64,000 nucleotides of DNA from Halosolutus gelatinilyticus (GCF_023028105.1 NZ_CP095493.1:62001-126000); one strand, 5' to 3'; shown: positions 1 to 64,000, counted from the stretch's first letter. Notes: a model not told the origin generated them from the letters alone. Program-made: numbers and translations.

Positions 1-696
1 GGGTTTGCCCGTCGAAACGGCCCGGTTCTCGCCGCGGAGGAGCCGTTAGTCAGGAAGGCCCTTCTCGACCTGGCTCGGTCGTCCGGCGGCGTCTGGAAGC
101 CGTTCGTCTCGGTCGGGATCCTCCTGTCGCTCGTCGCCGCGCTGGTCGGGGTCGTCGACTCGATCACCGGCGTCGAGCCCGCGCCGGGCGTGTTCTTCGG
201 CGGCGTTCTCGGACTGTCGGCGTTCACGACGTACAACTGGCTCACGCAGTTCGACTCGGTCGAATCGTACCTCGCGTACCCGGTGTCGGTCGCGGACGTG
301 TTCGACGCGAAACGCGCGGCGTTCGTCCTCGTCGGGGCGCCGGCGGTCGCCGCGCCGTACCTCGTGGCCGTGGTCTGGTTCGAGGCCACCCTCGTCGACG
401 CCGTCGCGGGCGCGGTTCTGCTCGCCGGCTACGCGCTGTACTACTACGGCCTCACGGTGTACATCGCCGGCTTCGATCCGAACGAGTTCCTGTTCGACGC
501 GGTCCGGTTCGCGCAGTTCACCGCCGGCGTCGCCCTCCCGCTCGTCCCGACGCTGGTCGCGGGGTTCGTCGTCGGTCCGCCGTCGCCGCCGATCGCCCTC
601 GCGATCGCACTTTCGGGCGTCGGCGTCGGGGCCATCGGCTGGGTACTCTCGAGCCGGGCCGGACCGCGGTGGGAACGGCGTCACCGAACCGGATGA
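1..696 (+). CDS. Multi-spanning membrane protein, C-terminal part (ABC-2-type permease-like)
   Basis: The frame is open from the first base, so this is the C-terminal ~231 residues of a longer protein starting outside the window. It is strongly hydrophobic, with about five to six membrane segments. A short soluble stretch (visible residues ~80-105) reads SYLAYPVSVADVFDAKRAA. That 'Pvs...dvf..K' pattern is common in ABC-2 type export permeases just after a membrane helix, which is the basis of the tentative family name. The tail ends in an arginine-rich cytoplasmic stretch. An internal ATG at 190 could be called as a start but would cut off upstream coding sequence. No ATPase partner is visible downstream, so one would have to lie upstream of the window. 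Confidence 0.6.
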   Translation, partial: GFARRNGPVLAAEEPLVRKALLDLARSSGGVWKPFVSVGILLSLVAALVGVVDSITGVEPAPGVFFGGVLGLSAFTTYNWLTQFDSVESYLAYPVSVADVFDAKRAAFVLVGAPAVAAPYLVAVVWFEATLVDAVAGAVLLAGYALYYYGLTVYIAGFDPNEFLFDAVRFAQFTAGVALPLVPTLVAGFVVGPPSPPIALAIALSGVGVGAIGWVLSSRAGPRWERRHRTG

Positions 697-1053
697 CGCC
701 TCGAGATCGTGCGGCTTCGCTCGGCTGATCCCGAGCGCGTCGACGCGTTCAAAAAATATCGGCCGTGCCCCTGATTGCCGGTTCCGTCGCCATCCCGAAT
801 CGATCGGTCGCCGGCATCGGATCGGTATCGCCGTCACGTATTGAACGTACAGGTCGTTCTCCTCGATAGACGCGAATTTATTACGCTTCGACTGAATTTA
901 TCGCAGTTCAGACTGACAGGACAGTGTGAACGACGGCGACGAGGCGGGACGATCGTTCGAGAGCGATCCGACCGCGACGATCGGGACGGGAGCTCGGCCG
1001 GGAGGGAACCGATAGGACGAATACCACCGCACGCGCGAGTACCGCCTACGCGG

Positions 1054-2664
1054 ATGACACGGACCCTCCTCGTCGCCGGTACCGCGAGCCACGTCGGCAA
1101 GTCGACGGTGGCCGCCGGCCTCTGCCGTCTCCTCGCCGATCGGGGCGTCTCGGTCGCCCCGTTCAAGGCGCAGAACATGAGCAACAACGCTCGCGTCGTC
1201 GTTCGCCCGGACATCGGCGCGGGCGCGGCCGACCACGGTTCCGCAGCCGAAACGGACGGCGGACCGGGAGACGGGACGAACGGCGGCGCGGTCGATCGGT
1301 GGGGCGAGATCGGCGTCTCCCAGTTCGTCCAGGCGCGGGCGGCCCGAATCACGCCGACGACCGACTGCAATCCGGTCCTGTTGAAACCCCGCGGGGAGGG
1401 GGAGAGCCAGGTGGTCGTTCAGGGGCGGGCCCGCGAACACGTTCCGCCGGGGACCTACTACGAGGCGTACTGGGACGAGGCCCGGGCGGCGGCCGAGGAG
1501 TCCTACCGACGGCTCGCGGCCGAACACGACGTGATCGTCGCCGAAGGGGCGGGCAGCATCGCCGAGATCAACCTTCACGATCGCGACCTCGCGAACGTCG
1601 AGCTGGCCCGGTTCGCGGACGCGGAGATCCTCCTCCTGGTCGACATCGAACGGGGCGGCGCGTTCGCCAGCCTCTACGGAACGATCGAACTCCTGCCCGC
1701 GGACCTCCGGGAACGGATCGTCGGCGCGGTCGTCACCAAGTTCCGAGGGGAGCCGTCGCTGCTCGATCCCGGCATCGACGAGATCGAGTCCCGAACCGGC
1801 GTCCCGATCCTCGGCGTCGTCCCCTACGACGATCCGGGGCTCCCGGAGGAGGACAGCGTCGCCCTGCCGGCGACGAGCGAGCGCGCCGCGATCGGCGGCG
1901 ACGACGGCGTTCCCGACGAACGGAGGATCAGGATCGCAGTTCCGCGGCTCCCGCGTATCTCGAACGCGACGGATCTCGAGGCGCTGGCGGCGGAGCCGGG
2001 GGTCTCGGTGCTGTACGTGCCGGTAGACGGCGACGACGATCCGGCGGGTCGACTCGCGGCGGCCGACGCGGTCGTCATCCCGGGAACGAAGAACACGGTT
2101 GACGACCTGCTCGCGCTCCGGCGGGCCGGGTTCGACGACGCGCTCGCGGCGTTCGACGGGCCGATCGTCGGCCTCTGCGGCGGCTACCAGTTGCTCGGCG
2201 AGCGGATCACCGACGCGGCCCTCGAGGGGACCGGAAACGAGGACGTCGTCGACGGGTTCGGTCTGCTGCCGATCGAGACCCGCTTCGACGCCGAGAAACA
2301 CCTCGAACGGACCGCGGTGCCGGTCGACGGGACGGCAACGCCCCTTCTCGCGGGTGCGTCGGGAACCGCGTCGGGGTACGAGATCCACGCGGGTCGAACC
2401 GAGGCGCTCGAGGCGGTCGATCGGCCGCTCGGCGAATCGAGCGCCGCGGTCGGGTCCGTCCTCGGCACGTACCTCCACGGGGTCTTCGACAACGAGAACG
2501 TCCGGCAGGCGTTTCTCGATCATGTTGCCGCGTCGGCGGGCGTCGATCGACCGGAAATCGCCGGTGGCGCTCCGGGTCCCGTCAACGGAACGCCGTTCGA
2601 TCGCGCCGCGACGCTGGTTCGCGAGCACGTCGACCTCGCCGCGCTAGGCGCGCCGTTCCGGTAG
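1054..2664 (+). CDS. cbiP: Cobyric acid synthase (adenosylcobyrinate a,c-diamide amidase)
   Basis: This enzyme performs the ATP- and glutamine-dependent amidation of four side chains of adenosylcobyrinic acid a,c-diamide in cobalamin synthesis. The protein is 536 residues from the ATG at 1054, where the P-loop-like [10 protein letters not shown] begins at residue 9. The frame is open further upstream, but that stretch is arginine-rich and non-family-like. It has the CbiP signature [12 protein letters not shown], a central synthetase domain and a C-terminal class I glutaminase domain with nucleophile Cys about residue 375 ([10 protein letters not shown]) and the histidine motif YLHGVFDN. An acidic, Gly-rich insert of ~30 residues lies at about residues 50-85, making it somewhat longer than bacterial CobQ. 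No other cobalamin gene is in the window. Confidence 0.93.
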
Positions 2665-2750
2665 GTCGGTGCGGCGAAACGACGGCCACGGCTCGACGAT
2701 CAACCTCTTCGATCGGCGATCGGCTCCGCCCGCCGCGTTCGCCGATCGCG

Positions 2751-3140
2751 TCAGGCCGGACCGTTCCGGTAGGTGCCGAGCAGTTCTTCGAGGATGATAC
2801 ACTCCTGGTCGGTCTCGTCGTAGTGGATGTCGATGAACCGCTCCGCGGCCTCGTAGTTCCCCCGCAGGCCCTGTTTCCGGACCGTGATCACGGCGTCCAG
2901 GAAGAACGTTCCGCCGTCGGTACCCAGCGCTTTCGCGTGATCCTCCTCGGAGATAGCGAGTTCGGACTTGATCTCCTCGAAGTTGAAGGTCTTCACCTCG
3001 TGGTCCGGATCGATCAGCGCCAGAACGTACTCCGCGGAGAATCGGTAGAACTCGGATTTGCTCTCGAACATACCGTCTTCGACGAGCGCGTCAATCTGCT
3101 CGACGACCTCGTCCGGGTACCTGACGGTATCTTTCGCCAT
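2751..3140 (-). CDS. Ribbon-helix-helix transcriptional regulator (CdrL-like?)
   Basis: This is a 129-residue soluble protein. The first ~45 residues form a CopG/Arc-type ribbon-helix-helix domain: the strand TVRYPDEVVEQID is followed by two helices with FESKSEFYRFS. The rest is an acidic C-terminal extension of unknown function. The combination of an N-terminal RHH with a ~80-residue tail resembles the longer of the two haloarchaeal cell-division-associated RHH regulators, CdrL, but that is recollection and I did not give the symbol. A TATA-like element about 27 bp upstream predicts a nearly leaderless transcript. It diverges from the MTH865-like gene at 3480. Confidence 0.8.
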   Translation of the reverse strand: MAKDTVRYPDEVVEQIDALVEDGMFESKSEFYRFSAEYVLALIDPDHEVKTFNFEEIKSELAISEEDHAKALGTDGGTFFLDAVITVRKQGLRGNYEAAERFIDIHYDETDQECIILEELLGTYRNGPA

Positions 3141-3479
3141 GCAAAGAACGTCGTCCGTACTAACCTATTATTGTTTCGGACGGATTACTCTCTTCTGACA
3201 GTACTGGTGCGCGCCGATCGTCATCGTATCGGATCGCTCGCGGGCGGCTCGCTCGTTGCTCGCGCCGACTCTCGGAACGGGACGAACGATGAAGGCGCTC
3301 CCGGGAATAGCGAGACTGGATTCGCGTGCTCCGGAAGACGTCGAACCGTCTGATCCGACCGCCGCGAACGTCGATCGAAGAGCGATTCTCCGGCGGTATG
3401 CGTCGTCTCCGATCGGCGCGTCGATCAACGTCCAACTACATGAAGATTTATTATTTATCGTGTGTAACAATGAGACGCA
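3141..3479. promoter_or_regulatory. Divergent promoter region with two TATA-like boxes
   Basis: This 339-bp spacer separates two divergent genes. On the minus strand, aataatagg at about 3162-3172 lies ~27 bp before the ATG at 3140. On the plus strand, atttattatttat at about 3446-3458 is centred ~28 bp before the ATG at 3480. Both spacings fit leaderless haloarchaeal transcripts. An out-of-frame ATG at 3470 is disfavoured by this spacing. I see no other gene or RNA in the middle of the spacer. Confidence 0.55.
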
Positions 3480-3731
3480 ATGCCAGACGAGGACGAGCTC
3501 CGCGAGCAGATGATCGACGCGTTCGAAGGGGCGGATTATCCGATTTCGAGTCCGATGGACCTCGTTCCGGCGCTTCCGAACGGGCCCGGCACGAAGTTCG
3601 AATCCGGCGATTACTCGATCACCGCCATGGAACTCAACACCAAGACATCGGGCGGCGACTGGCCCTACGAGGACGTCGAAACGTTCGTCGACGACATCAT
3701 CGAGGATCTCAAAGACCAAGGCGAAATTTAA
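3480..3731 (+). CDS. MTH865-like family small protein
   Basis: This is an 83-residue acidic protein. It reads like the small archaeal family named after Methanothermobacter MTH865 (PF07747 as I recall): an N-terminal helix (DELREQMIDAFEGADYPI), a central segment with 'M-D-L-x-P-A-L-P-N-G-P-x-T-K-F' spacing, and a C-terminal helix (VETFVDDIIEDLKDQ). The family has a solved helical structure but no agreed function. The start at 3480 is supported by the TATA box ~28 bp upstream. It is monocistronic; the next gene begins 254 bp downstream. Confidence 0.8.
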   Translation: MPDEDELREQMIDAFEGADYPISSPMDLVPALPNGPGTKFESGDYSITAMELNTKTSGGDWPYEDVETFVDDIIEDLKDQGEI

Positions 3732-3985
3732 CGGGGTCGATCTGGTCGGATCACGGTTCGGTCGTGTCCGGCCAGAATCGCGCCAGCTAGCTCCGATTAT
3801 CGTCGACCGATCGGTTCGAATCCGCCGGGTTTCCGGGAGGTGCCGTCGATGCCCGTCGGCCCAGCACCACCAGGTTTATATCAATACGTCACGTTAGTGG
3901 ATAAAACGGAGGAGTCACCGCGGTACGCTCCGCGGATCGGATTTCGACGCGGACGCTCGTGACGGCTCCAGTCGATGCCCCCGCA

Positions 3986-5683
3986 ATGAATGTGACACAG
4001 CGAGACGGCCGGATCGTTCTCATCACGGCCTCCGACGAGCGACAACGTCGCCTCGAGGCGATCCTCCGTCGCGAACTGTCGGGTTCGGTGCGGTCGATCG
4101 AACCGGAGACCGACCTTCGATCGGAACTCGACGTCGATCGCGACCCCGAGGAAGTCGGCCGGGAGTCGACCGCGGCGGGCGCTGATCCCGACGCGGGCAT
4201 CGATGCGACGGCGCGCCCGATCGGCATCGTGATCGCGTTGAACGGGCCGGACGAGATCCGACGGACCGTCCGACGAGTTCGGACGGTCGTTTCGGCGCCG
4301 ACGGTCGTCGTCCCGAAGACGGGATCGGAGCGGGCGGCGACGGCCGCCTACCGAGCGGGAGCGACGGCGTACGTCGCCGAGGACGAGGACGTCGTCGCTC
4401 GGGTCGTCGAGACGATCCGGTCACAACCGTCCGACGCCGCCGACCGGAGTTCCGGCCGCAGCCGCGAGTCTTCCTCTCGACGGACGCACTTCGAGACGCT
4501 CACCGAGATCAACGCGGTGGTCCGGGACGTGATCGAAACGCTGGTCGAAGCGCCAACGCGGGAGGCGATCGAACGCGAGGTCTGCGACCGACTCGCCGAG
4601 TCGGAGCTGTACTGCGGGGCGTGGATCGCCGGACGGACCGGCGATCGGCGCCTCGCCTACCGGATCGGGGCCGGGCGGGCGGAGGCCACGCTGGATCGCG
4701 TCACCGACGTCGGCGCCGAGACCCTGCCGACGGTTCGGCGGGCCGTCGCGACGGACGCGGTCCAGGCTGATCCCTGTTCGCCCGGGGCCGACGCGACCCC
4801 CGAGCCGCTGTCCGACGCGATCCGTGCGGACGGCGTGCGATCGATCCTCGCCGTTCCGATCAGTTACGACAGCGCGACCTACGGCGTCCTCACCGTGTTC
4901 ACGAGCCGATGTGACGACTTCAGCGGGAGCGAACAGGCCGGATTCCGGCTGCTCGGGGAGACGATCGGCTTCACGATCCAGGCCGTCAAGAACCGCCAGT
5001 TGCTCTTTGCCGACACGGTCGTCGAACTCGAGTTTCGAATCGACGGCGGCGAGACGTTCTCGTTCGATCTCTCGTCGGCGTACGACTGTCGCTGCTCGCT
5101 CGAGTGGGCCGGCACGACCGCGAGCGGACGCTCGTTCCAGTTCGTGACCGTCGAGGGGCTCGACGGGGAGACGGTTCTCGCGGAGGCGCGGGACCACGAG
5201 TCCGTCGAGGAGTGTCGGCTGATCCGGGACGGGATGGGCCGCTGTACGATCGAGATGCGGCTCTCGGAATCGGGGGTCCGGACGCTGGCGAACCACGGCG
5301 CTACGATCCGCGACGTCACGGTCGAAGACGGCGTGGGTGCCTGCGTGGTGGAGGTCCCGCAGGACGCGCCCGTTCGCGAAATCGCCGAGGCCCTTACCGC
5401 CGTCTACGAGAACACGGAACTGGTCGCCCGTCGGCAGATCGATCGACCCGTCCGGACGGCGGCCGAACGACGCAACCGGATCGTCGATCAGCTCACGGAG
5501 CGCCAGCACACCACGTTGCGGCTGGCGTACTACGGCGGCTTCTTCGACTGGCCGCGCGAGAGTACGGGCGAGGAGATCGCCGAGGCGATGGACGTCTCGC
5601 CGCCGACGATGCACCAGCACCTCCGGAAGGGACTGAAGACGGTTCTCGGCGAGTTTTTCGAAGCGGGCGGCGGCACGGACTAG
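3986..5683 (+). CDS. Bat-like transcription regulator: pseudo-receiver, GAF, HTH_10
   Basis: This is a 565-residue regulator of the bacterioopsin-activator-like group. Residues ~5-155 look like a receiver-type Rossmann domain (RIVLITASDERQRRLEAIL), split by an acidic insert and without a clear phospho-acceptor Asp context, so probably a pseudo-receiver. Residues ~165-340 form a GAF sensor domain. A bat-associated beta-rich domain follows, and the last ~60 residues are the HTH_10 DNA-binding domain (LTERQHTTLRLAYYGGFF, then EEIAEAMDVSPPTMHQHL). Haloarchaea carry many such regulators; the target cannot be read from the sequence. I chose the ATG at 3986 over an in-frame GTG at 3959. A TATA-like ggtttatatcaat lies at about 3871-3883. 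Confidence 0.85.
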   Translation: MNVTQRDGRIVLITASDERQRRLEAILRRELSGSVRSIEPETDLRSELDVDRDPEEVGRESTAAGADPDAGIDATARPIGIVIALNGPDEIRRTVRRVRTVVSAPTVVVPKTGSERAATAAYRAGATAYVAEDEDVVARVVETIRSQPSDAADRSSGRSRESSSRRTHFETLTEINAVVRDVIETLVEAPTREAIEREVCDRLAESELYCGAWIAGRTGDRRLAYRIGAGRAEATLDRVTDVGAETLPTVRRAVATDAVQADPCSPGADATPEPLSDAIRADGVRSILAVPISYDSATYGVLTVFTSRCDDFSGSEQAGFRLLGETIGFTIQAVKNRQLLFADTVVELEFRIDGGETFSFDLSSAYDCRCSLEWAGTTASGRSFQFVTVEGLDGETVLAEARDHESVEECRLIRDGMGRCTIEMRLSESGVRTLANHGATIRDVTVEDGVGACVVEVPQDAPVREIAEALTAVYENTELVARRQIDRPVRTAAERRNRIVDQLTERQHTTLRLAYYGGFFDWPRESTGEEIAEAMDVSPPTMHQHLRKGLKTVLGEFFEAGGGTD

Positions 5684-5889
5684 CCCGCCACGCCGCGGGA
5701 GTCGCGCGCCGAAAATCCGTCCGACTACGACGGGGCGGGTAGGTGGTGGTTCGAATGGCGGCCCCGCGCATCGGACGACCTTCGTTCGGCGAAATTCGCT
5801 CGGCGGAAGGCACTGTTCTGTACGGGCTCGCGGGAGATAACGGTGGCCGTACGCGACGGCGGGCGATCGACTCGGGACAATCCGGACGG

Positions 5890-7506
5890 TCAGTCCGACC
5901 CGGCGTCGTCGATCGCCCGATCGGTCGCGGTGTCGACGAGGCCGTCTGCGAGCAGCGTCGCAACGGCTTCGACGTCCGTGTGAACGGGCCGGTCCGTCTC
6001 CAGCGGCGCCACGACCGTCCGGACGAGCGAGCGGACCGCTTCGGTGCCGACGCCGAGTTCGAGGTCGTCGGCCGCGAAGGCGTCGGCCGCGTACTCGGCG
6101 GCCTCCGTCGCGCAGACCAGTTCGGCCGCCACGATCTGGGTCGCGTTGTCGATCGCCGTGCGCGCGTGCAGCGCCGACTGGGCGCTCATACTGACGTGAT
6201 CCTCCTGGCCACCGCTGACGGGCGTGTTGTCAGTCGACGCGGGGCCGATCGATCGCAACTCGTTGAGCAACGCGGCGGCCGTGTACTGGGCGATCATGTA
6301 GCCGGACTCGACGCCGCCGTCCCTCGCGAGAAACGGCGGGAGGTGCGGCTCCTGGAGGTTCGGGTTGAGGATGCGATCGATCCGCCGCTCCGAGATGGCG
6401 GCGAGATCGGTCAGCGCGAGCCGGGCGTACTCCAGCCGGAGCGCGAGCGGTGTCCCGTGGAAGTTCCCGCCCGAGATGACGCCCGCGCGGTCCGTGCCGG
6501 AGGCCCGATCGTCGACGCGCTCGGCCGGGAAGACCAGCGGGTTGTCCGTCGCGCTGTTGAGTTCGATCTCGACGCCCTCGCGGAGGTGGGCGAGCGCGTC
6601 CAGGACGGCGCCGTGGACCTGCGGGAGACAGCGCAGCGAGTAGGCGTCCTGGACCCGATCGCAGTTCCGGTGGGCCTCCACGACCTCGCTCTCGGCGGTG
6701 AGGCGGCGGATCCGCTCGGCGCTCTCGCGCTGGCCCGCGTGCGGGCGGACGTCGTGGATCGCCGGATCGGCCGTCGCCGTCGTCGCCAGCGTCGTCTCGA
6801 TCGTCAGCGCGCCGGCGGCGTCGGCCCCGCGAGCGAGGCGCTCGCCGTCGACGACGACGAACGCCGCGAGGCCGGTCGTCAACTGCGTCCCGTTGATGAG
6901 CGCGAGCCCCTCCTTCGGTGCCAGCGAGAGCGGCTCGCGATCGATCGCGGCGAGCGCCTCTTCACCGGAAACCCGGTGTGTCGTCCCGCTGTCGTCTCCC
7001 GTTTTGTCCCCTTCGACGATCGCCTCGCCCTCGCCGATGAGGACGAGGGCCATGTGGGCCAGCGGGGCGAGGTCGCCGCTCGCGCCGAGGCTCCCGCGGG
7101 ACTTGACGACCGGGCGGACGCCCTCGTTGCACATCGCGACGAGGGTGTCGATGACGTCCTCGCGAACGCCGGAGTATCCCTTGACGAGGGCGTTGATCCG
7201 GGCGACCAGCATCGCCCGAACCTCCTCGCGTGCGAGTTCGCGGCCGGCGCCGGCGGCGTGACTGCGAAGGAGGTTGACCTGCAGCTGCTCGATCTCGTCG
7301 GTCGGAATCCGCTCGTCGACGAGTTGTCCGAACCCGGTGTTGAGCCCGTAGACGGCTTCGCCGCCGTCAACGACGTCCGCCACCCGTTCTCGCGACTCGC
7401 GAACCCGTTCGCGTGCGGACTCGGGGACGCTGACCGGAGCGTCGTCGCGCGCGACCGCGACCACCGCGTCCGGGGTAAGGCTCTCGCCGTCGAGTTCGAC
7501 GGTCAC
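5890..7506 (-). CDS. hutH: Histidine ammonia-lyase
   Basis: This cytoplasmic enzyme deaminates L-histidine to trans-urocanate and ammonia, the first step of histidine catabolism. At 538 residues it is close to the bacterial length. The Ala-Ser-Gly triad that cyclises to the MIO electrophile is at residues 142-144 within SRGSLGASGDLAPLAH. The N-terminal VYGLNTGFGQL motif and the GGNFHGTP and QEDHVSM motifs of the family are also present. The start is a GTG at 7506. The remaining hut genes (hutU, hutI, hutG) are not in the window, so it stands alone here, unlike the clustered arrangement common elsewhere. Confidence 0.95.
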   Translation of the reverse strand: MTVELDGESLTPDAVVAVARDDAPVSVPESARERVRESRERVADVVDGGEAVYGLNTGFGQLVDERIPTDEIEQLQVNLLRSHAAGAGRELAREEVRAMLVARINALVKGYSGVREDVIDTLVAMCNEGVRPVVKSRGSLGASGDLAPLAHMALVLIGEGEAIVEGDKTGDDSGTTHRVSGEEALAAIDREPLSLAPKEGLALINGTQLTTGLAAFVVVDGERLARGADAAGALTIETTLATTATADPAIHDVRPHAGQRESAERIRRLTAESEVVEAHRNCDRVQDAYSLRCLPQVHGAVLDALAHLREGVEIELNSATDNPLVFPAERVDDRASGTDRAGVISGGNFHGTPLALRLEYARLALTDLAAISERRIDRILNPNLQEPHLPPFLARDGGVESGYMIAQYTAAALLNELRSIGPASTDNTPVSGGQEDHVSMSAQSALHARTAIDNATQIVAAELVCATEAAEYAADAFAADDLELGVGTEAVRSLVRTVVAPLETDRPVHTDVEAVATLLADGLVDTATDRAIDDAGSD

Positions 7507-7962
7507 GGAATCCCTCCGTCGCGACGACGGCGATCGATCGACCGCGCCGGCGTCGGCAGCGCGAATTCGATTCGTCCGGATCGCATCGTGTCGGCGGCGG
7601 ATCGTCCGAGCGTCCTCGTACCTGTCATATGTTCACCTCGACACGCGCTTTTATCACGGTATCGACGGCGAACGCATCGAACCGATCCCGCCCTCGAGAT
7701 CGATCGCTCGCGCGGCGATTCGGGTTGCCGCGGAGAGCGCTTCGACGGGCGTACGGCCCGGATCACGATCGAGCTAGCCGCAGCCCCGAGGGCATGTTCC
7801 CGCTTCCCACACCGTCACGCGAATCGGATAGTCAGGGTATCTTAAAAGTCGTCCATATGAACCCGAGCGTCGATCACGCCGCCCGGACTCCGATCGATCG
7901 AGTATGGCGCAACTGACGCGGTCGCCCGAGGTCGACAGTGGCCGGCCGGAGGTGGACGGTTC
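7507..7962. other. Intergenic gap with no convincing gene
   Basis: This 456-bp spacer lies between the divergent hutH and the small ORF at 7963. A minus-strand frame encodes a basic 41-residue peptide ending on the hutH start (ATG near 7627), but its composition is not haloarchaeal. An A/T-rich stretch at about 7647-7653 could be part of a hutH promoter, though the spacing is too long for a leaderless start. I see no RNA gene. Confidence 0.4.
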
Positions 7963-8232
7963 GTGGCAGTGAACGTCCCTATCGAAGGCGTCTTCGAGGG
8001 AACGAACGGTCGGTACTACACCGGTCGACAGGTCGAGCGGCGCCTCCGGACGGGCGCGTGGATGCCGTGCATTCAACAGCGGAATCCGGATCGGCTACTG
8101 GTCGAAGTCGCGGACGGCGCCTTGCTCATGCTCGCGCCGATCGAACCGACCGACCTCCCCTCGTGGACGGAGATCCGAATCGACGGCCGGGGCGCTCGCG
8201 TGGTCGACACGCGGCGCCCGATTCCGGAGTGA
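7963..8232 (+). CDS. Conserved-looking small hypothetical protein
   Basis: This 89-residue soluble protein starts at a GTG at 7963. It is beta-rich by eye: IEGVFEGTNGRYYTGRQVERRL at the N terminus, one Cys in the middle (residue ~36) and a C-terminal strand pair around WTEIRIDGRGARVVDTRRP. I do not recognise a named family. Acidic/basic balance and codon use match neighbouring genes, so it is probably real. It stands alone between hutH (divergent) and the MrfB-like gene 460 bp downstream. Confidence 0.55.
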   Translation: MAVNVPIEGVFEGTNGRYYTGRQVERRLRTGAWMPCIQQRNPDRLLVEVADGALLMLAPIEPTDLPSWTEIRIDGRGARVVDTRRPIPE

Positions 8233-8694
8233 TCGGTTTCTCGACCGGCGGAACCACCGGTCTCGATCGCCCGGTAACGAGCGTCTGCTCTCGGCAGGCT
8301 ACGTTCGTCGATCGTCGAATTTTCGCACTCTTACGGGTCACGAAACTGTCGTGACGAGCGAATTCGGGCGAGTTTCACACGTTTTCGAGCGATAGAACTA
8401 TCGCGATGGGCGGCTCCGCACGCTCTCAGAAAATCCGGCGCAGTGGCCCGATCGAAGGGCGAACGTACCGTTCACGTAGCGAAACGGACGTCGGTATCGG
8501 AAAGGCGATCCGGCCAACTCGGACGATCCGGCCGATTGCTGACGGCGTCCAGGCCGCGTTCCGACGCGAACCGGCGTCGTCCGCTCGTCACGATCGACAC
8601 GTCCCGTCGCACCGCCTCTCTCGAACGCTCGATCGGAGACGGTTTCCACCGCGCTCCGCAAACGCTTATCTTCGATCGCCCGTACCCTGCCCGT
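8233..8694. other. Intergenic gap before the MrfB-like gene
   Basis: This is 462 bp without a supported gene. The frame of the downstream exonuclease is open back to 8443, but the extension is Arg/Ser-rich and lacks the family's N-terminal look, so I left it out. A weak A/T-containing stretch (cgcttatcttcg at about 8664-8675) lies ~25 bp before the ATG at 8695 and could be the promoter. I see no repeats or RNA. Confidence 0.4.
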
Positions 8695-10230
8695 ATGACC
8701 GACGGGTTCGGATCGAGCGTCGACCTGCTCGCCGTCCGGTGCGACGCGCTCGGCGGACCGGCCGGCGGCCCGCCGAGCGAGACGCTGCTGGCGGACGTCT
8801 GCGCCGAGTTCGATCCGGACCTCGTCTACGTCGTTCGCGACGGGCGGGACGCGCGGGTCGTGGGCCGTCTTCGACGGACGTTCCACGGCCCGATTGTCGA
8901 TCCCGCCGGTCCGGCGTCGGTTCGCACCGAGACGATCGGCGGCGTGACGATCGCCGTCGCGAGTCGCCTTGCCGATCTCGAGGACGCGATCGGTTCTGGC
9001 GCGGCCGGCGCGGAGGACGCGGTAGACGCCGCGTACGTCGTCTGCGATGGGATTGACGCGACGGCCGACGAGGTAGCGTTGGAGGCGACCCTCGACGGCG
9101 CGGAGACGATCGCGCGGTACCGATCGCGGTCGCGATCCCGGGCGGAGTCGCCGGCCGAGACGACGTTTCTCACCGGCTCGCTCCCCGCGAGTTACGACCA
9201 CGTCTGGCGCGCGTCCGTCGACGGTCGGGAGGTCCGCCTCCCGATTCGCGGTCTCGGGCCGATCCCGCGATCGGGCGCGCCCGAACTCGCCCGGCTCACC
9301 CTCGCGTCGAACGGGGCCGTCTCGGTCTCCTCCGTGCCGGCCGATCGGTTCGGCCTGCGGGCGCTCGAGGGGGTCGGCCCGACGACGGCGCGACGGCTCC
9401 GCGAGGTGGGCTACGACTCTCGCGAGAGGGTCGCCGGCGCGTCGCTCGCCGCCCTCCGATCGGTGCAGGGGATCGGCGACGAGACGGCCTGGACGATCCG
9501 CGCGAGCGCCCGATCGCTGGCCGAGGGCCTCGTGATCCGTCGGTCGGCGGAGCCCGTTCCCCCGGTCCGTTCGGACCCGATCTTCGTCGACATCGAAACC
9601 GACGGCCTCGCGCCGACGATCGTCTGGCTGATCGGCGTCTACGACTCGCAACGGGGGACCTACGTCGACTTTATCGACACCGATCCCTCGCGCGACGATC
9701 CGGGCGCTGCGACGCGATCGTTCGTCGAGTGGTTGGCGGCCGAGTACGATCGGCCCGCCCTCGTGACCTGGAACGGCCACGGGTTCGACTACAAACACCT
9801 CGATCGGTTCGTCTCCCGGTACGCGCCCGGTTACCGCGACTACTGGCGGGAGGACGTGCTGAAGTACGACTGCTACGACTGGGCGGTTCGACGCGACAAC
9901 GCCGTCCTGCCGGGCCGGACGAACAGACTCGAGGACGTCGCCGAAGCGATCGGCGGCCGGCGCGACGGCGCGGCCGCGACACTGGACGGAAAGACGCTCG
10001 CGGGGGCGGTCCGGCGGACGATCGAGTCCGATCGCCCGGCCGGGATCGACTGGGAGGCCGCCCGCGCCTACTGTGAGGCCGACGTTCGCGAGTTGGCCGC
10101 GGTGTACGACGCGATCGAAGCCGCGGACATCGAACGGGCGACTCCCGTCTCCGGTTCGGGACGGGGGAGCGAACGCGAGAGCGAGGGTGGGACGGCGGAA
10201 ACGACCCAGACCGGGCTCGGTGATTTCTGA
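8695..10230 (+). CDS. RNase H-fold exonuclease, MrfB/YprB-like
   Basis: This is a 511-residue protein. Residues ~220-285 carry a pair of helix-hairpin-helix motifs (LEGVGPTTARRL; VQGIGDETAW). Residues ~300-475 form a DEDD-type 3'-5' exonuclease domain of the RNase_H_2/YprB group. The acidic residues are visible in FVDIETDGL (motif I), WNGHGFDYKHL (motif II) and YCEADVREL (motif III). The ~200 N-terminal residues are unassigned. Three bases separate its stop from the helicase start at 10233, so the two are surely co-transcribed. In Bacillus subtilis the equivalent pair, MrfB (exonuclease) and MrfA (helicase), excises mitomycin-C DNA lesions. Transferring that role here is inference from architecture and gene order. 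The start is the ATG at 8695. Confidence 0.85.
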   Translation: MTDGFGSSVDLLAVRCDALGGPAGGPPSETLLADVCAEFDPDLVYVVRDGRDARVVGRLRRTFHGPIVDPAGPASVRTETIGGVTIAVASRLADLEDAIGSGAAGAEDAVDAAYVVCDGIDATADEVALEATLDGAETIARYRSRSRSRAESPAETTFLTGSLPASYDHVWRASVDGREVRLPIRGLGPIPRSGAPELARLTLASNGAVSVSSVPADRFGLRALEGVGPTTARRLREVGYDSRERVAGASLAALRSVQGIGDETAWTIRASARSLAEGLVIRRSAEPVPPVRSDPIFVDIETDGLAPTIVWLIGVYDSQRGTYVDFIDTDPSRDDPGAATRSFVEWLAAEYDRPALVTWNGHGFDYKHLDRFVSRYAPGYRDYWREDVLKYDCYDWAVRRDNAVLPGRTNRLEDVAEAIGGRRDGAAATLDGKTLAGAVRRTIESDRPAGIDWEAARAYCEADVRELAAVYDAIEAADIERATPVSGSGRGSERESEGGTAETTQTGLGDF

Positions 10231-10232
10231 GT

Positions 10233-12749
10233 ATGGACGACGCGCACAGCGAGAGAGAATCGAACGCGGACGAATCGGCACGCGGACTCGAGCTGACGGG
10301 GCCGGAACTGCTGGAGACGTACCCGGACCGCCGCTACCGAGGACAACTCGAGGAGCGGATCACGATGCCGGCGCGGGACGCGACTCACGTCGCCGCCGAG
10401 TCGGTGCTGCCGCCCGAGCTCGCGGCGAAACTCGAGTTCGATCCGTGGAGTCACCAGGCGTCGGCGCTTTCCGCGCTCGCGGCCGGCGAGAACGTCTGCG
10501 TCGCCACCTCGACCTCGTCGGGGAAGACGCTCGTGTACGCGCTCCACGTCGCCCGCCGCTTCCTCGAGAATCCCGAGGTCCGGGCGCTGCTGGTCTATCC
10601 GACGAAGGCGCTCAGTCGCGACCAGGAGCGCGAACTCAACGAACTGCTCCGGGGGACGCTCGATCTGGACGTCTCGATCGGCGTCTACGACGGCGATACG
10701 AAGGCCGAGGAGAAGCGCCGGATCCGCGAGGAGGCGAACGTCGTCATCACGAACTTTGCGGGGTTGAATCACTACCTGGAAGGCCACCACCGCTGGGCGA
10801 ACTTCCACGCGAACTGCGATCTGATCGTCGTCGACGAGGCACACGGCTGGACCGGACTCAGCGGGATGCACGCCGCGTGGATCCTCAGGCGCGCACGCCG
10901 GATCGCCGACTGGTACGGCGGCGACCCGCAGTACGTGCTGACCACGGCGACGATCGGCAACCCCGCGGAACACGCCGAGGCGCTGACGGGCGAGCCGGCG
11001 ACGGTGATCGACGAGGACGGCTCGCCGCGCGGCCGGCGCGACCTCCTGTTCTGGAACCCGCCGACCGACGACCGCGGCGGCGAAAACGCCGGGAGCGATC
11101 CCGGCCAGGACGCCTGGAACGAGTTCTCGAAGCGGCCGGCGACCGTCGAGGCCCCGGAGGTCTGGGCGCACCTGTGTTACCACGGCGTGTCGTCGCTGCT
11201 GTTCTGCGGCTCCCGGAAGGGGACCGAACTGGCCGTCGATCGCGCCGAGTCGTTCCTCGCCGACGACCGACGAACCTATTCCGGGAGCGCCGACTTCGCG
11301 CCGTACAACGCGGGCCACGGGAAGCGATCGCGTCGCGCGACCGAGGGCCGGCTCAAAGACGGCCGACTCGACGGCGTCGCGACGACGAGCGCGCTCGAGG
11401 TCGGCATCAACGTCGGGGGGGTCGACGGCACCGTTCTGCAGGGATATCCCGGCTCCCGGCAGTCGTTCTGGCAGCGGATCGGCCGCTCCGGTCGCGACGA
11501 GCGCGACGCCCTTTCGGTGTTCGTCCCCAGCCACGCCACGCTCGACCAGTACGTGCTCCGCCATCCGGAGTACGTCCTCGAGGAGGAGCACGAGCGCGCC
11601 GTCGTCGACCTCGAGAACAATCCCGTCTACCGCCGGCACGTCAACTGCGCGGCCCAGGAACTCCCGCTCACCGAAGCCGACGCCGATCGGTTCGGCGGTC
11701 TCGACAGGCTCGAACGCGCCGTGGAGTTCGGGCGCCGACTGGGCGAACTCGAGGGATCGCTCGCCGGCGGCGTGACCTACGCCCACCGCGATCGCCCTCA
11801 GGACGCGGTGAGCCTCTACGCCTCGGGCGGGAACGCGTTCGAGGTGCGGCTGGCCGGCGACGGCGCGATCGACCATCAGCCGATCGGACGCGATCGGGCC
11901 TACCGGGACTACCACGAGGGCGCGATCGTCCGGTTCCAGGGGGACCAGTACGAGGTCGTCGCGCTGCGAGAGGACGGTCCGCAGCCGTACGTCGAACTCC
12001 GTCGGGTCGACGCGGACTACTACACCCAGTCGCAGGGCCGGGTGACGATCTACGATACGACGGTCCGCGAATCGCGCGAGGTGGGACCGTTCCGGCTCAA
12101 CTACGGCTACGGGACGGTGACGATCCACTACGGGACGTACATGCGCCGCGAGATCGGTTCGGGGGACGTCCGCGCCGTCGGCCTCGAAACCGGCGTGCCG
12201 CCGCTCGAGATGCGGACGCAGCTGTGCTGGGCCGAGGTCCCGGCCGACGTCGAACGCGCGGTTCGCGCGGCCCACAGCGGATACCACAACGCGGAGTGCG
12301 AGGGGATCCCGCCCAGACTGCACGGCTACCTCGGCGGCATTCACGCCGTCGAACACGCGATGATCGCCGTCGCGCCGCTGGAGTTGAACGTCGACGCGGC
12401 CGACCTCGGCGGCCTCGCGACCAACCGGCTGCCCGAAACCCCCGACCGCAGCGGCTGGTTCCTCTACGACGCGGTCGAGGGCGGTGTGGGCTTTTCCCGG
12501 CGGATCTACGACGAGTACGAGGCCGTCGCCCGGCGCGCTCGCGAGCTGATGGTCGACTGCCCCTGCGGCCGCGACGAGGGCTGTCCGGCCTGCCTGATGG
12601 ACGATCGGTGCGGCAACGACAACAGGCCACTTTACGCGCCGGCCGCGACGGACGCGATCGACGCCCTGCTCGGCGCGGCGACGGCGGACGAGATCGCCGC
12701 CGACGCGACGATCGACGACGAGCGACGACCGCCGGCGTCGATCTCGTAG
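10233..12749 (+). CDS. SF2 DNA helicase with C-terminal Cys cluster, MrfA/YprA-like
   Basis: This is an 838-residue superfamily 2 helicase. It has a Q-like WSHQASAL motif, Walker A STSSGKTLVYAL, motif Ia YPTKALSRDQ, a DEAH box (VVDEAHGW), motif III TTATIGN, and motifs V and VI (TTSALEVGINVGGVDG; QRIGRSGR). The C-terminal ~200 residues match the DUF1998-type domain of MrfA/YprA, ending in a Cys cluster (CPCGRDEGCPACL, about residues 770-782) that probably binds metal. Length and domain order match bacterial MrfA, a 3'-5' helicase. It sits 3 bp after the MrfB-like exonuclease, so a joint role in DNA lesion excision is likely. It is distinct from the Lhr-type helicase at 15419. Confidence 0.88.
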   Translation: MDDAHSERESNADESARGLELTGPELLETYPDRRYRGQLEERITMPARDATHVAAESVLPPELAAKLEFDPWSHQASALSALAAGENVCVATSTSSGKTLVYALHVARRFLENPEVRALLVYPTKALSRDQERELNELLRGTLDLDVSIGVYDGDTKAEEKRRIREEANVVITNFAGLNHYLEGHHRWANFHANCDLIVVDEAHGWTGLSGMHAAWILRRARRIADWYGGDPQYVLTTATIGNPAEHAEALTGEPATVIDEDGSPRGRRDLLFWNPPTDDRGGENAGSDPGQDAWNEFSKRPATVEAPEVWAHLCYHGVSSLLFCGSRKGTELAVDRAESFLADDRRTYSGSADFAPYNAGHGKRSRRATEGRLKDGRLDGVATTSALEVGINVGGVDGTVLQGYPGSRQSFWQRIGRSGRDERDALSVFVPSHATLDQYVLRHPEYVLEEEHERAVVDLENNPVYRRHVNCAAQELPLTEADADRFGGLDRLERAVEFGRRLGELEGSLAGGVTYAHRDRPQDAVSLYASGGNAFEVRLAGDGAIDHQPIGRDRAYRDYHEGAIVRFQGDQYEVVALREDGPQPYVELRRVDADYYTQSQGRVTIYDTTVRESREVGPFRLNYGYGTVTIHYGTYMRREIGSGDVRAVGLETGVPPLEMRTQLCWAEVPADVERAVRAAHSGYHNAECEGIPPRLHGYLGGIHAVEHAMIAVAPLELNVDAADLGGLATNRLPETPDRSGWFLYDAVEGGVGFSRRIYDEYEAVARRARELMVDCPCGRDEGCPACLMDDRCGNDNRPLYAPAATDAIDALLGAATADEIAADATIDDERRPPASIS

Positions 12750-12788
12750 CCGCGTCCGCGCTTCGCCCCGCGGCGTTCCCGTCGCCGG

Positions 12789-13052
12789 TCACTCCTCGTC
12801 CGACGGCAGTTCGTCGGGCTCGACCTCGCCGTCGAGGTACTTCTCGCCGAGGTCGGTGATGTCGTACATTCCCATTCCGTGTTTCGTCAGGAGGCCGTGA
12901 TCGACGAGGACGCGACACCGATAGGCGACGTCCGGCGCGCGGAGGGCAACGTCCTCGGCGACGTGATCGGGCGTGAAGACGTCGTCGTCCCGCATCAGTT
13001 CGAGAATCTCCTCGTCTCCCGGTTCCATCCACTCGGGGGTCCGATCGGTCAT
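12789..13052 (-). CDS. Small winged-helix DNA-binding protein (PhiH1-repressor-like)
   Basis: This is an 87-residue protein. A winged helix covers residues ~12-70: DEEILELMRDDDVFTPDHVA, then a recognition helix around DVAYRCRVLVDHGLL and a wing (KHGMGMYDITDLGEKYL). The acidic tail ends in DELPSDEE. This is the typical haloarchaeal small wHTH family distantly related to the phage PhiH1 repressor. The ATG at 13052 is preferred because the upstream extension of the frame is arginine-rich and non-conserved in appearance. The target is unknown. It converges with the MrfA-like helicase, 39 bp away. Confidence 0.8.
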   Translation of the reverse strand: MTDRTPEWMEPGDEEILELMRDDDVFTPDHVAEDVALRAPDVAYRCRVLVDHGLLTKHGMGMYDITDLGEKYLDGEVEPDELPSDEE

Positions 13053-13132
13053 AGTCTCCTCTTTCTGCTGGAATACCGTGTTTGTGTCGACTGCCGACCC
13101 GGATCTGGGGTCGGCACGTCGCGGCCGACCGA

Positions 13133-13354
13133 TCAGCCGTCGAGAAACCCGAGCTCTCGGGCGATCAGATCGGCGATGTGGTCCGCGACGTCCGGGTCGA
13201 CTTGCGCGACGTCGTCGCCGTCGTGGCGATGGTCGTTGTGTCGCTCGATCGTCTCGGCGAGCTCCGCCAGCGGAACGCGGGAGGCGGTATCGCACTCGGA
13301 ACAGACGATCGGGACCAGCGGATCGTTCTCGTCGGCCTCTGATGGCGGCGCCAT
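13133..13354 (-). CDS. Small acidic hypothetical protein with a CxxC motif
   Basis: This 73-residue acidic protein carries one Cys pair (IVCSECDTAS, residues ~17-20) that could bind a metal, followed by an all-helical acidic segment ending in IADLIARELGFLDG. Histidines at HNDHRH (residues ~39-44) could complete a zinc site, but that is speculation. I do not recognise a family. It lies upstream of, and co-directional with, the winged-helix gene ending at 12789, 80 bp apart, so they could share a transcript. Confidence 0.6.
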   Translation of the reverse strand: MAPPSEADENDPLVPIVCSECDTASRVPLAELAETIERHNDHRHDGDDVAQVDPDVADHIADLIARELGFLDG

Positions 13355-13461
13355 TTTGCGGGAATCTCGCGGGGATCGTCAAAATGTCGTCGGTTCGACC
13401 GGCATCGTCGACGGTAGTGTCGGCCAGCAGTATTATTAGTCCGTGCTCGAATCCTCAAGTA

Positions 13462-13514
13462 GACGGGGTGGACGCGACCGTCTATCGGCGGGTTCGACCC
13501 CCGCAATCCCCGTC
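13462..13514 (+). other. tRNA-like stem plus perfect TPsiC-arm (tRNA fragment or chance)
   Basis: In an otherwise gene-free spacer, gcgggttcgacccccgc at 13488-13504 forms a perfect 5-bp T-stem with the canonical 7-base T-loop ttcgacc. Gacgggg at 13462-13468 pairs perfectly with ccccgtc at 13508-13514, like an acceptor stem. The ~19 bases between are too short for D and anticodon arms, so this is not a complete tRNA. It could be a deleted tRNA, an attachment-site remnant or a terminator-like fold. Confidence 0.3.
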
Positions 13515-13607
13515 TCGCTGTCGGTCGGGCGCTCCGCGATTCCCGATCCAGTGCCCCGTTCCCTGTCTTCTACGGCCCGGTAGGCTCGATCGCGGTACCG
13601 GTGTGGC

Positions 13608-14624
13608 TCATCGACGTCTCCCGAGGAGCGCGGCGATCGTCAGCGCGACGAGCGCAGCGAGGACGCCCATTCCGGGCAGTCCGTCGTTCTGGCTGCCGTC
13701 CGACTCCGCGTCGGAGTCGTTATCGTCGGTTTCTCCGTCGCTCTCGTTGGCAGTTCCGTCGTCGTCACTCGCCGGATCGGTCTGGTTTCCGTTGCGATCG
13801 AGCTGCAGGACGGCGACGACCTGCCCGTGCGACGCGTTCGGTTCGTACGTCCAGCTTCCGCCCACTTCCTCGTACGATTCCGCTGCCTCGATCGGGTCGA
13901 TGCCGGTGTCCCAGCCGTCGCCGCCCGGTTGCTGCTCGATGTAGCCGACGACGTCGATCTCGTCGGCGTGCTCGCCCTGGACGCTGGCCTGGCCGTACTT
14001 GATCGTGATGTCCTCGGGGTGGCCGTGCATCTCGATACAGTGAGAATCCATGTAGCCGTCGCCTTGGATCACGTTCGGATCAGTGCCGAACTGGTCAGCG
14101 TCGAGCGGCCGCTCGTAGTTGTCGGTCAGCGGGAGGTCGACGACCATCGGGTCCGCCTGGGAGTGCCACGACAGGTTGTCGCCCGTCGGGATGACCACGC
14201 TCGTGTTCGGAACGGTCTCCCCGACGATCGGGTCGCCGGCTTCGTTGAGCAGCGTCACGCAGATCTTCCCGGAGCCCTCGCCGAGGTAGGGATTGCGGTA
14301 CTCGTCGCGCGGGTTGACGTAACTGATCCAGTCGCCGTTGGGGTCGGTTGCCTCGTAGTACTTGTCCCCGCGTTCCGGGGCGGACTCGACGTACGCCTCC
14401 TCCGAAACGTTGTCCGACTGCGCCGCGATCGCGTTCTGCGGCGACGCGGCCGCCTGGGATGCGGTCGCGGCGCCGTCGACGGTTGCGGTGCCGGCGGCCG
14501 CTCCGACGACGCCCGGCGTGAGGAGTCCGAGGGCGACGACGAACGCGGCGATCGCTGCGCCGCAGCGAGCGATCGTCGCCCGATCGTTCGGAATCGATGA
14601 CTGTCGTGATCGCGTACTGATCAT
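13608..14624 (-). CDS. Secreted surface protein with PGF-CTERM-like C terminus
   Basis: This is a 338-residue exported protein. Residues ~15-45 form a hydrophobic signal segment (IAAFVVALGLLTPGVVGAAA) ending at a plausible cleavage site. The ectodomain (residues ~70-260) is acidic with few cysteines and no family I recognise. An Asp/Ser/Asn-rich linker (residues ~275-310) follows, as in glycosylated stalks. The end is the tripartite sorting signal: the motif LPGMG, a hydrophobic helix and the tail GRRR. Known PGF-CTERM proteins have PGF; here Phe is Met. Such proteins are processed by archaeosortase ArtA and lipid-anchored. The lipid-pathway gene pssD lies 3.7 kb downstream. Confidence 0.8.
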   Translation of the reverse strand: MISTRSRQSSIPNDRATIARCGAAIAAFVVALGLLTPGVVGAAAGTATVDGAATASQAAASPQNAIAAQSDNVSEEAYVESAPERGDKYYEATDPNGDWISYVNPRDEYRNPYLGEGSGKICVTLLNEAGDPIVGETVPNTSVVIPTGDNLSWHSQADPMVVDLPLTDNYERPLDADQFGTDPNVIQGDGYMDSHCIEMHGHPEDITIKYGQASVQGEHADEIDVVGYIEQQPGGDGWDTGIDPIEAAESYEEVGGSWTYEPNASHGQVVAVLQLDRNGNQTDPASDDDGTANESDGETDDNDSDAESDGSQNDGLPGMGVLAALVALTIAALLGRRR

Positions 14625-14821
14625 CGGTCCACCGGTTCCGGGTCTTCCGAATAGACTATGCGCCGCCTACCGGACGATAGGCTCCGATTACTCGCGGCGT
14701 TCGTCGGAGTAGCCGCCGACTATCGGTTCGGGAGGGACCGCCAACCGGGACCGACGCTCGCCGTCGCGGGCTTGCTTGGACACGCCGAACCGACTTTCCG
14801 AGTCGGATCGAACGTCCGTCG

Positions 14822-15334
14822 ATGCGCTTTCGGCTAGATCCCAGCGAGAGTCGGCTGTCGGACGGCGTCCGAGGTGAACCGGCGGGGACCAGCACGGAAC
14901 GATACGCCCGAGACGCGATCCTCGCGATCGGCGTCGCCGCCGTCGCGTACGCGATCGTCCGGCGGTTCGCATCCGAATCCGACGACGAGGCGTCGCAGAC
15001 GCGCGATCGGGCTGCTGACGCGCAGTCCGCGGGCGAACGGATCCCGATCGGCGACTCGGGAGAGACGGCTGCCGAGACGACCGACGAACCGGTCGCCGAC
15101 GAGGAGACGGCCGCCGAGCTGACGGACGAGGAGCGATCGCCCGAGGAGCTCGAGGAGCTGGCGGCGTCCGACGTGCAGGACGAACCCGCGGAACCGGGGG
15201 AGATGGCGATCGACGAGGAGCTCGCCGACGAACTGGTCGACCAGGGCGATGCCGGCGGCGGGAACGGCCGATCGGCCGACGAACCGTCCGGCGGATCGAC
15301 CGACGATCGGGCAGCCGAATCGGACGACGAGTAG
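14822..15334 (+). CDS. Acidic membrane-anchored hypothetical protein
   Basis: This is a 170-residue protein with one predicted membrane helix near the N terminus (residues ~32-48, AILAIGVAAVAYAIVRRF). A very acidic, low-complexity, probably disordered tail follows, rich in Glu, Asp, Ala and Ser. No catalytic motif is visible. It precedes the Lhr-type helicase by 84 bp on the same strand; no functional link can be read. Codon use and acidity are typical of the host. Confidence 0.55.
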   Translation: MRFRLDPSESRLSDGVRGEPAGTSTERYARDAILAIGVAAVAYAIVRRFASESDDEASQTRDRAADAQSAGERIPIGDSGETAAETTDEPVADEETAAELTDEERSPEELEELAASDVQDEPAEPGEMAIDEELADELVDQGDAGGGNGRSADEPSGGSTDDRAAESDDE

Positions 15335-15418
15335 ACGGCCGACGGGTCACGCGCCGAGGAGTGACGCGATCGTGCCGGGAACGTGGCGCTTATCCGCCGC
15401 TCGCCCCTAGAGCCGCCG

Positions 15419-18244
15419 ATGACCGACGGGGACGTCGCGGCCTTCACGCACCTCGGATCGACGGTTCGCGGGGCGCTCTCCGAACGCGGGTTTTCGACGC
15501 CGACCGCGCCGCAGCGACTGGCGATTCCGCCGCTGGCGGCCGGCGAGAACACGCTCGTGATCGCGCCCACCGGGAGCGGCAAGACCGAGACGGCGATGCT
15601 GCCGGTGTTCGACCACCTCGTCGCCGACCCGCCGGAGGGGTTCGGCGCGCTCTACGTCACGCCGCTGCGCGCGCTCAACCGCGATATGCGCGAGCGCCTG
15701 GAGTGGTGGGGCGACTACCTCGACCTCGATGTCGACGTCCGTCACGGCGACACGACCCAGTACCGGCGGGGCAAACAGGCCGAGAATCCGCCGGACGTGC
15801 TGGTCACGACGCCCGAAACCCTGCAGGCGATGCTCACCGGTGACCGTCTCCGCGAGGCGCTCCCGGACGTCTCGCACGTCGTGATCGACGAGGTCCACGA
15901 ACTCGCGGCGTCGAAACGCGGCGCGCAACTCGCCGTCGGCCTCGAGCGTCTCCGGGACATCGCGGGCGGCTTCCAGCGGATCGGCCTCTCCGCGACGGTC
16001 GGCGATCCGGGCGAGGTCGCGAACTTCCTCACCGGCGGCCGGGCCTGCGAGATCCGCGAGATCGACGTCGGGAGCAACGTCGACGTCGCCGTGTGCCGCC
16101 CGGAGATCACCGACGAGGACGAGACGCTGGCGGGAAAGCTCATGACCGACGCCTCGACGGCGAGCCACGTCCGCCTCATTCGCGATCTGGTCGATCGGCA
16201 CGAGTCGACGCTCATCTTCGTCAACACCCGGCAGACGGCGGAAGCCCTCGGCTCGCGCTTTACCGAACTGGACCTCCCGATCGGCGTCCACCACGGCTCG
16301 CTCTCGAAGGAGGCCCGGATCGACGTCGAGGACCGGTTCAAGGCCGGCGAGTTGGACGCGCTCCTCTGTACCTCCTCGATGGAACTCGGCATCGACGTCG
16401 GCCGCGTCGATCACGTGATCCAGTACCAGAGTCCGCGGCAGGTTACCCGACTCCTGCAGCGGATCGGCCGCGCGGGCCACCGCCAGGACGAAGTTTCGAG
16501 CGGGACGATCGTGTCGACCCGGCCCGACGATACGTTCGAGGCGCTGGCGATCGCGCGCCGCGCCCGCGAGGGCGAGGTCGAGCCCGCGGCGATCCACGAG
16601 GGGAGCTTGGACGTCGTCGCGAACCAGCTGCCGGCGATCGTCCAGAGCCGCGGCGCGACCCGCGTCGGCGAGGCCGTGGAGACGATCACCCGGGCCTACC
16701 CCTTCCAGGACGTTTCCGAGGAGACGATCCGCGAGATCCTGTCGGAACTCCACCGGAACCGGATCGTCTGGTTCGACGAGAGCGCCGATCGGCTCGAGAC
16801 GACCGGCGGCACCTGGCAGTACGTCTACGCGAACCTCTCGATGATCCCCGACGAGGAGACCTACGAGGTCAACGACATCGCCTCGGGCACCCGAATCGGC
16901 ACCTTGGACGAGCGGTTCGTCGTCAACTTCGCCCAGCCCGGCGAGGTGTTCGTCCAGCGCGGCGAGATGTGGCGAATCGCCGAGATCGACGACGACGAGG
17001 CGACCGTCAAGGTGAGTCCGATCGAGGACCCCGCCGGCGAAGTGCCGTCGTGGATCGGCCAGGAGATCCCCGTCCCGCTCGCGGTCGCGAGCGAGGTCGG
17101 CGAGATTCGGGGGGTCGCCGAACCGCAACTCCGGTCGGGGGCCGACGCCGCGTCGGTCGGCCGGGATCTGGCCCGCCGCTATCCGGCCGACGAGTACACG
17201 CTCGCGGACGCCTGCGAGCAACTCGAGCGCCAGGTCGACGCCGAGGTCGCGATGCCGACCGACGAGCGCCTCGTGCTCGAGCGGCGGGGCCGAACCGTCG
17301 TCCTGAACGCGTGTTTCGGTCACAAGACGAACGAGACGCTCGGACGCGTGCTCTCGGCGCTGCTCGGCCAGCGCGCCGGCAGTTCGGTCGGGCTGGAGAT
17401 CGATCCCTACCGGATCGAACTCGAGGTGCCGAGTTCGATCGCCACGAGCGATATCGTCGACGTCCTCCGCGAGACCGATCCCGATCACGTCGAGGCGATC
17501 GTCGAACTCGGTCTGAAGCGATCGGACGCGCTCGCGTTTCGCCTCTCGCAGGTGTCGGCGAAGTTCGGCGCGCTCAAGCGTTGGCAGGGGTCGGGTCGGC
17601 TCTCGAACTCCCGGCTGCTTTCGGCGCTGGAGGACACGCCGATGTACCGGGAAGCGATCCGCGAGGTGTTCCACGAGGACTTAGACGTCGAGGGCGCCCG
17701 ACGGGTTTTGCACAGCGTCCAGGGAGGCGAGCTGGAACTGGTGACCGAACGCGGCCGGACACCGATCGGGCGGGGCGGCCGGTCGTCGGGCAAGGAACTG
17801 CTCGCGCCGGAGAACGCCGACGCGAGCGTCATCCAGACGGTTCGCGAGCGCATTCGGAACGATCGGGTCATCCTGCTCTGTACCCACTGCAAGGAGTGGA
17901 AGGTGAAGACGAAGGTCAAGCGCGTCCCCGACCAGCCGAAGTGCCCCGAGTGCGGGTCGACGCGGATCGCCTCGCTGAACCCGTGGGCCGACGAGGTGGT
18001 GCAGGCGGTCCGGGCCGAGGAGAAAGACGAGGAGCAAGAGCGGATGACCGAACGCGCGTTCCGCGCCGCGAGCCTCGTCCAGAGCCACGGCAAACAGGCC
18101 GTGATCGCGATGGCCGCCCGCGGCGTCGGGCCGCACAACGCCGCGCGGATCATCAGCAAACTCCGTGAGAACGAGGATGACTTCTACCGAGACATCCTCT
18201 CCACGGAGCGCGAGTACGCACGCACGCAGTCGTTCTGGGACTGA
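15419..18244 (+). CDS. Lhr-type ATP-dependent helicase with C-terminal zinc-finger-like motif
   Basis: This is a 941-residue SF2 helicase of the Lhr (large helicase-related) group. Motifs are FSTPTAPQRLAIPPL (Q), APTGSGKTETAM (Walker A), TPLRALNRDM, VIDEVHEL (DEVH box), SATVGDP and QRIGRAGHR. After the two RecA domains come the winged-helix and Lhr-specific domains. Near the C terminus (residues ~820-855) a CTHC...CPEC pair probably binds zinc. Archaeal Lhr proteins act on DNA or RNA forks; which applies here cannot be told. I used the ATG at 15419 rather than an upstream in-frame start at 15383, because family members begin close to the Q motif. Confidence 0.9.
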   Translation: MTDGDVAAFTHLGSTVRGALSERGFSTPTAPQRLAIPPLAAGENTLVIAPTGSGKTETAMLPVFDHLVADPPEGFGALYVTPLRALNRDMRERLEWWGDYLDLDVDVRHGDTTQYRRGKQAENPPDVLVTTPETLQAMLTGDRLREALPDVSHVVIDEVHELAASKRGAQLAVGLERLRDIAGGFQRIGLSATVGDPGEVANFLTGGRACEIREIDVGSNVDVAVCRPEITDEDETLAGKLMTDASTASHVRLIRDLVDRHESTLIFVNTRQTAEALGSRFTELDLPIGVHHGSLSKEARIDVEDRFKAGELDALLCTSSMELGIDVGRVDHVIQYQSPRQVTRLLQRIGRAGHRQDEVSSGTIVSTRPDDTFEALAIARRAREGEVEPAAIHEGSLDVVANQLPAIVQSRGATRVGEAVETITRAYPFQDVSEETIREILSELHRNRIVWFDESADRLETTGGTWQYVYANLSMIPDEETYEVNDIASGTRIGTLDERFVVNFAQPGEVFVQRGEMWRIAEIDDDEATVKVSPIEDPAGEVPSWIGQEIPVPLAVASEVGEIRGVAEPQLRSGADAASVGRDLARRYPADEYTLADACEQLERQVDAEVAMPTDERLVLERRGRTVVLNACFGHKTNETLGRVLSALLGQRAGSSVGLEIDPYRIELEVPSSIATSDIVDVLRETDPDHVEAIVELGLKRSDALAFRLSQVSAKFGALKRWQGSGRLSNSRLLSALEDTPMYREAIREVFHEDLDVEGARRVLHSVQGGELELVTERGRTPIGRGGRSSGKELLAPENADASVIQTVRERIRNDRVILLCTHCKEWKVKTKVKRVPDQPKCPECGSTRIASLNPWADEVVQAVRAEEKDEEQERMTERAFRAASLVQSHGKQAVIAMAARGVGPHNAARIISKLRENEDDFYRDILSTEREYARTQSFWD

Positions 18245-18301
18245 CGATTGCCGAACTCGGTATCCGTAACGGCCATACGACTCCTGCCCGATGCATCGAG
18301 T

Positions 18302-19117
18302 ATGAACTTCGCGCCGGGGGCCTGGAAGTACGCCGTCGTCCCCCTGCTCGTCGCGCCCTTCGCGCTGATCATCAGCGCCACCGCCGGGCTCGTCACGGCC
18401 GCGATCGGCGTCGCCGCGCTCGCCTTCTTCCGCGACCCCGATCGGACGCCGCCGCCGACGGGCGTCGTCGCGCCCTGCGACGGAAACGTTTCCGTCATCC
18501 GCGAGGAAGGCGATCGGGTCCGCCTGGGGATCTTCATGAACGTCTGGCACGTCCACGTCGTCCGCGCGCCGGTCGACGCGACCGTGACCGACGTCGAGCA
18601 CGTGTCCGGGGCGAACAAGCCCGCGTTTTCGAAGGAGTCCGATCGGAACGAGCGGGTCCACGTTCGCGTCGTGACCGAGGACGGCGAGCTTCCGTCCGGT
18701 GACGGCTCGAGCGACGAGGGCGCCCTCGCCGACGAAGGCGGCCTCGTCGGGGACGGGCCGGCCGGCGACGATCGCCCCCTCGACGGGGAGTCGACCCCGG
18801 CCGACGCCGCGGTCCCGCCCAACGACGCCACGATCACGCTGATCGCCGGCGCCTTCGCCCGGCGCATCCACCCCTACGTCGAGGCTGACGAGCGGCTCGA
18901 TCGCGGTCAGCGCCTCGGTCACATCGCCTTCGGAAGCCGCGTCGACGTGCTCTTCCCGCCGCCGATCGAAATCGACGACCTCGCCGTCGAGCTCGGCGAC
19001 TCGACGACGGCCGGCGAGACGGTCGTGCTGGAGGCGGCGGACTCGGCGCTCGAGGTCGATCTCGGCGTCGAGGAACCGGGACGCGACGCGGAGTCCGATA
19101 GCAGCGACGCGGCGTAG
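18302..19117 (+). CDS. pssD: Archaetidylserine decarboxylase proenzyme (protein-sorting type)
   Basis: This pyruvoyl enzyme decarboxylates archaetidylserine to archaetidylethanolamine at the membrane. The 271-residue proenzyme has two N-terminal hydrophobic segments (residues ~11-43), a conserved FFRDPDRTPP stretch, and the autocleavage site Gly211-Ser212 in IAFGSRVDVLFPP, where the Ser becomes the pyruvoyl group. In haloarchaea PssA and PssD are needed for archaeosortase-dependent lipid anchoring of PGF-CTERM proteins; one such protein lies at 13608-14624. Unusually, a ~50-residue acidic Gly/Asp-rich insert interrupts the fold at about residues 125-175. The start is the ATG at 18302, 57 bp after the Lhr stop. 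Confidence 0.9.
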   Translation: MNFAPGAWKYAVVPLLVAPFALIISATAGLVTAAIGVAALAFFRDPDRTPPPTGVVAPCDGNVSVIREEGDRVRLGIFMNVWHVHVVRAPVDATVTDVEHVSGANKPAFSKESDRNERVHVRVVTEDGELPSGDGSSDEGALADEGGLVGDGPAGDDRPLDGESTPADAAVPPNDATITLIAGAFARRIHPYVEADERLDRGQRLGHIAFGSRVDVLFPPPIEIDDLAVELGDSTTAGETVVLEAADSALEVDLGVEEPGRDAESDSSDAA

Positions 19118-19488
19118 GGGCGCCCCGTCCCCGAATCCGTCGACCGGGGCCGCACGCTCGCCGGTCTCGTCGCGGCCGTCGCACCACCTCGACGCGCGGA
19201 TCTCGAATCGCACAGCGCTGTCAACCCGCTCCGTAAAGGCACCGGGCCTGCTCGTTACGTCACCCCGCCGAAGATATTGTGTCAGAAGCGATAGTATCGT
19301 GGCGGTACTCGCGAAGTCGACGGTCAGTGAGGGTGGCCACTGAAACGTACGATCACGGCTGCAGTGCGCGGTTATCGGGGATTCACGAGGGCATGCTCTG
19401 CCACTGTCTGTCACTAGTACTTACTAGTAATAATTCCTTCACATGGATCGATTTATTAGCGCGAGCGTCTACGTTGTAATAGTTCGCG
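19118..19488. promoter_or_regulatory. Upstream region of the signalling-glycan operon
   Basis: This 371-bp region has no supported gene. Its last 100 bp are AT-richer and hold ctagtacttactagtaata (19415-19433), containing the near-palindrome actagtacttactagt, and a TATA-like gatttattagcg at about 19448-19459. The TATA box is ~35 bp before the ATG at 19489, so it predicts a leader of only ~5-10 bases. CTAG is rare in haloarchaeal DNA, so two copies here are notable and could mark an operator. Confidence 0.45.
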
Positions 19489-20505
19489 ATGAAGTCTCCG
19501 GACGAGAGCGGCCGGCACGCGTTCGAATTTCGTCGCCAGCTGGGCGTGATACACGCGAGAGCGGTCCAACTCGAGGACGAATCGCTCGGACCGCTTACGC
19601 CGGACCAACGAGACGCAGTCGAGGAGATCGTCGAGGCGACTCTGAAGTTGACCGCGGAGACGGCGCAGTCGCTGGAAACTGGCGACGAGGGACGATCGAC
19701 TCCCGGCGACGAGGTGGCCGTCGACGAATCGACCGCGTCGCTCGAGCCGTCGACGCCGCCGGACTCGATCGTGCTCGCGATCGGCGACGACGAGGAGTTC
19801 GTGGCGGCGCTCGAGGCGCAGTTCGAACGCGCCGGTTACGTGGTGCGCGGAGCGAGCGACGACGACGACCTCCGCGCGGCGCTCGACCGGTCGCGCCCCC
19901 AGCACCTCATCCTGGACTGTCGGTTTCCGTCGGGTCGGTCGCTCGAGGGGCTCGAACGGACGCTCGACGACCTCGACGACGACACGTCGGTGACGCTCGT
20001 GTCGACGGTCGCCGGCGACCACCCGGGCCCGTTGCAGGGGATCGCGGGCGTCCTCGCGGCGACCGTCGCCCCGGACGCCCTCGAGCGCCTCTTCGAGAAC
20101 CGATTCGGACTGCCGATCAACCCCTCGGCTTCCGATCCGACCGCGATTGCGGTTGTCGGCGACGTCGACGATCGGCTGCTCGAGACCCTCGACGAACTCG
20201 ACCGCCGAGTTACGCGAGACACGGTTTCGACCGAGGAGCTCGATGCGGTCGAGCCGAGCGACGTCGACTGCGTCTTCCTGTCCGAAGCGGCGATCGACGC
20301 CGTCGAGGAATCGACGCTGGCCACTCTTCGGTCGCCGATCGAGGAGGAAGCCGTACCGCTCGTTGCGATCGGGCCGACGCCGACCGACGGCGAGTGGGTT
20401 CCGATCACCGGTCGACAGACGTTCGCACAGACGCCCATAACGGCTGCCGAACTCGCGGCAACGGTGCTCGCCGCGATCGAGCCATCGCCATCAGAACGCC
20501 AATGA
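19489..20505 (+). CDS. Signalling protein: DHp-like helices plus receiver-like domains, no kinase domain
   Basis: This is a 338-residue soluble acidic protein. Residues ~8-65 form a helical segment resembling a histidine-kinase dimerisation domain (FEFRRQLGVIHARAVQLED, then LTPDQRDAVEEIVEATLKL). No GHKL ATPase domain follows. Residues ~90-200 resemble a receiver fold (SIVLAIGDDEEFVAALEAQFERAGY, then LILDCRFPSG), and residues ~215-335 a second degenerate one. I infer a phosphotransfer or scaffold protein rather than a kinase. Its stop overlaps the ATG of the response regulator (ATGA), so the two are translationally coupled. A TATA-like box precedes it. Confidence 0.65.
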   Translation: MKSPDESGRHAFEFRRQLGVIHARAVQLEDESLGPLTPDQRDAVEEIVEATLKLTAETAQSLETGDEGRSTPGDEVAVDESTASLEPSTPPDSIVLAIGDDEEFVAALEAQFERAGYVVRGASDDDDLRAALDRSRPQHLILDCRFPSGRSLEGLERTLDDLDDDTSVTLVSTVAGDHPGPLQGIAGVLAATVAPDALERLFENRFGLPINPSASDPTAIAVVGDVDDRLLETLDELDRRVTRDTVSTEELDAVEPSDVDCVFLSEAAIDAVEESTLATLRSPIEEEAVPLVAIGPTPTDGEWVPITGRQTFAQTPITAAELAATVLAAIEPSPSERQ

Positions 20506-20873
20506 CACGTCGAGTCCTGATCGCCGAAGACGACGCGCCGATCCTGGAAATACTCCGGTACAAGCTCGATACCGAGGGCTTCGACGTCGTGGCCGCCGAA
20601 GACGGCGACGAGTGCTGGGAGCACCTCCAGTCGACCGACGAGCCTCCCGAGGCGCTCTTGCTCGACATCATGATGCCGGGACTGGACGGGTTCACGGTTC
20701 TCAAGCGGCTTCGCAACGACGAGCGGTACGCCGACATCGTGGTGATCATGGTTACGGGCCGCGGCCTCGAGGAGGACGTCCTCCGCGGATTCGAACTCGG
20801 GGCCGACGATTACGTGATGAAACCGTTCAACCCGTCGGAGATCGTCGTCCGCCTCGAACGCCTGCTTCGATAA
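20502..20873 (+). CDS. Stand-alone response regulator receiver protein
   Basis: This 123-residue protein is a single receiver domain. The acidic pocket is DD in LIAEDDAPILEIL (residues ~9-10), the phospho-acceptor Asp is in LLLDIMMPGLDGF (~residue 55), the switch Thr is in VTGRG, and the Lys is in YVMKPFNP. There is no output domain, so it must act through protein contacts. It overlaps the upstream gene by four bases and the downstream HEAT-protein gene by one base (TAATG), which suggests it passes a phosphorylation signal to the glycosyltransferase complex encoded next. Confidence 0.92.
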   Translation: MTRRVLIAEDDAPILEILRYKLDTEGFDVVAAEDGDECWEHLQSTDEPPEALLLDIMMPGLDGFTVLKRLRNDERYADIVVIMVTGRGLEEDVLRGFELGADDYVMKPFNPSEIVVRLERLLR

Positions 20874-21964
20874 TGGTCGGGCTACCTGAGATCGGACTGT
20901 TCGAGGTGTTCGTCGCGATCGTCGCCGTCTGTCTGTTCGCCGGCGCGATCACGGTGTCGCTCTCGGCCGTGCTCTTCTGGTTCGATCGCCGGCGAGAGGC
21001 GGTTCGACTCGACATCCTCCCTGCGCTGTTCGAACAGCTCGAGGAACCCGGCCCGGACGCGGCGGCGTGGTACGACGGCCTCTCGCCGATCGAACGCTAC
21101 GTCGTTCGGCGGACGGTCGCCCAGTATCTGTGACGGCTTCGAGGCGGCGACTTTCAGCAGCTGGTCCAGCTGTCGACCGAACTCGGACTGGACGATCGCG
21201 CGACCTCGATGCTCCGAAGCAGGTCCATGTTCAACACGCTCCGCGGGCTCATCTGGCTCACCCTGCTCGAGCGGCCGGTGTCGATGGAGCTGTTGCGAAC
21301 CCACTGCGCGGGGAACCAGGAGACGCGGACCGCGGCTGCGCGGCTCCTCTGTGCGGTCGGCGACGAGAACGCCGGCATGGACGGCACCGCGATGCTGCTC
21401 CGCGACGGCAACCGCCCGCTGACGGTGTTCGGACTCGACACGCTGTACCAACTCAATCGGCGGGACGCGACGCCGTTGCTGTCGCTCGCAGCTATCAACG
21501 CCGACGTGTGGGAGAACGAACTGCTGCTCCAGTGTTTGACCGTCCTCGCGCACTGTCAGTCGGCGGAACGGCTCGAGTACTTCGAGTGGCTTCCGCCGCT
21601 GCTCGACGCCTCGCCGCAGATCCGGGCCGGCGCGCTGATCGCGTTCGGTCGGCAGGGGTGGCGCGAAACGTTCCGCGATCACGTCGACGTCGAACGGGTG
21701 CTCACCGATCCCCACCCGCAGGTTCGGACCGCCGGCTACGAACTGCTGAGCCGGTGGGGAGACGAGCGAGCGATCGAGTGGCTGCGCTACGCCGTCGTCA
21801 ACGATCCGGCCGATCGGTCTCGCCTCGCCGCGGCCCGCACGCTGGTCGCGAGGGGGCACGACTTGCCGCCGCCGAACCCGTCGGACGCCGCTGCAGCCCG
21901 AACGATCAAGTGGGCGGACGCGGAGGTACGATCGAGACGGAGGGTTGCGACTGGATGGTCGTAG
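20873..21964 (+). pseudogene. HEAT-repeat membrane protein interrupted by an in-frame TGA
   Basis: The first 86 codons (20873-21130) encode one N-terminal membrane helix (IGLFEVFVAIVAVCLFAGAI) and a cytoplasmic stretch ending in VVRRTVAQYL. The next codon is TGA at 21131-21133. The same frame then continues without another stop to 21964, starting RLRGGDFQQLVQLSTELGL and running through several HEAT-type alpha repeats (ALIAFGRQGW; AGYELLSRWGDERAIEWL). There is no ATG or GTG between the TGA and the internal ATG at 21209. The simplest reading is one ~363-residue gene with a single nonsense change (for example CGA to TGA) or a sequencing error. HEAT proteins beside receiver and family-2 glycosyltransferase genes probably link signal to enzyme. 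Confidence 0.75.
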
Positions 21965-23357
21965 GAATCGGTCTGGAGCCGATATTCTGGCTGTCGAGCT
22001 GGTTTTTCTGGCTTATTTCGCGATCGTCAACGGGAGTTACCTGTTCATTCACCTCGTCTCGATCGCCTCGCTCCAGTGGAACGTCCGGGATCGGCTGCTC
22101 AACCCGACGTACAATCCGTACCGATCGCCGTTCTTTCCGGGGATCGCGATCGTCGTCCCCGCGTACAACGAAGAGGCGGTGATCAGCGACTCGGTCCGCT
22201 CGCTTTTGAACCTCGAGTACAGCGTCTTCGAGGTCGTCGTCGTCAACGACGGCTCGAACGACGGGACGCTCCGGCGGCTCCTCGAGGACTTCGAACTCGA
22301 TCCCGTCGGCGAGGACGTGCCGTTCGACCTGCCGTGTGAGCCGGTTCACGAGGTCTACCAGTCGAACGAGGTCGACCTCGTGGTCATCGACAAGGAAAAC
22401 GGCGGGAAGGCCGACGCGCTCAACGCGGGCGTTTTCTTCACCGATCAGCCGCTGTTCTGCGCGATCGACGCCGACAGCATCGTCGAGCGAGGGTCCCTCC
22501 TCGAGGTGATCGAACCGTTCTTGCAGGATCCCGAACGGACGATCGCGACCGGCGGTGCGGTTCGCGTTGCGAACGGCTGTTCGATCACCCGGGGCACCGT
22601 CACCGAGGTCGCACTGTCGGGCAACCGGCTCGCGCCCCTTCAGACGGTGGAGTACCTTCGGGCGTTCCTCTCGGGACGGGTCGGCCTCAGCGCGTTACAG
22701 AGCCTGCTGATTATCTCTGGCGCGTTTGGGGTGTTTCGAACGAGCGCGGTGCGGGAGGTGGGCGGATACTCGACGAACACGATCACCGAGGACATGGAGC
22801 TGATCATCCGACTGCACCGCCACTACGTGGATACCGACTACCGGATCGCGTTCGTTCCGTACCCCGTCGTGTGGACCGAGATTCCCGACGATAGACGGGT
22901 TCTGGCGAGCCAGCGGATGCGCTGGTACCAGGGGCTGCTCGAGACGCTCTGGATGCACCGGCGGATGATCGGCAACCCCAAGTACGGCGTCATCGGCCTC
23001 TTCGCGCTCCCGTTTTTCTTACTCGTCGAGGCGATCGGCCCGCTGATCGAAGGGGTCGGCTACGTCATCGTCCCCATCGCGTTCGTCTTCGGCATGTTGA
23101 ACGTCCCGTTCTTCCTGCTTTTTTTGGGCGTCGCGGTCGGAATCGGGACGTTGCTCTCCTGGCTGAGCGTCCTCAACGAGGTCATCAGCTTTCGCCGCTA
23201 CCGGAACCCGAAGGATATCGTCACGCTCCTCGCATACGGATTGGCCGAACACGCGCCGTACCGCCAGTGGAAGGCCTGGATCGCGTGGCTCGCGCTCGCC
23301 CGATACGTCCGCGGCGACTCGGCGTGGGGCGAGATGGTGCGGGTCGGATTCGAGTGA
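21945..23357 (+). CDS. Processive family-2 glycosyltransferase, membrane-embedded
   Basis: This is a ~470-residue membrane enzyme of the cellulose/chitin/hyaluronan/PgaC-type GT2 group. An N-terminal membrane helix (VELVFLAYFAIVNGSYLFIHL) is followed by the GT-A domain: VVPAYNEEAV, DGSNDGT, KENGGKADALNAG, the metal-binding CAIDADS, the catalytic TED (NTITEDMEL) and the acceptor motif QRMRW. Three to four C-terminal helices form the pore (residues ~330-420). It probably polymerises a nucleotide sugar and extrudes the chain; UDP-GlcNAc is a reasonable donor since GlmU-like and GlmS genes follow. The start is uncertain: this frame offers only a TTG at 21945, while the ATG at 21955 is one base out of frame, hinting at a lost base. 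Confidence 0.85.
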   Translation: MRLDGRRNRSGADILAVELVFLAYFAIVNGSYLFIHLVSIASLQWNVRDRLLNPTYNPYRSPFFPGIAIVVPAYNEEAVISDSVRSLLNLEYSVFEVVVVNDGSNDGTLRRLLEDFELDPVGEDVPFDLPCEPVHEVYQSNEVDLVVIDKENGGKADALNAGVFFTDQPLFCAIDADSIVERGSLLEVIEPFLQDPERTIATGGAVRVANGCSITRGTVTEVALSGNRLAPLQTVEYLRAFLSGRVGLSALQSLLIISGAFGVFRTSAVREVGGYSTNTITEDMELIIRLHRHYVDTDYRIAFVPYPVVWTEIPDDRRVLASQRMRWYQGLLETLWMHRRMIGNPKYGVIGLFALPFFLLVEAIGPLIEGVGYVIVPIAFVFGMLNVPFFLLFLGVAVGIGTLLSWLSVLNEVISFRRYRNPKDIVTLLAYGLAEHAPYRQWKAWIAWLALARYVRGDSAWGEMVRVGFE

Positions 23358-23576
23358 TAGCGATCGACGCCCTCGATCGCTCGTCGTTCGATCGCATCCG
23401 GTCGCGCGATCGGAACGTGCTGAAGTCGATACGGATCGGAGACGATCGGTCGCTGGACCCCGTTTACTGTCACTCCGATCGTTCAGTCGATTCTACTGAA
23501 CATAAACGGCCGGAATAAAATTCGATACCTCTATCTGAGAAACAAATAAGTGATCGCTCGCCTTTTTAGTAGCACG
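23358..23576. promoter_or_regulatory. Promoter region of the UDP-GlcNAc genes
   Basis: This 219-bp spacer separates the glycosyltransferase from the nucleotidyltransferase. The last 80 bp are AT-rich. Gaataaaattc at about 23513-23523 is a TATA candidate that would start transcription ~30 bp before the ATG at 23577. The glm pair can therefore have its own promoter, separate from the signalling operon. Confidence 0.4.
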
Positions 23577-24758
23577 ATGGAAATCCCTGCCGTAGTACTC
23601 GCAGCGGGCGAAGGGAGGCGATTGCGACCGCTGACACACCACCGCCCGAAGCCGATGCTGCCGGTCGTCTCGAAGCCGATTCTCGAACACGTATTCGACT
23701 CGCTGATCGCGGCGGGAGTGACGGATATCGTCGTCGTCGTCGGCTACGGTCGGAACCGCATCCAGTCGTACGTCGGATCGAGTTACCGCGACGCGACGAT
23801 ACGGTACGTCGTTCAGGATCGGCAACTCGGGACCGGACACGCGCTGTTGACGGCTCGATCGGTCGTCGACGGCCGCTGTCTGGTCATCAACGGGGACCAG
23901 ATCGTCACCAGCGACCTCGTCGACGAGGTCCTCTCGGACCACGACGCGACCGATTCCGTCGCGACGATCGGCGTCCTCAACCGCGCCGAGGTCGGGGAGT
24001 ACGGCGGTGTGTTGCTCGACGACGACCGGGTTACCGAAATCATCGAACGGCCGTCGGACGATCAAAACTACCGGCTCAACGCCGGCGTGTACGCCCTGGA
24101 ACCGACGGTGTTCGACGCCGTCGAAGCCGCGACACCGGACGCCGGCGAGCACTCGTTGACGGACGCGTTCCGGCGGGTAATCGAGTGGGGCGAGCCGGTT
24201 CGCGGCGTCGTGTCGCCGGGACCCTGGATCGACGTCAAGTATCCGTGGGACCTGTTGCAAGCCACCGAAACGCTGATCGCCAGCGACGCGTACGACTACG
24301 CGATCGAGCGCATCGATTCGTCGGCAACGATCCACGAAACCGCGGTCGTCTCCTCGTCCGCGGTCGTCGCGGCGGGGTGTGAGATCGGCCCCGGTGCGGT
24401 CGTCGGCCAGGACGTCAGCCTCAACGAGAACGTCACGGTGGACGCGAACGCGGTCGTCGAACGTAGCGTCGTCGACATGGACGCACGGATCGGTCAGAAC
24501 GCGACCGTGATCGATAGCGTCGTCGGACAGGGCGTCGGCGTCGGTCCCGGAACGGTCCTTCCCGGGGGCCCGAGCGAGGTCCGCATCGGCAACCGGATCC
24601 ACGAGAACGTCCAATTCGGCACCCTGCTCGCCGATCGGGTTCGAGACGAGGGCGGCACGACCTACGCGCCGGGAACGGTGGTCGGTGCCAACGCGCTCGT
24701 TCGCTCGGGCGGGACCGTCGACGGGACGATCGCCTCCGGGACGGAGGTGCAACCCTGA
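23577..24758 (+). CDS. GlmU-like bifunctional sugar-1-phosphate nucleotidyltransferase/acetyltransferase
   Basis: This is a 393-residue cytoplasmic enzyme. The N-terminal ~235 residues are a nucleotidyltransferase with the signature LAAGEGRRLRPLT and KPMLPV, then INGDQIV and a WIDVKYPWDLL motif. The C-terminal ~150 residues are a left-handed beta-helix of hexapeptide repeats (IGPGAVVGQDVSL; IGNRIHENVQFG). This architecture fits archaeal enzymes that acetylate glucosamine-1-phosphate and make UDP-GlcNAc, but glucose-1-phosphate thymidylyltransferase-like activity cannot be excluded. Its stop overlaps the glmS start by one base (TGATG), which favours the amino-sugar role. The ATG at 23577 was chosen because the motif starts at residue 4. 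Confidence 0.85.
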   Translation: MEIPAVVLAAGEGRRLRPLTHHRPKPMLPVVSKPILEHVFDSLIAAGVTDIVVVVGYGRNRIQSYVGSSYRDATIRYVVQDRQLGTGHALLTARSVVDGRCLVINGDQIVTSDLVDEVLSDHDATDSVATIGVLNRAEVGEYGGVLLDDDRVTEIIERPSDDQNYRLNAGVYALEPTVFDAVEAATPDAGEHSLTDAFRRVIEWGEPVRGVVSPGPWIDVKYPWDLLQATETLIASDAYDYAIERIDSSATIHETAVVSSSAVVAAGCEIGPGAVVGQDVSLNENVTVDANAVVERSVVDMDARIGQNATVIDSVVGQGVGVGPGTVLPGGPSEVRIGNRIHENVQFGTLLADRVRDEGGTTYAPGTVVGANALVRSGGTVDGTIASGTEVQP

Positions 24759-26551
24759 TGTGCGGGATCATCGGCTACGTCGGGTCGAGCGGAGAAACGC
24801 TCGGCACGCTCCTGCAGGGGCTTTCGAACCTGGAGTATCGGGGTTACGATTCCGCCGGCGTCGCTCTCGCGGCTTCCCCGCTCACCGTCTACAAAAAGCA
24901 GGGCGAAGTGGATGCGCTCGAGGACGCGATCCCGAACCCCGCTCCCGAGGGACACGCCGGGATCGGTCACACGCGGTGGAGTACGCACGGCCCGCCGTCG
25001 GACGCCAACGCCCATCCGCACACCGACTGCCACGATCGCGTGGCGGTGGTTCACAACGGCATCATCGACAACTATCAGGAGCTCCGCGACGAACTGACCG
25101 CGTCCGGCCACGAGTTTCGCAGCGAGACGGACACGGAAGTCGTCCCGCATTTGATCGAGTCGTTTCTCGACAACGGTGCGAACCCGGAGGAGGCCTTTCG
25201 GTCGGCGATCGACCGGATCTCGGGTAGTTACGCGATCGCGGCCGTGTTCGACGAAACCGAAACGGTGTACGCGGTCCGAAACCAGTCGCCGCTCGTCTTG
25301 GGCCTCGGCGACGACGGAACCTACCTCGCGAGCGACGTCCCCGCGTTCATCGAGTACACAGACCGGGTCGTCTACCTCGACGACGGGGAGTTTGCGCGGC
25401 TCGAGCGGGACGAGGTCGTCGTGACCGATTCGGACGGCGCGGCCGTGGAGAAATCCGTCGAAACGATCGACTGGGACCCCGAAGACGCCGGCAAGAGCGG
25501 GTACCGTCACTACATGCTCAAGGAGATCCACGAGCAGCCACACGCGGTTCGCCAGTGCCTGCGCGGACGGGTGAGCGAACGCGACGAGTCCGTCCTGTTC
25601 GAGGAACTACCGAATCTCGATGCCGACGGCCCCGTCCACTTCGTGGCGTGCGGGACGTCCTACCACGCGGCGTTGTACGGCGAGTGCCTCCTTCAGGAGC
25701 AGGGCACCGCGGCGCAGTCGTTCGTCGCGAGCGAGTACGACATCGATCGGATTCCGGTCGACGAGGAGACGCTTGTTATCGGAGTAACCCAGAGCGGCGA
25801 GACTGCCGACACATTACGGGCGCTCCGAGGGGCGAACCGAAGCGGCGCGACGACGCTCGCGGTGACGAACGTCGTCGCGAGTTCCGCGGCGCGCGAGTGC
25901 GACGATGTCGTCTACATCCGGGCGGGACCGGAGATCAGCGTGGCGGCGACGAAGAGTTTCGTCGGTCAGCAGATCACGCTCGCGCTGGTCGCGAACGCGC
26001 TCGCCGGCGGCTCCTCGCCTGCGTTCCGCAGGGCGCTTCGGAACCTTCCCGATCAGATCCAGCGGATCCTCGACGAGTCTGCCGCCCGATCGGTCGCGAC
26101 GACGTTTATCGGGTCCGACGCGTACTTCTTCATCGGTCGGAACTACCACGTCCCGGTCGCGCTCGAGGGTGCGCTGAAGATGAAAGAGATCACCTACGAG
26201 CACGCCGAGGGGTTCGCCGCGGGCGAACTCAAGCACGGTCCGCTCGCGCTCGTCACCCGGAAGACGCCGGTCATCGCGCTGGTGACCGGCGACGAACCGA
26301 CCGCGACGAAGATCCTGGGGAACGTCAGCGAGGTAGCCGCCCGCGACGCGCCCGTCATCGCCGTCACGGACTCGCCGGGCGGCGTCGGTCAGGTCGCCGA
26401 TCGCGTCCTCGTCGTCCCGACCACCCACCCGTGGCTCGTCCCGGTGCTGGTGAACGTCCAGTTGCAACTGCTCGCGTACTGGACCGCGGACGAACTCGAG
26501 CGTCCGATCGACAAACCGCGAAACCTGGCCAAGAGCGTCACCGTCGAGTAA
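24758..26551 (+). CDS. glmS: Glutamine--fructose-6-phosphate aminotransferase (isomerizing)
   Basis: This enzyme makes glucosamine-6-phosphate from fructose-6-phosphate and glutamine, the entry step to UDP-GlcNAc. At 597 residues it has the standard length. After Met removal, Cys2 (MCGIIGYVG) is the class II glutaminase nucleophile; YRGYDSAGVA and GHTRWSTHG follow. Two SIS domains bind the sugar phosphate (CGTSYHAALYGE; TQSGETADT; AATKSFVGQQ; EGALKMKEITYEHAEGF), and the C terminus is the conserved RNLAKSVTVE. It forms an operon with the GlmU-like gene. Its stop codon lies inside the left copy of the 13-bp direct repeat bounding the downstream island. Confidence 0.96.
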   Translation: MCGIIGYVGSSGETLGTLLQGLSNLEYRGYDSAGVALAASPLTVYKKQGEVDALEDAIPNPAPEGHAGIGHTRWSTHGPPSDANAHPHTDCHDRVAVVHNGIIDNYQELRDELTASGHEFRSETDTEVVPHLIESFLDNGANPEEAFRSAIDRISGSYAIAAVFDETETVYAVRNQSPLVLGLGDDGTYLASDVPAFIEYTDRVVYLDDGEFARLERDEVVVTDSDGAAVEKSVETIDWDPEDAGKSGYRHYMLKEIHEQPHAVRQCLRGRVSERDESVLFEELPNLDADGPVHFVACGTSYHAALYGECLLQEQGTAAQSFVASEYDIDRIPVDEETLVIGVTQSGETADTLRALRGANRSGATTLAVTNVVASSAARECDDVVYIRAGPEISVAATKSFVGQQITLALVANALAGGSSPAFRRALRNLPDQIQRILDESAARSVATTFIGSDAYFFIGRNYHVPVALEGALKMKEITYEHAEGFAAGELKHGPLALVTRKTPVIALVTGDEPTATKILGNVSEVAARDAPVIAVTDSPGGVGQVADRVLVVPTTHPWLVPVLVNVQLQLLAYWTADELERPIDKPRNLAKSVTVE

Positions 26552-26569
26552 TTCCGACTCTGTTGAAAC

Positions 26570-26589
26570 CCTCACACGGTGAGAGGTTT
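26570..26589. repeat. Inverted repeat (hairpin) at the island's left end
   Basis: Aaaccctcac and gtgagaggttt at about 26566-26590 are nearly perfect inverted repeats around the three bases acg. The hairpin lies just inside the IS-like terminus and downstream of the glmS stop. It could be a subterminal IS structure or serve as a glmS terminator; the sequence alone does not decide. Confidence 0.45.
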
Positions 26590-26733
26590 CAGTAGTCTTG
26601 CTGAATACAAAGCGCGGTTGTGATACGAATTGAGAGGAGCGGTGATCGGTCGGTGTAGGCGAAGAAACTAACGGTAAAGACCGAAACGTGCTGCACAACC
26701 TCTACTCCTACCGGGACCGATGGAACAGACGGA

Positions 26734-27465
26734 ATGCCAAATGGCGATACTTCGTTGCAAGCGGCGCTAAACGGTAGTCGTGAACATCCCACTGTCCCCC
26801 GCACGCCGGAAGAACTTGCCGTGGAGGCGCGAGCGGCTGTCGATGCTGGAGCTACCTCTCTCCATCTTCATCCGTATGATGAGAACGGCCGCCAAACGCT
26901 TGCAGCGGAGCCGTGCGCCAACGCGTTACGCGCAGTCCGCGATGCGTGTCCCGGCGTTCCGATTTCCCTCAGCACGTCAGCGGGCATCGAGTCCAGTCCT
27001 GAGCGGCGACACGAACTCATTATGGCTTGGACGGAACTTCCGGACCTCGTGACGGCCAACCAAGGTGAGACGGGGATTCACGACCTCTGCGAGCTACTCG
27101 TTGAGCGTGGTATCGAAATCGAAGCGGGTCTTCTATCGCTGGACGACGCGCACACCTTCGTCGAATCGGGAATCGCATCACGTTATAAGCGTGTGATGGT
27201 TGAACCACTGAACCCCGATCCCGATGATGCTGTCGCTCACGCCGAATCCATCGAGCAGACGCTCACTGAGAGCGGCATCCAACTTGAACAGGTCCATCAC
27301 GGCGACGGCATCGCTTCGTGGGCGGTTAATCGACGCGCCGTCGCGCGCGGCCACGGCATCCGTACCGGGCTGGAGGACACAACGGTCCTTCCTGACGGAC
27401 GTTCGGCCAGAAATAACGGGGAACTGGTCGCTGCCGCCGCGACTTTGTTCGATTCGGGTACTTGA
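26734..27465 (+). CDS. BKACE-family (DUF849) beta-keto acid cleavage enzyme-like protein
   Basis: This 243-residue TIM-barrel protein resembles the BKACE family, zinc enzymes that condense a beta-keto acid with acetyl-CoA and cleave it to an aminated or CoA product. The family features seen are ALNGSREHPTVPRTPEELA at the N terminus, the metal-binding pair in SLHLHPYDENGR, and the C-terminal signature GIRTGLEDTTVLPDGRSARNNGELV. It is shorter than typical BKACE proteins (~270-310 residues), matching a compact variant. The substrate is unknown. Codon use is more AT-rich than in glmS, consistent with acquisition in the island. The start at 26734 is the first ATG before the conserved N terminus. 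Confidence 0.82.
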   Translation: MPNGDTSLQAALNGSREHPTVPRTPEELAVEARAAVDAGATSLHLHPYDENGRQTLAAEPCANALRAVRDACPGVPISLSTSAGIESSPERRHELIMAWTELPDLVTANQGETGIHDLCELLVERGIEIEAGLLSLDDAHTFVESGIASRYKRVMVEPLNPDPDDAVAHAESIEQTLTESGIQLEQVHHGDGIASWAVNRRAVARGHGIRTGLEDTTVLPDGRSARNNGELVAAAATLFDSGT

Positions 27466-27760
27466 TCACAGGATTCTGAGTCGCGATCAATGAGAAATTA
27501 GGTTGTCTTCTGTAGCGATAGATAAGCAGATTCTCTTCCGGGTAGTTCAGATATTCGAGGCGAAATAAGGGGATTGGCGTGCTGCGTACATCCTGTAGTT
27601 TGTTCAGATTATCCACTATTACACCACTCAGTGTCGGCATCAATCACTGAACGGATAGACGCTAGCCAAGTTACACTATCTAATTTATTATAGGTTCTTC
27701 AGGATACATTCTTGCTATCGTCGAAAGCCCTTCTTGGCTTAGCTCCCCCGAACATACAGT
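27466..27760. other. AT-rich spacer with promoter for the YihY-like gene
   Basis: This 295-bp spacer contains a good TATA-like box, ctaatttattatagg at about 27678-27692, ~75 bp before the ATG at 27761. A minus-strand frame (27326-27643) encodes a peptide beginning MMPTLSGVIVDNLNKLQDV, but it overlaps the BKACE gene antisense and turns Arg-rich, so I do not call it. Confidence 0.4.
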
Positions 27761-28534
27761 ATGGAACAGTTCTCAATAATAAAGTCCGTGATCGATCGTG
27801 CGCGAGAAGAGAAAGTCAGTCTTCTCGCCGCAAGCATCGCCTATTACGCCTTCTTTTCGATTATCCCGTTGTTGCTGCTTATCCTCGCGATCGGGTCACT
27901 TATTGGGGGACAGACGCTCGCGGACCATATCGTCGGGTTTGTCGAAGATCACCTCTCATCACAGGGCCAAACCGTGGTTGAACAAGCACTAACGACTCCC
28001 GCCGGTCGAGGTGGCGCATCGGTTACCGGGATCGTTGGATTTGTCTGGGGGGGTCTTAAGGTATTTCGGGTACTCAGCATCGCATTCGATCAGGTGTACC
28101 AGGTAGAAGAGGAATCGTCGTTGGCTCGCCAGATCGTAGACGGCACGTTAGTGTTGACGTTGATTGGGCTCTCAGCGGTCATCATGTTCGGGCTCGGGGC
28201 GGTGATCCACCACGAGGAACTGATCGATATCCCAGGTATCGATATCCTTGGGTGGATAGGGTTGGGCATGGGACTTATCGTTTTATTTTTCCCGATATTT
28301 TACGTGATGCCGCCAGTAGAGGTACGTCTACGGGAAGTGGTCCCTGGGACGGTATTCACTGTCTTCGGCTGGTTCCTCTTCCAGGCTGTATTCCAGCTGT
28401 ATGCTGGAAATGCCAGCGACTACCAAGCCTATGGGCTACTCGGGGCCGTGCTCTTATTTCTCACTTGGTTGTACTTTGCAGGTATTCTCCTTCTGCTCGG
28501 AGCGGCGATCAACGCCGTTTTCGCGGATCGATAA
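27761..28534 (+). CDS. YihY/BrkB (UPF0761) family integral membrane protein
   Basis: This is a 257-residue membrane protein with six predicted helices. Family features are the N-terminal amphipathic segment followed by LLAASIAYYAFFSIIPLLLL, the GIVGFVWGGLKVFRVLSIAFDQVYQ stretch in the middle, FPIFYVMPPVEVRLREVVPG, and the last helix YGLLGAVLLFLTWLYFAGILLLLGAAINA. The family was once called 'ribonuclease BN', but that name is wrong; it is regarded as a membrane protein of unknown, possibly transport, function. The gene lies in the lower-GC island and has its own TATA-type promoter. Confidence 0.88.
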   Translation: MEQFSIIKSVIDRAREEKVSLLAASIAYYAFFSIIPLLLLILAIGSLIGGQTLADHIVGFVEDHLSSQGQTVVEQALTTPAGRGGASVTGIVGFVWGGLKVFRVLSIAFDQVYQVEEESSLARQIVDGTLVLTLIGLSAVIMFGLGAVIHHEELIDIPGIDILGWIGLGMGLIVLFFPIFYVMPPVEVRLREVVPGTVFTVFGWFLFQAVFQLYAGNASDYQAYGLLGAVLLFLTWLYFAGILLLLGAAINAVFADR

Positions 28535-28596
28535 TCTGTACAGGCGGCTCTGTTAAAATACTTAATATCTTACATATCATAGAGGTACTCTCTGCC

Positions 28597-29259
28597 GGCA
28601 CTGTCTAGATCACCTCTGCAGGAGGTTGACGATCGAGTGCTTGATTCGGTCGGTGCCGGTTGTAATAGCGTCCGGACTGCTAGAGCCAGCATCTGACAGC
28701 CGGCCGACTGCCCACCCAACTCATATGAAAACGGTCAGTTCGATGTTTGAGGGTGTGAAACCACTTCTCGATGCGGTTTCGGAGCTCGTAGTCGAGCCAA
28801 CCGCCCGATCCCAATTGAGAGAGGACAGTCCGATAGCCGTAGCCATCGACGGAAAACACAGCGTCTGAGCGGTCGTGGTTCTCGGTGAGTCGATACAGGA
28901 ACGCAGCCACCGGATCCGTCCTACGCCGACTGAACAACTCAATATCGAGTATGAGCCTCGTGTCCACGTCGATCGCGGCATAGACCCAACACCAACTGCC
29001 GTTGATCTGGACAACGGTCTCGTCGACGGCGACCCGCGACGCCATCGGCGGGTCTGGGGCGCTGTCAGCCAACCGTTCTTTCCACTGCTAGAACGCACTA
29101 TGAGAGCGTTGAACACCCAGTAGCTCTAAAAGACAGCGACCGTCTCCCTAATCGACAGCCCCGCCGTATGGGGAGGGGACTCCATGCCGCCGAACGGGTG
29201 TCGGCGTACGCTCATTCTCAAACTACTCGCATCTCAAACTCGCTCAACTAGACAGTGCG
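28597..29259 (-). mobile_element. Dead IS6-like insertion sequence with broken transposase
   Basis: Inverted ends ggcactgtctag (28597-28608) and ctagacagtgcg (29248-29259) bound a 663-bp element. Its minus strand encodes an IS6/IS240-type transposase. The DDE residues are visible: VAVDETVV (first D), FSVDGYGY (second D) and RIEKWFHTLKHR (E). It is inactive: TAG at 29088-29090 and TAG at 28680-28682 interrupt the main frame, and the N-terminal segment (GLSIRETVAVF) is in another frame. The real C terminus (YYNRHRPNQALDRQPPAEVI) follows the second stop, ending exactly at the element's end. The 8-bp flanks do not match, so target duplication is lost. It lies within the larger island. Confidence 0.8.
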
Positions 29260-29297
29260 GCATAAACCGTCTCGATCATCGTGCAGTCTTACCGACT

Positions 29298-29328
29298 GGG
29301 AGGTTCGCGAGATCAACGTGAACCTCCC
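29298..29328 (-). terminator. Perfect 9-bp stem-loop, possible terminator
   Basis: Gggaggttc at 29298-29306 and gaacctccc at 29320-29328 form a perfect 9-bp stem around a 13-base loop. It lies 17 bp past the stop codon of the small minus-strand ORF at 29346-29495, so it could terminate or stabilise that transcript. Archaeal terminators usually need only U tracts, so an IS-related hairpin is an alternative. Confidence 0.4.
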
Positions 29329-29345
29329 TCTTTCGGTGGGGAACC

Positions 29346-29495
29346 TCACAAACCGAGGTCTTTGCCTCCGGGATCGCCGACATCTCCCTCAAGCTGGGAT
29401 AACAGCTTTTGACGCTTCTCTTCCGGGAGGTTCTCGATTAGGTTTTGTAGGTCGTCGACCTGTACATCCTCTGGGTTAGGTAGGTTACTACTCAT
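29346..29495 (-). CDS. 49-residue acidic small protein
   Basis: An ORF shorter than common cut-offs starts at ATG 29495. It begins MSSNLPNPEDVQVDDLQNLI, continues with a charged helix (ENLPEEKRQKLLSQLEGDV) and ends DPGGKDLGL. The composition (high Asp/Glu, Leu heptad-like spacing, Gly/Pro tail) looks like a genuine small helical protein and not random translation. No family is recognised. It lies in the island, antisense to the two larger island genes, with a perfect stem-loop just past its stop. It may be cargo or an antitoxin-like or regulatory peptide, but nothing in the sequence demonstrates this. Confidence 0.5.
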   Translation of the reverse strand: MSSNLPNPEDVQVDDLQNLIENLPEEKRQKLLSQLEGDVGDPGGKDLGL

Positions 29496-29499
29496 AGTA

Positions 29500-29807
29500 C
29501 TCACCGCCACGTTTACGATCACATTTTACTCACGGCCAGTTACAGCCGCTGTGTAGTTCTCAATAATTCGAATTGACACGCAACGAGGTTAGCGCGACGT
29601 TCAGCGTAGCCGCACCGCATATAGGGGGTCCCTCGCTGACTACCCCAGGTCCCCGTCTGCGGATCACGTTCGAGTTCACTCGGCCTCCCGGCCCTAAGAG
29701 CTCGAGATATCTGACACCGCTCCTCTCTTCACTCGCCTGGGCCCGCTGACTTACTAAAGCCATCTGCCCCCTCTTTTTCTCACTTGCTCCCGCTCTCATC
29801 AGGAGCC
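29500..29807. other. Island right end, no convincing gene
   Basis: About 300 bp at the right end of the island. A minus-strand frame (29560-29799) is open for 79 codons, but its product is basic and unlike haloarchaeal proteins. The sequence has several short inverted repeats (cggcctcccggccc at about 29679-29692) and could hold a structured RNA; I recognise none. Confidence 0.3.
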
Positions 29808-29824
29808 GTAATTCCGACTCGGCC

Positions 29825-32026
29825 TCAGCCGTCCAACTCTGCCCGGGCGTCCTCGAGGTGACGGCGCTCGATCACCACCTCGTCGGCCCGCTCGTTCGCC
29901 GTCTCCGGATCGTGTTCGGTGGCGACCTCGCGGATCGCGGCCATCGACGCGCTTCTGATCAGCGCCTCGAGATCGGCGCCCGTGTACCCGTCCACCGCCG
30001 CGGCCAGCTCGGCGAGGTCGACGTCCTCGTCCAGCGGTTTGCCGCGCGCGTGGACCGCGAGGATCTTCTCGCGGGCGTCCCGATCGGGTTCGCCGACGAG
30101 CACGTGGGTGTCGAGGCGCCCGGGGCGCAACAACGCGGGATCGATCTGGTCCTTGCGATTCGTGGCGGCCAACACGACGAGGTTCGGATTCTCCCGCATC
30201 CCGTCCAGTTCCGTCAGCAGCTGCGAGACGATGCGCTCGGTGACCTCGTGACCCTCGCCGCGGGCGGCCGTGATCGCGTCGATCTCGTCGAAGAAGACGA
30301 TCGACGGGGCGGCCTGTCTGGCCCGTTCGAACACCTTCCTGATCGCCTTCTCGCTCTCGCCGACGTACCGATCGACGATTTCGGGGCCGTCGACGCGGAC
30401 GAAGTTGACGTCGGTCTCCCCCGCCAGGGCGCGGGCGAGGAGCGTCTTCCCGGTGCCCGGCGGCCCGTACAGCAGAACGCCCGAGGGCGGCTCGGTGTTC
30501 GTCACCTCGAAGAGCCGATCGTAGGTCAGCGGCCACTCGACCGACTCCCGGAGCGTTCGCTTCGCGTCCTCGAGCCCGCCGACGTCCGAGAAGTCCGTCG
30601 TCGGCGACTCCGCCACGTACTCGCGCATCGCGGAGGGTTCGATCGACGCCAGCGCCTCGTCGAAGTGCGCTTTCGTCACCTCCGGCTCGCGGTTCCACGC
30701 CTCGCGGTCGTCCGCGTCGGTCGGCCGACCGCGGATGGCGGCCATCGCGGCCTCGCTCGCGACCGCGTCGAGGTCCGCGCCGACGAAGCCGTGGGTCCGC
30801 CGGGCGATCGCGTCGACGTTGACGTCGTCCGCGAGCGGCATCCCTCGGGTGTGGACTTCGAGGATCTCCTTGCGGCCCGCTTCGTCGGGCACGCCGACCT
30901 GGATCTCGCGGTCGAACCGCCCGCCCCGTCGGAGGGCAGGATCGATCGCGTCGACGCGGTTGGTCGCCCCGATGACGATCACCTCCTCCCGCGGATCGAG
31001 GCCGTCCATCAGCGTCAGCAGCTGGCCGACGATCCGGTTTTCCGCGTCGCCGTCGCCGTCGCGCGCGCCGGCGATCGAGTCGATCTCGTCGAAGAAGACG
31101 ATCGCGGGCGCGTTCTCCTGGGCCCGATCGAACGTCTCGCGCAGCTTCTCCTCGGATTCGCCCTTGTACTTGGACATGATCTCCGGCCCGGAGATCGTCT
31201 CGAAGTAGGCGTCCACCTCGTTGGCGACCGCGCGGGCGATGAGCGTTTTCCCGGTGCCCGGCGGGCCGTACAGCAGGACGCCCGACGGCGGCTCGACGCC
31301 GAGGCGCTGGAACAGCTCCGGCTCCGACAGCGGGAGCTCGATCATCTCGCGGACGAGTTCGAGCTCCTCGTCGAGGCCGCCGATGTCCTCGTAGGTCGGC
31401 CCGGCGGTCGGCGGCTGTTCGGTCGCCGCGCCCCCGCCGCTCGCCTTGGTCGCGCTCGCCGCGTCGCCCTCGCGCGCCCCTGTCGCTCCCGGTTTGTCCG
31501 AGTCGTTTGGACCGGAGCCGACGATCCGCACCGTCGTCCCGCTGGTGATTCGGACGTCTCCGACCGGATCGGTGTCCGTGACGCGGAACGGCTCCTGTCC
31601 GATCCCCTCGATCCGGATCTGTTCGCCGGCCCGGACCGGGCGATTCCGGAGCTTCTTCGTCGCCGTTCGTTCGGCGACTTGCCGCTGGTTCGCCGAGAGC
31701 GAGGGCGGCGGCGATAGTGTGACCCGATCGGCCTCGCTGATGGCGGACGTTTCCGCCGGCCTGACGGTGACGGTGTCGCCGACGTGGACCCCGGCGTTCG
31801 CTCGCGTGTCGGCGTCGATCTGGACGACGTTTTCCGGGACCGACGGGTCGGCCGGCCACATCTTCGCGACGGTTCGCGCCTCACCCTCGATGACGACGGT
31901 ATCCCCGCTCAGGACGCCGAGTTGTCGCCGCGCGAGTTCTGGAATCCGTGCGACGCCACGTCCGGCGTCTCGCTTCTCGGCCGCCCGGACCGAGAGCGTG
32001 ACCCCGTCTGACTCCGACTGACTCAT
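29825..32026 (-). CDS. CDC48/VCP-family AAA+ ATPase
   Basis: This is a 733-residue archaeal CDC48-type unfoldase. Residues ~5-90 are the double-psi barrel N domain (SVRAAEKRDAGRGVARIPEL), ~95-170 the CDC48 domain 2, then two AAA modules. Both Walker A motifs read GPPGTGKTL and both Walker B motifs FFDEID; the second-region homologies SAMREYVAESP and YTGADLEALIRSA are present. It feeds substrates to the proteasome or remodels complexes in the cytoplasm. Haloarchaea usually carry several paralogues, so this need not be the main one. I chose the ATG at 32026 (MSQSESDGVTLSV) because the 29-residue upstream extension is basic. Its stop abuts the island. Confidence 0.93.
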   Translation of the reverse strand: MSQSESDGVTLSVRAAEKRDAGRGVARIPELARRQLGVLSGDTVVIEGEARTVAKMWPADPSVPENVVQIDADTRANAGVHVGDTVTVRPAETSAISEADRVTLSPPPSLSANQRQVAERTATKKLRNRPVRAGEQIRIEGIGQEPFRVTDTDPVGDVRITSGTTVRIVGSGPNDSDKPGATGAREGDAASATKASGGGAATEQPPTAGPTYEDIGGLDEELELVREMIELPLSEPELFQRLGVEPPSGVLLYGPPGTGKTLIARAVANEVDAYFETISGPEIMSKYKGESEEKLRETFDRAQENAPAIVFFDEIDSIAGARDGDGDAENRIVGQLLTLMDGLDPREEVIVIGATNRVDAIDPALRRGGRFDREIQVGVPDEAGRKEILEVHTRGMPLADDVNVDAIARRTHGFVGADLDAVASEAAMAAIRGRPTDADDREAWNREPEVTKAHFDEALASIEPSAMREYVAESPTTDFSDVGGLEDAKRTLRESVEWPLTYDRLFEVTNTEPPSGVLLYGPPGTGKTLLARALAGETDVNFVRVDGPEIVDRYVGESEKAIRKVFERARQAAPSIVFFDEIDAITAARGEGHEVTERIVSQLLTELDGMRENPNLVVLAATNRKDQIDPALLRPGRLDTHVLVGEPDRDAREKILAVHARGKPLDEDVDLAELAAAVDGYTGADLEALIRSASMAAIREVATEHDPETANERADEVVIERRHLEDARAELDG

Positions 32027-32454
32027 ACGCGAGGAGTTGTCGCTCCCCCGTCTTGAGAATTGTCCTGCGAGAAACGGTCCCGTCCGGCCGGGATCGGCCG
32101 GCCGTACCATCACGACGCGCTGTCGCCTGTCAATCGGTGCGAGCCCTCTCCGTCGGACGACTCTCGGAATCGTACGCCGTCGATCGTGCCCGGTGAACGG
32201 GAACCCCGCGGGGGGACGGCGAGTGGCAGTGCCGGCCGCTCCCTCGCGGAGTCACACTGCAGCGTGCAGTCGGCCTTTCACGATCATCGGCAATGAATGT
32301 TTGTGCGAACTACAGTTCCTGGGTCTGGCCGCGCGACCGACGTCGAACTTCCGCGTCGCGGCCGCGGCCGCGACGCGCGATTCGCGACGGTTTGAACCGG
32401 GAGTCCATGCCGCGCCGGAGAAACGTCTTTGATCGTCCGCGGAGAGGTTCGAAT
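32027..32454. other. Divergent spacer upstream of the CDC48 gene
   Basis: This 428-bp spacer separates CDC48 (minus) from the small zinc-finger gene (plus). No strong TATA box is visible for CDC48. Acgtctttgatcg at about 32423-32435 is a weak one for the plus-strand gene, ~25 bp before its ATG. Frames through here are basic and arginine-rich and not convincing. No RNA is recognised. Confidence 0.35.
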
Positions 32455-32589
32455 ATGGTGGTCCAGACCGAACGGGACGACGCCACCTGGTACGAGTGCG
32501 AAACCTGCGGCCTGCTGTTCGACGACCGATCGGACGCGGCCGACCACGAGCAACACTGCGACGGGAGCGATCCGTCGTACATCCAGTGA
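32455..32589 (+). CDS. 44-residue C2H2-like zinc-finger protein
   Basis: This tiny acidic protein is built around one zinc-finger-like unit: Cys pair in YECETCGLLF (residues 15 and 18), then His and Cys in ADHEQHCDG. It ends DPSYIQ. It matches a very widespread haloarchaeal small zinc-finger family (I recall it as DUF7128). Small zinc-finger proteins in Haloferax have been tied to motility and biofilm phenotypes, but nothing here shows that role. The ATG at 32455 gives the compact family length; the upstream extension is basic. Confidence 0.8.
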   Translation: MVVQTERDDATWYECETCGLLFDDRSDAADHEQHCDGSDPSYIQ

Positions 32590-32632
32590 GCGACAGGCGA
32601 CGAGCGACGATCGTCGGCGAGCGCCGGCTCGC

Positions 32633-32878
32633 TCACTCTAGTCTCTCGCGGTGTTCGGCGGCGAGTTCCCGGGCCCGATCGAGCGTGTGCGTTTCCGTCC
32701 AGCGAACCCGCTCGCCATCCCCGTATGCGAGGGCCGTTTTAAGGTCGTCGCGCAACACCCCGTGCTCGATCGCCCGCACCGTCCCGTCGTCGTCACCGAG
32801 TTCGTAGACGCCGGGCCGATCGGGTGCGCGGGCGACCGTCTCCCGATCGAGCTCGCGCCACGGTTTCCGGAGCGGCAT
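32633..32878 (-). CDS. Conserved-looking small protein, GIY-YIG-like fold possible
   Basis: This is an 81-residue protein. Residues ~20-45 read RPGVYELGDDDGTVRAIEHG, reminiscent of the start of a GIY-YIG domain (GVYEL as the first strand), but the catalytic Arg/Glu cannot be confirmed, so enzymatic activity is doubtful. The remainder is a helix ending in an Arg/Glu-rich tail. It appears widespread in haloarchaea (I recall a DUF7508 label). Its ATG overlaps the last base of the upstream DUF5796-like gene, so the two form a minus-strand operon. Confidence 0.7.
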   Translation of the reverse strand: MPLRKPWRELDRETVARAPDRPGVYELGDDDGTVRAIEHGVLRDDLKTALAYGDGERVRWTETHTLDRARELAAEHRERLE

Positions 32879-33366
32879 CAGTTCGCTCCCTCCTCGACCC
32901 GGCTCTCGTCCTCGACCCGGCTCTCGTCCTCGCCGCTGTCATCCGCGTCGACGAGTTCGTACGCGTGTTCGCTCACCTCGTCTTCGGCGAAGACGAACAC
33001 CCGTCCGTCTGCGACGGCGGGATCGGCCTCGACGCGGATCGAGTAGGCTTCGGTCGCGACGGTCACCCCCGGAAAGAGCTCCTCCTCGTCGTCGCGATCG
33101 AGCATAACGCGGCCGACGCCGGTCGATTCGAGGATGTCGTCGTGGGTGTTGCGGTCGTTGACGTAGGTCATGACGCCCTCGACGCCGTCGGGGTCGGTGA
33201 CCAGGACGTGGACTTCCTTGCCGGGTGGCGTCGTGATTGTCCGCTCGACGGGCCTTGGCGGCCCGTGATAGAACACCTCGCGTCCGTCGAGGTAGCGGAC
33301 GACGACCCCGCCCTCGACGAAGTCGACGCCGATCGTGCTGGGTGCGACGTTGCTGCGCGCGCTCAT
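32878..33366 (-). CDS. DUF5796-like haloarchaeal protein
   Basis: This is a 162-residue acidic soluble protein. The N-terminal half is beta-rich (STIGVDFVEGGVVVRYLDGR, then FYHGPPRPV and KEVHVLVTDPDGVEGVM); the middle holds ELFPGVTVATEAYSIRVEAD. It fits the haloarchaeal family I recall as DUF5796, with no known activity. The C terminus contains two copies of DESRVE-type residues encoded by a perfect 18-bp tandem repeat (cccggctctcgtcctcga, about 32898-32933). The ATG at 33366 (MSARSNVAPS) is preferred to an upstream in-frame start at 33402. It is co-transcribed with the gene ending at 32633. Confidence 0.75.
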   Translation of the reverse strand: MSARSNVAPSTIGVDFVEGGVVVRYLDGREVFYHGPPRPVERTITTPPGKEVHVLVTDPDGVEGVMTYVNDRNTHDDILESTGVGRVMLDRDDEEELFPGVTVATEAYSIRVEADPAVADGRVFVFAEDEVSEHAYELVDADDSGEDESRVEDESRVEEGAN

Positions 33367-33474
33367 ACGCCGTCGTTCGATCGGATCGGGGAAAAGCGAC
33401 ACGTTCCCGGCGGCGACTCCGGCCAGAACGGCGGCGACCGTCAGCCGTAAATACGCACCCTGAGACGTTTCGGT

Positions 33475-34347
33475 ATGGACGGCCGCGCCGTCGCCCCCGC
33501 AGCCGGAACGGTCCTCAACGCGCTCGCGACCGGCACCGGTTCGGCGTTCGCGATCGACCTCGAGACGACAGCCGCCGTCGACCTCACCGACGACGGCGAG
33601 GTCGTCGGCGAGATCGCCGCCCGGCCCGAAGCCGATGCGACGCTAATCGAACGCTGTGCCGCGCTCGCGATCGAGGCGTACGCTGACGCCGCAGACCTCG
33701 ACTCCGCTGCGATGGGTGCGCGAATCCGAACCGACAGCGACGTCCCGATGGCTTCGGGACTGAAGAGCTCCAGCGCCGCGGCCAACGCGACCGTACTCGC
33801 CACGCTCGACGCGCTCGGCGTCGCCGACGCGGTCGATCGACTCGACGCCTGCAAACTCGGCGTTCGCGCGGCTCGCGAGGCGGGCGTCACCGTGACGGGC
33901 GCGTTCGACGACGCCAGCGCGAGCATGCTTGGCGGCGTGACGGTCACCGACAACACGAACGACGAACTGCTCGCCCGCGAGGCGATCGACTGGCACGCGC
34001 TCGTCTACACGCCCCCCGAGCAGTCGTTCAGCGCCGACGCCGACGTGTCCGCGTGCCAGCGGATCGCCCCGATGGCAGACCTCGTCGCGGAACTCGCCCT
34101 CGACGGCCGCTACGGCGAGGCGATGACGGTCAACGGCTTCGCCTTCTGTGGCGCCCTCGACTTTTCGACGGGGCCGCTGATCGACGCCCTGCCCGACGTG
34201 ACCGGCGTCTCGCTCTCCGGGACGGGACCGAGCTACGTGGCCGTCGGCGATCGCGACCGGCTCGAGGCGGTCGCGGACCGGTGGCGCGAGCGGGAGGGAA
34301 CGACACGATTACTGCGAACGCGAACGGACGGCACACGAACGACATGA
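33475..34347 (+). CDS. aroK: Shikimate kinase, archaeal GHMP type
   Basis: This enzyme phosphorylates shikimate at the 3-hydroxyl in aromatic amino-acid synthesis. The 290-residue protein belongs to the GHMP kinase superfamily and not to the bacterial P-loop AroK. It has an N-terminal APAAGTVLNALATGTGSAFA, the ATP-binding loop MASGLKSSSAAANAT (residues ~92-106), and the C-terminal motif VSLSGTGPSYVAV. The four-base overlap ATGA with the downstream chorismate mutase gene shows translational coupling of two steps of the same pathway. Confidence 0.94.
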   Translation: MDGRAVAPAAGTVLNALATGTGSAFAIDLETTAAVDLTDDGEVVGEIAARPEADATLIERCAALAIEAYADAADLDSAAMGARIRTDSDVPMASGLKSSSAAANATVLATLDALGVADAVDRLDACKLGVRAAREAGVTVTGAFDDASASMLGGVTVTDNTNDELLAREAIDWHALVYTPPEQSFSADADVSACQRIAPMADLVAELALDGRYGEAMTVNGFAFCGALDFSTGPLIDALPDVTGVSLSGTGPSYVAVGDRDRLEAVADRWREREGTTRLLRTRTDGTRTT

Positions 34348-34661
34348 CCCAGGACCCGAACACGGATCGGCAGACGGATCGACTCCCCGAAGAGATGACC
34401 CTCGACGAACTGCGCGAGGAGATCGAGACGATCGATCGCGAGATCGTCGAACTGATCGCGCAACGGACGTACGTCGCGGACACGATCGCGCAGGTCAAAG
34501 ACGAACGCGACCTGCCGACGACCGACGAAGAGCAAGAACAGCAGGTGATGGACCGGGCGGGAACGAACGCCGAACAGTTCGGCGTCGACGCGAACCTCGT
34601 GAAGGCGATTTTCAGACTGCTGATCGAACTGAACAAAGTACATCAGCGTGAAAACAGATAG
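34344..34661 (+). CDS. aroQ: Chorismate mutase (AroQ class)
   Basis: This 105-residue all-helical enzyme rearranges chorismate to prephenate for Phe and Tyr synthesis. The AroQ helix-1 pattern is LDELREEIETIDREIVELIAQR, followed by the catalytic-region Lys in VKDERDLP and the Gln/Glu segment QQVMDRAG; the C-terminal helix is IFRLLIELNKVHQRE. It overlaps aroK by four bases. The sequence encoding its last ten residues is repeated, with two mismatches, 916 bp downstream past the LysE-type gene. Confidence 0.92.
   Translation: MTQDPNTDRQTDRLPEEMTLDELREEIETIDREIVELIAQRTYVADTIAQVKDERDLPTTDEEQEQQVMDRAGTNAEQFGVDANLVKAIFRLLIELNKVHQRENR
34629..34653. repeat. Imperfect 25-bp direct repeat, copy 1 (end of aroQ)
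   Basis: Ctgaacaaagta-cat-cagcgtgaaa at 34629-34653 recurs as ctgaacaaagta-gaa-cagcgtgaaa at 35545-35569, 23 of 25 bases identical. The copies flank the lower-GC LysE-type gene. Copy 1 codes for LNKVHQRE at the aroQ end; copy 2 could code for LNKVEQRE in an orphan frame. Confidence 0.6.
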
Positions 34662-34784
34662 CATATAACAAACCGTTCGATCGATTCCTGAATATAGCCG
34701 GAACGGTACCGTGACGACGGTCAGAGTCCGCTTAACGAACGCAGTAATTTTTCGAATATTTGTTCAAAGAGGCGAGACAGTGAT

Positions 34785-34797
34785 TCAATTTTAAGGT
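34785..34797 (+). promoter_or_regulatory. TATA box of the LysE-type gene
   Basis: Caattttaaggta is centred ~29 bp before the ATG at 34820. This is the spacing expected for a leaderless haloarchaeal transcript and supports that start codon. Confidence 0.55.
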
Positions 34798-34819
34798 ATC
34801 TACTCTCGACCGCTAGTGC

Positions 34820-35452
34820 ATGTTAGAACCAAGCGTCGTCCTTGCGTTCATCCCGGTCGCAATCGCTCTCATCGTCTCACCCGGCCCAGATAGTATCTAC
34901 ACGTTGACGCGGAGTATCAGCGATGGACGCACTGCCGGTGTCACGGCCGCGCTCGGGTCTTCGACGGGGAGTATCGTGCACACGACCGCCGCCGTACTCG
35001 GGTTCTCGGCAATCCTGCAAGCGTCCGCGTTGGCGTTTACTGTCGTTAAATTGGTCGGCGTGGCGTATCTCGTTTATCTCGGCGTTCAGACGCTCAGAAA
35101 TGCAGAAAAATTCGAAATTTCTCCGGATAGTACTAGCTACACGCCGCGCGAATCGTTTCGAAGCGCCCTGCTGATTAACGTTTTGAATCCGAAAGTGGCG
35201 GTATTTTTCCTCGCTTTCCTCCCGCAGTTCGTCCGACCGGAGAGTTCTTTCACCCTCCAAATTTTCACGCTCGGCGTATTGTTTGCGAGTCTCGGATTCA
35301 TTTATCAAGCAATGCTCGCGGTATTCTCTGCGCGAGCAAGACGAGTGATTACTGAACGCGAACTCGTGAGAGATGCCCTTCGTGTGGCCAGCGGAAGTGT
35401 CCTCATCGGATTCGGGGTTGAACTGGCACTCGAACGAAGAACTCCTGCTTAG
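34820..35452 (+). CDS. LysE/RhtB-family amino-acid exporter
   Basis: This is a 210-residue inner-membrane protein with six predicted helices. The family signature is in the first helices: FIPVAIALIVSPGPDSIYTLTRS, then GVTAALGSSTGSIVHTTAAVLG and AYLVYLGVQTLR. NVLNPKVAVFFLAFLPQFV is the conserved loop-helix of the family. Such proteins export amino acids or related solutes; the substrate cannot be read from sequence. The gene is clearly AT-richer than aroK/aroQ and is bounded by an imperfect direct repeat of the aroQ end, which points to insertion at this site. Confidence 0.9.
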   Translation: MLEPSVVLAFIPVAIALIVSPGPDSIYTLTRSISDGRTAGVTAALGSSTGSIVHTTAAVLGFSAILQASALAFTVVKLVGVAYLVYLGVQTLRNAEKFEISPDSTSYTPRESFRSALLINVLNPKVAVFFLAFLPQFVRPESSFTLQIFTLGVLFASLGFIYQAMLAVFSARARRVITERELVRDALRVASGSVLIGFGVELALERRTPA

Positions 35453-35544
35453 ATTTACGGAGAACACCTGCGATACCGGCTACAATTTCGGACGCTGCGA
35501 AGAAAGCGACAAAGCAGGCGAGTGCTGTAACATTGATCCAAGAC

Positions 35545-35666
35545 CTGAACAAAGTAGAACAGCGTGAAAGTTACGCGTAACCTCAAGGACGCAGGCTATT
35601 TGGATTTCGAGTTCGATAGTGGCAAGACAGCTGAACCCGGCGTTCTGTGACCCGTGGAAATGTTGA
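35545..35666 (+). pseudogene. Remnant after LysE: second aroQ-end copy and a wHTH-like tail
   Basis: The second copy of the aroQ-end repeat (35545-35569) is in a frame reading LIQDLNKVEQRESYA then a stop. One frame over, the next stretch reads VTRNLKDAGYLDFEFDSGKT and ends at a TGA near 35648, resembling the end of a winged-helix domain. Neither has a start. I interpret this as debris of one or two disrupted genes and not a functional CDS. Confidence 0.35.
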
Positions 35667-35696
35667 TCGTCCCACACCACGTTCTGGTGGGTGAGT

Positions 35697-36503
35697 ATGA
35701 GCACGTCCGGCCCACTTACCGCCCAACAGGTTTCCGAACTCGTGATGGCGAACCGAGCAATCAGAGCACCTTACTACCAAGCCGACCACGACGATGGAGT
35801 TCGATTCACGGATCTGGAGAAGGGCCTCCAGTGGGGTGTCGACGTCATTCCAGCAATGCTGGGTCTGTTCCGCGTTGAGCAAGACGCCCGGGACGACCAC
35901 CCCGACGGATGGGTGGGATTCGCTCGCCAGTGGCGAGGAGGGACGTTGCGACTGGATTTCGACCTGTTTTCCGGATCCGAAGAGCCAGACCCGATCGTGG
36001 TCGTGACCGCGGTATCAGGTCGAGAGGGGGAGAACACCATCACGGATGAGGACTTCGGGGAAATCGAGCTGCCGGACCAGGTCCCGACCCAGGAGGAGTG
36101 GGAGGACCGGGAAAAACAGTATCAGAAGGCGCGGCGGAACGATGATACCGACGGGTCGGCAGCGGTTGAGGCCTATATTGCAGCGCTGCCGGGGTGGAAG
36201 CGGGAGTTCGCAACGCGATTCGACGAGATTATCCAACGGGAAGTGCCCCACGTGCGCCGTGCCGTGCGGTATCATCAGCCGTTCTATGGCGTCGAGGATA
36301 CCGGATGGTTCGCGTCTTTCAGTGCGTTCTCGAAACACGTGAAACTCTCGTTCGTGTGTGAAACGTACCTTGAGCCGGAGCCACCTAGCGGAACGGCGCC
36401 GCAGAGACAGGCTCTCGATCTGAAGGCGAGAGACGCGCTGGACGAGGAGCAGGTCGCGTCCTGGATACGGCAAGCCGCTGACGATCCGGGGATGAGCTGG
36501 TGA
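35697..36503 (+). CDS. DUF1801-domain protein with novel N-terminal domain
   Basis: This is a 268-residue soluble protein. The C-terminal ~120 residues (from about EAYIAALPGWKREFATRFDE) match the DUF1801/YdhG-like fold, with PHVRRAVRYHQPFYG and a KHVKLSFV strand. This superfamily includes small frataxin-like iron-binding proteins, but function is mostly unknown. The N-terminal ~140 residues (VRFTDLEKGLQWGVDVIPAM; GTLRLDFDLFSG) are not recognised. A GTG two codons upstream (35691) is an alternative start. The gene is AT-richer than the genome average and lies in the second foreign-looking patch. Confidence 0.75.
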   Translation: MSTSGPLTAQQVSELVMANRAIRAPYYQADHDDGVRFTDLEKGLQWGVDVIPAMLGLFRVEQDARDDHPDGWVGFARQWRGGTLRLDFDLFSGSEEPDPIVVVTAVSGREGENTITDEDFGEIELPDQVPTQEEWEDREKQYQKARRNDDTDGSAAVEAYIAALPGWKREFATRFDEIIQREVPHVRRAVRYHQPFYGVEDTGWFASFSAFSKHVKLSFVCETYLEPEPPSGTAPQRQALDLKARDALDEEQVASWIRQAADDPGMSW

Positions 36504-36869
36504 GGAAGCCCACGTCTGTGTGATGGCCGTAAGCCAGCGACGAATCCTGCCCGCAGGCGTGTGTAATCACTGTCAACGCTGTATGTAACATTGAAGCCGG
36601 GGAACGTGTAACCGATCCGCGCCTGCATTCAGCACGGGTGTCAAAACATGTCTCCGGCTGGAGGTTTCAACAGAGCCACGGCACAGTACCATCGTGGACG
36701 CGGTTGTCGGTCGGTCGGTGGACGTTTCCGGGGGTATTCACAGTAGACCGCTGGCTGCCGTACTCTGTTGGTTATAAATGATGCCGAGTAATCGAACCGA
36801 TCTGTCGCGTTCGAGCGTTTCAGATTCGAAAAGGGGCTTTCTTTTACATGTGTTCCGGTTTTCGACCGC
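36504..36869. other. Spacer with an orphan IS-like terminus
   Basis: This 366-bp spacer holds gaggtttcaacagagcc at 36661-36677, matching in inverse orientation the left end of the island at 26556, so it is probably a leftover insertion-sequence end. A TATA-like gttataaatg at 36770-36779 faces right but has no gene after it. The rest shows nothing recognisable. Confidence 0.45.
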
Positions 36870-37379
36870 TCACTCGAGGAACGATCGGATATCATCCACG
36901 GCGCTTCCGTGGCTCCAGTAGGCGTCTTCGGGAACGGCGTCGAACCAGTCGACTTCTACTTCGTCCCACGGGCCGAAACTGGGGTCGTCACCGACTGGCT
37001 CGCCCGCCACGGGAGCCGTGCGTAGGACGACGTCGTAGCTCGTCGTTTCGCGCTCTTCGTCGTTCGCCAAGCACCGAGTCAGCTGAGCTACGCGTTCCGC
37101 GCGGGCGATAGTGACACTGACGTCAGTCAGTTCCTCGCCGACGTTTTGACCGGCGAGAACCCAGTCCTCGTCCGCGCCGACTGGTCCATACGGCAGTCTC
37201 CACCCGTGTGGACTGTTCATCAGCAGCGCTGCTCCTGCCGCGTTAGTGACACCGACCGCAACCAGCCCGTCGATCGATTCAAAGTAGTCAAACTCGTCCT
37301 GTTCGTCGGTACACTGCTCTTCTCCGAACTCGACATCCGTCCGGTCACGGAGGGAAATCGGGTTGAGAAGCGACTCCAT
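36870..37379 (-). CDS. Nudix-like haloarchaeal protein with degenerate Nudix box
   Basis: This is a 169-residue acidic protein. The strand VAVGVTNAAGAALLMNSPHGWRLPYGPV and the following helix LAGQNVGEELTDVSVTIA resemble the Nudix core. The second half (SYDVVLRTAPVAGEP; WFDAVPEDAYWSHG) also fits haloarchaeal Nudix-like proteins. The box is degenerate: the expected Arg-Glu pair is replaced by Gln-Asn while the Glu-Glu pair is kept, so hydrolase activity is doubtful. The ATG at 37379 (MESLLNPISLRD) is preferred over one 26 codons upstream. Confidence 0.7.
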   Translation of the reverse strand: MESLLNPISLRDRTDVEFGEEQCTDEQDEFDYFESIDGLVAVGVTNAAGAALLMNSPHGWRLPYGPVGADEDWVLAGQNVGEELTDVSVTIARAERVAQLTRCLANDEERETTSYDVVLRTAPVAGEPVGDDPSFGPWDEVEVDWFDAVPEDAYWSHGSAVDDIRSFLE

Positions 37380-37761
37380 TACCGGCGACTTGTCGGCCCC
37401 CACTCTTGTTAGTTCGGATGGAAGTACGGTTCGGATACTATTCACGCTGGACACCAACGAAAGCGGAGCCGTCGAGGGAGTCGAAGGCGATAACAGAGAC
37501 GGAATCTGTACCCGCCCGAGCCCTAAACAGGGTTCTTTCGCGCGAGAATCGCTGAATCAATCGAGACGGAGACTTACCGTGAGCGTTTCGTCCACCGCTA
37601 TTATCGGTTCCGAGGCGAGACTTCCGATTCCGATTCGCGCCGGGTAGTATCGCGTGAGACGACGGATCGCAGCGCTCCTCGACTCCGATTCTCCCCGATC
37701 GTCGCTCGCGCGTCCGACTCGAGACTCCGTGGAACGAGGATCGATTCGAAAGAGCGACGGT
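37380..37761. other. Spacer between Nudix-like and glycosidase genes
   Basis: These 382 bp lie upstream of the Nudix-like gene and downstream of the glycosidase, both on the minus strand. A minus-strand gaatagtat at about 37434-37442 could be a TATA element for the Nudix-like gene. No credible ORF or RNA is seen; frames here are arginine-rich. Confidence 0.35.
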
Positions 37762-39990
37762 TCATCGTTCGACCGCCGCAGTCGCGCGGATATTCCGCGA
37801 CGATCGACCGACATCGAGTGCGAACTCCCCGCCTTCAGTCACCCACTCACCCTGCTCCGTCTCGTACACGGCGAACGCCCGTTCGTCGACGCCGACGTCG
37901 ATCGTCCGAGTCTCGCCAGCGCCGAGTGAAATCGCCTCGAATCCGGCGAGTTCGCGGGGCGGACGGGGAACGCTCGCGTCCCGATCGCGCACGTACAGTT
38001 GCACGACGTCGCGACCGCGGCGTTCGCCGGCGTTTTCGACAGTTACCGTAACGGATGGACCAGTCTCGTCGAAGGAGACATCGAAGTCGTCGTACTCGAA
38101 CGCCGCGTAACTCAATCCGTGGCCGAACGGGAACAGCGGCTCAATACCGTACTCGTCGACGTGTCGGTAGCCGACGAACACGCCTTCGTCGTGCTTCGCC
38201 TCCGGATAGTCGCGGGGCCCGTCGACGCCTGGATATCTCTCCGCCGAAGCCGCCGGATACTCGTCCGCGGCCGCGAACGTCACCGGAAGGCGCCCGCCCG
38301 GATCGGTCTCGCCGTAGAGGAGCGACGCGATCGCGGTTCCTGCTTCCTGGCCGGGGTACCACAGTTCCAGTACGGCGTCGACGGAGTCGATCCAGGGCAT
38401 CTCGACCGGACCCGCCGTCTGGAGCACGACGATCGTTCGCTCGGCGATGTCGGCGACGGCCGAAATCAGTGCGTCCTGACGCCCCGGGAGCGAGAGGGAG
38501 TCCCGGTCGCGTCCTTCGGCGGCGTCGTCCTGAACGACGAGCACGGCGACATCCGCGTCCCCGGCGGCTGATCGGGCGTCTTCGATCGGAGAGGTCCAGG
38601 CCGACGCTATCCTGCCGAGCGACGGCACCTTCCGTCCGAAGGGCGGCGACGTCTCGATCGGCGGGTGGCCCCGCTCGGCGACGACGCGCCCGGTGCTCCG
38701 CGCCCGGATTCCTTCGATCGGGCTGACGGATTCCGTCGCTCGGACCGCCGAACTACCGCCGCCGCCGGTCTTGGCCTCATCGATGTGCGGACCAATCACG
38801 GCGACCGCCGCCTCGCGGTCGAGCGGGAGCGTTTCGGCCGCGTTCTTCAAGAGAACCGCTCCGCTGGTCGCGATCCGTTTTGCGAGTTCGCGGTGCGTCG
38901 GTGGGGGTCCGGCGACCGATCGTCGCTGCCCGTCGAGCGCGCCGACTCGCTCATGAAGCGTGAGGACCCGTTCGACCATCTCGTCGAGTCGGTCCTCCGC
39001 GAACCCGTCCCGATCGAGTTCGCGGGGAAGCGTTCGCGCGAACGACGATCGGTGTGGACTGGCGTCGCCGCCCGGCCCGCCCTTGTTTTCGAACAGCCAC
39101 GCGGCCGCCTCTTCCGGCCCCGGTACCGTCTCAGGCCAGACGGTCTCGACGAACCGGAGGAGTTGCAATCGATCGTCAAGCATCGCCGCCCAATCGATTG
39201 CTCCCACGCCCGGCATCTCGAGGTCGAGTCCCGCCCTCGCAGCGTCGGGTCCGTTTTGAACGGCCCACCAGTCGGAGACGACCGGGCCCTCGAACTCGAA
39301 CTCGTCTTTGAGGACGTCGGTGAGCAGCTTCCGGTGTTCCGTCGCGTAGGTGCCGTTCACGCGGTTGTACGCCGCCATCACCGCGCCCGCGTCACCGTCC
39401 TCGACCGCCGCCTCGAACGCCGGGAGGTACCGCTCGCGGAGCGTACGCTCGTCGACCTCGGCGCTCACGCTGACGCGTTCGTGCTCCTGGGTGTTCGCAA
39501 CGTAGTGTTTCGGGGTCGCAACCACGTCCCGCGATTGGATGCCGCGGACCGTCGCCGCGGTGACGCGCGCGGAGTGGAAGGGATCCTCGCCGTAGTACTC
39601 GAAGTTGCGGCCGCAGGTCGGGACGCGAACGAGATTGCACGCCGGTGCGAGGATGACGTCGACGCCGCTCTCCCGGGCCTCGGAACCGATCGCCTCGCCG
39701 AACTCCTCGGCGAGATCGACGTCGAAGGCGGCACTGAGCGCGAGGGACGCCGGGAACGCGGTTCCGCCCGTCGACTTCACTCCCAGCGGCCCGTCTTCGA
39801 ACCGAAGCGCCGGAATATCGAGTCGATCGATCGGTGGGAGATATCCGGCGGCGCCCGCTTTCGGGGCCCCCCAGTCGGGATAGGTCCCGTGAACGAGCCG
39901 TACTTTCTCTTCGAGCGTAAGCGCCTCGACGACTTCTGCGATCCTGTCCGCGTCTTCCGCTCCGTCGTTCGTTCGTAGAGATCCTGCCAT
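37762..39990 (-). CDS. Glycoside hydrolase family 3 beta-glycosidase
   Basis: This is a 742-residue enzyme with the GH3 three-domain layout. The (beta/alpha)8 domain (residues ~10-330) has FEDGPLGV, CGRNFEYYGEDP, KHYVANTQEHER and the nucleophile Asp240 in GPVVSDWWAVQ. The (alpha/beta)6 sandwich follows (VAVIGPHIDEAKTGGGGSSAV), with the acid/base Glu loop not pinpointed. A C-terminal fibronectin-III-like domain ends the protein (VTVENAGERRGRDVVQLYV). No signal peptide is visible, so it is probably cytoplasmic, acting on imported oligosaccharides; beta-glucosidase or beta-xylosidase specificity cannot be told. The ATG at 39990 is preferred because the upstream extension is Arg-rich. Confidence 0.92.
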   Translation of the reverse strand: MAGSLRTNDGAEDADRIAEVVEALTLEEKVRLVHGTYPDWGAPKAGAAGYLPPIDRLDIPALRFEDGPLGVKSTGGTAFPASLALSAAFDVDLAEEFGEAIGSEARESGVDVILAPACNLVRVPTCGRNFEYYGEDPFHSARVTAATVRGIQSRDVVATPKHYVANTQEHERVSVSAEVDERTLRERYLPAFEAAVEDGDAGAVMAAYNRVNGTYATEHRKLLTDVLKDEFEFEGPVVSDWWAVQNGPDAARAGLDLEMPGVGAIDWAAMLDDRLQLLRFVETVWPETVPGPEEAAAWLFENKGGPGGDASPHRSSFARTLPRELDRDGFAEDRLDEMVERVLTLHERVGALDGQRRSVAGPPPTHRELAKRIATSGAVLLKNAAETLPLDREAAVAVIGPHIDEAKTGGGGSSAVRATESVSPIEGIRARSTGRVVAERGHPPIETSPPFGRKVPSLGRIASAWTSPIEDARSAAGDADVAVLVVQDDAAEGRDRDSLSLPGRQDALISAVADIAERTIVVLQTAGPVEMPWIDSVDAVLELWYPGQEAGTAIASLLYGETDPGGRLPVTFAAADEYPAASAERYPGVDGPRDYPEAKHDEGVFVGYRHVDEYGIEPLFPFGHGLSYAAFEYDDFDVSFDETGPSVTVTVENAGERRGRDVVQLYVRDRDASVPRPPRELAGFEAISLGAGETRTIDVGVDERAFAVYETEQGEWVTEGGEFALDVGRSSRNIRATAAVER

Positions 39991-40236
39991 TTCGATACGA
40001 TAGCTGGGTAGCGATACGGGTTGCAACCGTGATAAATTGACGGCGATGGAGCCGCCCTTCGCACGCGGTGCGATATCCCGCCGGGTCAGAGCGCGCTTTC
40101 GCCGCCGAAATTCGACGGCCGCCGGCGTGGGCGTCACGATCGTCTCCTTGAGGAAGTCACTGTTGTTAATTAACTATCCCACTGAATGAAAATACTAACC
40201 GACAGGTTGACAATAAGTCGCCGTGTCGATTCCACT
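39991..40236. promoter_or_regulatory. Divergent promoter region, glycosidase and glycosyltransferase
   Basis: This 246-bp spacer has an AT-rich core ttgttaattaactatccc at about 40162-40179, containing the palindrome ttaattaa. It lies ~20 bp before a possible ATG at 40186 and ~70 bp before the preferred ATG at 40237 of the glycosyltransferase. It may serve as promoter or operator for the plus-strand gene; no equally good box is seen for the glycosidase. Confidence 0.4.
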
Positions 40237-41526
40237 ATGCCCGGGATCCTCTGGAGGACAGTCGAACGACTGGGATACGTTTCCGCGGTCATTCTGGTGC
40301 TGGCGATCGGCGCCTACCAGGGAATCCAAACCGAGACGTTCAACGTCGACCTCGACTGGCTGGTGGTTCAGATTATCACCGTCGACGCCGTTCCGGCCAC
40401 GATCGCGTTTTCCACGCTCGTTACCCTGAGCGGCGTGATGCTCGCCCGCGAGGTCTACAGCGAACACGATCCCGACGAGCGCGTCCTAGACGGTCCTCGC
40501 GTCGCCGCTGTCGTTCCCGTGTACCGCGACGCTAACGTGATCGGGGAAAGCGTCGGGACGCTGTTGGAGTCGAACTACCGGAACCTCGAGATCGCCATCG
40601 TCGGCGAATCCGACGACGAGCCCACGCTCTCGGCCGCCCGCGAGTACGCCGACCACCCCGACGTACGGGTGCTGGTCAACCGCTATCCCGGGTCGAAAGC
40701 CGGCGCGATCAACGACGCCGTCGAGCGTCTCGAAGCCGACTACTTCGCGGCCTTCGACGTCGACGAGCGGATCGATCCGGACTTCATCCCGATCGCGATG
40801 TACCAGCTCACCGAAGCCGGTCAGGACGTTTTTCAGGCTCGGCGGGTCCCCCGGGTAACCGGGCCCGTGGAGGCGCTCGCCTACTGCGAGCGGCTGCTCT
40901 TTCACGCCAGCTACAAACTGGTCGAACCGCTGGGGTTTACGTACTGCCGGAGTTCCTCCTCGGCGTTCACCCGGGAGGCCTTCGAAACCGTCGATGGTCT
41001 CGATCACGTGCTGACCGAGGATATCGACTTCGCCCACAAGTGCTTCCGTGCGGGGCTTGCGGTCCGTCAGTCCCGGAGCGTCACCAACGAAATGGAGGCC
41101 CCGCACACGTTTCGCGATCTCTGGTACCAACGGAAACGCTGGCGGCTCGGCCACATCGAGCTATTCTTCAAGGCGGTGACCGGCGGCTACGAACGGGGCG
41201 GTCTGCGCGGAAAGCTGTCGACGGCGCGGATCGTGTTCAGTCTCGCGGCCAGCGTCTTCCTCGTCGCGCTCGCCGCGAAAGTGGCCGTGTTGCTCGTCCT
41301 CGATCTCGAGACCTTCTTCCTGCTTCCGTTCGCGGCGATCGCCCTCACGGTGGCGCCGGTCCTCTATCGGGATTACGAGGCGGGTCACGTCGTTACGCTC
41401 ACGCCGATGATGATGCTGGTGCCGCTGGTCTACCCCGGATTCGGGTTACTGACGATCCGCTGTGCGTTCGAGTACCTTCTCAGTTGGAACGGCGAGTGGT
41501 ACGAAGTCGAGAAAGCCGGCGCGTGA
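40237..41526 (+). CDS. Membrane family-2 glycosyltransferase
   Basis: This is a 429-residue membrane enzyme. Two N-terminal helices (residues ~8-30 and ~48-68) are followed by the GT-A domain: VAAVVPVYRDANVIGES, the DxD equivalent FDVDERIDPDF, the catalytic LTEDIDFAHK and the acceptor-site WYQRKRWRLGH. Three or more C-terminal helices follow (residues ~330-415). The QRKRW motif places it with processive GT2 enzymes, though the short C-terminal region may mean single-sugar transfer. It is divergent from the GH3 glycosidase. An in-frame ATG at 40186 adds 17 residues and cannot be excluded. Confidence 0.85.
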   Translation: MPGILWRTVERLGYVSAVILVLAIGAYQGIQTETFNVDLDWLVVQIITVDAVPATIAFSTLVTLSGVMLAREVYSEHDPDERVLDGPRVAAVVPVYRDANVIGESVGTLLESNYRNLEIAIVGESDDEPTLSAAREYADHPDVRVLVNRYPGSKAGAINDAVERLEADYFAAFDVDERIDPDFIPIAMYQLTEAGQDVFQARRVPRVTGPVEALAYCERLLFHASYKLVEPLGFTYCRSSSSAFTREAFETVDGLDHVLTEDIDFAHKCFRAGLAVRQSRSVTNEMEAPHTFRDLWYQRKRWRLGHIELFFKAVTGGYERGGLRGKLSTARIVFSLAASVFLVALAAKVAVLLVLDLETFFLLPFAAIALTVAPVLYRDYEAGHVVTLTPMMMLVPLVYPGFGLLTIRCAFEYLLSWNGEWYEVEKAGA

Positions 41527-41547
41527 GAGAGGGCGTTCGGTGCAACG

Positions 41548-42057
41548 CTACGGCCGGTCCTCCCGTTCGACGGCGGTTTCGTTTTCGGTTCGCGGTCTCT
41601 CGCTCGACGAACCGCCGCTCATCACCCGCTCCATCTCGGCCTCGAATTCGTCGTCGTCGATCTCGCCCGCGACGTACCGTTCCCTGAGGCGCCGTTTACG
41701 GTCTTCGCGCGTCGGTTCCACGGTCTCCGAGATGTCGAGCCGTCGCAGGAGCGGAGACGTCCGTTCGAGCCGCTCGACGACCGCGACCAATCGATCGCTT
41801 CGAGGCAGTGACGCGCTCCGAAGGACGGAGACGACGGTTGCGGCGAGAAACGCTCCCGCGAGGAGTCCGAGGGCGAGCGCAACCACCACCCACTCGGCCG
41901 CTTCTCCAAGCATCGCCAACAGGACGGCCTCCTCGCCGTAGTACGCGTTTCCGGATAGCACCGACAGCGCATCCAGTACGCCTATCAATCCGACACCGAC
42001 CAACAGCACTCCGGTGATCACGAATCCACCGAAGTACAGCCAGTGGCGAGATGCCAT
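41548..42057 (-). CDS. SHOCT-domain membrane protein
   Basis: This is a 169-residue protein with two N-terminal membrane helices (residues ~8-30, FGGFVITGVLLVGVGLIGVL, and ~50-75). A cytoplasmic linker is followed by a SHOCT motif near the C terminus: DRKRRLRERYVAGEIDDDEFEAEM. SHOCT motifs are short oligomerisation elements found at the ends of many prokaryotic membrane proteins. The tail is acidic. Function is unknown. The ATG at 42057 (MASRHWLYFGG) is preferred over a start 13 codons upstream. It diverges from the HtrA gene with an inverted repeat in between. Confidence 0.75.
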   Translation of the reverse strand: MASRHWLYFGGFVITGVLLVGVGLIGVLDALSVLSGNAYYGEEAVLLAMLGEAAEWVVVALALGLLAGAFLAATVVSVLRSASLPRSDRLVAVVERLERTSPLLRRLDISETVEPTREDRKRRLRERYVAGEIDDDEFEAEMERVMSGGSSSERPRTENETAVEREDRP

Positions 42058-42132
42058 GCGTCGATATCGGTTCCGGGGGAAAGTAAACGTACGCACATTC
42101 GTCGACGGCCGGTTCGACCGACCTGACGCTTA

Positions 42133-42158
42133 CAGTTCGGGGATCGAATCCCGAACTG
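42133..42158. promoter_or_regulatory. Inverted repeat in a divergent promoter region
   Basis: Cagttcggg at 42133-42141 and cccgaactg at 42150-42158 are perfect 9-bp inverted repeats separated by eight bases. They sit midway between the SHOCT gene start (42057, minus) and the HtrA gene start (42221, plus). The placement suits a dimeric repressor or activator site, but an RNA hairpin is also possible. Confidence 0.4.
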
Positions 42159-42220
42159 AACGCGCGACCCACATTACAACCAAAAAATAGACAGATATTC
42201 GCTACAAATAGTTCACGTCG

Positions 42221-43315
42221 ATGCAACGAGGGTCCACTAGCCGTCGGACGCTCCTCAAATTCGGCAGCATCGCCCTCGCGACCGGTCTTGCGGGTTGTAA
42301 CGATCGATCGCCCCCTGCCGATACGTCCCCGGGACAGGCCGACAATCGATCGACGGAGACGCGACCGCAGGCGGATGGTAGCGTGTACACGCAGGTCTAC
42401 CGGGAGACGATCTCGTCCGTCGTACTGGTTCGGACGAGCCAGGGCCAGGGGACCGGATTCCTGTACGACGACGCCCACGTCGTAACGAACGCTCACGTCG
42501 TCGGGAGTGCGCGTACCACCCAACTTCGATTCGACGACGGAACGTGGTCTCCCGGCGAGGTTCGCGGAACCGATGTTCACAGCGACCTCGCGGCCATCAG
42601 ACTCGACTCGCCGCCCGACTCGGCGACGCCGCTTTCGTTCGCCCAGAACCGGCCCGTCATCGGTCAGGAAGTCGTCGCCATCGGGAACCCCTACAATCTC
42701 GACGGCACCGTTACGACGGGCGTCGTAAGCGGGACGGACCGGTTGATTCCGTCCCCTGGCGAATATCTGATCCCGGACGCAATCCAGACGGATGCGGCGA
42801 TAAATCCGGGCAACAGCGGCGGTCCGTTGATGTCCGTCGACGGAACGGTTATCGGCGTCGTCAATTCCAAGCGCGGCGATAACATCGCCTTCGGGATCTC
42901 GGCGGCTCTCACGCAGCGTGTCGTTCCGCGACTCATCGAACGCGGGGACTACGAGCACGCCTACATGGGCGCCTCGTTCGAGGCCATTACGCCGACGATC
43001 GCCGAGGCGAACGAGGTAGGCGATCGCCGCGGGTTGCTAGTGGTCGAGACCGTCGACGGCGGACCCGCCGATGGCCCGTTACGACAGAGCGAGGGGCGAC
43101 TTATCGACGGAAACCGAGTTCCGGTCGGGGGAGATATCCTCCTCGCAGTCGACGGGACCGAGGTGAGTTCGCTCGAAGACGTGGCGAGTTACATGTCGCT
43201 CGAGACGCAGCCAGGCGATGCGGTACGACTGACCGTGCTACGGGACGGAGCCGAGCGGACCGTCGAACTGACGCTCGAGTCTCGTCCGACGCGTTCCCGG
43301 TCACCGCTTCGATAA
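42221..43315 (+). CDS. HtrA/DegP-type serine protease, Tat lipoprotein
   Basis: This is a 364-residue exported protease. The Tat signal SRRTLLKFGSIALATG (residues 7-22) leads to a lipobox LAGC with Cys26 as the lipid anchor, so it sits outside the membrane. The trypsin-like domain carries the triad His92 (VVTNAHVVG), Asp122 (VHSDLAAI) and Ser199 (NPGNSGGPL). A C-terminal PDZ domain (residues ~250-350, VPVGGDILLAVDGTEVSSLEDV) binds exposed tails. HtrA proteins degrade or chaperone misfolded secreted proteins under stress. Length and order match bacterial HtrA with one PDZ. It is not in an operon. Confidence 0.93.
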   Translation: MQRGSTSRRTLLKFGSIALATGLAGCNDRSPPADTSPGQADNRSTETRPQADGSVYTQVYRETISSVVLVRTSQGQGTGFLYDDAHVVTNAHVVGSARTTQLRFDDGTWSPGEVRGTDVHSDLAAIRLDSPPDSATPLSFAQNRPVIGQEVVAIGNPYNLDGTVTTGVVSGTDRLIPSPGEYLIPDAIQTDAAINPGNSGGPLMSVDGTVIGVVNSKRGDNIAFGISAALTQRVVPRLIERGDYEHAYMGASFEAITPTIAEANEVGDRRGLLVVETVDGGPADGPLRQSEGRLIDGNRVPVGGDILLAVDGTEVSSLEDVASYMSLETQPGDAVRLTVLRDGAERTVELTLESRPTRSRSPLR

Positions 43316-43525
43316 TCGGCCGAGACCGCACCTCTATCGGGTACGCGAGTTGTCGATCGAACGGCCCGTCCGTTCGACCGGCTGATCGCCCTCGAAGTCG
43401 ACCTCGCCCAGCGGCATCGCCGCGCCGACGAGACGATCGTCGGTCAGACGGCGTTCTCGGCGCCGCTCGATAAACGCGTGTCCGACGTCGGCGACGATTC
43501 CGCTACCGATCACCGGTCGGGGGCG

Positions 43526-44344
43526 TCAAATGATGACCGCTCCCTCCACGAGCAACTCCCGTTCCGTTCGCTCGGCCTCTGTCCCCTCCGTGACCAGGGT
43601 CGGCTCGTCGACGGATTCCTCGAATCGATTTCGATCGGGTTCGACGCGTTCGAGCATCGCGGAGAACGTCGTTCCCCGACGCCCTTCCGCCGACACGATG
43701 CCGCCGTACTTTCGCTCCTCGAACGTGCTCTCGTCGGGATCGGGAAACTTCTCGCGGATGCGCTGTGCGGTCTCTCTGATGTACGCCGCCGCCTCCTTCT
43801 GCGAGTAACTGCTGTCGTTGTGGTACGTTTCGGCGTGTTCGTCCTCGAGTTCCTCCTGTAAGTGCTCCGGCGACTCGTAGCGAACGGCGTCTGCCGTCGT
43901 GCGGCCGGTGGCGAACCGGATATTCACCGTGAAGCTGTCGGGATAGCGCAAAATGATGGGGAAAAAGATCACGTCCGTGACGGTCGTCCGCTGTTGGATC
44001 CGCCACAGCGCCTCCTGGTAGTAGGACGTGAGTTCGCCGAGCCGATCGTTCCGCTCGCCGCGGAAGTACGCCATCGCGATCTCTCCGTGGTCGTCCCCCG
44101 CGATGCGGCGGAGCCGTCGCTCGAAACTCTCGGCCAGGCGATCGAGCTCCGCCTCGTAGGCGTCCAGCAGCGACACGTCGGGATCCGCGAGCAGGGCCGC
44201 CTTTCGCTCGCGGGCGTCCGCCACGGCCATCATGTTCTCGTGGAACACCCGCTCGGCGGCCGCGTCCGGGAGCGGCGTTCTGACCGCTCGCCGGTGCAGA
44301 ACCTTCGCGTCCCCGTTGAAGCGCCGTCGCTGATCGCCGCTCAT
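43526..44344 (-). CDS. Hypothetical haloarchaeal protein of 272 residues
   Basis: This is a soluble, charged protein with no recognised domain. The first ~130 residues are helical and charged (LLDAYEAELDRLAESFERRLRRI). The middle has a hydrophobic strand pair, VTDVIFFPIILRYPDSFTVNIRFATG, and the last third includes KEAAAYIRETAQRIREKFPDP and an acidic tail. No signal peptide, membrane helix or metal motif is visible. Codon use and acidity are typical of the host, so it is very likely translated. It has no operon partner; the HMA-domain gene lies 193 bp further right on the same strand. Confidence 0.65.
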   Translation of the reverse strand: MSGDQRRRFNGDAKVLHRRAVRTPLPDAAAERVFHENMMAVADARERKAALLADPDVSLLDAYEAELDRLAESFERRLRRIAGDDHGEIAMAYFRGERNDRLGELTSYYQEALWRIQQRTTVTDVIFFPIILRYPDSFTVNIRFATGRTTADAVRYESPEHLQEELEDEHAETYHNDSSYSQKEAAAYIRETAQRIREKFPDPDESTFEERKYGGIVSAEGRRGTTFSAMLERVEPDRNRFEESVDEPTLVTEGTEAERTERELLVEGAVII

Positions 44345-44537
44345 TCAGGGGTGTACTAGGCGTGACGTGCTATTAATCGGTCGGATCTCGCACCGCGTTC
44401 GATCGGCGAAAAAAGGCCTCTCGATTCTCGTCGCGGTCGGTTGCTCGCCGGTCTGTCCCCGATCGACGACGGATGATCGACGGGCATCGTCCGGTGGGGA
44501 GTGCGTCGAGGATTTTCGTCCGGAGAATCCGGACGAG

Positions 44538-44747
44538 CTATCCGACGAACTCGTATCCGGCGTCGCGTACCGCGTCGCCGATCGTCCTCTCGTCGACGTC
44601 GTCGTCGACGCCCACTTCGACGGTTTCAGCGTCGTGGTCGGCGTCCACGCGACGGACGCCGTCGACGCCCTCCAGGGCGGTTTCGACGGTTCGTTCGCAG
44701 CGGGCACAGGACGTTCCCGAAACGGCGATCGTCTGTCGATCGGACAT
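44538..44747 (-). CDS. Heavy-metal-associated (HMA) domain protein, CopZ-like
   Basis: This 69-residue cytosolic protein is a single ferredoxin-like HMA domain. The metal-binding pair is in VSGTSCARCERTVE (Cys14 and Cys17), with GT-S in place of the usual GM-T/H; the fold-end VRDAGYEFV is present. Such proteins carry Cu(I) to P1B ATPases. A P1B-type ATPase lies 3.9 kb to the right (48597-51233), but that protein has lost expected cysteines, so a functional pairing is uncertain. Confidence 0.85.
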   Translation of the reverse strand: MSDRQTIAVSGTSCARCERTVETALEGVDGVRRVDADHDAETVEVGVDDDVDERTIGDAVRDAGYEFVG

Positions 44748-44876
44748 ACGCGACGATCAGAGTTTCGAAGGGATGACCCTTGCGGCGACATCCCAGCAGG
44801 TGAGTCGCTTCGCGGACGGCTCACCCTCGCGACCGAATCGGTCGGGACGAGCGGACGTGCCGATCGAACCGATCGC

Positions 44877-46025
44877 TCACTCGAGTTCCGCGAGCCGTTT
44901 GGTCTCCCGTTCGAGTTCCGCCCCCTGAAGCGTCGATCGCATGTACTCGATCGATCGGTCGTACCGCTCGCGCTCGACGGGGTGCGGCGTGCCGTCCTTG
45001 CCGCCGTGGGCGTACGCGTACTTCGCCGGGTCCTCGCGGGAGCTCTCGGCGTCGTAGACGAGTTCGCCGATCAGCGCGAGCGCCCGGAGGGAGCCGGGGC
45101 CGATCCCGTCGAGTCCAACGAGTTCCTCGTAGTCTGCGGGCTGGTACTCGTAGGCGTTTCGGAGCCGTTCGAAGGCCTTCTCGGAGAGATCGGCTTCGTG
45201 CAGGTCGTGGTGGCTCGGCATCGTCAACGCGGGATCGCGATCGAGCGCGCGCCGAACGGCTCCCCCGTCCTCCGTGTTCGTTTCCGTGGAACCGGTTCCC
45301 GACGAGGCGCCCGCGCCGAAGTCGGCCAGCGATCGCTGCCCTTGCAACTCGCGTTTGAGATGAATCGGGTCGTCTCGCACGAGATCGACGGAGACGGCGC
45401 GGGTCTCTGCAGAGGCGGCCGCCGTCAAATCGAGCGGATCCGACCGCCGCTCCTGGGCACAGATCGCCGCCTGCGGCTCCTCGACGAAGCTGTCGACGCC
45501 CTCGGCGAGCCAGTGGTACCGCCGCGCGGTCGAGTCGCCCATCCCCTGCTGGACGACGCACCACGATCCCGACTCCGAGATCGCCATCGTGTGGTGGTAG
45601 AGGGTGTAGCCGTCCTGGACGCAGCCGTTGTCCACCGCCGCGCTCAGCCGCGAGGTCCGCTTCAGTTCGTCGCGCGTTCGCGAGGGGAGATCCAGCGCGG
45701 TGCCGTCGATCTCGTCGGGAGTCCGTCGTGACTGCGCCCCCTTCCCGCCGACCACGACGACGCCGTGTCGGTACGGCGAGAGGGTCTCCTTCAGCGCGCC
45801 CATCGTCGTCGTCGTGACGCCGGAGGAGTGCCAGTCGAAGCCGATGACGCAGCCGAGCGCCTGGAACCAGTACGGGTCCGCGAGCCGCCGGAGGAGTTCG
45901 TCCCGGCCGTACTCTTCGACGATCGCCGACGCGATCGCGTCGCTCAGGTCGACCATGCGATCGAAGAGCCACGGCGGGGCCGACCCCGTGTGCAGCGGGA
46001 GGTCGGCGCTTGCGCGTCGGTCCAT
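44877..46025 (-). CDS. DUF763 family protein
   Basis: This 382-residue soluble protein matches the archaeal/bacterial DUF763 family: DLPLHTGSAPPWLFDRMVDL at the N terminus, PYWFQALGCVIGFDWHSSGVTT, then KGAQSRRTPDEI and YTLYHHTMAISESGSWCVVQQGM. The region ELVGLDGIGPGSLRALALIGELVY (residues ~300-325) contains a helix-hairpin-helix, suggesting nucleic-acid binding. The last ~60 residues follow RDDPAKYAYAHGGKDGTPHPV-type conservation. Biochemical function is unknown. It diverges from the FetA-type gene. Confidence 0.88.
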   Translation of the reverse strand: MDRRASADLPLHTGSAPPWLFDRMVDLSDAIASAIVEEYGRDELLRRLADPYWFQALGCVIGFDWHSSGVTTTTMGALKETLSPYRHGVVVVGGKGAQSRRTPDEIDGTALDLPSRTRDELKRTSRLSAAVDNGCVQDGYTLYHHTMAISESGSWCVVQQGMGDSTARRYHWLAEGVDSFVEEPQAAICAQERRSDPLDLTAAASAETRAVSVDLVRDDPIHLKRELQGQRSLADFGAGASSGTGSTETNTEDGGAVRRALDRDPALTMPSHHDLHEADLSEKAFERLRNAYEYQPADYEELVGLDGIGPGSLRALALIGELVYDAESSREDPAKYAYAHGGKDGTPHPVERERYDRSIEYMRSTLQGAELERETKRLAELE

Positions 46026-46189
46026 CGGCGATCGGGTACGCGCCGAAGGAATAAGAGGACCCGCCGCGGGCCGAAAGTGGTGCCGACTCGGCCGAACGGG
46101 ATCGATGGTACGCCTGATCCGCGATCCCCTTCCGATCGCCCGCCGTTGCCGGGCACTGCTTTTCCGTCTCTGCCGCGTACTCGGCGTAA

Positions 46190-46861
46190 ATGCCGCCGAA
46201 ACTCGAAACCGAGGATCTCACGCGGGTCGCCGACGGCGAACGGCTCGTCGACGGCGTCTCGCTGGCCGTCCTCGAGTCGGAGGTCCTCGCGGTCGTCGGG
46301 CCCTCGGGCGCGGGGAAGTCGTCGTTTCTCCGACTGCTCAATCGCCTCGACGAACCGACTGGAGGAACCGTCTACCTCGACGGAACGGACTACCGGTCGA
46401 TCGAGCCGCAGTCGCTGCGGCGCCGAGTCGGCTTCGTTCCGCAGCAGCCGGCGCTTCGCGAGGGGACCGTCCGCGAGAACGCGACGCTCGCGTACCGGCT
46501 GTGCGACGAGCCGATCGACGACGAGCGCGTTCGGCGGCTGCTCGCGGCGGTCGACCTCGAGGGCTACGCCGATCGGCCCGTCGACACCCTCTCCGGCGGC
46601 GAACGCCAGCGCGTGTCGCTCGTGCGGACGCTGGTGACCGAACCCGAGGTCCTGCTTCTCGACGAACCGACCGCCAGCCTCGACGCCGACACCGAGGCCA
46701 GCATCGAGCGGCTGCTGTCGGGGCTCATCGACGACTACGATCTCACCTGCCTGCTCGTGACCCACGATCAGGATCAGGCGCGGCGGCTCGGCGATCGCGT
46801 CGCCCGGTTCGAGGGCGGCGAGGTGACGGGGATCGGGACGCCGGCGGAGGTGTTGGCGTGA
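46190..46861 (+). CDS. ABC transporter ATP-binding protein, FetA-like
   Basis: This is a 223-residue cytoplasmic ATPase: Walker A GPSGAGKSS (residues ~36-44), Q-loop VPQQPALREG, signature LSGGERQR, Walker B VLLLDEPTASLD and H-loop VTHDQDQA. Its stop overlaps the GTG start of the next gene, a UPF0014/FetB-type permease, so the pair forms a complete exporter. The Escherichia coli homologue FetAB (YbbLM) is linked to iron export and peroxide resistance; plant STAR1/STAR2 to aluminium tolerance. Substrate here is inferred only. Confidence 0.85.
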   Translation: MPPKLETEDLTRVADGERLVDGVSLAVLESEVLAVVGPSGAGKSSFLRLLNRLDEPTGGTVYLDGTDYRSIEPQSLRRRVGFVPQQPALREGTVRENATLAYRLCDEPIDDERVRRLLAAVDLEGYADRPVDTLSGGERQRVSLVRTLVTEPEVLLLDEPTASLDADTEASIERLLSGLIDDYDLTCLLVTHDQDQARRLGDRVARFEGGEVTGIGTPAEVLA

Positions 46862-47724
46862 CAGCTCGGATCGCGCCCGCTCCGACGGCGCTCGCCCCGA
46901 TTGTAACCGGCCCGATCGAACAGGTCATCCGCCAGGCGACCGATCCGGCCGTCGCGTGGGGATTCCTGCAGATCGCCGTCGCCGCCGCGCTGGTTGCGGC
47001 CGTTCTCGGCATCGCGACGGTCCGGCGGTTCGACTTTCAGCGGGAGGTCGGCTCAGCGATGGGGAGGGGTTTTCTCCAGATCCTCGCCGCGGGATCGGTC
47101 ATCGGCGTGTTGCTCACGGCGCACCTGGCGTGGGCGGGGCTCGTGCTGGCGTTCATGGTGGCCGCGGCGGCGTGGATCTCCCACGAACGCGCCGCGGCGA
47201 TCCCCGGCGCCTTTCGGGCCTCGCTGGTCTCGATCGCGATCGGCGCGGGAGCGGTCATCGCCGCCATGACGATCGCCGGCGCGATCGAACCGACGATGCG
47301 CGACCTGATCGTCGTCGGCAGCATGATCATCGCGATGGCGATGAAGACGAACTCGCTCGCGCTCGATCGGTTCGCGAGCGAACTCGCCGCGAACCGCGCG
47401 GAGATCGAGGCGGTCCTGAGCCTCGGCGTGCCGCCCCAGCGGGCGATCGAACCGCACGTGTCGACGAGCGTCTACGGGTCGTTGATCCCGATTATCGACC
47501 GGACCAAGAGCCTCGGCATCGTCTCGATCCCGGGGCTGATGGCCGGGATGGTCATCGCCGGCGCGAACCCGATCTACGCCGCCCAGTACCAGTTCGCCAT
47601 CATGATGATGCTGTTCGCGGCCGGCGGGCTGACGACGATGCTGAGCACGTACCTGATCAGCGGGTACGCCTTCACGGCGGCCCAACAGCTCGATCCCGAC
47701 GTGCTCCGGGCGGCGGAGTCGTAG
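46858..47724 (+). CDS. UPF0014/FetB-type ABC permease
   Basis: This 288-residue membrane protein has seven predicted helices and UPF0014 hallmarks: VRRFDFQREVGSAMGRGFLQ, then VGSMIIAMAMKTNSLALDRF, VLSLGVPPQRAIEPHVSTSV and the long IPGLMAGMVIAGANPIYAA. The translation start is a GTG at 46858, sharing four bases (GTGA) with the FetA-like stop. With the ATPase it forms a metal (probably iron) exporter in the cytoplasmic membrane. Confidence 0.88.
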   Translation: MTARIAPAPTALAPIVTGPIEQVIRQATDPAVAWGFLQIAVAAALVAAVLGIATVRRFDFQREVGSAMGRGFLQILAAGSVIGVLLTAHLAWAGLVLAFMVAAAAWISHERAAAIPGAFRASLVSIAIGAGAVIAAMTIAGAIEPTMRDLIVVGSMIIAMAMKTNSLALDRFASELAANRAEIEAVLSLGVPPQRAIEPHVSTSVYGSLIPIIDRTKSLGIVSIPGLMAGMVIAGANPIYAAQYQFAIMMMLFAAGGLTTMLSTYLISGYAFTAAQQLDPDVLRAAES

Positions 47725-47837
47725 CCCGGGTAACGGAGTCGTATCCCGGTCGCGGAGCCCGTCGAATCGTCCTTCGCCGCCGACAGTCTCCACGCGCGAT
47801 ACCAATCTTCATCCACGTCTGACGGCTACTAGGCCCC

Positions 47838-48569
47838 ATGAGTTCGGAGACGCACTACGACGTCGCGATCGTCGGCGGCGGCGTCGCGGGAACCTCGGCG
47901 AGCATTTTCACGGCCCGACACGGCCTCGATACCGTCGTGCTCTCCGCCGGAGGATCGCTCCTCCGCCGGAACGCACACCTCGAAAACTACCCCGGCTTCC
48001 CCGCCGGCGTCAACTCGCGACTCCTCCTCGAAATGATGGTCGATCAGGCCGAGCGGAGCGGCGCCGAGAGACGCGACGCGGAGGTTACGGCGATCGAGTC
48101 GACCGACGAGGGGTTCGCGATCGAGACGGCATCAGGCGAACGGCTGACGGCCGACGCCGTCATCGCGGCCACGAAGAACCGGACCGATTACCTGGCCGAC
48201 CTCGACGGCGTGACCATCATCCAGCGCGGGAAGGAGTACGTCGAGACCGACGAGCGGGGCCGAACCGGCGTCGAGGGCCTCTACGCGGCGGGGAGACTCG
48301 CGGGGAAAGCCCACCAGACGGTCATCGCCGCCGGTCACGGCGCCGAGGTCGCCGTGACGGTACTCGAGGATCACGAGCGCGGCTTCTACCACGACTGGGT
48401 CGCTCCCGAGCGGTACTTCTCCGGGCGCGGGATCAACGTGCCGCCGGGGATCGAAGAGATCGACGAGGACGAACGCAGACGGCGGGAAGCGGAGTCGATC
48501 GAGGTTATGCGCGAGTACTTCGACGAGCCGCATCCCGACGAGCCGGAGCAGCATCCGGACGTGCAGTAA
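47838..48569 (+). CDS. FAD-dependent oxidoreductase, thioredoxin-reductase-like but truncated
   Basis: This is a 243-residue flavoprotein. The N-terminal dinucleotide fold VAIVGGGVAGTSASIFTARHG binds FAD, and GLYAAGRLAGKAHQTVIAAGHGAEVA is the second FAD motif of the thioredoxin-reductase family. The NADPH-binding domain and the CxxC disulfide are absent, and the protein is ~80 residues shorter than thioredoxin reductase. The C-terminal ~60 residues are an acidic extension with HDWVAPERYFSGRGINVPPG. It may be a monodomain flavoprotein of unknown substrate. It sits between metal-transport genes. Confidence 0.8.
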   Translation: MSSETHYDVAIVGGGVAGTSASIFTARHGLDTVVLSAGGSLLRRNAHLENYPGFPAGVNSRLLLEMMVDQAERSGAERRDAEVTAIESTDEGFAIETASGERLTADAVIAATKNRTDYLADLDGVTIIQRGKEYVETDERGRTGVEGLYAAGRLAGKAHQTVIAAGHGAEVAVTVLEDHERGFYHDWVAPERYFSGRGINVPPGIEEIDEDERRRREAESIEVMREYFDEPHPDEPEQHPDVQ

Positions 48570-48596
48570 TCCGGGCCGGTCCGCGGTGCGGAGCGC

Positions 48597-51233
48597 TCAT
48601 TGCGCCGGTCTGGATCGGCCGGAGATCCGCGATCGCGACGCGTTCGCGACGACGAGGGCCGTCGTCGTTAGAACCGCTACGGTCGTAACCAGCGGATTCA
48701 GGAACCCAGCGATCGCGACCGGAATCGCGATCGCGTTGTAGACGAGCGCGAGCCGGTAGTTCTGGCGGCTGCGCGTTCGGACCCCCTCGGCGAGTTCGAA
48801 CGCCCGATCGACGGCCCCGAGGTCGTCGTCCGCGATCGCGAGGGCCGCCGCGTCGGCGGCGAGCGCGGTGCCGCTGCCGAGACAAACCCCGACGTCGGCG
48901 GCGGCCAGCGCGGGCGCGTCGTTCGTCCCGTCGCCGACCATCGCGACGGGGCCCTCGTTGGCGAGCGCGCGGATCGCGGCCGTCTTCCCCGCGGGCGGGA
49001 CGCTCGCGAAGACCCGATCGACGCCGGGATGCGCGCTGACGGCGTCGGCCGCCCGCCGATCGTCCCCCGTGAGGACGACGACCTCGACCCCGCGCTCGCG
49101 CAGGTTCGTCACCGTTTCCGCCCATCCCGTCCGGGGCTCGTCGCCGACGACGACTATTCCTTCGGCCGATCCGTTCCGACCGACGACCACGGGAAGGTGG
49201 CCGCGTTCTCGGGCGTCATCGATCCGTGTTTCGAGACTCGGTTCGACGGCCCACCCCCGATCGGCGAACAGATCGGGGTGGCCGACGAGGACGCGATCGC
49301 CGTCGACGATCCCTTCGACGCCGGTCGCGTGGCTCCGGAACTCGCGCACCTCGCGGTCGTCGCGCGTCTCGCGGTCGCCGTCGCGGTCGATCGCGCCGCC
49401 GTCCGTCCGTGCGTCGGGCCGGTCGCCGTCGGATCCGGTTTCGGCGTCGAGAACCGCGGCTTCGATCGCCGCGGCGGCCGGGTGGGAACTGCGCTGTTCG
49501 AGGAGGGCGGCGGCGACCAGCAGGTCGTCCGGTGCGTCGGCGTGGCGAACGGTCATCTCGCCCGTCGTGAGCGTGCCGGTCTTGTCGAAGACGATCGTCT
49601 CGACGTCGCGAAGTCGGTCGAAGACGGTCTCGTCGAAGACGACGATGCCGTTTTCCATCGCCTCCCGGAGCAATGTCGCGACGGAGACTCGCGTCGCGAA
49701 GCCCAGCGCCCACGGACTCGCGACGATGGCCGCGAGGCACGCGGCGAGGAACGCGGTCGTGGCGGTCCCGCCGCGAGCGATCGCGCCGAGACCGGCGAGG
49801 CCCACGGCCGCGACGACGATCGGGACGAACCGGCCCGCGATCGCGTTGCCGCGCCGTTGGCCGCCGTGGTCCGCGCTCTGTACGTTCCAGACCGACCGGA
49901 CGAGCCGATCGATCCGACTCGTCGTTTCCGGGTCGGGATCGATGACGGCGACGCCGGACGTCACGACGGAGCCGCCGACGACGTCGTCGCCCGCCGCTTT
50001 CGTGATCGGCAGGGATTCGCCCGTGACGATCGCTTCGTCGACCGTGCACTCCCCCTCGGCGAGGACGCCGTCGACTGGGATCCGTTCGCCCGCGGGGACC
50101 AGGACCCGGTCGTCCGCCGCCAGGTCCGAAACGGGGACCGTCGAGGTCGTCCCGTCCGGATCGAGCCGACGGGCTTCGTCCACCTGCGAGACCGTGAGCG
50201 CCGTGAGGCGGTCCATCGCGCGCCGTTTGACGTCCGTTTCGTAGAACGCCGCGCCCATCACGAGGGCGGCCACGAGGATCGTCAGGTCGTAGTAGATGTC
50301 CGTCCACCCGAGGACGAACGCCACCGTCCCGTACGCGTACGCGCTGACGATCGTGACGGTGGCGAGCAACTCCGCGGTCGGCTGCCGGAGCGTTACGCCC
50401 ACGTACGCCCCGCGCAGCAGCGGCCTGCCCGTCAGGTAGAGGATCGCACCTGTCAGGACGACGAAAACGGGGACGTGGAGGTAGCCGTCGTTGCTCGCGA
50501 AGCCGCCCTCGTAGAGGGAGAGGAACCACCAGTCCGAGAACTCGGCGAGGTAGGTCGGATAGAAGATCGTCACGAACGGGACCAGCAGGAACGATCCGAA
50601 CACGACCCCGAACACGTAGCGCAGTTCGAACACGTCCTCGGTTCGGCGCTTTCTGAGGCCGGTCATCTCCCGGTCGCGTCGCGTCGTTCCGGTCGGCTCG
50701 GCGCTGTCGCCGTTCCCCGGCTCTCCCCCGTCCTCGCTCTCGCCGGTTTCGGCCGTCGCGTCCTCCCGGAGGTACGCCGTGTAGCCGACGGTGCTCAGCG
50801 CGTCCCGGAGATCGATCGGCGACGTCCGATCGGGGTCGTGATCGACCCTGACCGTCTCCGTCACGTAGCTTGCCGCCGCGTTCGTCACCCCGTCTCGGGT
50901 TTCGGCGATCGACTCCAGGAAGGACTCGCACGTCGCGGCGTGCATCCCGTCGACGCGGAAAAACGTTCGCTCGGACCGCCCGTCGTCCTCGGTCGCGGCG
51001 TCGATCGCGCCGGCGTCGTCACCGCTCTCGGTCTCGCTCTCGCGGTCCGTTCCTGTCGTGCGAGCCGCCCCGGACTCGTCGCTCCCGCCAACGGTGCCGG
51101 GTTCGAGAGCGGCGGAGACGTCACGACAGCCGGTCGAGCAGAATCGAGTCGAATCGGCCGTCGCGACGGTCGGCTCGTCGAGTGGCTCGCCGCACAGCGC
51201 ACAGCGTCCGTTGTCCGGCCGTCGATCGTCCAC
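48597..51233 (-). CDS. P1B-type (heavy-metal) ATPase with altered metal-binding residues
   Basis: This is an 878-residue membrane ATPase. The N terminus has a Cys cluster (Cys11, 14, 32, 36) like the metal-binding domain of FixI-type ATPases, then an HMA-like domain in which the usual two-Cys motif is GMHAATC (residues 96-102), with one Cys only. About eight membrane helices follow. The transmembrane motif expected to be CPC or CPx is SPW (residues 506-508). The actuator TGES, phosphorylation site DKTGT (Asp550) and GDGTNDAP hinge are intact, so it should hydrolyse ATP. The transported ion is uncertain. No regulator is adjacent. Confidence 0.88.
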   Translation of the reverse strand: MDDRRPDNGRCALCGEPLDEPTVATADSTRFCSTGCRDVSAALEPGTVGGSDESGAARTTGTDRESETESGDDAGAIDAATEDDGRSERTFFRVDGMHAATCESFLESIAETRDGVTNAAASYVTETVRVDHDPDRTSPIDLRDALSTVGYTAYLREDATAETGESEDGGEPGNGDSAEPTGTTRRDREMTGLRKRRTEDVFELRYVFGVVFGSFLLVPFVTIFYPTYLAEFSDWWFLSLYEGGFASNDGYLHVPVFVVLTGAILYLTGRPLLRGAYVGVTLRQPTAELLATVTIVSAYAYGTVAFVLGWTDIYYDLTILVAALVMGAAFYETDVKRRAMDRLTALTVSQVDEARRLDPDGTTSTVPVSDLAADDRVLVPAGERIPVDGVLAEGECTVDEAIVTGESLPITKAAGDDVVGGSVVTSGVAVIDPDPETTSRIDRLVRSVWNVQSADHGGQRRGNAIAGRFVPIVVAAVGLAGLGAIARGGTATTAFLAACLAAIVASPWALGFATRVSVATLLREAMENGIVVFDETVFDRLRDVETIVFDKTGTLTTGEMTVRHADAPDDLLVAAALLEQRSSHPAAAAIEAAVLDAETGSDGDRPDARTDGGAIDRDGDRETRDDREVREFRSHATGVEGIVDGDRVLVGHPDLFADRGWAVEPSLETRIDDARERGHLPVVVGRNGSAEGIVVVGDEPRTGWAETVTNLRERGVEVVVLTGDDRRAADAVSAHPGVDRVFASVPPAGKTAAIRALANEGPVAMVGDGTNDAPALAAADVGVCLGSGTALAADAAALAIADDDLGAVDRAFELAEGVRTRSRQNYRLALVYNAIAIPVAIAGFLNPLVTTVAVLTTTALVVANASRSRISGRSRPAQ

Positions 51234-51371
51234 GTTCGCTAGTCACCGCGGAGTGCAATAAGCGTCGACGACAGCCGGTCTCGCTGAAAATTTCCCCGCG
51301 GATTACATTCGCCGATTACTACCGATAATGAGAGGGTAAAGCTTATGCTTAACTGCTGGGCTTTGCCGGGT

Positions 51372-51677
51372 ATGGAACGTCCAGATACGGACCGACGCAG
51401 TTCAGTTACCGAGACACAACTTCCGAACGTCATCACCGTCGAAGGACAGGGCACACCCGCGAGCTTCGAGATCACGGTCGACGGTGCGATCGAGATGGAT
51501 GGCGCGGTCGCCTCCGAGGAGGCCACGATCGTCTCTGGGACGACTGCCGAAGGGACGGTCGAAGCCGACGTACAGCGGTTTCGATTCTCCGGCGAACTTC
51601 GGGACGTGACGATCGTCAATCGCGGCGGACTCGGCTCCGAGGGCGTCGTCGATCCGGAGATCTACGTCGAGAGCTGA
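51372..51677 (+). CDS. Hypothetical haloarchaeal beta-rich protein
   Basis: This 101-residue acidic protein is built of short strands: LPNVITVEGQGTPASFEITVDG, then an acidic helix and VQRFRFSGELRDVTIVNRGG. There is no signal peptide or membrane helix. I do not recognise a named family, although the VEGxGTPxSFE...RFRFSGE pattern seems recurrent in haloarchaea. The ATG at 51372 is preferred; the frame extends nine codons upstream. A TATA-like gcttatgctta lies at about 51339-51349, giving a short leader. Confidence 0.6.
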   Translation: MERPDTDRRSSVTETQLPNVITVEGQGTPASFEITVDGAIEMDGAVASEEATIVSGTTAEGTVEADVQRFRFSGELRDVTIVNRGGLGSEGVVDPEIYVES

Positions 51678-51866
51678 CCGGGGCGGACGCCCTCCGGCCG
51701 GTCGATCGTCCACGGTCGAGTGATGCCACCGAACGTCGAGTCTCTCTTCGACGCTCGATTTTCTCTTGGACGCGATCGTCGACTGGAGAGACGTGCGTCG
51801 TCGGCGTCTAGGCGGCCGAGGCGGTGACCGGGACTGTCGCTCTCGGCTCCGGTCCGGAGCGCGAGT

Positions 51867-52151
51867 TCACTCGGAATCGACGGGAGTCGCCTCGACGACG
51901 GTTCCGATCATCGACCACCCCGACTCGTCCGGCCCCTTCCGACCGACGAGCACCGACTCGTTATCCTCGCTCGACACGAATCGATACGCCGCGTCGTCTC
52001 CCTCTCGCGTTCCTTCGGCCTGAAACTCCTGCTGGAAGAACTCCGCACCGGAGACGTGAAAGACCCCTTGGGTTCCGTCGGCGAGCGTGAGCGCGACGGG
52101 ATCCGGACTGATGTTGTGAATTCGCTTCGCAACGGGGTTGAGCGATGCCAT
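51867..52151 (-). CDS. Small conserved-looking haloarchaeal protein
   Basis: This is a 94-residue soluble protein reading MASLNPVAKRIHNISPDPVA at the start, then LADGTQGVFHVSGAEFFQQEFQAEG and YRFVSSEDNESVLVGRKGP. It is rich in strands and looks well conserved across haloarchaea by memory, but I know no function. The ATG at 52151 is chosen because upstream in-frame residues are Arg-rich. It diverges from the MATE exporter gene (52303). Confidence 0.65.
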   Translation of the reverse strand: MASLNPVAKRIHNISPDPVALTLADGTQGVFHVSGAEFFQQEFQAEGTREGDDAAYRFVSSEDNESVLVGRKGPDESGWSMIGTVVEATPVDSE

Positions 52152-52302
52152 GGGTACGCACTCGCGTCGCGAGACTAAACGGTTCCCGAAACGATCCCGT
52201 GAGGTTGTCCGCCGTCGTCGATCGGTTTCGTTTCGAAACCGGTCGGCTCTGCCGACTGGGGAAGGGCTTTTTGTCGCGGTTGGATAGCTCAACTCGATTC
52301 TC

Positions 52303-53817
52303 GTGCCCCGCTCCATCCCGAACCCGATCCGGTCGTGCATCCTGTGGATCGGGGTCGCGCTCGCCGGCATCGGGCTCGTCGACCCCGACAGAGCGCGGCG
52401 GACGGCGGATCTCGCGTGGCCGCGGATCGTCACCGGCCTCGCGCGCATGTCGAAAAGCGCCGTCGACGTCGCGATGGTCGGGGTGGCGCTCGGCTCGGCG
52501 GCAATCGCGGGCGTCGGATTCGCGTCGCCGTTCTGGGGGCTCGCGTTCACCGTCGGCGGCGGCGTCGCCGGCGGCACGATCGCCCTCGTCTCCCAGCGCT
52601 ACGGCGCGGAGGCCTACGAGGGTCTCGGCCAGGCCGTCCGATCGAGCGCGCTCCTCGTCATCGTGCTGTCGGTGCCGATCACCGTTGTCTTCTGGCGGTA
52701 CCCCGCGGAACTGATCTCGCTGCTCGGTTCGGATCCGGCGGCGATCGAGTACGGCGCGACCTACCTCAGGATCGTCGGCCTCGGGATCCCGTTTGCCGGC
52801 CTCAACCTCATCGGCAGTCGGACCTTCGTCGGAATGGACGACGCGTGGACGCCGATGGTCGTCAGGGCGGGCGGCGCCGTCGCCAACATCGTGCTCAACG
52901 CGGTCCTCATCTTCGGCTTCGACATGGGCGTCGGCGGCGCCGCGCTGGGAACCGTCCTCTCGAACGTCGTCGTGACGGCCGCGTTCGCCGCGGGTCTCGT
53001 CTCGGGTCGGCTTCCCGGCGTCGGGACGCTTCCGGTCAGCGTCGACCCGCTCGGGGGCTACCTCCACCGCGAGACGATCTGGGATCTCACGACGATCGGC
53101 CTCCCGGTCATGGGAACGAAACTCGTCTGGACCGCCGCCGAGTTTCCGATGCTCGCGATCGTCGCCATCTTCGGGTCGGAGACGGTCGCCGCCTACGTGA
53201 TCGCCCGGCGCATCTGGGGGCTGATGAACACGCCCGGCTGGGGCTTCGGCCTCGCGGCCTCGAGCCTCGTCGGCCAGGAACTCGGCACCGGCGACGAGCG
53301 CCGCGCCGAGCAGTACGGCCGGGAGATCGTCCGGTTCGCGATCGCCGTGTACATCGTCTCGGCGCTCGTCGTCCTCGTCCTCGCGGAACCGATCGTCCTC
53401 GCGTTCACCAACGATCCGACCGAACTCTCGATTCCGACGGCGGTTTCGTTGATCTACGCGGCCTGCGGCGCCGTGACTCTACAGGGGATCTACACCGGCG
53501 CCGCGGGCGCGCTCAAAGCCAGCGGCGACACCCGCTGGCCGTTCTACAGCCAGTTGTTGGGGATGTTCGGACTCGCGATCCCGATCGCCTACCTCGGCGC
53601 GGCCGGACTCGCGGTCCCCTCGCCGGGAACGGTTCCGCTCCTCGGCGTCGCGATCCCCGGCGTCTCGATCCCGGCGTTCGGGGTTGCGGGGCTCTACCTC
53701 GCCTTCCTCGCCGAGACGGCGATCCCCGCGGTGATCAACTACTACCGCTTTACCACCGGCCGGTGGAAGGTTATCAGTCGCGGCTACCGCCCGGAGCCGA
53801 CCCCGAGCGACGATTGA
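52303..53817 (+). CDS. MATE-family multidrug/toxic compound exporter
   Basis: This is a 504-residue membrane protein with twelve predicted helices. The N-terminal half begins WPRIVTGLARMSKSAVDVAMVG, typical of MATE N-lobes; LVSQRYGAEAYEGLG and RIVGLGIPFAGLNLIGSRTF follow, and the C-lobe repeats the pattern (GWGFGLAASSLVGQELGTGD). MATE proteins export cationic drugs or metabolites in exchange for Na+ or H+. The start is a GTG at 52303. It diverges from the 94-residue gene. Confidence 0.92.
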   Translation: MPRSIPNPIRSCILWIGVALAGIGLVDPDRARRTADLAWPRIVTGLARMSKSAVDVAMVGVALGSAAIAGVGFASPFWGLAFTVGGGVAGGTIALVSQRYGAEAYEGLGQAVRSSALLVIVLSVPITVVFWRYPAELISLLGSDPAAIEYGATYLRIVGLGIPFAGLNLIGSRTFVGMDDAWTPMVVRAGGAVANIVLNAVLIFGFDMGVGGAALGTVLSNVVVTAAFAAGLVSGRLPGVGTLPVSVDPLGGYLHRETIWDLTTIGLPVMGTKLVWTAAEFPMLAIVAIFGSETVAAYVIARRIWGLMNTPGWGFGLAASSLVGQELGTGDERRAEQYGREIVRFAIAVYIVSALVVLVLAEPIVLAFTNDPTELSIPTAVSLIYAACGAVTLQGIYTGAAGALKASGDTRWPFYSQLLGMFGLAIPIAYLGAAGLAVPSPGTVPLLGVAIPGVSIPAFGVAGLYLAFLAETAIPAVINYYRFTTGRWKVISRGYRPEPTPSDD

Positions 53818-53975
53818 CGGGATGTCGATGGATCGACTCTCGACGAACGACGATCGAGCCGCTACCGATCCGGTCGCCGGCGATCGACGAACGTCGATCC
53901 CTTCGACCGCGATCGATTCGCCGTCCGCCGCGCCTCGATCGCACCCTGTCGCCGATCGTCCTCGAGAAACTGACG

Positions 53976-54218
53976 CTATTCGCCCGCGATCCTGAAGCTG
54001 TCGCCGTCCTTCTCGACGAGATCGTTCCGGCGCAGCGATCGGACGATGCTGTAGAGGCTCAGTTTGGGCAGCTTCGTCGTTCGCTGCAGTTCGTCGATCG
54101 TCTGGCCGCCCTGGAGCCGCAAACTCAAGTAGAGGAGCTTCGCTTCCGCCGATTCCACGGTCTCCGGAATTGCGACGGGCGGTTCGTTCAGCGTTCGTTC
54201 GTCCGTGGTGACTGTCAT
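53976..54218 (-). CDS. Small winged-helix (TrmB/MarR-like) regulator
   Basis: This 80-residue protein is one winged-helix domain: helix 1 VESAEAKLLYLSLRLQGG, helix-turn-helix TIDELQRTTKLPKLSLYSIVRSL, then wing LVEKDGDSFRIAGE. No effector domain is attached. Targets are unknown; the nearest genes are the MATE exporter (convergent) and UspA (upstream, same strand). An AT-rich run (attcgacgatattaaa, about 54232-54247) just upstream on the minus strand could be its TATA region. Confidence 0.8.
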   Translation of the reverse strand: MTVTTDERTLNEPPVAIPETVESAEAKLLYLSLRLQGGQTIDELQRTTKLPKLSLYSIVRSLRRNDLVEKDGDSFRIAGE

Positions 54219-54341
54219 ACTGCACCTTCTATATTCGACGATATTAAAGGTGGTCTACAACGATCGTCGAAAACCGGCAGACGAAGCGTCGTTCGAACGA
54301 GCCGATCGGACGAGCGGCGGGTTCGAACGGGAGTTCCGCGG

Positions 54342-54725
54342 TTACAGGTCGGGGATCGGAACGACGATCACGGGCCGCGACGCGTTCTCGAGCAGCCTTC
54401 GCGCCGTCGATCCGAGGTCGGCGGTCGCGTCCGGGGCCCCGCTGCGGGCTCCGATCACGATCTCGTCGGCGCCGACCTCGCTCGCGGCCGCGAGCAACTC
54501 GGCGGTCGGCTCTCCTTCCCGGAGTTCGGTCTCGACCGAACCGACCGCCGACAGGCGAACCGGGGCGACGTTCAACGCCTCCTGCCGATCCCGCTCGGCC
54601 GCCCGATCGTCCGGCGGCGCGACCGCCACGGCCGTCACCTCGTCGTCGGCCGTCGCGCGATCGTCGAGGTAGTCGCAGGCCGCCGCCGTCGTGTGCACCG
54701 AGTCCGTCCCGAGGAAATAGCGCAT
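54342..54725 (-). CDS. Universal stress protein UspA family
   Basis: This is a 127-residue protein with a Rossmann-like USP fold. Features are MRYFLGTDSVHTTAAACDYL at the start, the adenine-nucleotide loop in IVIGARSGAPDATADLGSTARRLLENASRPVIVVP, and the strand pair VTAVAVAPP and VRLSAVGSVET. The C-terminal ATP-binding motif is close to the canonical G-2x-G-9x-G-S/T with small changes. It is a single-domain stress-linked protein, common in haloarchaea. The ATG at 54725 gives the family length. Confidence 0.88.
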   Translation of the reverse strand: MRYFLGTDSVHTTAAACDYLDDRATADDEVTAVAVAPPDDRAAERDRQEALNVAPVRLSAVGSVETELREGEPTAELLAAASEVGADEIVIGARSGAPDATADLGSTARRLLENASRPVIVVPIPDL

Positions 54726-54786
54726 ACCGACTCGAGGGCCAGCAGCCAAAAGAAACTGTGGAACGGCGGCGGCCGCGGGCGGCCAC

Positions 54787-55161
54787 TCACTCCAGCCGCG
54801 AGAACAGCTCGACCTCGTAGCCGTCCGGGTCCTCGACGAACGCCGCTCGCGCGTTCGCAGCCTCGATCGTCGCGGGTTCCCGCACGACCGGACAGCCGGT
54901 TCGCTCGACGAGCCGTTCGAACACTTCGTCGGCGTCCTCGACGATGATCGCGAGGTGGCTGATCCCCGAGGGATCGATCTCGGCGTCCGGGTCGTGCGTG
55001 AACTGGATCTCGGTGCCCAGTTCGTCGCCGGTCACGTAGTAGTTGTGGACGCCGTCGTCGGTGTGGAAGTCGTAGCTGTACTCGAGGCCGAGACCGTCCT
55101 CGTAGAACTCTTTCGTCGCATCGAGGTCGGACACTCGGATCGCGGTGTGGTGTACGTCCAT
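54787..55161 (-). CDS. VOC-superfamily (glyoxalase I-like) protein
   Basis: This is a 124-residue protein with two VOC beta-alpha-beta-beta-beta modules: MDVHHTAIRVSDLDATKEFYEDGLGLE, then SGISHLAIIVEDADEVFERLVERTG. The metal ligands expected are His near residue 5, Glu (TEIQF), His in SHLAI and Glu near the end (YEVELF), all present. It could be a lactoylglutathione lyase-like enzyme, although haloarchaea lack glutathione and use other thiols, so the substrate is open. Confidence 0.88.
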   Translation of the reverse strand: MDVHHTAIRVSDLDATKEFYEDGLGLEYSYDFHTDDGVHNYYVTGDELGTEIQFTHDPDAEIDPSGISHLAIIVEDADEVFERLVERTGCPVVREPATIEAANARAAFVEDPDGYEVELFSRLE

Positions 55162-55296
55162 GGGATCGGATCCAGGGCCGGTCGTATAGTTCCGTCGCCA
55201 CGGGCCGGCGTCGCGGAGGCACCGATGGAGGACCGTCGGGTCGCCCACCGCGCGATATGCACGTTTATGCCGGTACGGTCCGTCGTCCAGGACGAC

Positions 55297-56262
55297 ATGA
55301 GAGCCGTACGCCTTCACGAGCACGGCGGTCCGGACGCGTTGCGGGTGGACGAGATCGATCGCCCCGATCCCGGCGACGACGAACTCCTCGTCGAGGTCGC
55401 CGCCGCGGGCGTCAACCCCGTGGATACCTACTTCAGGGAGGGATCGTACGAACCGGTCGCCGTGCCGTTCACGCCCGGCGTGGACTTCGCGGGGACCATC
55501 GCTGAAACGGGTGCCGACGTCGACGAATTCGAGGCCGGCGATCGGGTCTTCGGGACCGGGATCGGGAACGGCTCCTTCCAGGGCAGCTACGCCGAGTACG
55601 CGGCCGTCCCGACCGATCGCGCGGTCCACCTTCCCAACGGCGTCGACTTCACCCAAGCCGGCGCGGCCGGCGTCATCGCTGTCACCGCCTGGCGCGCGCT
55701 GATCGACCACGCCGGCCTCGATCCTGCGGAGTACTGCCTGGTCCACGGCGGCTCCGGCGGCGTCGGCCACGCCGCCGTCCAGATCGGCACCGCGATGAGC
55801 GCGCGCGTCATCGCGACCGCTGCACCCGAGTATCACGACGCCCTCGAGGAATACGGCGCCGAAACCGCACTGGACTACGGCCGGGACGATCTCGCGGACG
55901 CCGTCCGCGACGCGTCCGGTGGCGGCGTCGACGTCGTGCTCGATCACCGACTCGACGACTACCTCCAGTTCGACGCCGACGTGGCCGCGACCGGCGCGCG
56001 CGTGGTCGGCATCGGCGAAAACTCGCCCGATCCGGGCTTTACGAACGACGGCGCCGCCCGATCGAAGGACGTCTCCTACCAGTTCATGAGTATGTTCAAC
56101 ACGCCGGATCTCCGCGTGCCGCTCCGCGGGGCCGCCCACCTCATGGATACCGGCGCGCTCTCGATCGAGATCGACCAGACGCACGGCCTCGACGAGGCCG
56201 GCGACGCCCAGCGCGCCGTCATCGAGGACAGCCTCTTCGGCAAACTGGTCGTCGAACCGTAA
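55297..56262 (+). CDS. Zinc-independent quinone oxidoreductase (MDR family)
   Basis: This is a 321-residue NADPH-dependent MDR enzyme of the zeta-crystallin/quinone reductase type. The GroES-like N domain starts MRAVRLHEHGGPDALRVDEI and includes AGVNPVDTYFREGSY; the nucleotide-binding motif is CLVHGGSGGVGHAAVQIG. The structural and catalytic zinc cysteines of alcohol dehydrogenases are missing, as expected. A TATA-like cacgtttatgcc at about 55259-55270 is ~32 bp before the ATG at 55297. It probably reduces quinones or enals. Confidence 0.9.
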   Translation: MRAVRLHEHGGPDALRVDEIDRPDPGDDELLVEVAAAGVNPVDTYFREGSYEPVAVPFTPGVDFAGTIAETGADVDEFEAGDRVFGTGIGNGSFQGSYAEYAAVPTDRAVHLPNGVDFTQAGAAGVIAVTAWRALIDHAGLDPAEYCLVHGGSGGVGHAAVQIGTAMSARVIATAAPEYHDALEEYGAETALDYGRDDLADAVRDASGGGVDVVLDHRLDDYLQFDADVAATGARVVGIGENSPDPGFTNDGAARSKDVSYQFMSMFNTPDLRVPLRGAAHLMDTGALSIEIDQTHGLDEAGDAQRAVIEDSLFGKLVVEP

Positions 56263-56466
56263 CGGGAGTCGGAGCGCGGAACCAGATTGCGTTCGATCGC
56301 CTGTCCTTCGTTTCCGGGGCGATCGTTGCCGGATTCGGGGCGCCTCCTTCGTCGCCAACAAATCGAGGTAGTGAGCGGTACGTGATTCTCTCCTGAAAAT
56401 CGCGTTAATTGGTATCTATCAACAAGGTCTATCCGTTTCCGTCACCCTACGTGCTAGGGAGGAACA

Positions 56467-57732
56467 ATGACAGACAAACCCCACCAAAACCTGGCCATCA
56501 TCGGTCACGTTGACCACGGGAAGAGCACGCTGGTGGGCCGCCTCCTATTCGAGACCGGAAGCGTCCCGGAGCACATCATCGAACAACACCGCGCGGAAGC
56601 CGAAGAGAAGGGCAAAGGCGGCTTCGAGTTCGCCTACGTCATGGACAACCTCGCCGAGGAACGCGAGCGCGGGCTGACGATCGACATCGCTCATCAAGAG
56701 TTCGACACCGACGAGTACTACTTCACGATCGTGGACACGCCCGGCCACCGCGACTTCGTCAAGAACATGATCACGGGCGCGAGCCAGGCCGACCACGCGG
56801 TACTCGTCGTCGCGGCGGACGACGGCGTGGCGCCCCAGACCCAGGAGCACGTCTTCCTGGCCCGCACGCTGGGCATCGACGAACTCATCGTCGCCGTCAA
56901 CAAGATGGATATCGTCGACTACGAGGAATCGACGTACAGGGAGGTCGTCGAGGAGGTCACCGGGTTGCTCCAGCAGGTTCGGTTCGACACCGATGACGCC
57001 TCGTTCATCCCGATCTCGGCGTTCGAGGGCGACAACGTCGCCGAGTCCTCGGACAACACGCCGTGGTACGACGGCGAAACCCTACTCGAGGCCCTGAACA
57101 ACCTTCCAGAGCCGGAGCCGCCGACGGACGCACCACTTCGGCTCCCGATTCAGGACGTCTACACGATCTCCGGAATCGGGACGGTCCCGGTGGGCCGGAT
57201 CGAGACGGGGCAGATGCGCCCCGGCGACGACGTCGTCTTTCAACCCAGCGACGTGGGCGGCGAGGTGAAGACGATCGAGATGCACCACGAGGAGGTCGAC
57301 CTCGCGGAACCCGGCGACAACGTCGGGTTCAACGTCCGCGGCATCGGCAAGGATGACATCCGCCGCGGCGACGTCTGCGGCGCCGCAGACGATCCGCCGA
57401 AGGTCGCCGAAACCTTCCAGGCCCAGATCGTCGTTATGCAGCACCCGTCCGTGATCACGGCGGGCTACACGCCGGTCTTCCACGCCCACACGGCCCAGGT
57501 CGCTGGGACGATCGAGTCCCTCGACAGGAAGATGGATCCCGCGAGCGGCGAGGTTGACGAGGAGGACCCCGACTTCATCCAGGCGGGCGACGCCGCGGTC
57601 GTCACGGTCCGACCGCAGAAACCGCTCTCGATCGAGCCGTCCAGCGAGATTCCGGAACTCGGAAGCTTCGCCGTTCGCGACATGGGCCAGACCGTCGCGG
57701 CCGGGAAGGTTCTCGAAGTGAACGAGAAGTAA
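56467..57732 (+). CDS. tuf: Translation elongation factor EF-1alpha
   Basis: This 421-residue GTPase delivers aminoacyl-tRNA to the ribosome. G1 is [10 protein letters not shown]2 is in [13 protein letters not shown]3 DTPGH, G4 NKMD and G5 SAF. All three domains are present and length is standard for haloarchaea. A Shine-Dalgarno-like ggaggaac ends two bases before the ATG at 56467 and should drive strong translation. The usual downstream partner rpsJ (ribosomal protein S10) is absent: nearly 1.5 kb of gene-poor DNA follows. This may therefore be a second tuf copy, not the operon one. Confidence 0.95.
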
Positions 57733-59201
57733 TGAGAGAAGCCGACTGCGCCGATCGCGGCGACCGATAGCCTTCGATCGAACGGACATCGCTCGTTCGG
57801 TCTCCGATCAGCCGTTCGACTTGCCAACGATCCCGGCCAGGCCTCTCGCGGGCGACCGGCGGCGGATGACGCGTTTTGAGTACCCCTTCGAATCGTCTGG
57901 ATCGCACGGCTTGGCCGGGCGTTCGTCGGACGATCGACGTGACCGTTTTCGCACGTTCGCATACTCGATCGGTGATCGTGGATCGTCGCGACGGCCACGG
58001 TGGAGACCGGTCTGCTCCGGGAGTGTCGGGCACCTACAGACCCTCCGTGTGGCCACGTCTACTCCTCTTAGATGATCGCGTTTGTCGATCGCGTTTCGAT
58101 CGGTCCGCCACGAAATCAGCCGCGCCCGGATACCCCGAGAAAAATACACTCTAATAATATTGGATAGACTATATGAATTATTATTTAGTATTATATATAA
58201 GTGGTAATTTTCGTGATATTTGGATAACTTGATAATGGATGAGTAATTGATCACCAATTGGAGTGGATCGGGAACCAAGAACCACAATACTGGGAAAATC
58301 GGGCGAAAAAGGCTCAAATAACGTTATTACAAAAAATAGATGGTGGTGATGAAGGGGTGGGGCCTTGGTTATCGAATAGTTGGAATATTTGGTTCTGACC
58401 CGGCATTTATTCGGGCGAGAGGCCATCGAGAATTCGAGAAAATTATCGAACGGCGGATGGAAACTGTAGCCGAACTATAATCTGATAGATCTATTATGCT
58501 ATAAGTAACTCCTCTTCTAGATTATTTGACTGTTGGTGGATAATACCGGCTGTATGTAATAGTAGTCGTTTGTCCGTCGCCCGTAATGATCCATTCACGT
58601 CTCCCCCAGCGGTAAGTCGCGATCGGCCGGAGTAGCGTTCCTCGCTGTAGATCTGTTTACAATAGTATGGCTGTAATATGGTGGAACGCATTGGATTCGA
58701 CGGCTAGCTATCGATCGGCAGGAGAGGTATCGGATTCTTATCGCGCTTCGCGTCTAACGAGCGGAACCGGCCATCCCAAATCGAGAGATGGCGCCGATAA
58801 CTGTGCTATCGGACGAGATCAATCGTTAGGGTTCACCCTCGTTTCGTATCTACGTGCAGGCCGAATTTCGCGTCAGTACCCCCGGTTTGCGGACGGAACA
58901 ACGGATACCCGTGGAGCAAGCGGATCGAAGCCATCGAAGCACCGCATTTCTCATCAAAACCGGCTCACTGACCGGACTTCGAGTCAAACGAAAACGGCCG
59001 TCGAATCCGAACTGGGTCGCCGCCTTGAACGTGACTGAATGATAGATCCGGCCGAGAAATACCGCTGCGATTTTATCGACAAAACCGAAATCATCCCTGT
59101 TTAGACTCGACGTCGCCGCCGTCGCGTACGCGATCGGGTGCGAGCGAAACGCTTAACATGGGAAAATGTTACTCTATGAGTAGAAACGAGACCAAATACG
59201 A
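57733..59201. other. 1.5-kb gene-poor region with AT-rich core
   Basis: No intact gene is convincing in these 1469 bp. The first 400 bp have host-like GC but only arginine-rich frames. From about 58140 to 58540 the DNA turns strongly AT-rich (attatttagtattatatata at 58178-58197) and contains a decayed reading frame listed separately. The section 58667-59042 is open on the plus strand in two frames, but the products are basic and non-haloarchaeal. I see no origin-recognition boxes, although the region lies directly upstream of an orc1/cdc6 gene. Confidence 0.45.
58243..58480 (+). pseudogene. Frameshifted remnant of an AT-rich foreign gene
   Basis: In one frame from 58243 the translation DHQLEWIGNQEPQYWENRAK continues to LQKIDGGDEGVGPWL. 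In the +1 frame, from the ATG at 58340, GYRIVGIFGSDPAFIRARG runs into HREFEKIIERRMETVAEL and a TAA ending at 58480. Each piece looks like real protein and they join naturally near 58365, so a frameshift has probably split one gene, with the N terminus lost upstream. The 46-codon ORF 58340-58480 could alternatively be a small protein. No family is recognised. Confidence 0.4.
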
Positions 59202-60377
59202 ATGGGGACCGATTCAACGCCAGGGGACGGATCGATATTTGCCGACGAGCGACTGCTGGATCCGGAGTACCTTCCGACCGATCGCTTTGCCGGACGGGAC
59301 GAGGAGATTGCGAGCATCGAATACGCCGTGACGCCGATCGTATTCGGCACGCAACCGGACAACGTTCTCATCCACGGTCGATGGGGGACGGGGAAGACCA
59401 CGTGCGCGACGTACAGCATCCGCCGTGAAGTCCAGCACGCCCGCGAGCAGGGGGTTCGAGCCGGCTTCGTTTACGTAGACTGCGGCGACCGTCCGACCGA
59501 GACGAACGTGACGCGCACGGTCGCCCAACGGCTGAACGATCCGTCGATCACCGAACTCGCCATTCCGGAGACCGGGCTCAGCCTCCGGGAGTACCGGGAT
59601 CGGTTCCGGACGGTGCTCGACGCTCGCTACGACGTGGTGCTCGTCGTGCTCGATCGGATGGATCGAATGGACGACGAAACGCTGCCGCTGGAGTTTGTCC
59701 TCTCCGACGCGGACGGTCCGAGAGACTGTGCCGTCGGGATCATCGGTATCTGTGACGGTGTCGTCGAGGACGTTGCGAACGAGGCGGTCGAGTCGAGCCT
59801 CTGGGACAGCCACATCGGATTCGACCCCTACGGGAGGGACGAGTTGCTCGAAATTCTCGACCCACGGCTCGACGCCTTCGCCGATGGAGCGATCGTCGAC
59901 GAGGCGATTTCTCGGGCTGCGAGCATCGCGTCTGAGCCGTACGGAAACGCTCGGACGGCGATCGATCTGCTCCGGTTTGCGGGCGAGCGGGCGGACGAGC
60001 GTGGTGACTCGGTTGTGACGGCTGAGACGATCGAGAGCGTCGCCGCTGACGTCGAAACGATCCGAACTCGTGAGGCTATCGCTTCGCTACCGCGGCACTC
60101 TCGACTCGCGCTGTTGGCGCTCGCATCGGTATCGAGCGACCGACCCGGGGAGTCCGTTCGAACGACGACGATCCACGAGGCCTACGAGGGGGTCTGCCGA
60201 GACCACGATACGCGCCCGCGGACGGCCCGCCGCCTTCAGGACTTCCTCAACGAGCACGCCGACCTAGGCTTCACGCAAACAGCCGCCCACTGGGGCGGTC
60301 GCGGCGAGGGCAACTACAAGACACACCGGCTCACCGTCGATCCGGAGGTTATCGCGCTGGTAGTCGACGATCGCTGA
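59202..60377 (+). CDS. Orc1/Cdc6-type protein with degenerate ATPase motifs
   Basis: This is a 391-residue AAA+ initiator-like protein. Walker A is GRWGTGKT (residues 59-66). Walker B reads VVLVVLDRMD (residues ~145-154), with Arg152 where the catalytic Glu is expected. The sensor-1 position (GIIGICDGV) has Cys, not Asn. Sensor-2 RTAIDLLRFAGERA is normal, and a C-terminal winged helix (residues ~300-391) is present with its DNA-binding wing (AAHWGGRGEGNYKTHRL). It could bind ATP but probably not hydrolyse it. Haloarchaea have many Orc paralogues, often on plasmids or islands; this one follows a 1.5-kb gene-poor region. Confidence 0.88.
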   Translation: MGTDSTPGDGSIFADERLLDPEYLPTDRFAGRDEEIASIEYAVTPIVFGTQPDNVLIHGRWGTGKTTCATYSIRREVQHAREQGVRAGFVYVDCGDRPTETNVTRTVAQRLNDPSITELAIPETGLSLREYRDRFRTVLDARYDVVLVVLDRMDRMDDETLPLEFVLSDADGPRDCAVGIIGICDGVVEDVANEAVESSLWDSHIGFDPYGRDELLEILDPRLDAFADGAIVDEAISRAASIASEPYGNARTAIDLLRFAGERADERGDSVVTAETIESVAADVETIRTREAIASLPRHSRLALLALASVSSDRPGESVRTTTIHEAYEGVCRDHDTRPRTARRLQDFLNEHADLGFTQTAAHWGGRGEGNYKTHRLTVDPEVIALVVDDR

Positions 60378-60460
60378 GCGACCGGCGCGCGATCTAGCCG
60401 AACGCGGAATTCGCTATCGATAGAACTTTTGTATACGTTCATGAAATACGCGGCTACGGT

Positions 60461-61450
60461 ATGAAAAAGTTAGTCAACGATCCGGCAGCTGTGGTAGACG
60501 AAATGCTCGACGGGATGGTCGCCGCGTACCCCGAGGAACTGCGTCGTGTGGAAGACACGAAAGTCCTCGTTCGGACCGCCGCTCCCGTCGACGACAAGGT
60601 CGCGGTCGTCAGCGGCGGTGGAAGCGGCCACGAACCGAGCCATGCCGGCTTTCTCGGCGAGGGGATGCTCGACGGCGCGGCGGCCGGGGAAGTGTTCACG
60701 TCGCCGACTGCGGACGAACTCAGTGAGATGATCCAGGCTTGCGACGCCGGGGCGGGCGTGGTCTGCGTCGTCAAAAACTACGAGGGCGATGTAATGAACT
60801 TCGAGACCGCGGCTGAGATGGCCGAGATGGAAGGCGTCGACGTCGAGCTGGTCGTCGTCGACGACGACGTCGCCGTCGAGGACTCAACGTACACTTCCGG
60901 CCGGCGCGGCGTCTGCGGGACGATCTTCGTCCACAAGGTGGCGGGCGCGGCGGCCGAGCGAGGCGGCGACCTCCGGGAGGTGCGGCGCGTCGCGGAGAAA
61001 GTCACCGATAACGTCGGTACGATGGGGATCGCGCTCACGTCGTGCGCCACGCCGGAGAAGGGTGAGCCGACGTTCGACCTCGGCGAGGACGAGATCGAAC
61101 TCGGCATCGGCATCCACGGCGAGCCCGGCGTCGAGCGGACCGGTGTCATGGACGCTGACGATGTCGCGACGAAGCTGACCGCAGCCGTTCTGGACGACGT
61201 CGAACCGGAGGGCACGGTCGCAACGATCGTCAACGGGATGGGCGGCACGCCGCTCTCGGAACTGTTCGTCGTCAATCGGGCCGTACAGGAGTTCCTGGCC
61301 GAGGAAGGCCTCGAGACGTGGGACGCCCGAGTCGGCGAGTACATGACGTCGCTGGAGATGGCCGGCTGCTCGATCACGGTTCTCGACCTCGACGACGAGC
61401 TCACGGACCTGCTGAGCGATCCCGCGAATACGCCCGCGTTCACGGTATGA
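60461..61450 (+). CDS. dhaK: Dihydroxyacetone kinase subunit DhaK
   Basis: This 329-residue subunit binds dihydroxyacetone covalently through a histidine, His219 in IGIHGEPGVERT. The N domain has SGGGSGHEPSHAGFLGEGML and VKNYEGDVMNFETAAEMA; the C domain has VNGMGGTPLSELFVV. It works with DhaL and DhaM in the PTS-type system, where phosphate comes from DhaM and not directly from ATP. The gene is first of a run dhaK-dhaL-dhaM (gaps 57 and 1 bp). A TATA-like gatagaacttttgtata is at about 60418-60434. Confidence 0.95.
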   Translation: MKKLVNDPAAVVDEMLDGMVAAYPEELRRVEDTKVLVRTAAPVDDKVAVVSGGGSGHEPSHAGFLGEGMLDGAAAGEVFTSPTADELSEMIQACDAGAGVVCVVKNYEGDVMNFETAAEMAEMEGVDVELVVVDDDVAVEDSTYTSGRRGVCGTIFVHKVAGAAAERGGDLREVRRVAEKVTDNVGTMGIALTSCATPEKGEPTFDLGEDEIELGIGIHGEPGVERTGVMDADDVATKLTAAVLDDVEPEGTVATIVNGMGGTPLSELFVVNRAVQEFLAEEGLETWDARVGEYMTSLEMAGCSITVLDLDDELTDLLSDPANTPAFTV

Positions 61451-61507
61451 GCCGACTGACGACTGGAAGTCCGAAGGGATTATCATCACGTGACCTAACA
61501 CCATACC

Positions 61508-62221
61508 ATGGCTTCTCGAGAGACGGAACGTGAAGCGATCCTGGAGGCGGTCGATCGGATCGCCGCCCGCATCGAATCGGAAAAGCAGCACCTGGCCGAC
61601 CTGGACTCGGCGATCGGCGACGCTGATCACGGGGCGAACCTCGACCGCGGGTTTCAGGCCGTCGTCGAGAAGATCGAACAGAAGGACGACGCCGAGACGC
61701 AGGAACTGGTAAAGACGGCGGGCATGGCGCTCATCTCCAAAGTCGGCGGCGCATCGGGGCCGCTGTACGGCGGGTCCTGCATGCACGCCAGCCAGGAACT
61801 CGAAGACGGGATCACCGCCGAGACGACCGTCGCGTTCGCCGAGGCCTACCTCGAGAAACTGCGCGACCGAGGCGGTGCCGAGGTCGGCGACAAGACGATG
61901 GTCGACGCCCTCACGCCGGCGGTCCACACCTACAAAAAGTCGATCGAAGTGGACGAGTTACCGCCGCTGGAAGCGCTCGCAAAGGCCGTCGACGCGGCCG
62001 AACGCGGCGTCGAGTTTACCGTGCCGCTCAAAGCCGCGAAAGGGCGGGCCTCGTACCTCGGCTGGCGGTCCGTCGGCCACCAGGATCCCGGCGCCACGAG
62101 CACGCTGCTGATTCTGGAAGAGCTCCTCGCCACTGCCCAGGTGTATCTCGACGGGAACGTGGACGTTACCGCCGCTTCCCCGACGATTCCGGACGAAGAC
62201 GTGGAGAACCAGGGGGAGTGA
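61508..62221 (+). CDS. dhaL: Dihydroxyacetone kinase subunit DhaL
   Basis: This 237-residue subunit holds the ADP that is phosphorylated by DhaM and transfers the phosphate to the DhaK-bound substrate. Family features are LDSAIGDADHGANLDRGF (the Asp residues bind Mg-ADP), SKVGGASGPLYGGSCM and KAAKGRASYLGWRSVGHQDPGATS. It lies between dhaK and dhaM on the same strand. Confidence 0.95.
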   Translation: MASRETEREAILEAVDRIAARIESEKQHLADLDSAIGDADHGANLDRGFQAVVEKIEQKDDAETQELVKTAGMALISKVGGASGPLYGGSCMHASQELEDGITAETTVAFAEAYLEKLRDRGGAEVGDKTMVDALTPAVHTYKKSIEVDELPPLEALAKAVDAAERGVEFTVPLKAAKGRASYLGWRSVGHQDPGATSTLLILEELLATAQVYLDGNVDVTAASPTIPDEDVENQGE

Positions 62222-62222
62222 G

Positions 62223-62615
62223 ATGATCGGAGTACTCGTCGTTTCACACAGTCGGAAAGCCGCCGAAGGAATCGGAGACATCGCTCGCGAGATGGGCGGA
62301 GACGCCCGGATCGAAGCCGTTGGCGGCGACCCGGACGGCGGGATCGGCACCTCCGTCGACGACATCCGCGACGCGTTATCGCGACTCGCCGACGGAACGG
62401 ACGGCGTGGTCGTTCTCGCCGATCTCGGCAGCGCGGTGATGAACGCGGAGATCGCCGTCGAAGCGGCCGACGAGGACGTGGAGTGCGTCGTCGTCGATGC
62501 GCCGATTCTGGAGGGGGCGCTCAACGCCGCGGTCGCGGCGTCGAGTCCGAACGCGAGCCTCGAAACCGTCGAACGGGCCGCGGCTGAAGCGGCCGAACAC
62601 GCGACGGGGACGTAG
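62223..62615 (+). CDS. dhaM: DhaM, EIIA-like phosphotransferase subunit
   Basis: This 130-residue protein is the EIIA-Man-like domain: MIGVLVVSHSRKAAEGIGDIA, where His9 is the phosphoryl-carrying histidine, then VVLADLGSAVMNAEIAVEAA. It accepts phosphate from HPr and re-phosphorylates DhaL-bound ADP. It begins one base after the dhaL stop. Bacterial DhaM is often fused to HPr and EI; here it is a single domain and HPr is a separate gene 256 bp downstream. Confidence 0.94.
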   Translation: MIGVLVVSHSRKAAEGIGDIAREMGGDARIEAVGGDPDGGIGTSVDDIRDALSRLADGTDGVVVLADLGSAVMNAEIAVEAADEDVECVVVDAPILEGALNAAVAASSPNASLETVERAAAEAAEHATGT

Positions 62616-62871
62616 CCCCGAACGCGCGGATTGACTCCGTTTCGCGGCGCCTCTCGAACGGCTGCGATTCAACCGCCGCGAGCGTCTCCTCCTCTTCGGA
62701 GCCAGGCAGATTTGGAGGAAACCGTAATCGCCGGTAGGGGTACGAAATGACGCGCCGTCGGTCTGCGTTCGCAGACGTGCGGACGGACTCGGGAGTGATG
62801 TGTCGGCGCGGAACTAATTAGAGCAAACCGAGTGAGTAAAGGTAGTGTACGTGTAATCTGTGGGTACTGAC

Positions 62872-63156
62872 ATGGAGCGAATTATAACGGTGGTTCCGGA
62901 GGCTGGCCTCCACGCGCGACCGGCCTCGGAAGTCGTCCAGACGGCCACCGAGTACGAGAGCGAGGTTACGATCGCGCCGGTCGATAGCGAGGAAACCGTA
63001 GACGCACGGAGCATGCTCGCCGTCGCCGGGCTCTCCATCGAGTGCGGCGACGAAGTCAGGCTCGTCGCCGAGGGGGCCGACGCCGAAACCGCGCTCGACG
63101 CGCTGGTCGAAATCCTTACGACACCGGAATCCGACGCGGGAGAGCCCGAGCGATAA
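62872..63156 (+). CDS. ptsH: Phosphocarrier protein HPr
   Basis: This 94-residue protein is an HPr: IITVVPEAGLHARPASEVVQ, with His14 as the phosphorylation site, then VDARSMLAVAGLSIECGDEV. The Ser46-type regulatory motif of Firmicutes is not obvious here (SM appears at a similar place). It lies after dhaKLM and likely supplies phosphate to DhaM. Enzyme I (ptsI) is not visible in the window; it may be beyond the right edge or elsewhere. I chose the ATG at 62872; an alternative is four codons upstream. Confidence 0.93.
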   Translation: MERIITVVPEAGLHARPASEVVQTATEYESEVTIAPVDSEETVDARSMLAVAGLSIECGDEVRLVAEGADAETALDALVEILTTPESDAGEPER

Positions 63157-63545
63157 GCGAACTGGAAAGGATCGGCGTCGAACCGCTGTCGGGCGTCAGT
63201 ACCGTGCGGTGGGGACGAGGCACCGATCGAACTGGGAGATCCAGCGTCACCTGCGCCCGTCGATTCGGACGCCCGACGGGTGACGGTGGCCGACCACTCG
63301 CGAAGCGGTCCGCTCCCTGCTTTGAGCGATGGCCGAACATCCGTCGGCATCGTTGGCGACATTCGGTCACCCACTGGCATCGTGAGCCCTCTGCTTCGTA
63401 CGAGACGCGAAATTCCGGACCGCCGTCTCGACAGCAGTCGTACAGCAATTCAGTAAAGATACGCTGGGTTTTACCTGGGAAGAATAGTAAAAAATCGAAT
63501 ATATTTGCGGTTCCAATACTCACACGTCACAACAGGGACCAGCTC
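63157..63545. other. Gap after HPr
   Basis: No supported gene is present. Plus-strand frames continue past the HPr stop but are arginine-rich. An AT-rich stretch at about 63483-63505 (ataatagtaaaaaatcgaatatat-like) contains a possible TATA box with no gene after it on the plus strand. Confidence 0.35.
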
Positions 63546-63830
63546 CTACTCCGATGAAGTGACGACCCACCGTGCGAACTCGGCGGAACCGATGGCCTCG
63601 ATCGTATCCGGCTTTTCGGCGTGTTCGAAGCGCTGGTTCGATCGACAGGTGTAATTTCGACCGAGCAGCGTAGCGGAAGTATTCCGTCGAAATCGACCTC
63701 GACGGCGTTTTCAGGACCATCGCTGCTATCGTTCCGCGTTTCGTGTCGACTGCGGCTCCATTTTCTGGTCTGCAGTGAATCGGTAGCCGGCGATATGGAC
63801 ACGACACACCGTATAACGTTCATGTCTACA
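63546..63830 (-). pseudogene. Multiply frameshifted gene remnant
   Basis: On the minus strand, protein-like segments follow one another in different frames: YTVCRVHIAGYRFTADQKME, then PENAVEVDFDG, then YFRYAARS, then NYTCRSNQRFEHAEKPD and TIEAIGSAEFARWVVTSSE, ending in TAG at 63546-63548. Each joins its neighbour without a gap, so at least three frameshifts have probably broken one ~95-residue gene. No family is recognised. Confidence 0.4.
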
Positions 63831-63862
63831 AATGTGATACGTTGGGTGTCTCGTCGTTGAAT

Positions 63863-64000
63863 CTACTCGTTGCGTTCGCACTCGATACCGGGGTCAAGGT
63901 CCATCCGCGAGCTGGCCTGAATCACTCCTTCCACGGATTTCAGGGTGGCGAGACTGTTCGCAGCTCTCGATGGGCCAGATCGGATACCGCTTCGCGGACG
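63863..64000 (-). CDS. C-terminal end of a gene running off the window
   Basis: The minus-strand frame is open from the last base and ends at TAG (63863-63865). The visible 45 residues include SRAANSLATLKSVEGVIQAS and SRMDLDPGIECERNE. The acidic tail looks host-like, and the upstream part would lie beyond the right edge. No function can be assigned; a chance open frame is possible at this length. Confidence 0.35.
   Translation of the reverse strand, partial: RPRSGIRSGPSRAANSLATLKSVEGVIQASSRMDLDPGIECERNE

Follow-up and report, generated by a model that had tools for sequence, protein, structure and literature searches.

How the synthesis of surface polymers is switched on and off in archaea is, to our knowledge, poorly known; in bacteria, a common form of control is c-di-GMP acting through PilZ. 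The locus described here raises the question of whether a phosphorylated receiver could control such a synthesis in a haloarchaeon, and whether the copy at hand still works. It lies in a 64-kb window (the whole stretch of DNA that was analysed) of a genome of 4.76 Mb on four contigs, whose closest relatives are members of the Natronorubrum texcoconense family. Our joint reading, to which we give a slightly better than even chance, is that the locus carries a conserved polysaccharide module in which a processive-type family 2 glycosyltransferase (GT2) is controlled by a receiver and coupled to a HEAT-repeat protein, and that this module was horizontally acquired and has recently been inactivated in the window.

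Six co-directional genes, i.e. hybRR, a stand-alone receiver gene (RR), a HEAT-repeat gene, a GT2 gene, a GlmU-like gene and a GlmS gene, occupy positions 19489 to 26551 of the plus strand (Table 1), in the order given in the preliminary description. The overlaps of 1 to 20 bases reported there are real for the first three genes (4 bases between hybRR and RR, 1 base between RR and the HEAT frame), but the 20-base overlap of HEAT with GT2 is a by-product of a frameshift (see below). The GlmU-like and GlmS genes were also found where they had been placed, after a gap of ~220 bp, partly AT-rich, that follows the end of GT2, and because of this gap the pair may form a transcription unit separate from that of GT2.

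Table 1. Positions of the genes, lesions and island in the window
Feature	Position	Strand	Remarks
hybRR	19489..20505	+	338 aa; Pfam Response_reg 27.6 bits, below the cut-off of 30.2
RR, stand-alone receiver	20502..20873	+	123 aa; Pfam 95 bits; no output domain
HEAT-repeat membrane protein gene, interrupted frame	20873..21964	+	HEAT_2 50.8 bits vs gathering score 27.7
In-frame TGA stop in HEAT, codon 87	21131..21133	+	homologues compared encode Arg
Processive-type GT2 (predicted)	21945..23357	+	readable frame opens at TTG 21945
One-base deletion in the N-terminal (first) membrane helix of GT2	22003..22009, ~22006	+	TTTTTC-TGG
GlmU-like sugar-1-phosphate nucleotidylyltransferase/acyltransferase	23577..24758	+	TIGR03992 259 bits vs cut-off 292
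GlmS	24758..26551	+	TIGR01135 705 bits vs cut-off 418
Strain-specific block, ~10.7 kb, between psd and CDC48	19118..29824		absent from both same-genus genomes
Transposase-like gene remnant inside the island	28680..29072	-	judged by eye from translation

Conserved co-occurrence of these genes in other haloarchaea had been set beforehand as a test of the proposal, and it was observed: the receiver (Rec), HEAT and GT2 genes are contiguous and in the same order in all 38 haloarchaeal loci with an orthologous GT2 (18 from the family and 20 more from the class). The four-gene order that had been proposed is thus conserved in its last three members, but hybRR is present in only about half of these loci. 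When the window GT2 was used as the query (E<=1e-100), an orthologue was found in 60 of the 391 genomes of the class, belonging to 24 of 86 genera. Furthermore, a scan of named genomes revealed the same GT2 family in Haloarchaea, a Thermoplasmatota archaeon, Bacillota, Bacteroidota, Gemmatimonadota, Myxococcota, Bdellovibrio, Alpha- and Gammaproteobacteria, and others. Among the 76 cross-phylum loci with enough upstream sequence, HEAT lies directly upstream of GT2 in 60 and elsewhere in 2, a receiver adjoins HEAT or GT2 in 59, and both partners are present in 48, proportions that are indicative, as the sample favours the patterns with which the scan was made. Neither HEAT nor Rec was seen within 1.5 kb of the GT2 gene in 13 control GT2 loci, and the association of the three genes is far above chance. 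The module also occurs on plasmids: on one of Mesorhizobium ciceri, an ATPase protein, two receivers, a YaiO barrel, HEAT, GT2 and an Hpt protein are encoded in a row, and annotated plasmids of Salinirubellus and Haloarcula halophila carry receiver-HEAT-GT2. The versions found in diderms come with TPR proteins and outer-membrane barrels of the YaiO type. In the literature searched, which was thin on subscription journals, no account of the module was found, and this absence is no proof of novelty. The earlier statement that no characterised archaeal example was known therefore agrees with that literature but is too narrow in its frame, since the module occurs in many bacterial phyla; it is widespread, apparently undescribed, and not specifically archaeal.

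Several other genes were noted around individual copies. At L047 (6970-8355), GT2 is directly followed by a gene for a protein of 461 aa that matches the MG2 domain weakly; a DUF2334/polysaccharide-deacetylase-like gene and a second PgaC-like GT2 lie near the module at L036 (10019-12840) and L040 (2604-5467); and after the module of Paenibacillus doosanensis lies a gene for a large protein, putatively secreted and carbohydrate-active (L103, 8402-10612).

The GT2 itself was described earlier as a processive enzyme of the QxxRW type, and this assignment is borne out as far as motifs and the nearest solved folds can indicate. The DxD, TED and Q(Q/R)xRW motifs of processive membrane GT2 synthases are all kept, with D175/D177, E282-D283 and Q323-R324-R326-W327 invariant in 14 sequences. 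In the model of a Natronorubrum homologue (pLDDT 90.7), integral membrane helices and a HAS/CesA-like fold are predicted, and the top Foldseek matches are hyaluronan, chitin and cellulose synthases. The best NCBIfam match is PgaC_IcaA, at a score (TIGR03937, 126.5 bits) well below the equivalog cut-off of 422.3. No PilZ domain was found among the Pfam matches of the operon proteins, and the operon thus lacks the mark of a c-di-GMP-gated synthase. The Halorubrum-type GT2s bear a C-terminal tail of ~180-250 aa, absent from the window GT2, which is made of repeated GDGGFVWTTDFSxGV units (L187 6426-8486, L191 2830-5286, L193 3644-7054 and L194 3941-7177); a related DGFxWG tail was seen at L181. 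The long stop-to-stop frames of the Halorubrum GT2s were considered as possible HEAT-GT2 fusions, a reading that was rejected, as HEAT lies in a separate frame and the extra length includes the repeat tail.

What sugar the synthase would polymerise is suggested by its neighbours. The GlmS of the window scores above the TIGR01135 equivalog cut-off, while the GlmU-like protein falls below that of the archaeal GlmU subfamily (TIGR03992). GlmS and GlmU-like genes adjoin the module in L036 (genome G107) and in six Halorubrum-type loci; the order is GlmS-HEAT-GT2-Rec in Paenibacillus doosanensis and HEAT-GT2-Rec-nucleotide-sugar dehydrogenase-GlmS-GlmU in Brevibacillus fortis, where the highest scores of the dehydrogenase are those against families of UDP-HexNAc dehydrogenases. 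GlmS was seen beside the haloarchaeal module at 7 loci (at least two lineages besides the window) against about 0.3 expected, and beside the bacterial module at 2 against about 0.2, the expected values being rough density estimates and the related genomes not independent. As GlmS and GlmU lie next to the module in more than one lineage, a UDP-HexNAc donor is probable. Alternatively, the polymer could be of a kind not based on amino sugars, and the GlmU and GlmS of the window could serve S-layer or N-glycan synthesis. The window genome encodes some four homologues of GlmS (>=55% identity), the window copy included, and hence the adjacency in the window alone proves little; another pair among these paralogues also has a GlmU-like partner, and the GlmU-GlmS pair of the locus has its own upstream gap. 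With some three further homologues in the genome, and with GlmS and GlmU absent next to most copies of the module, the supply link in the window may be coincidental. Still, the recurrence of these genes in Natrialbaceae, Halorubrum, Paenibacillus and Brevibacillus, in numbers above those expected, argues against a polymer not based on amino sugars, which we regard as doubtful though well within reach.

How the receiver might act on the synthase is a question of the protein encoded between them. HEAT repeats had been recognised in it earlier, and the HEAT_2 match, above its gathering score, upholds this; the frame, on the other hand, is broken by a TGA codon in the window. A homologue is modelled (pLDDT 93.9) as one long N-terminal helix (residues 2-52) followed by an alpha-solenoid, with which Foldseek matched generic solenoids alone. 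Since basic residues (FDRRREAVR) directly follow the hydrophobic segment, the sequence suggests that the solenoid is cytosolic. The stand-alone receiver was likewise correctly recognised earlier: it keeps the acidic pair (E/D-D), the phospho-Asp, the Thr and the Lys of a canonical active site, as do nearly all its relatives in an alignment of 33 receivers. We infer from these features a route in which a histidine kinase encoded elsewhere would phosphorylate the receiver, as its active site suggests; the phosphorylated receiver would bind the cytosolic HEAT solenoid; the HEAT protein would then alter the activity or assembly of GT2 in the membrane; and GlmS and the GlmU-like enzyme, judging from their predicted activities and recurrent neighbourhood, would raise the supply of UDP-amino sugar. 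A membrane-anchored HEAT solenoid would thus couple a single-domain receiver to a GT2 that synthesises a cell-surface polysaccharide, probably from UDP-HexNAc, and extrudes it. Direct control by the receiver through HEAT is plausible on these grounds. Natural Rec-HEAT fusions, sought as proof of contact, were absent from loci L033-L140. The wider proposition, that Rec-HEAT-GT2 forms a pan-prokaryotic, so far unrecognised class of synthase-dependent polysaccharide system in which HEAT reads the phosphorylated receiver and gates GT2 directly, in archaea without c-di-GMP, is put forward tentatively, at somewhat less than an even chance.

It is also conceivable that HEAT serves GT2 as a scaffold or as a partner in export, while the receiver acts elsewhere (e.g. 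on transcription or motility) and is merely co-regulated in the operon. HEAT-GT2 pairs without a neighbouring receiver are found in Deinococcus, Planococcus, Bacteroides and Legionella, which identifies HEAT-GT2 as the core pair and speaks for such a division of labour. However, the receiver has no output domain of its own, and across phyla it stays with HEAT-GT2 while being fused to different signalling parts, and we accordingly consider its acting elsewhere somewhat unlikely. Direct control through HEAT is kept as the preferred reading below.

The preliminary description implied an intact, working system, which the sequence of the window does not support. The HEAT frame ends after 86 codons at a TGA, where the other HEAT frames fetched from the family continue with Arg, as compared at both the protein and the DNA level. 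A search of the window genome with an intact homologue as the query returned the window copy, with its one internal TGA, as the sole HEAT homologue, so that no intact frame for this protein was found there. In GT2, a DNA alignment showed that seven homologues carry one extra base relative to the window in GGTTNTTCCTG. The homologues start GT2 at a conserved ATG that gives a 10-base overlap with the HEAT stop; the equivalent ATG of the window (21955) is out of frame for GT2 and leads to an end after 75 aa. It is because of the missing base that the window frame starts at the upstream TTG, which produces the 20-base overlap mentioned above; the catalytic part can still be opened from this TTG despite the deletion. 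Among the homologues compared, both lesions were seen in the window copy alone. Another HEAT frame break was noted at L041 (8845-9926, genome G091), further on than the window TGA. Recoding was rejected as an explanation of the TGA, because an ordinary Arg codon stands there in the homologues compared and because the other lesion is a frameshift. Translation could re-initiate at ATG 21209 and yield a HEAT fragment that lacks the membrane helix and is soluble, which is possible but unlikely.

The locus lies on an island. In both same-genus genomes CDC48 follows psd after ~0.1-1.4 kb, whereas in the window these genes (18248-19117 and 29825-32113, respectively) are separated by a block of ~10.7 kb that carries all six genes plus others, the GC content of which falls to about 0.55, with values of 0.44-0.61, toward its 3' end. 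The best reading is that the module was horizontally acquired on this island. Relative-rate counts, taken between the window and L033 with L034 as the outgroup, gave 36 v 19 changes for GT2, 14 v 8 for RR, 27 v 31 for HEAT and 37 v 29 for hybRR, i.e. at most mild acceleration and little relaxation; accordingly, the lesions either arose very recently or may be errors in the sequence. An intact module with sequencing or assembly errors would fit the position of the deletion in a TTTTTC run, as such runs are typical sites of sequencing error, the mostly purifying divergence of the proteins and the retention of all active-site residues of GT2. On the other hand, two independent lesions of different type, one of them a C-to-T change (CGA to TGA), fall within ~900 bp on an island that also holds the remnant of a transposase gene, while the syntenic ~15 kb of orthologous coding DNA that flanks the island in the window, from which lesion density was judged, showed no frame breaks against the two same-genus genomes (one stop in this comparison was a match to an opposite-strand 372-aa frame and was taken as spurious). 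Errors are therefore an unlikely explanation, and recent inactivation by the HEAT nonsense codon and the one-base deletion in GT2 is probably the case.

As to hybRR, the earlier claim of a kinase-less DHp/receiver protein holds in that no ATPase is present, but what remains is a DHp-like helical hairpin without a phospho-acceptor His, a degenerate receiver and a second receiver-like fold. The hairpin aligns with the HisKA segment (SHELRTPLTSI) of the haloarchaeal paralogues L047, L049 and L179, in which the His is real and a receiver is kept; in an alignment with 15 relatives, the His is replaced by Phe or Tyr in all 16 proteins of the clade to which the window copy belongs, which leaves hybRR without the residue required of a phosphorelay intermediate (HisKA or Hpt). 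A working His-Asp phosphorelay from the kinase-less protein through the receiver to HEAT, as originally modelled, is consequently very improbable for the window clade, even though the three paralogues stand at the position of hybRR and bacterial versions are of the Hpt-Rec-Rec type, for besides the lost His and the degenerate receiver, no hybRR-type protein is seen next to the receiver at L044, at L050 or in the greater part of the second locus batch. In bacteria, the protein adjoining HEAT is often Hpt-Rec-GGDEF-Rec or Hpt-Rec-Rec, and sometimes a degenerate GGDEF-Rec. The archaeal hybRR and receiver together resemble a version of this Hpt-Rec-(GGDEF)-Rec protein that has been split and has partly degenerated, and hybRR would be a relic of its Hpt/DHp-Rec-Rec relay part, perhaps now a scaffold or decoy. 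Genome G086 holds three divergent copies of the module, among them L047 and L049, where intact HisKA-Rec proteins lie beside upstream PAS-type sensor proteins.

Control by c-di-GMP and PilZ is not visible in the module operons. Rec is kept beside HEAT and GT2 in haloarchaea, Bacillota, Proteobacteria, Bacteroidota, Gemmatimonadota and others, which suggests that polysaccharide synthesis is under a general and direct phospho-control, open to testing in a system of three genes. The window copy serves mainly as a caution, since its annotated proteins should not be assumed to be functional; an intact relative, e.g. that of Natronorubrum texcoconense (locus L061), is preferable for study of the module.

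Among known systems, the closest is the class of hyaluronan synthase, PgaC/IcaA (poly-GlcNAc) and BcsA, with which the window GT2 shares the GT-A domain, the DxD, TED and QxxRW motifs, the membrane helices and the closest PDB folds. It differs in its score below the PgaC equivalog cut-off (126 v 422 bits) and in having no PilZ or PgaD partner; its partners are instead a receiver and a membrane HEAT protein. The c-di-GMP-controlled synthase operons (BcsAB, PgaCD) may be compared by analogy, as post-translational signalling is linked to a synthase; bacterial copies of the module place GGDEF-type domains between Hpt/Rec and Rec, whereas the haloarchaeal copies have neither GGDEF nor PilZ, and receivers alone remain. 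With the haloarchaeal EPS and N-glycan loci, e.g. Haloarcula hispanica AepG, described as a dolichol-phosphate-mannose-synthase-like enzyme (PMC9943897), and HAH_1662/HAH_1667 (PMC5467301), the module shares a putative role in cell-surface polysaccharide synthesis, and the descriptions of those loci compared here mention no receiver or HEAT partner. Finally, the receiver resembles the CheY/DivK-type single-domain response regulators in standing alone, in lacking an output domain and in having a canonical active site, but, unlike them, it has a HEAT membrane protein as its genetic partner.
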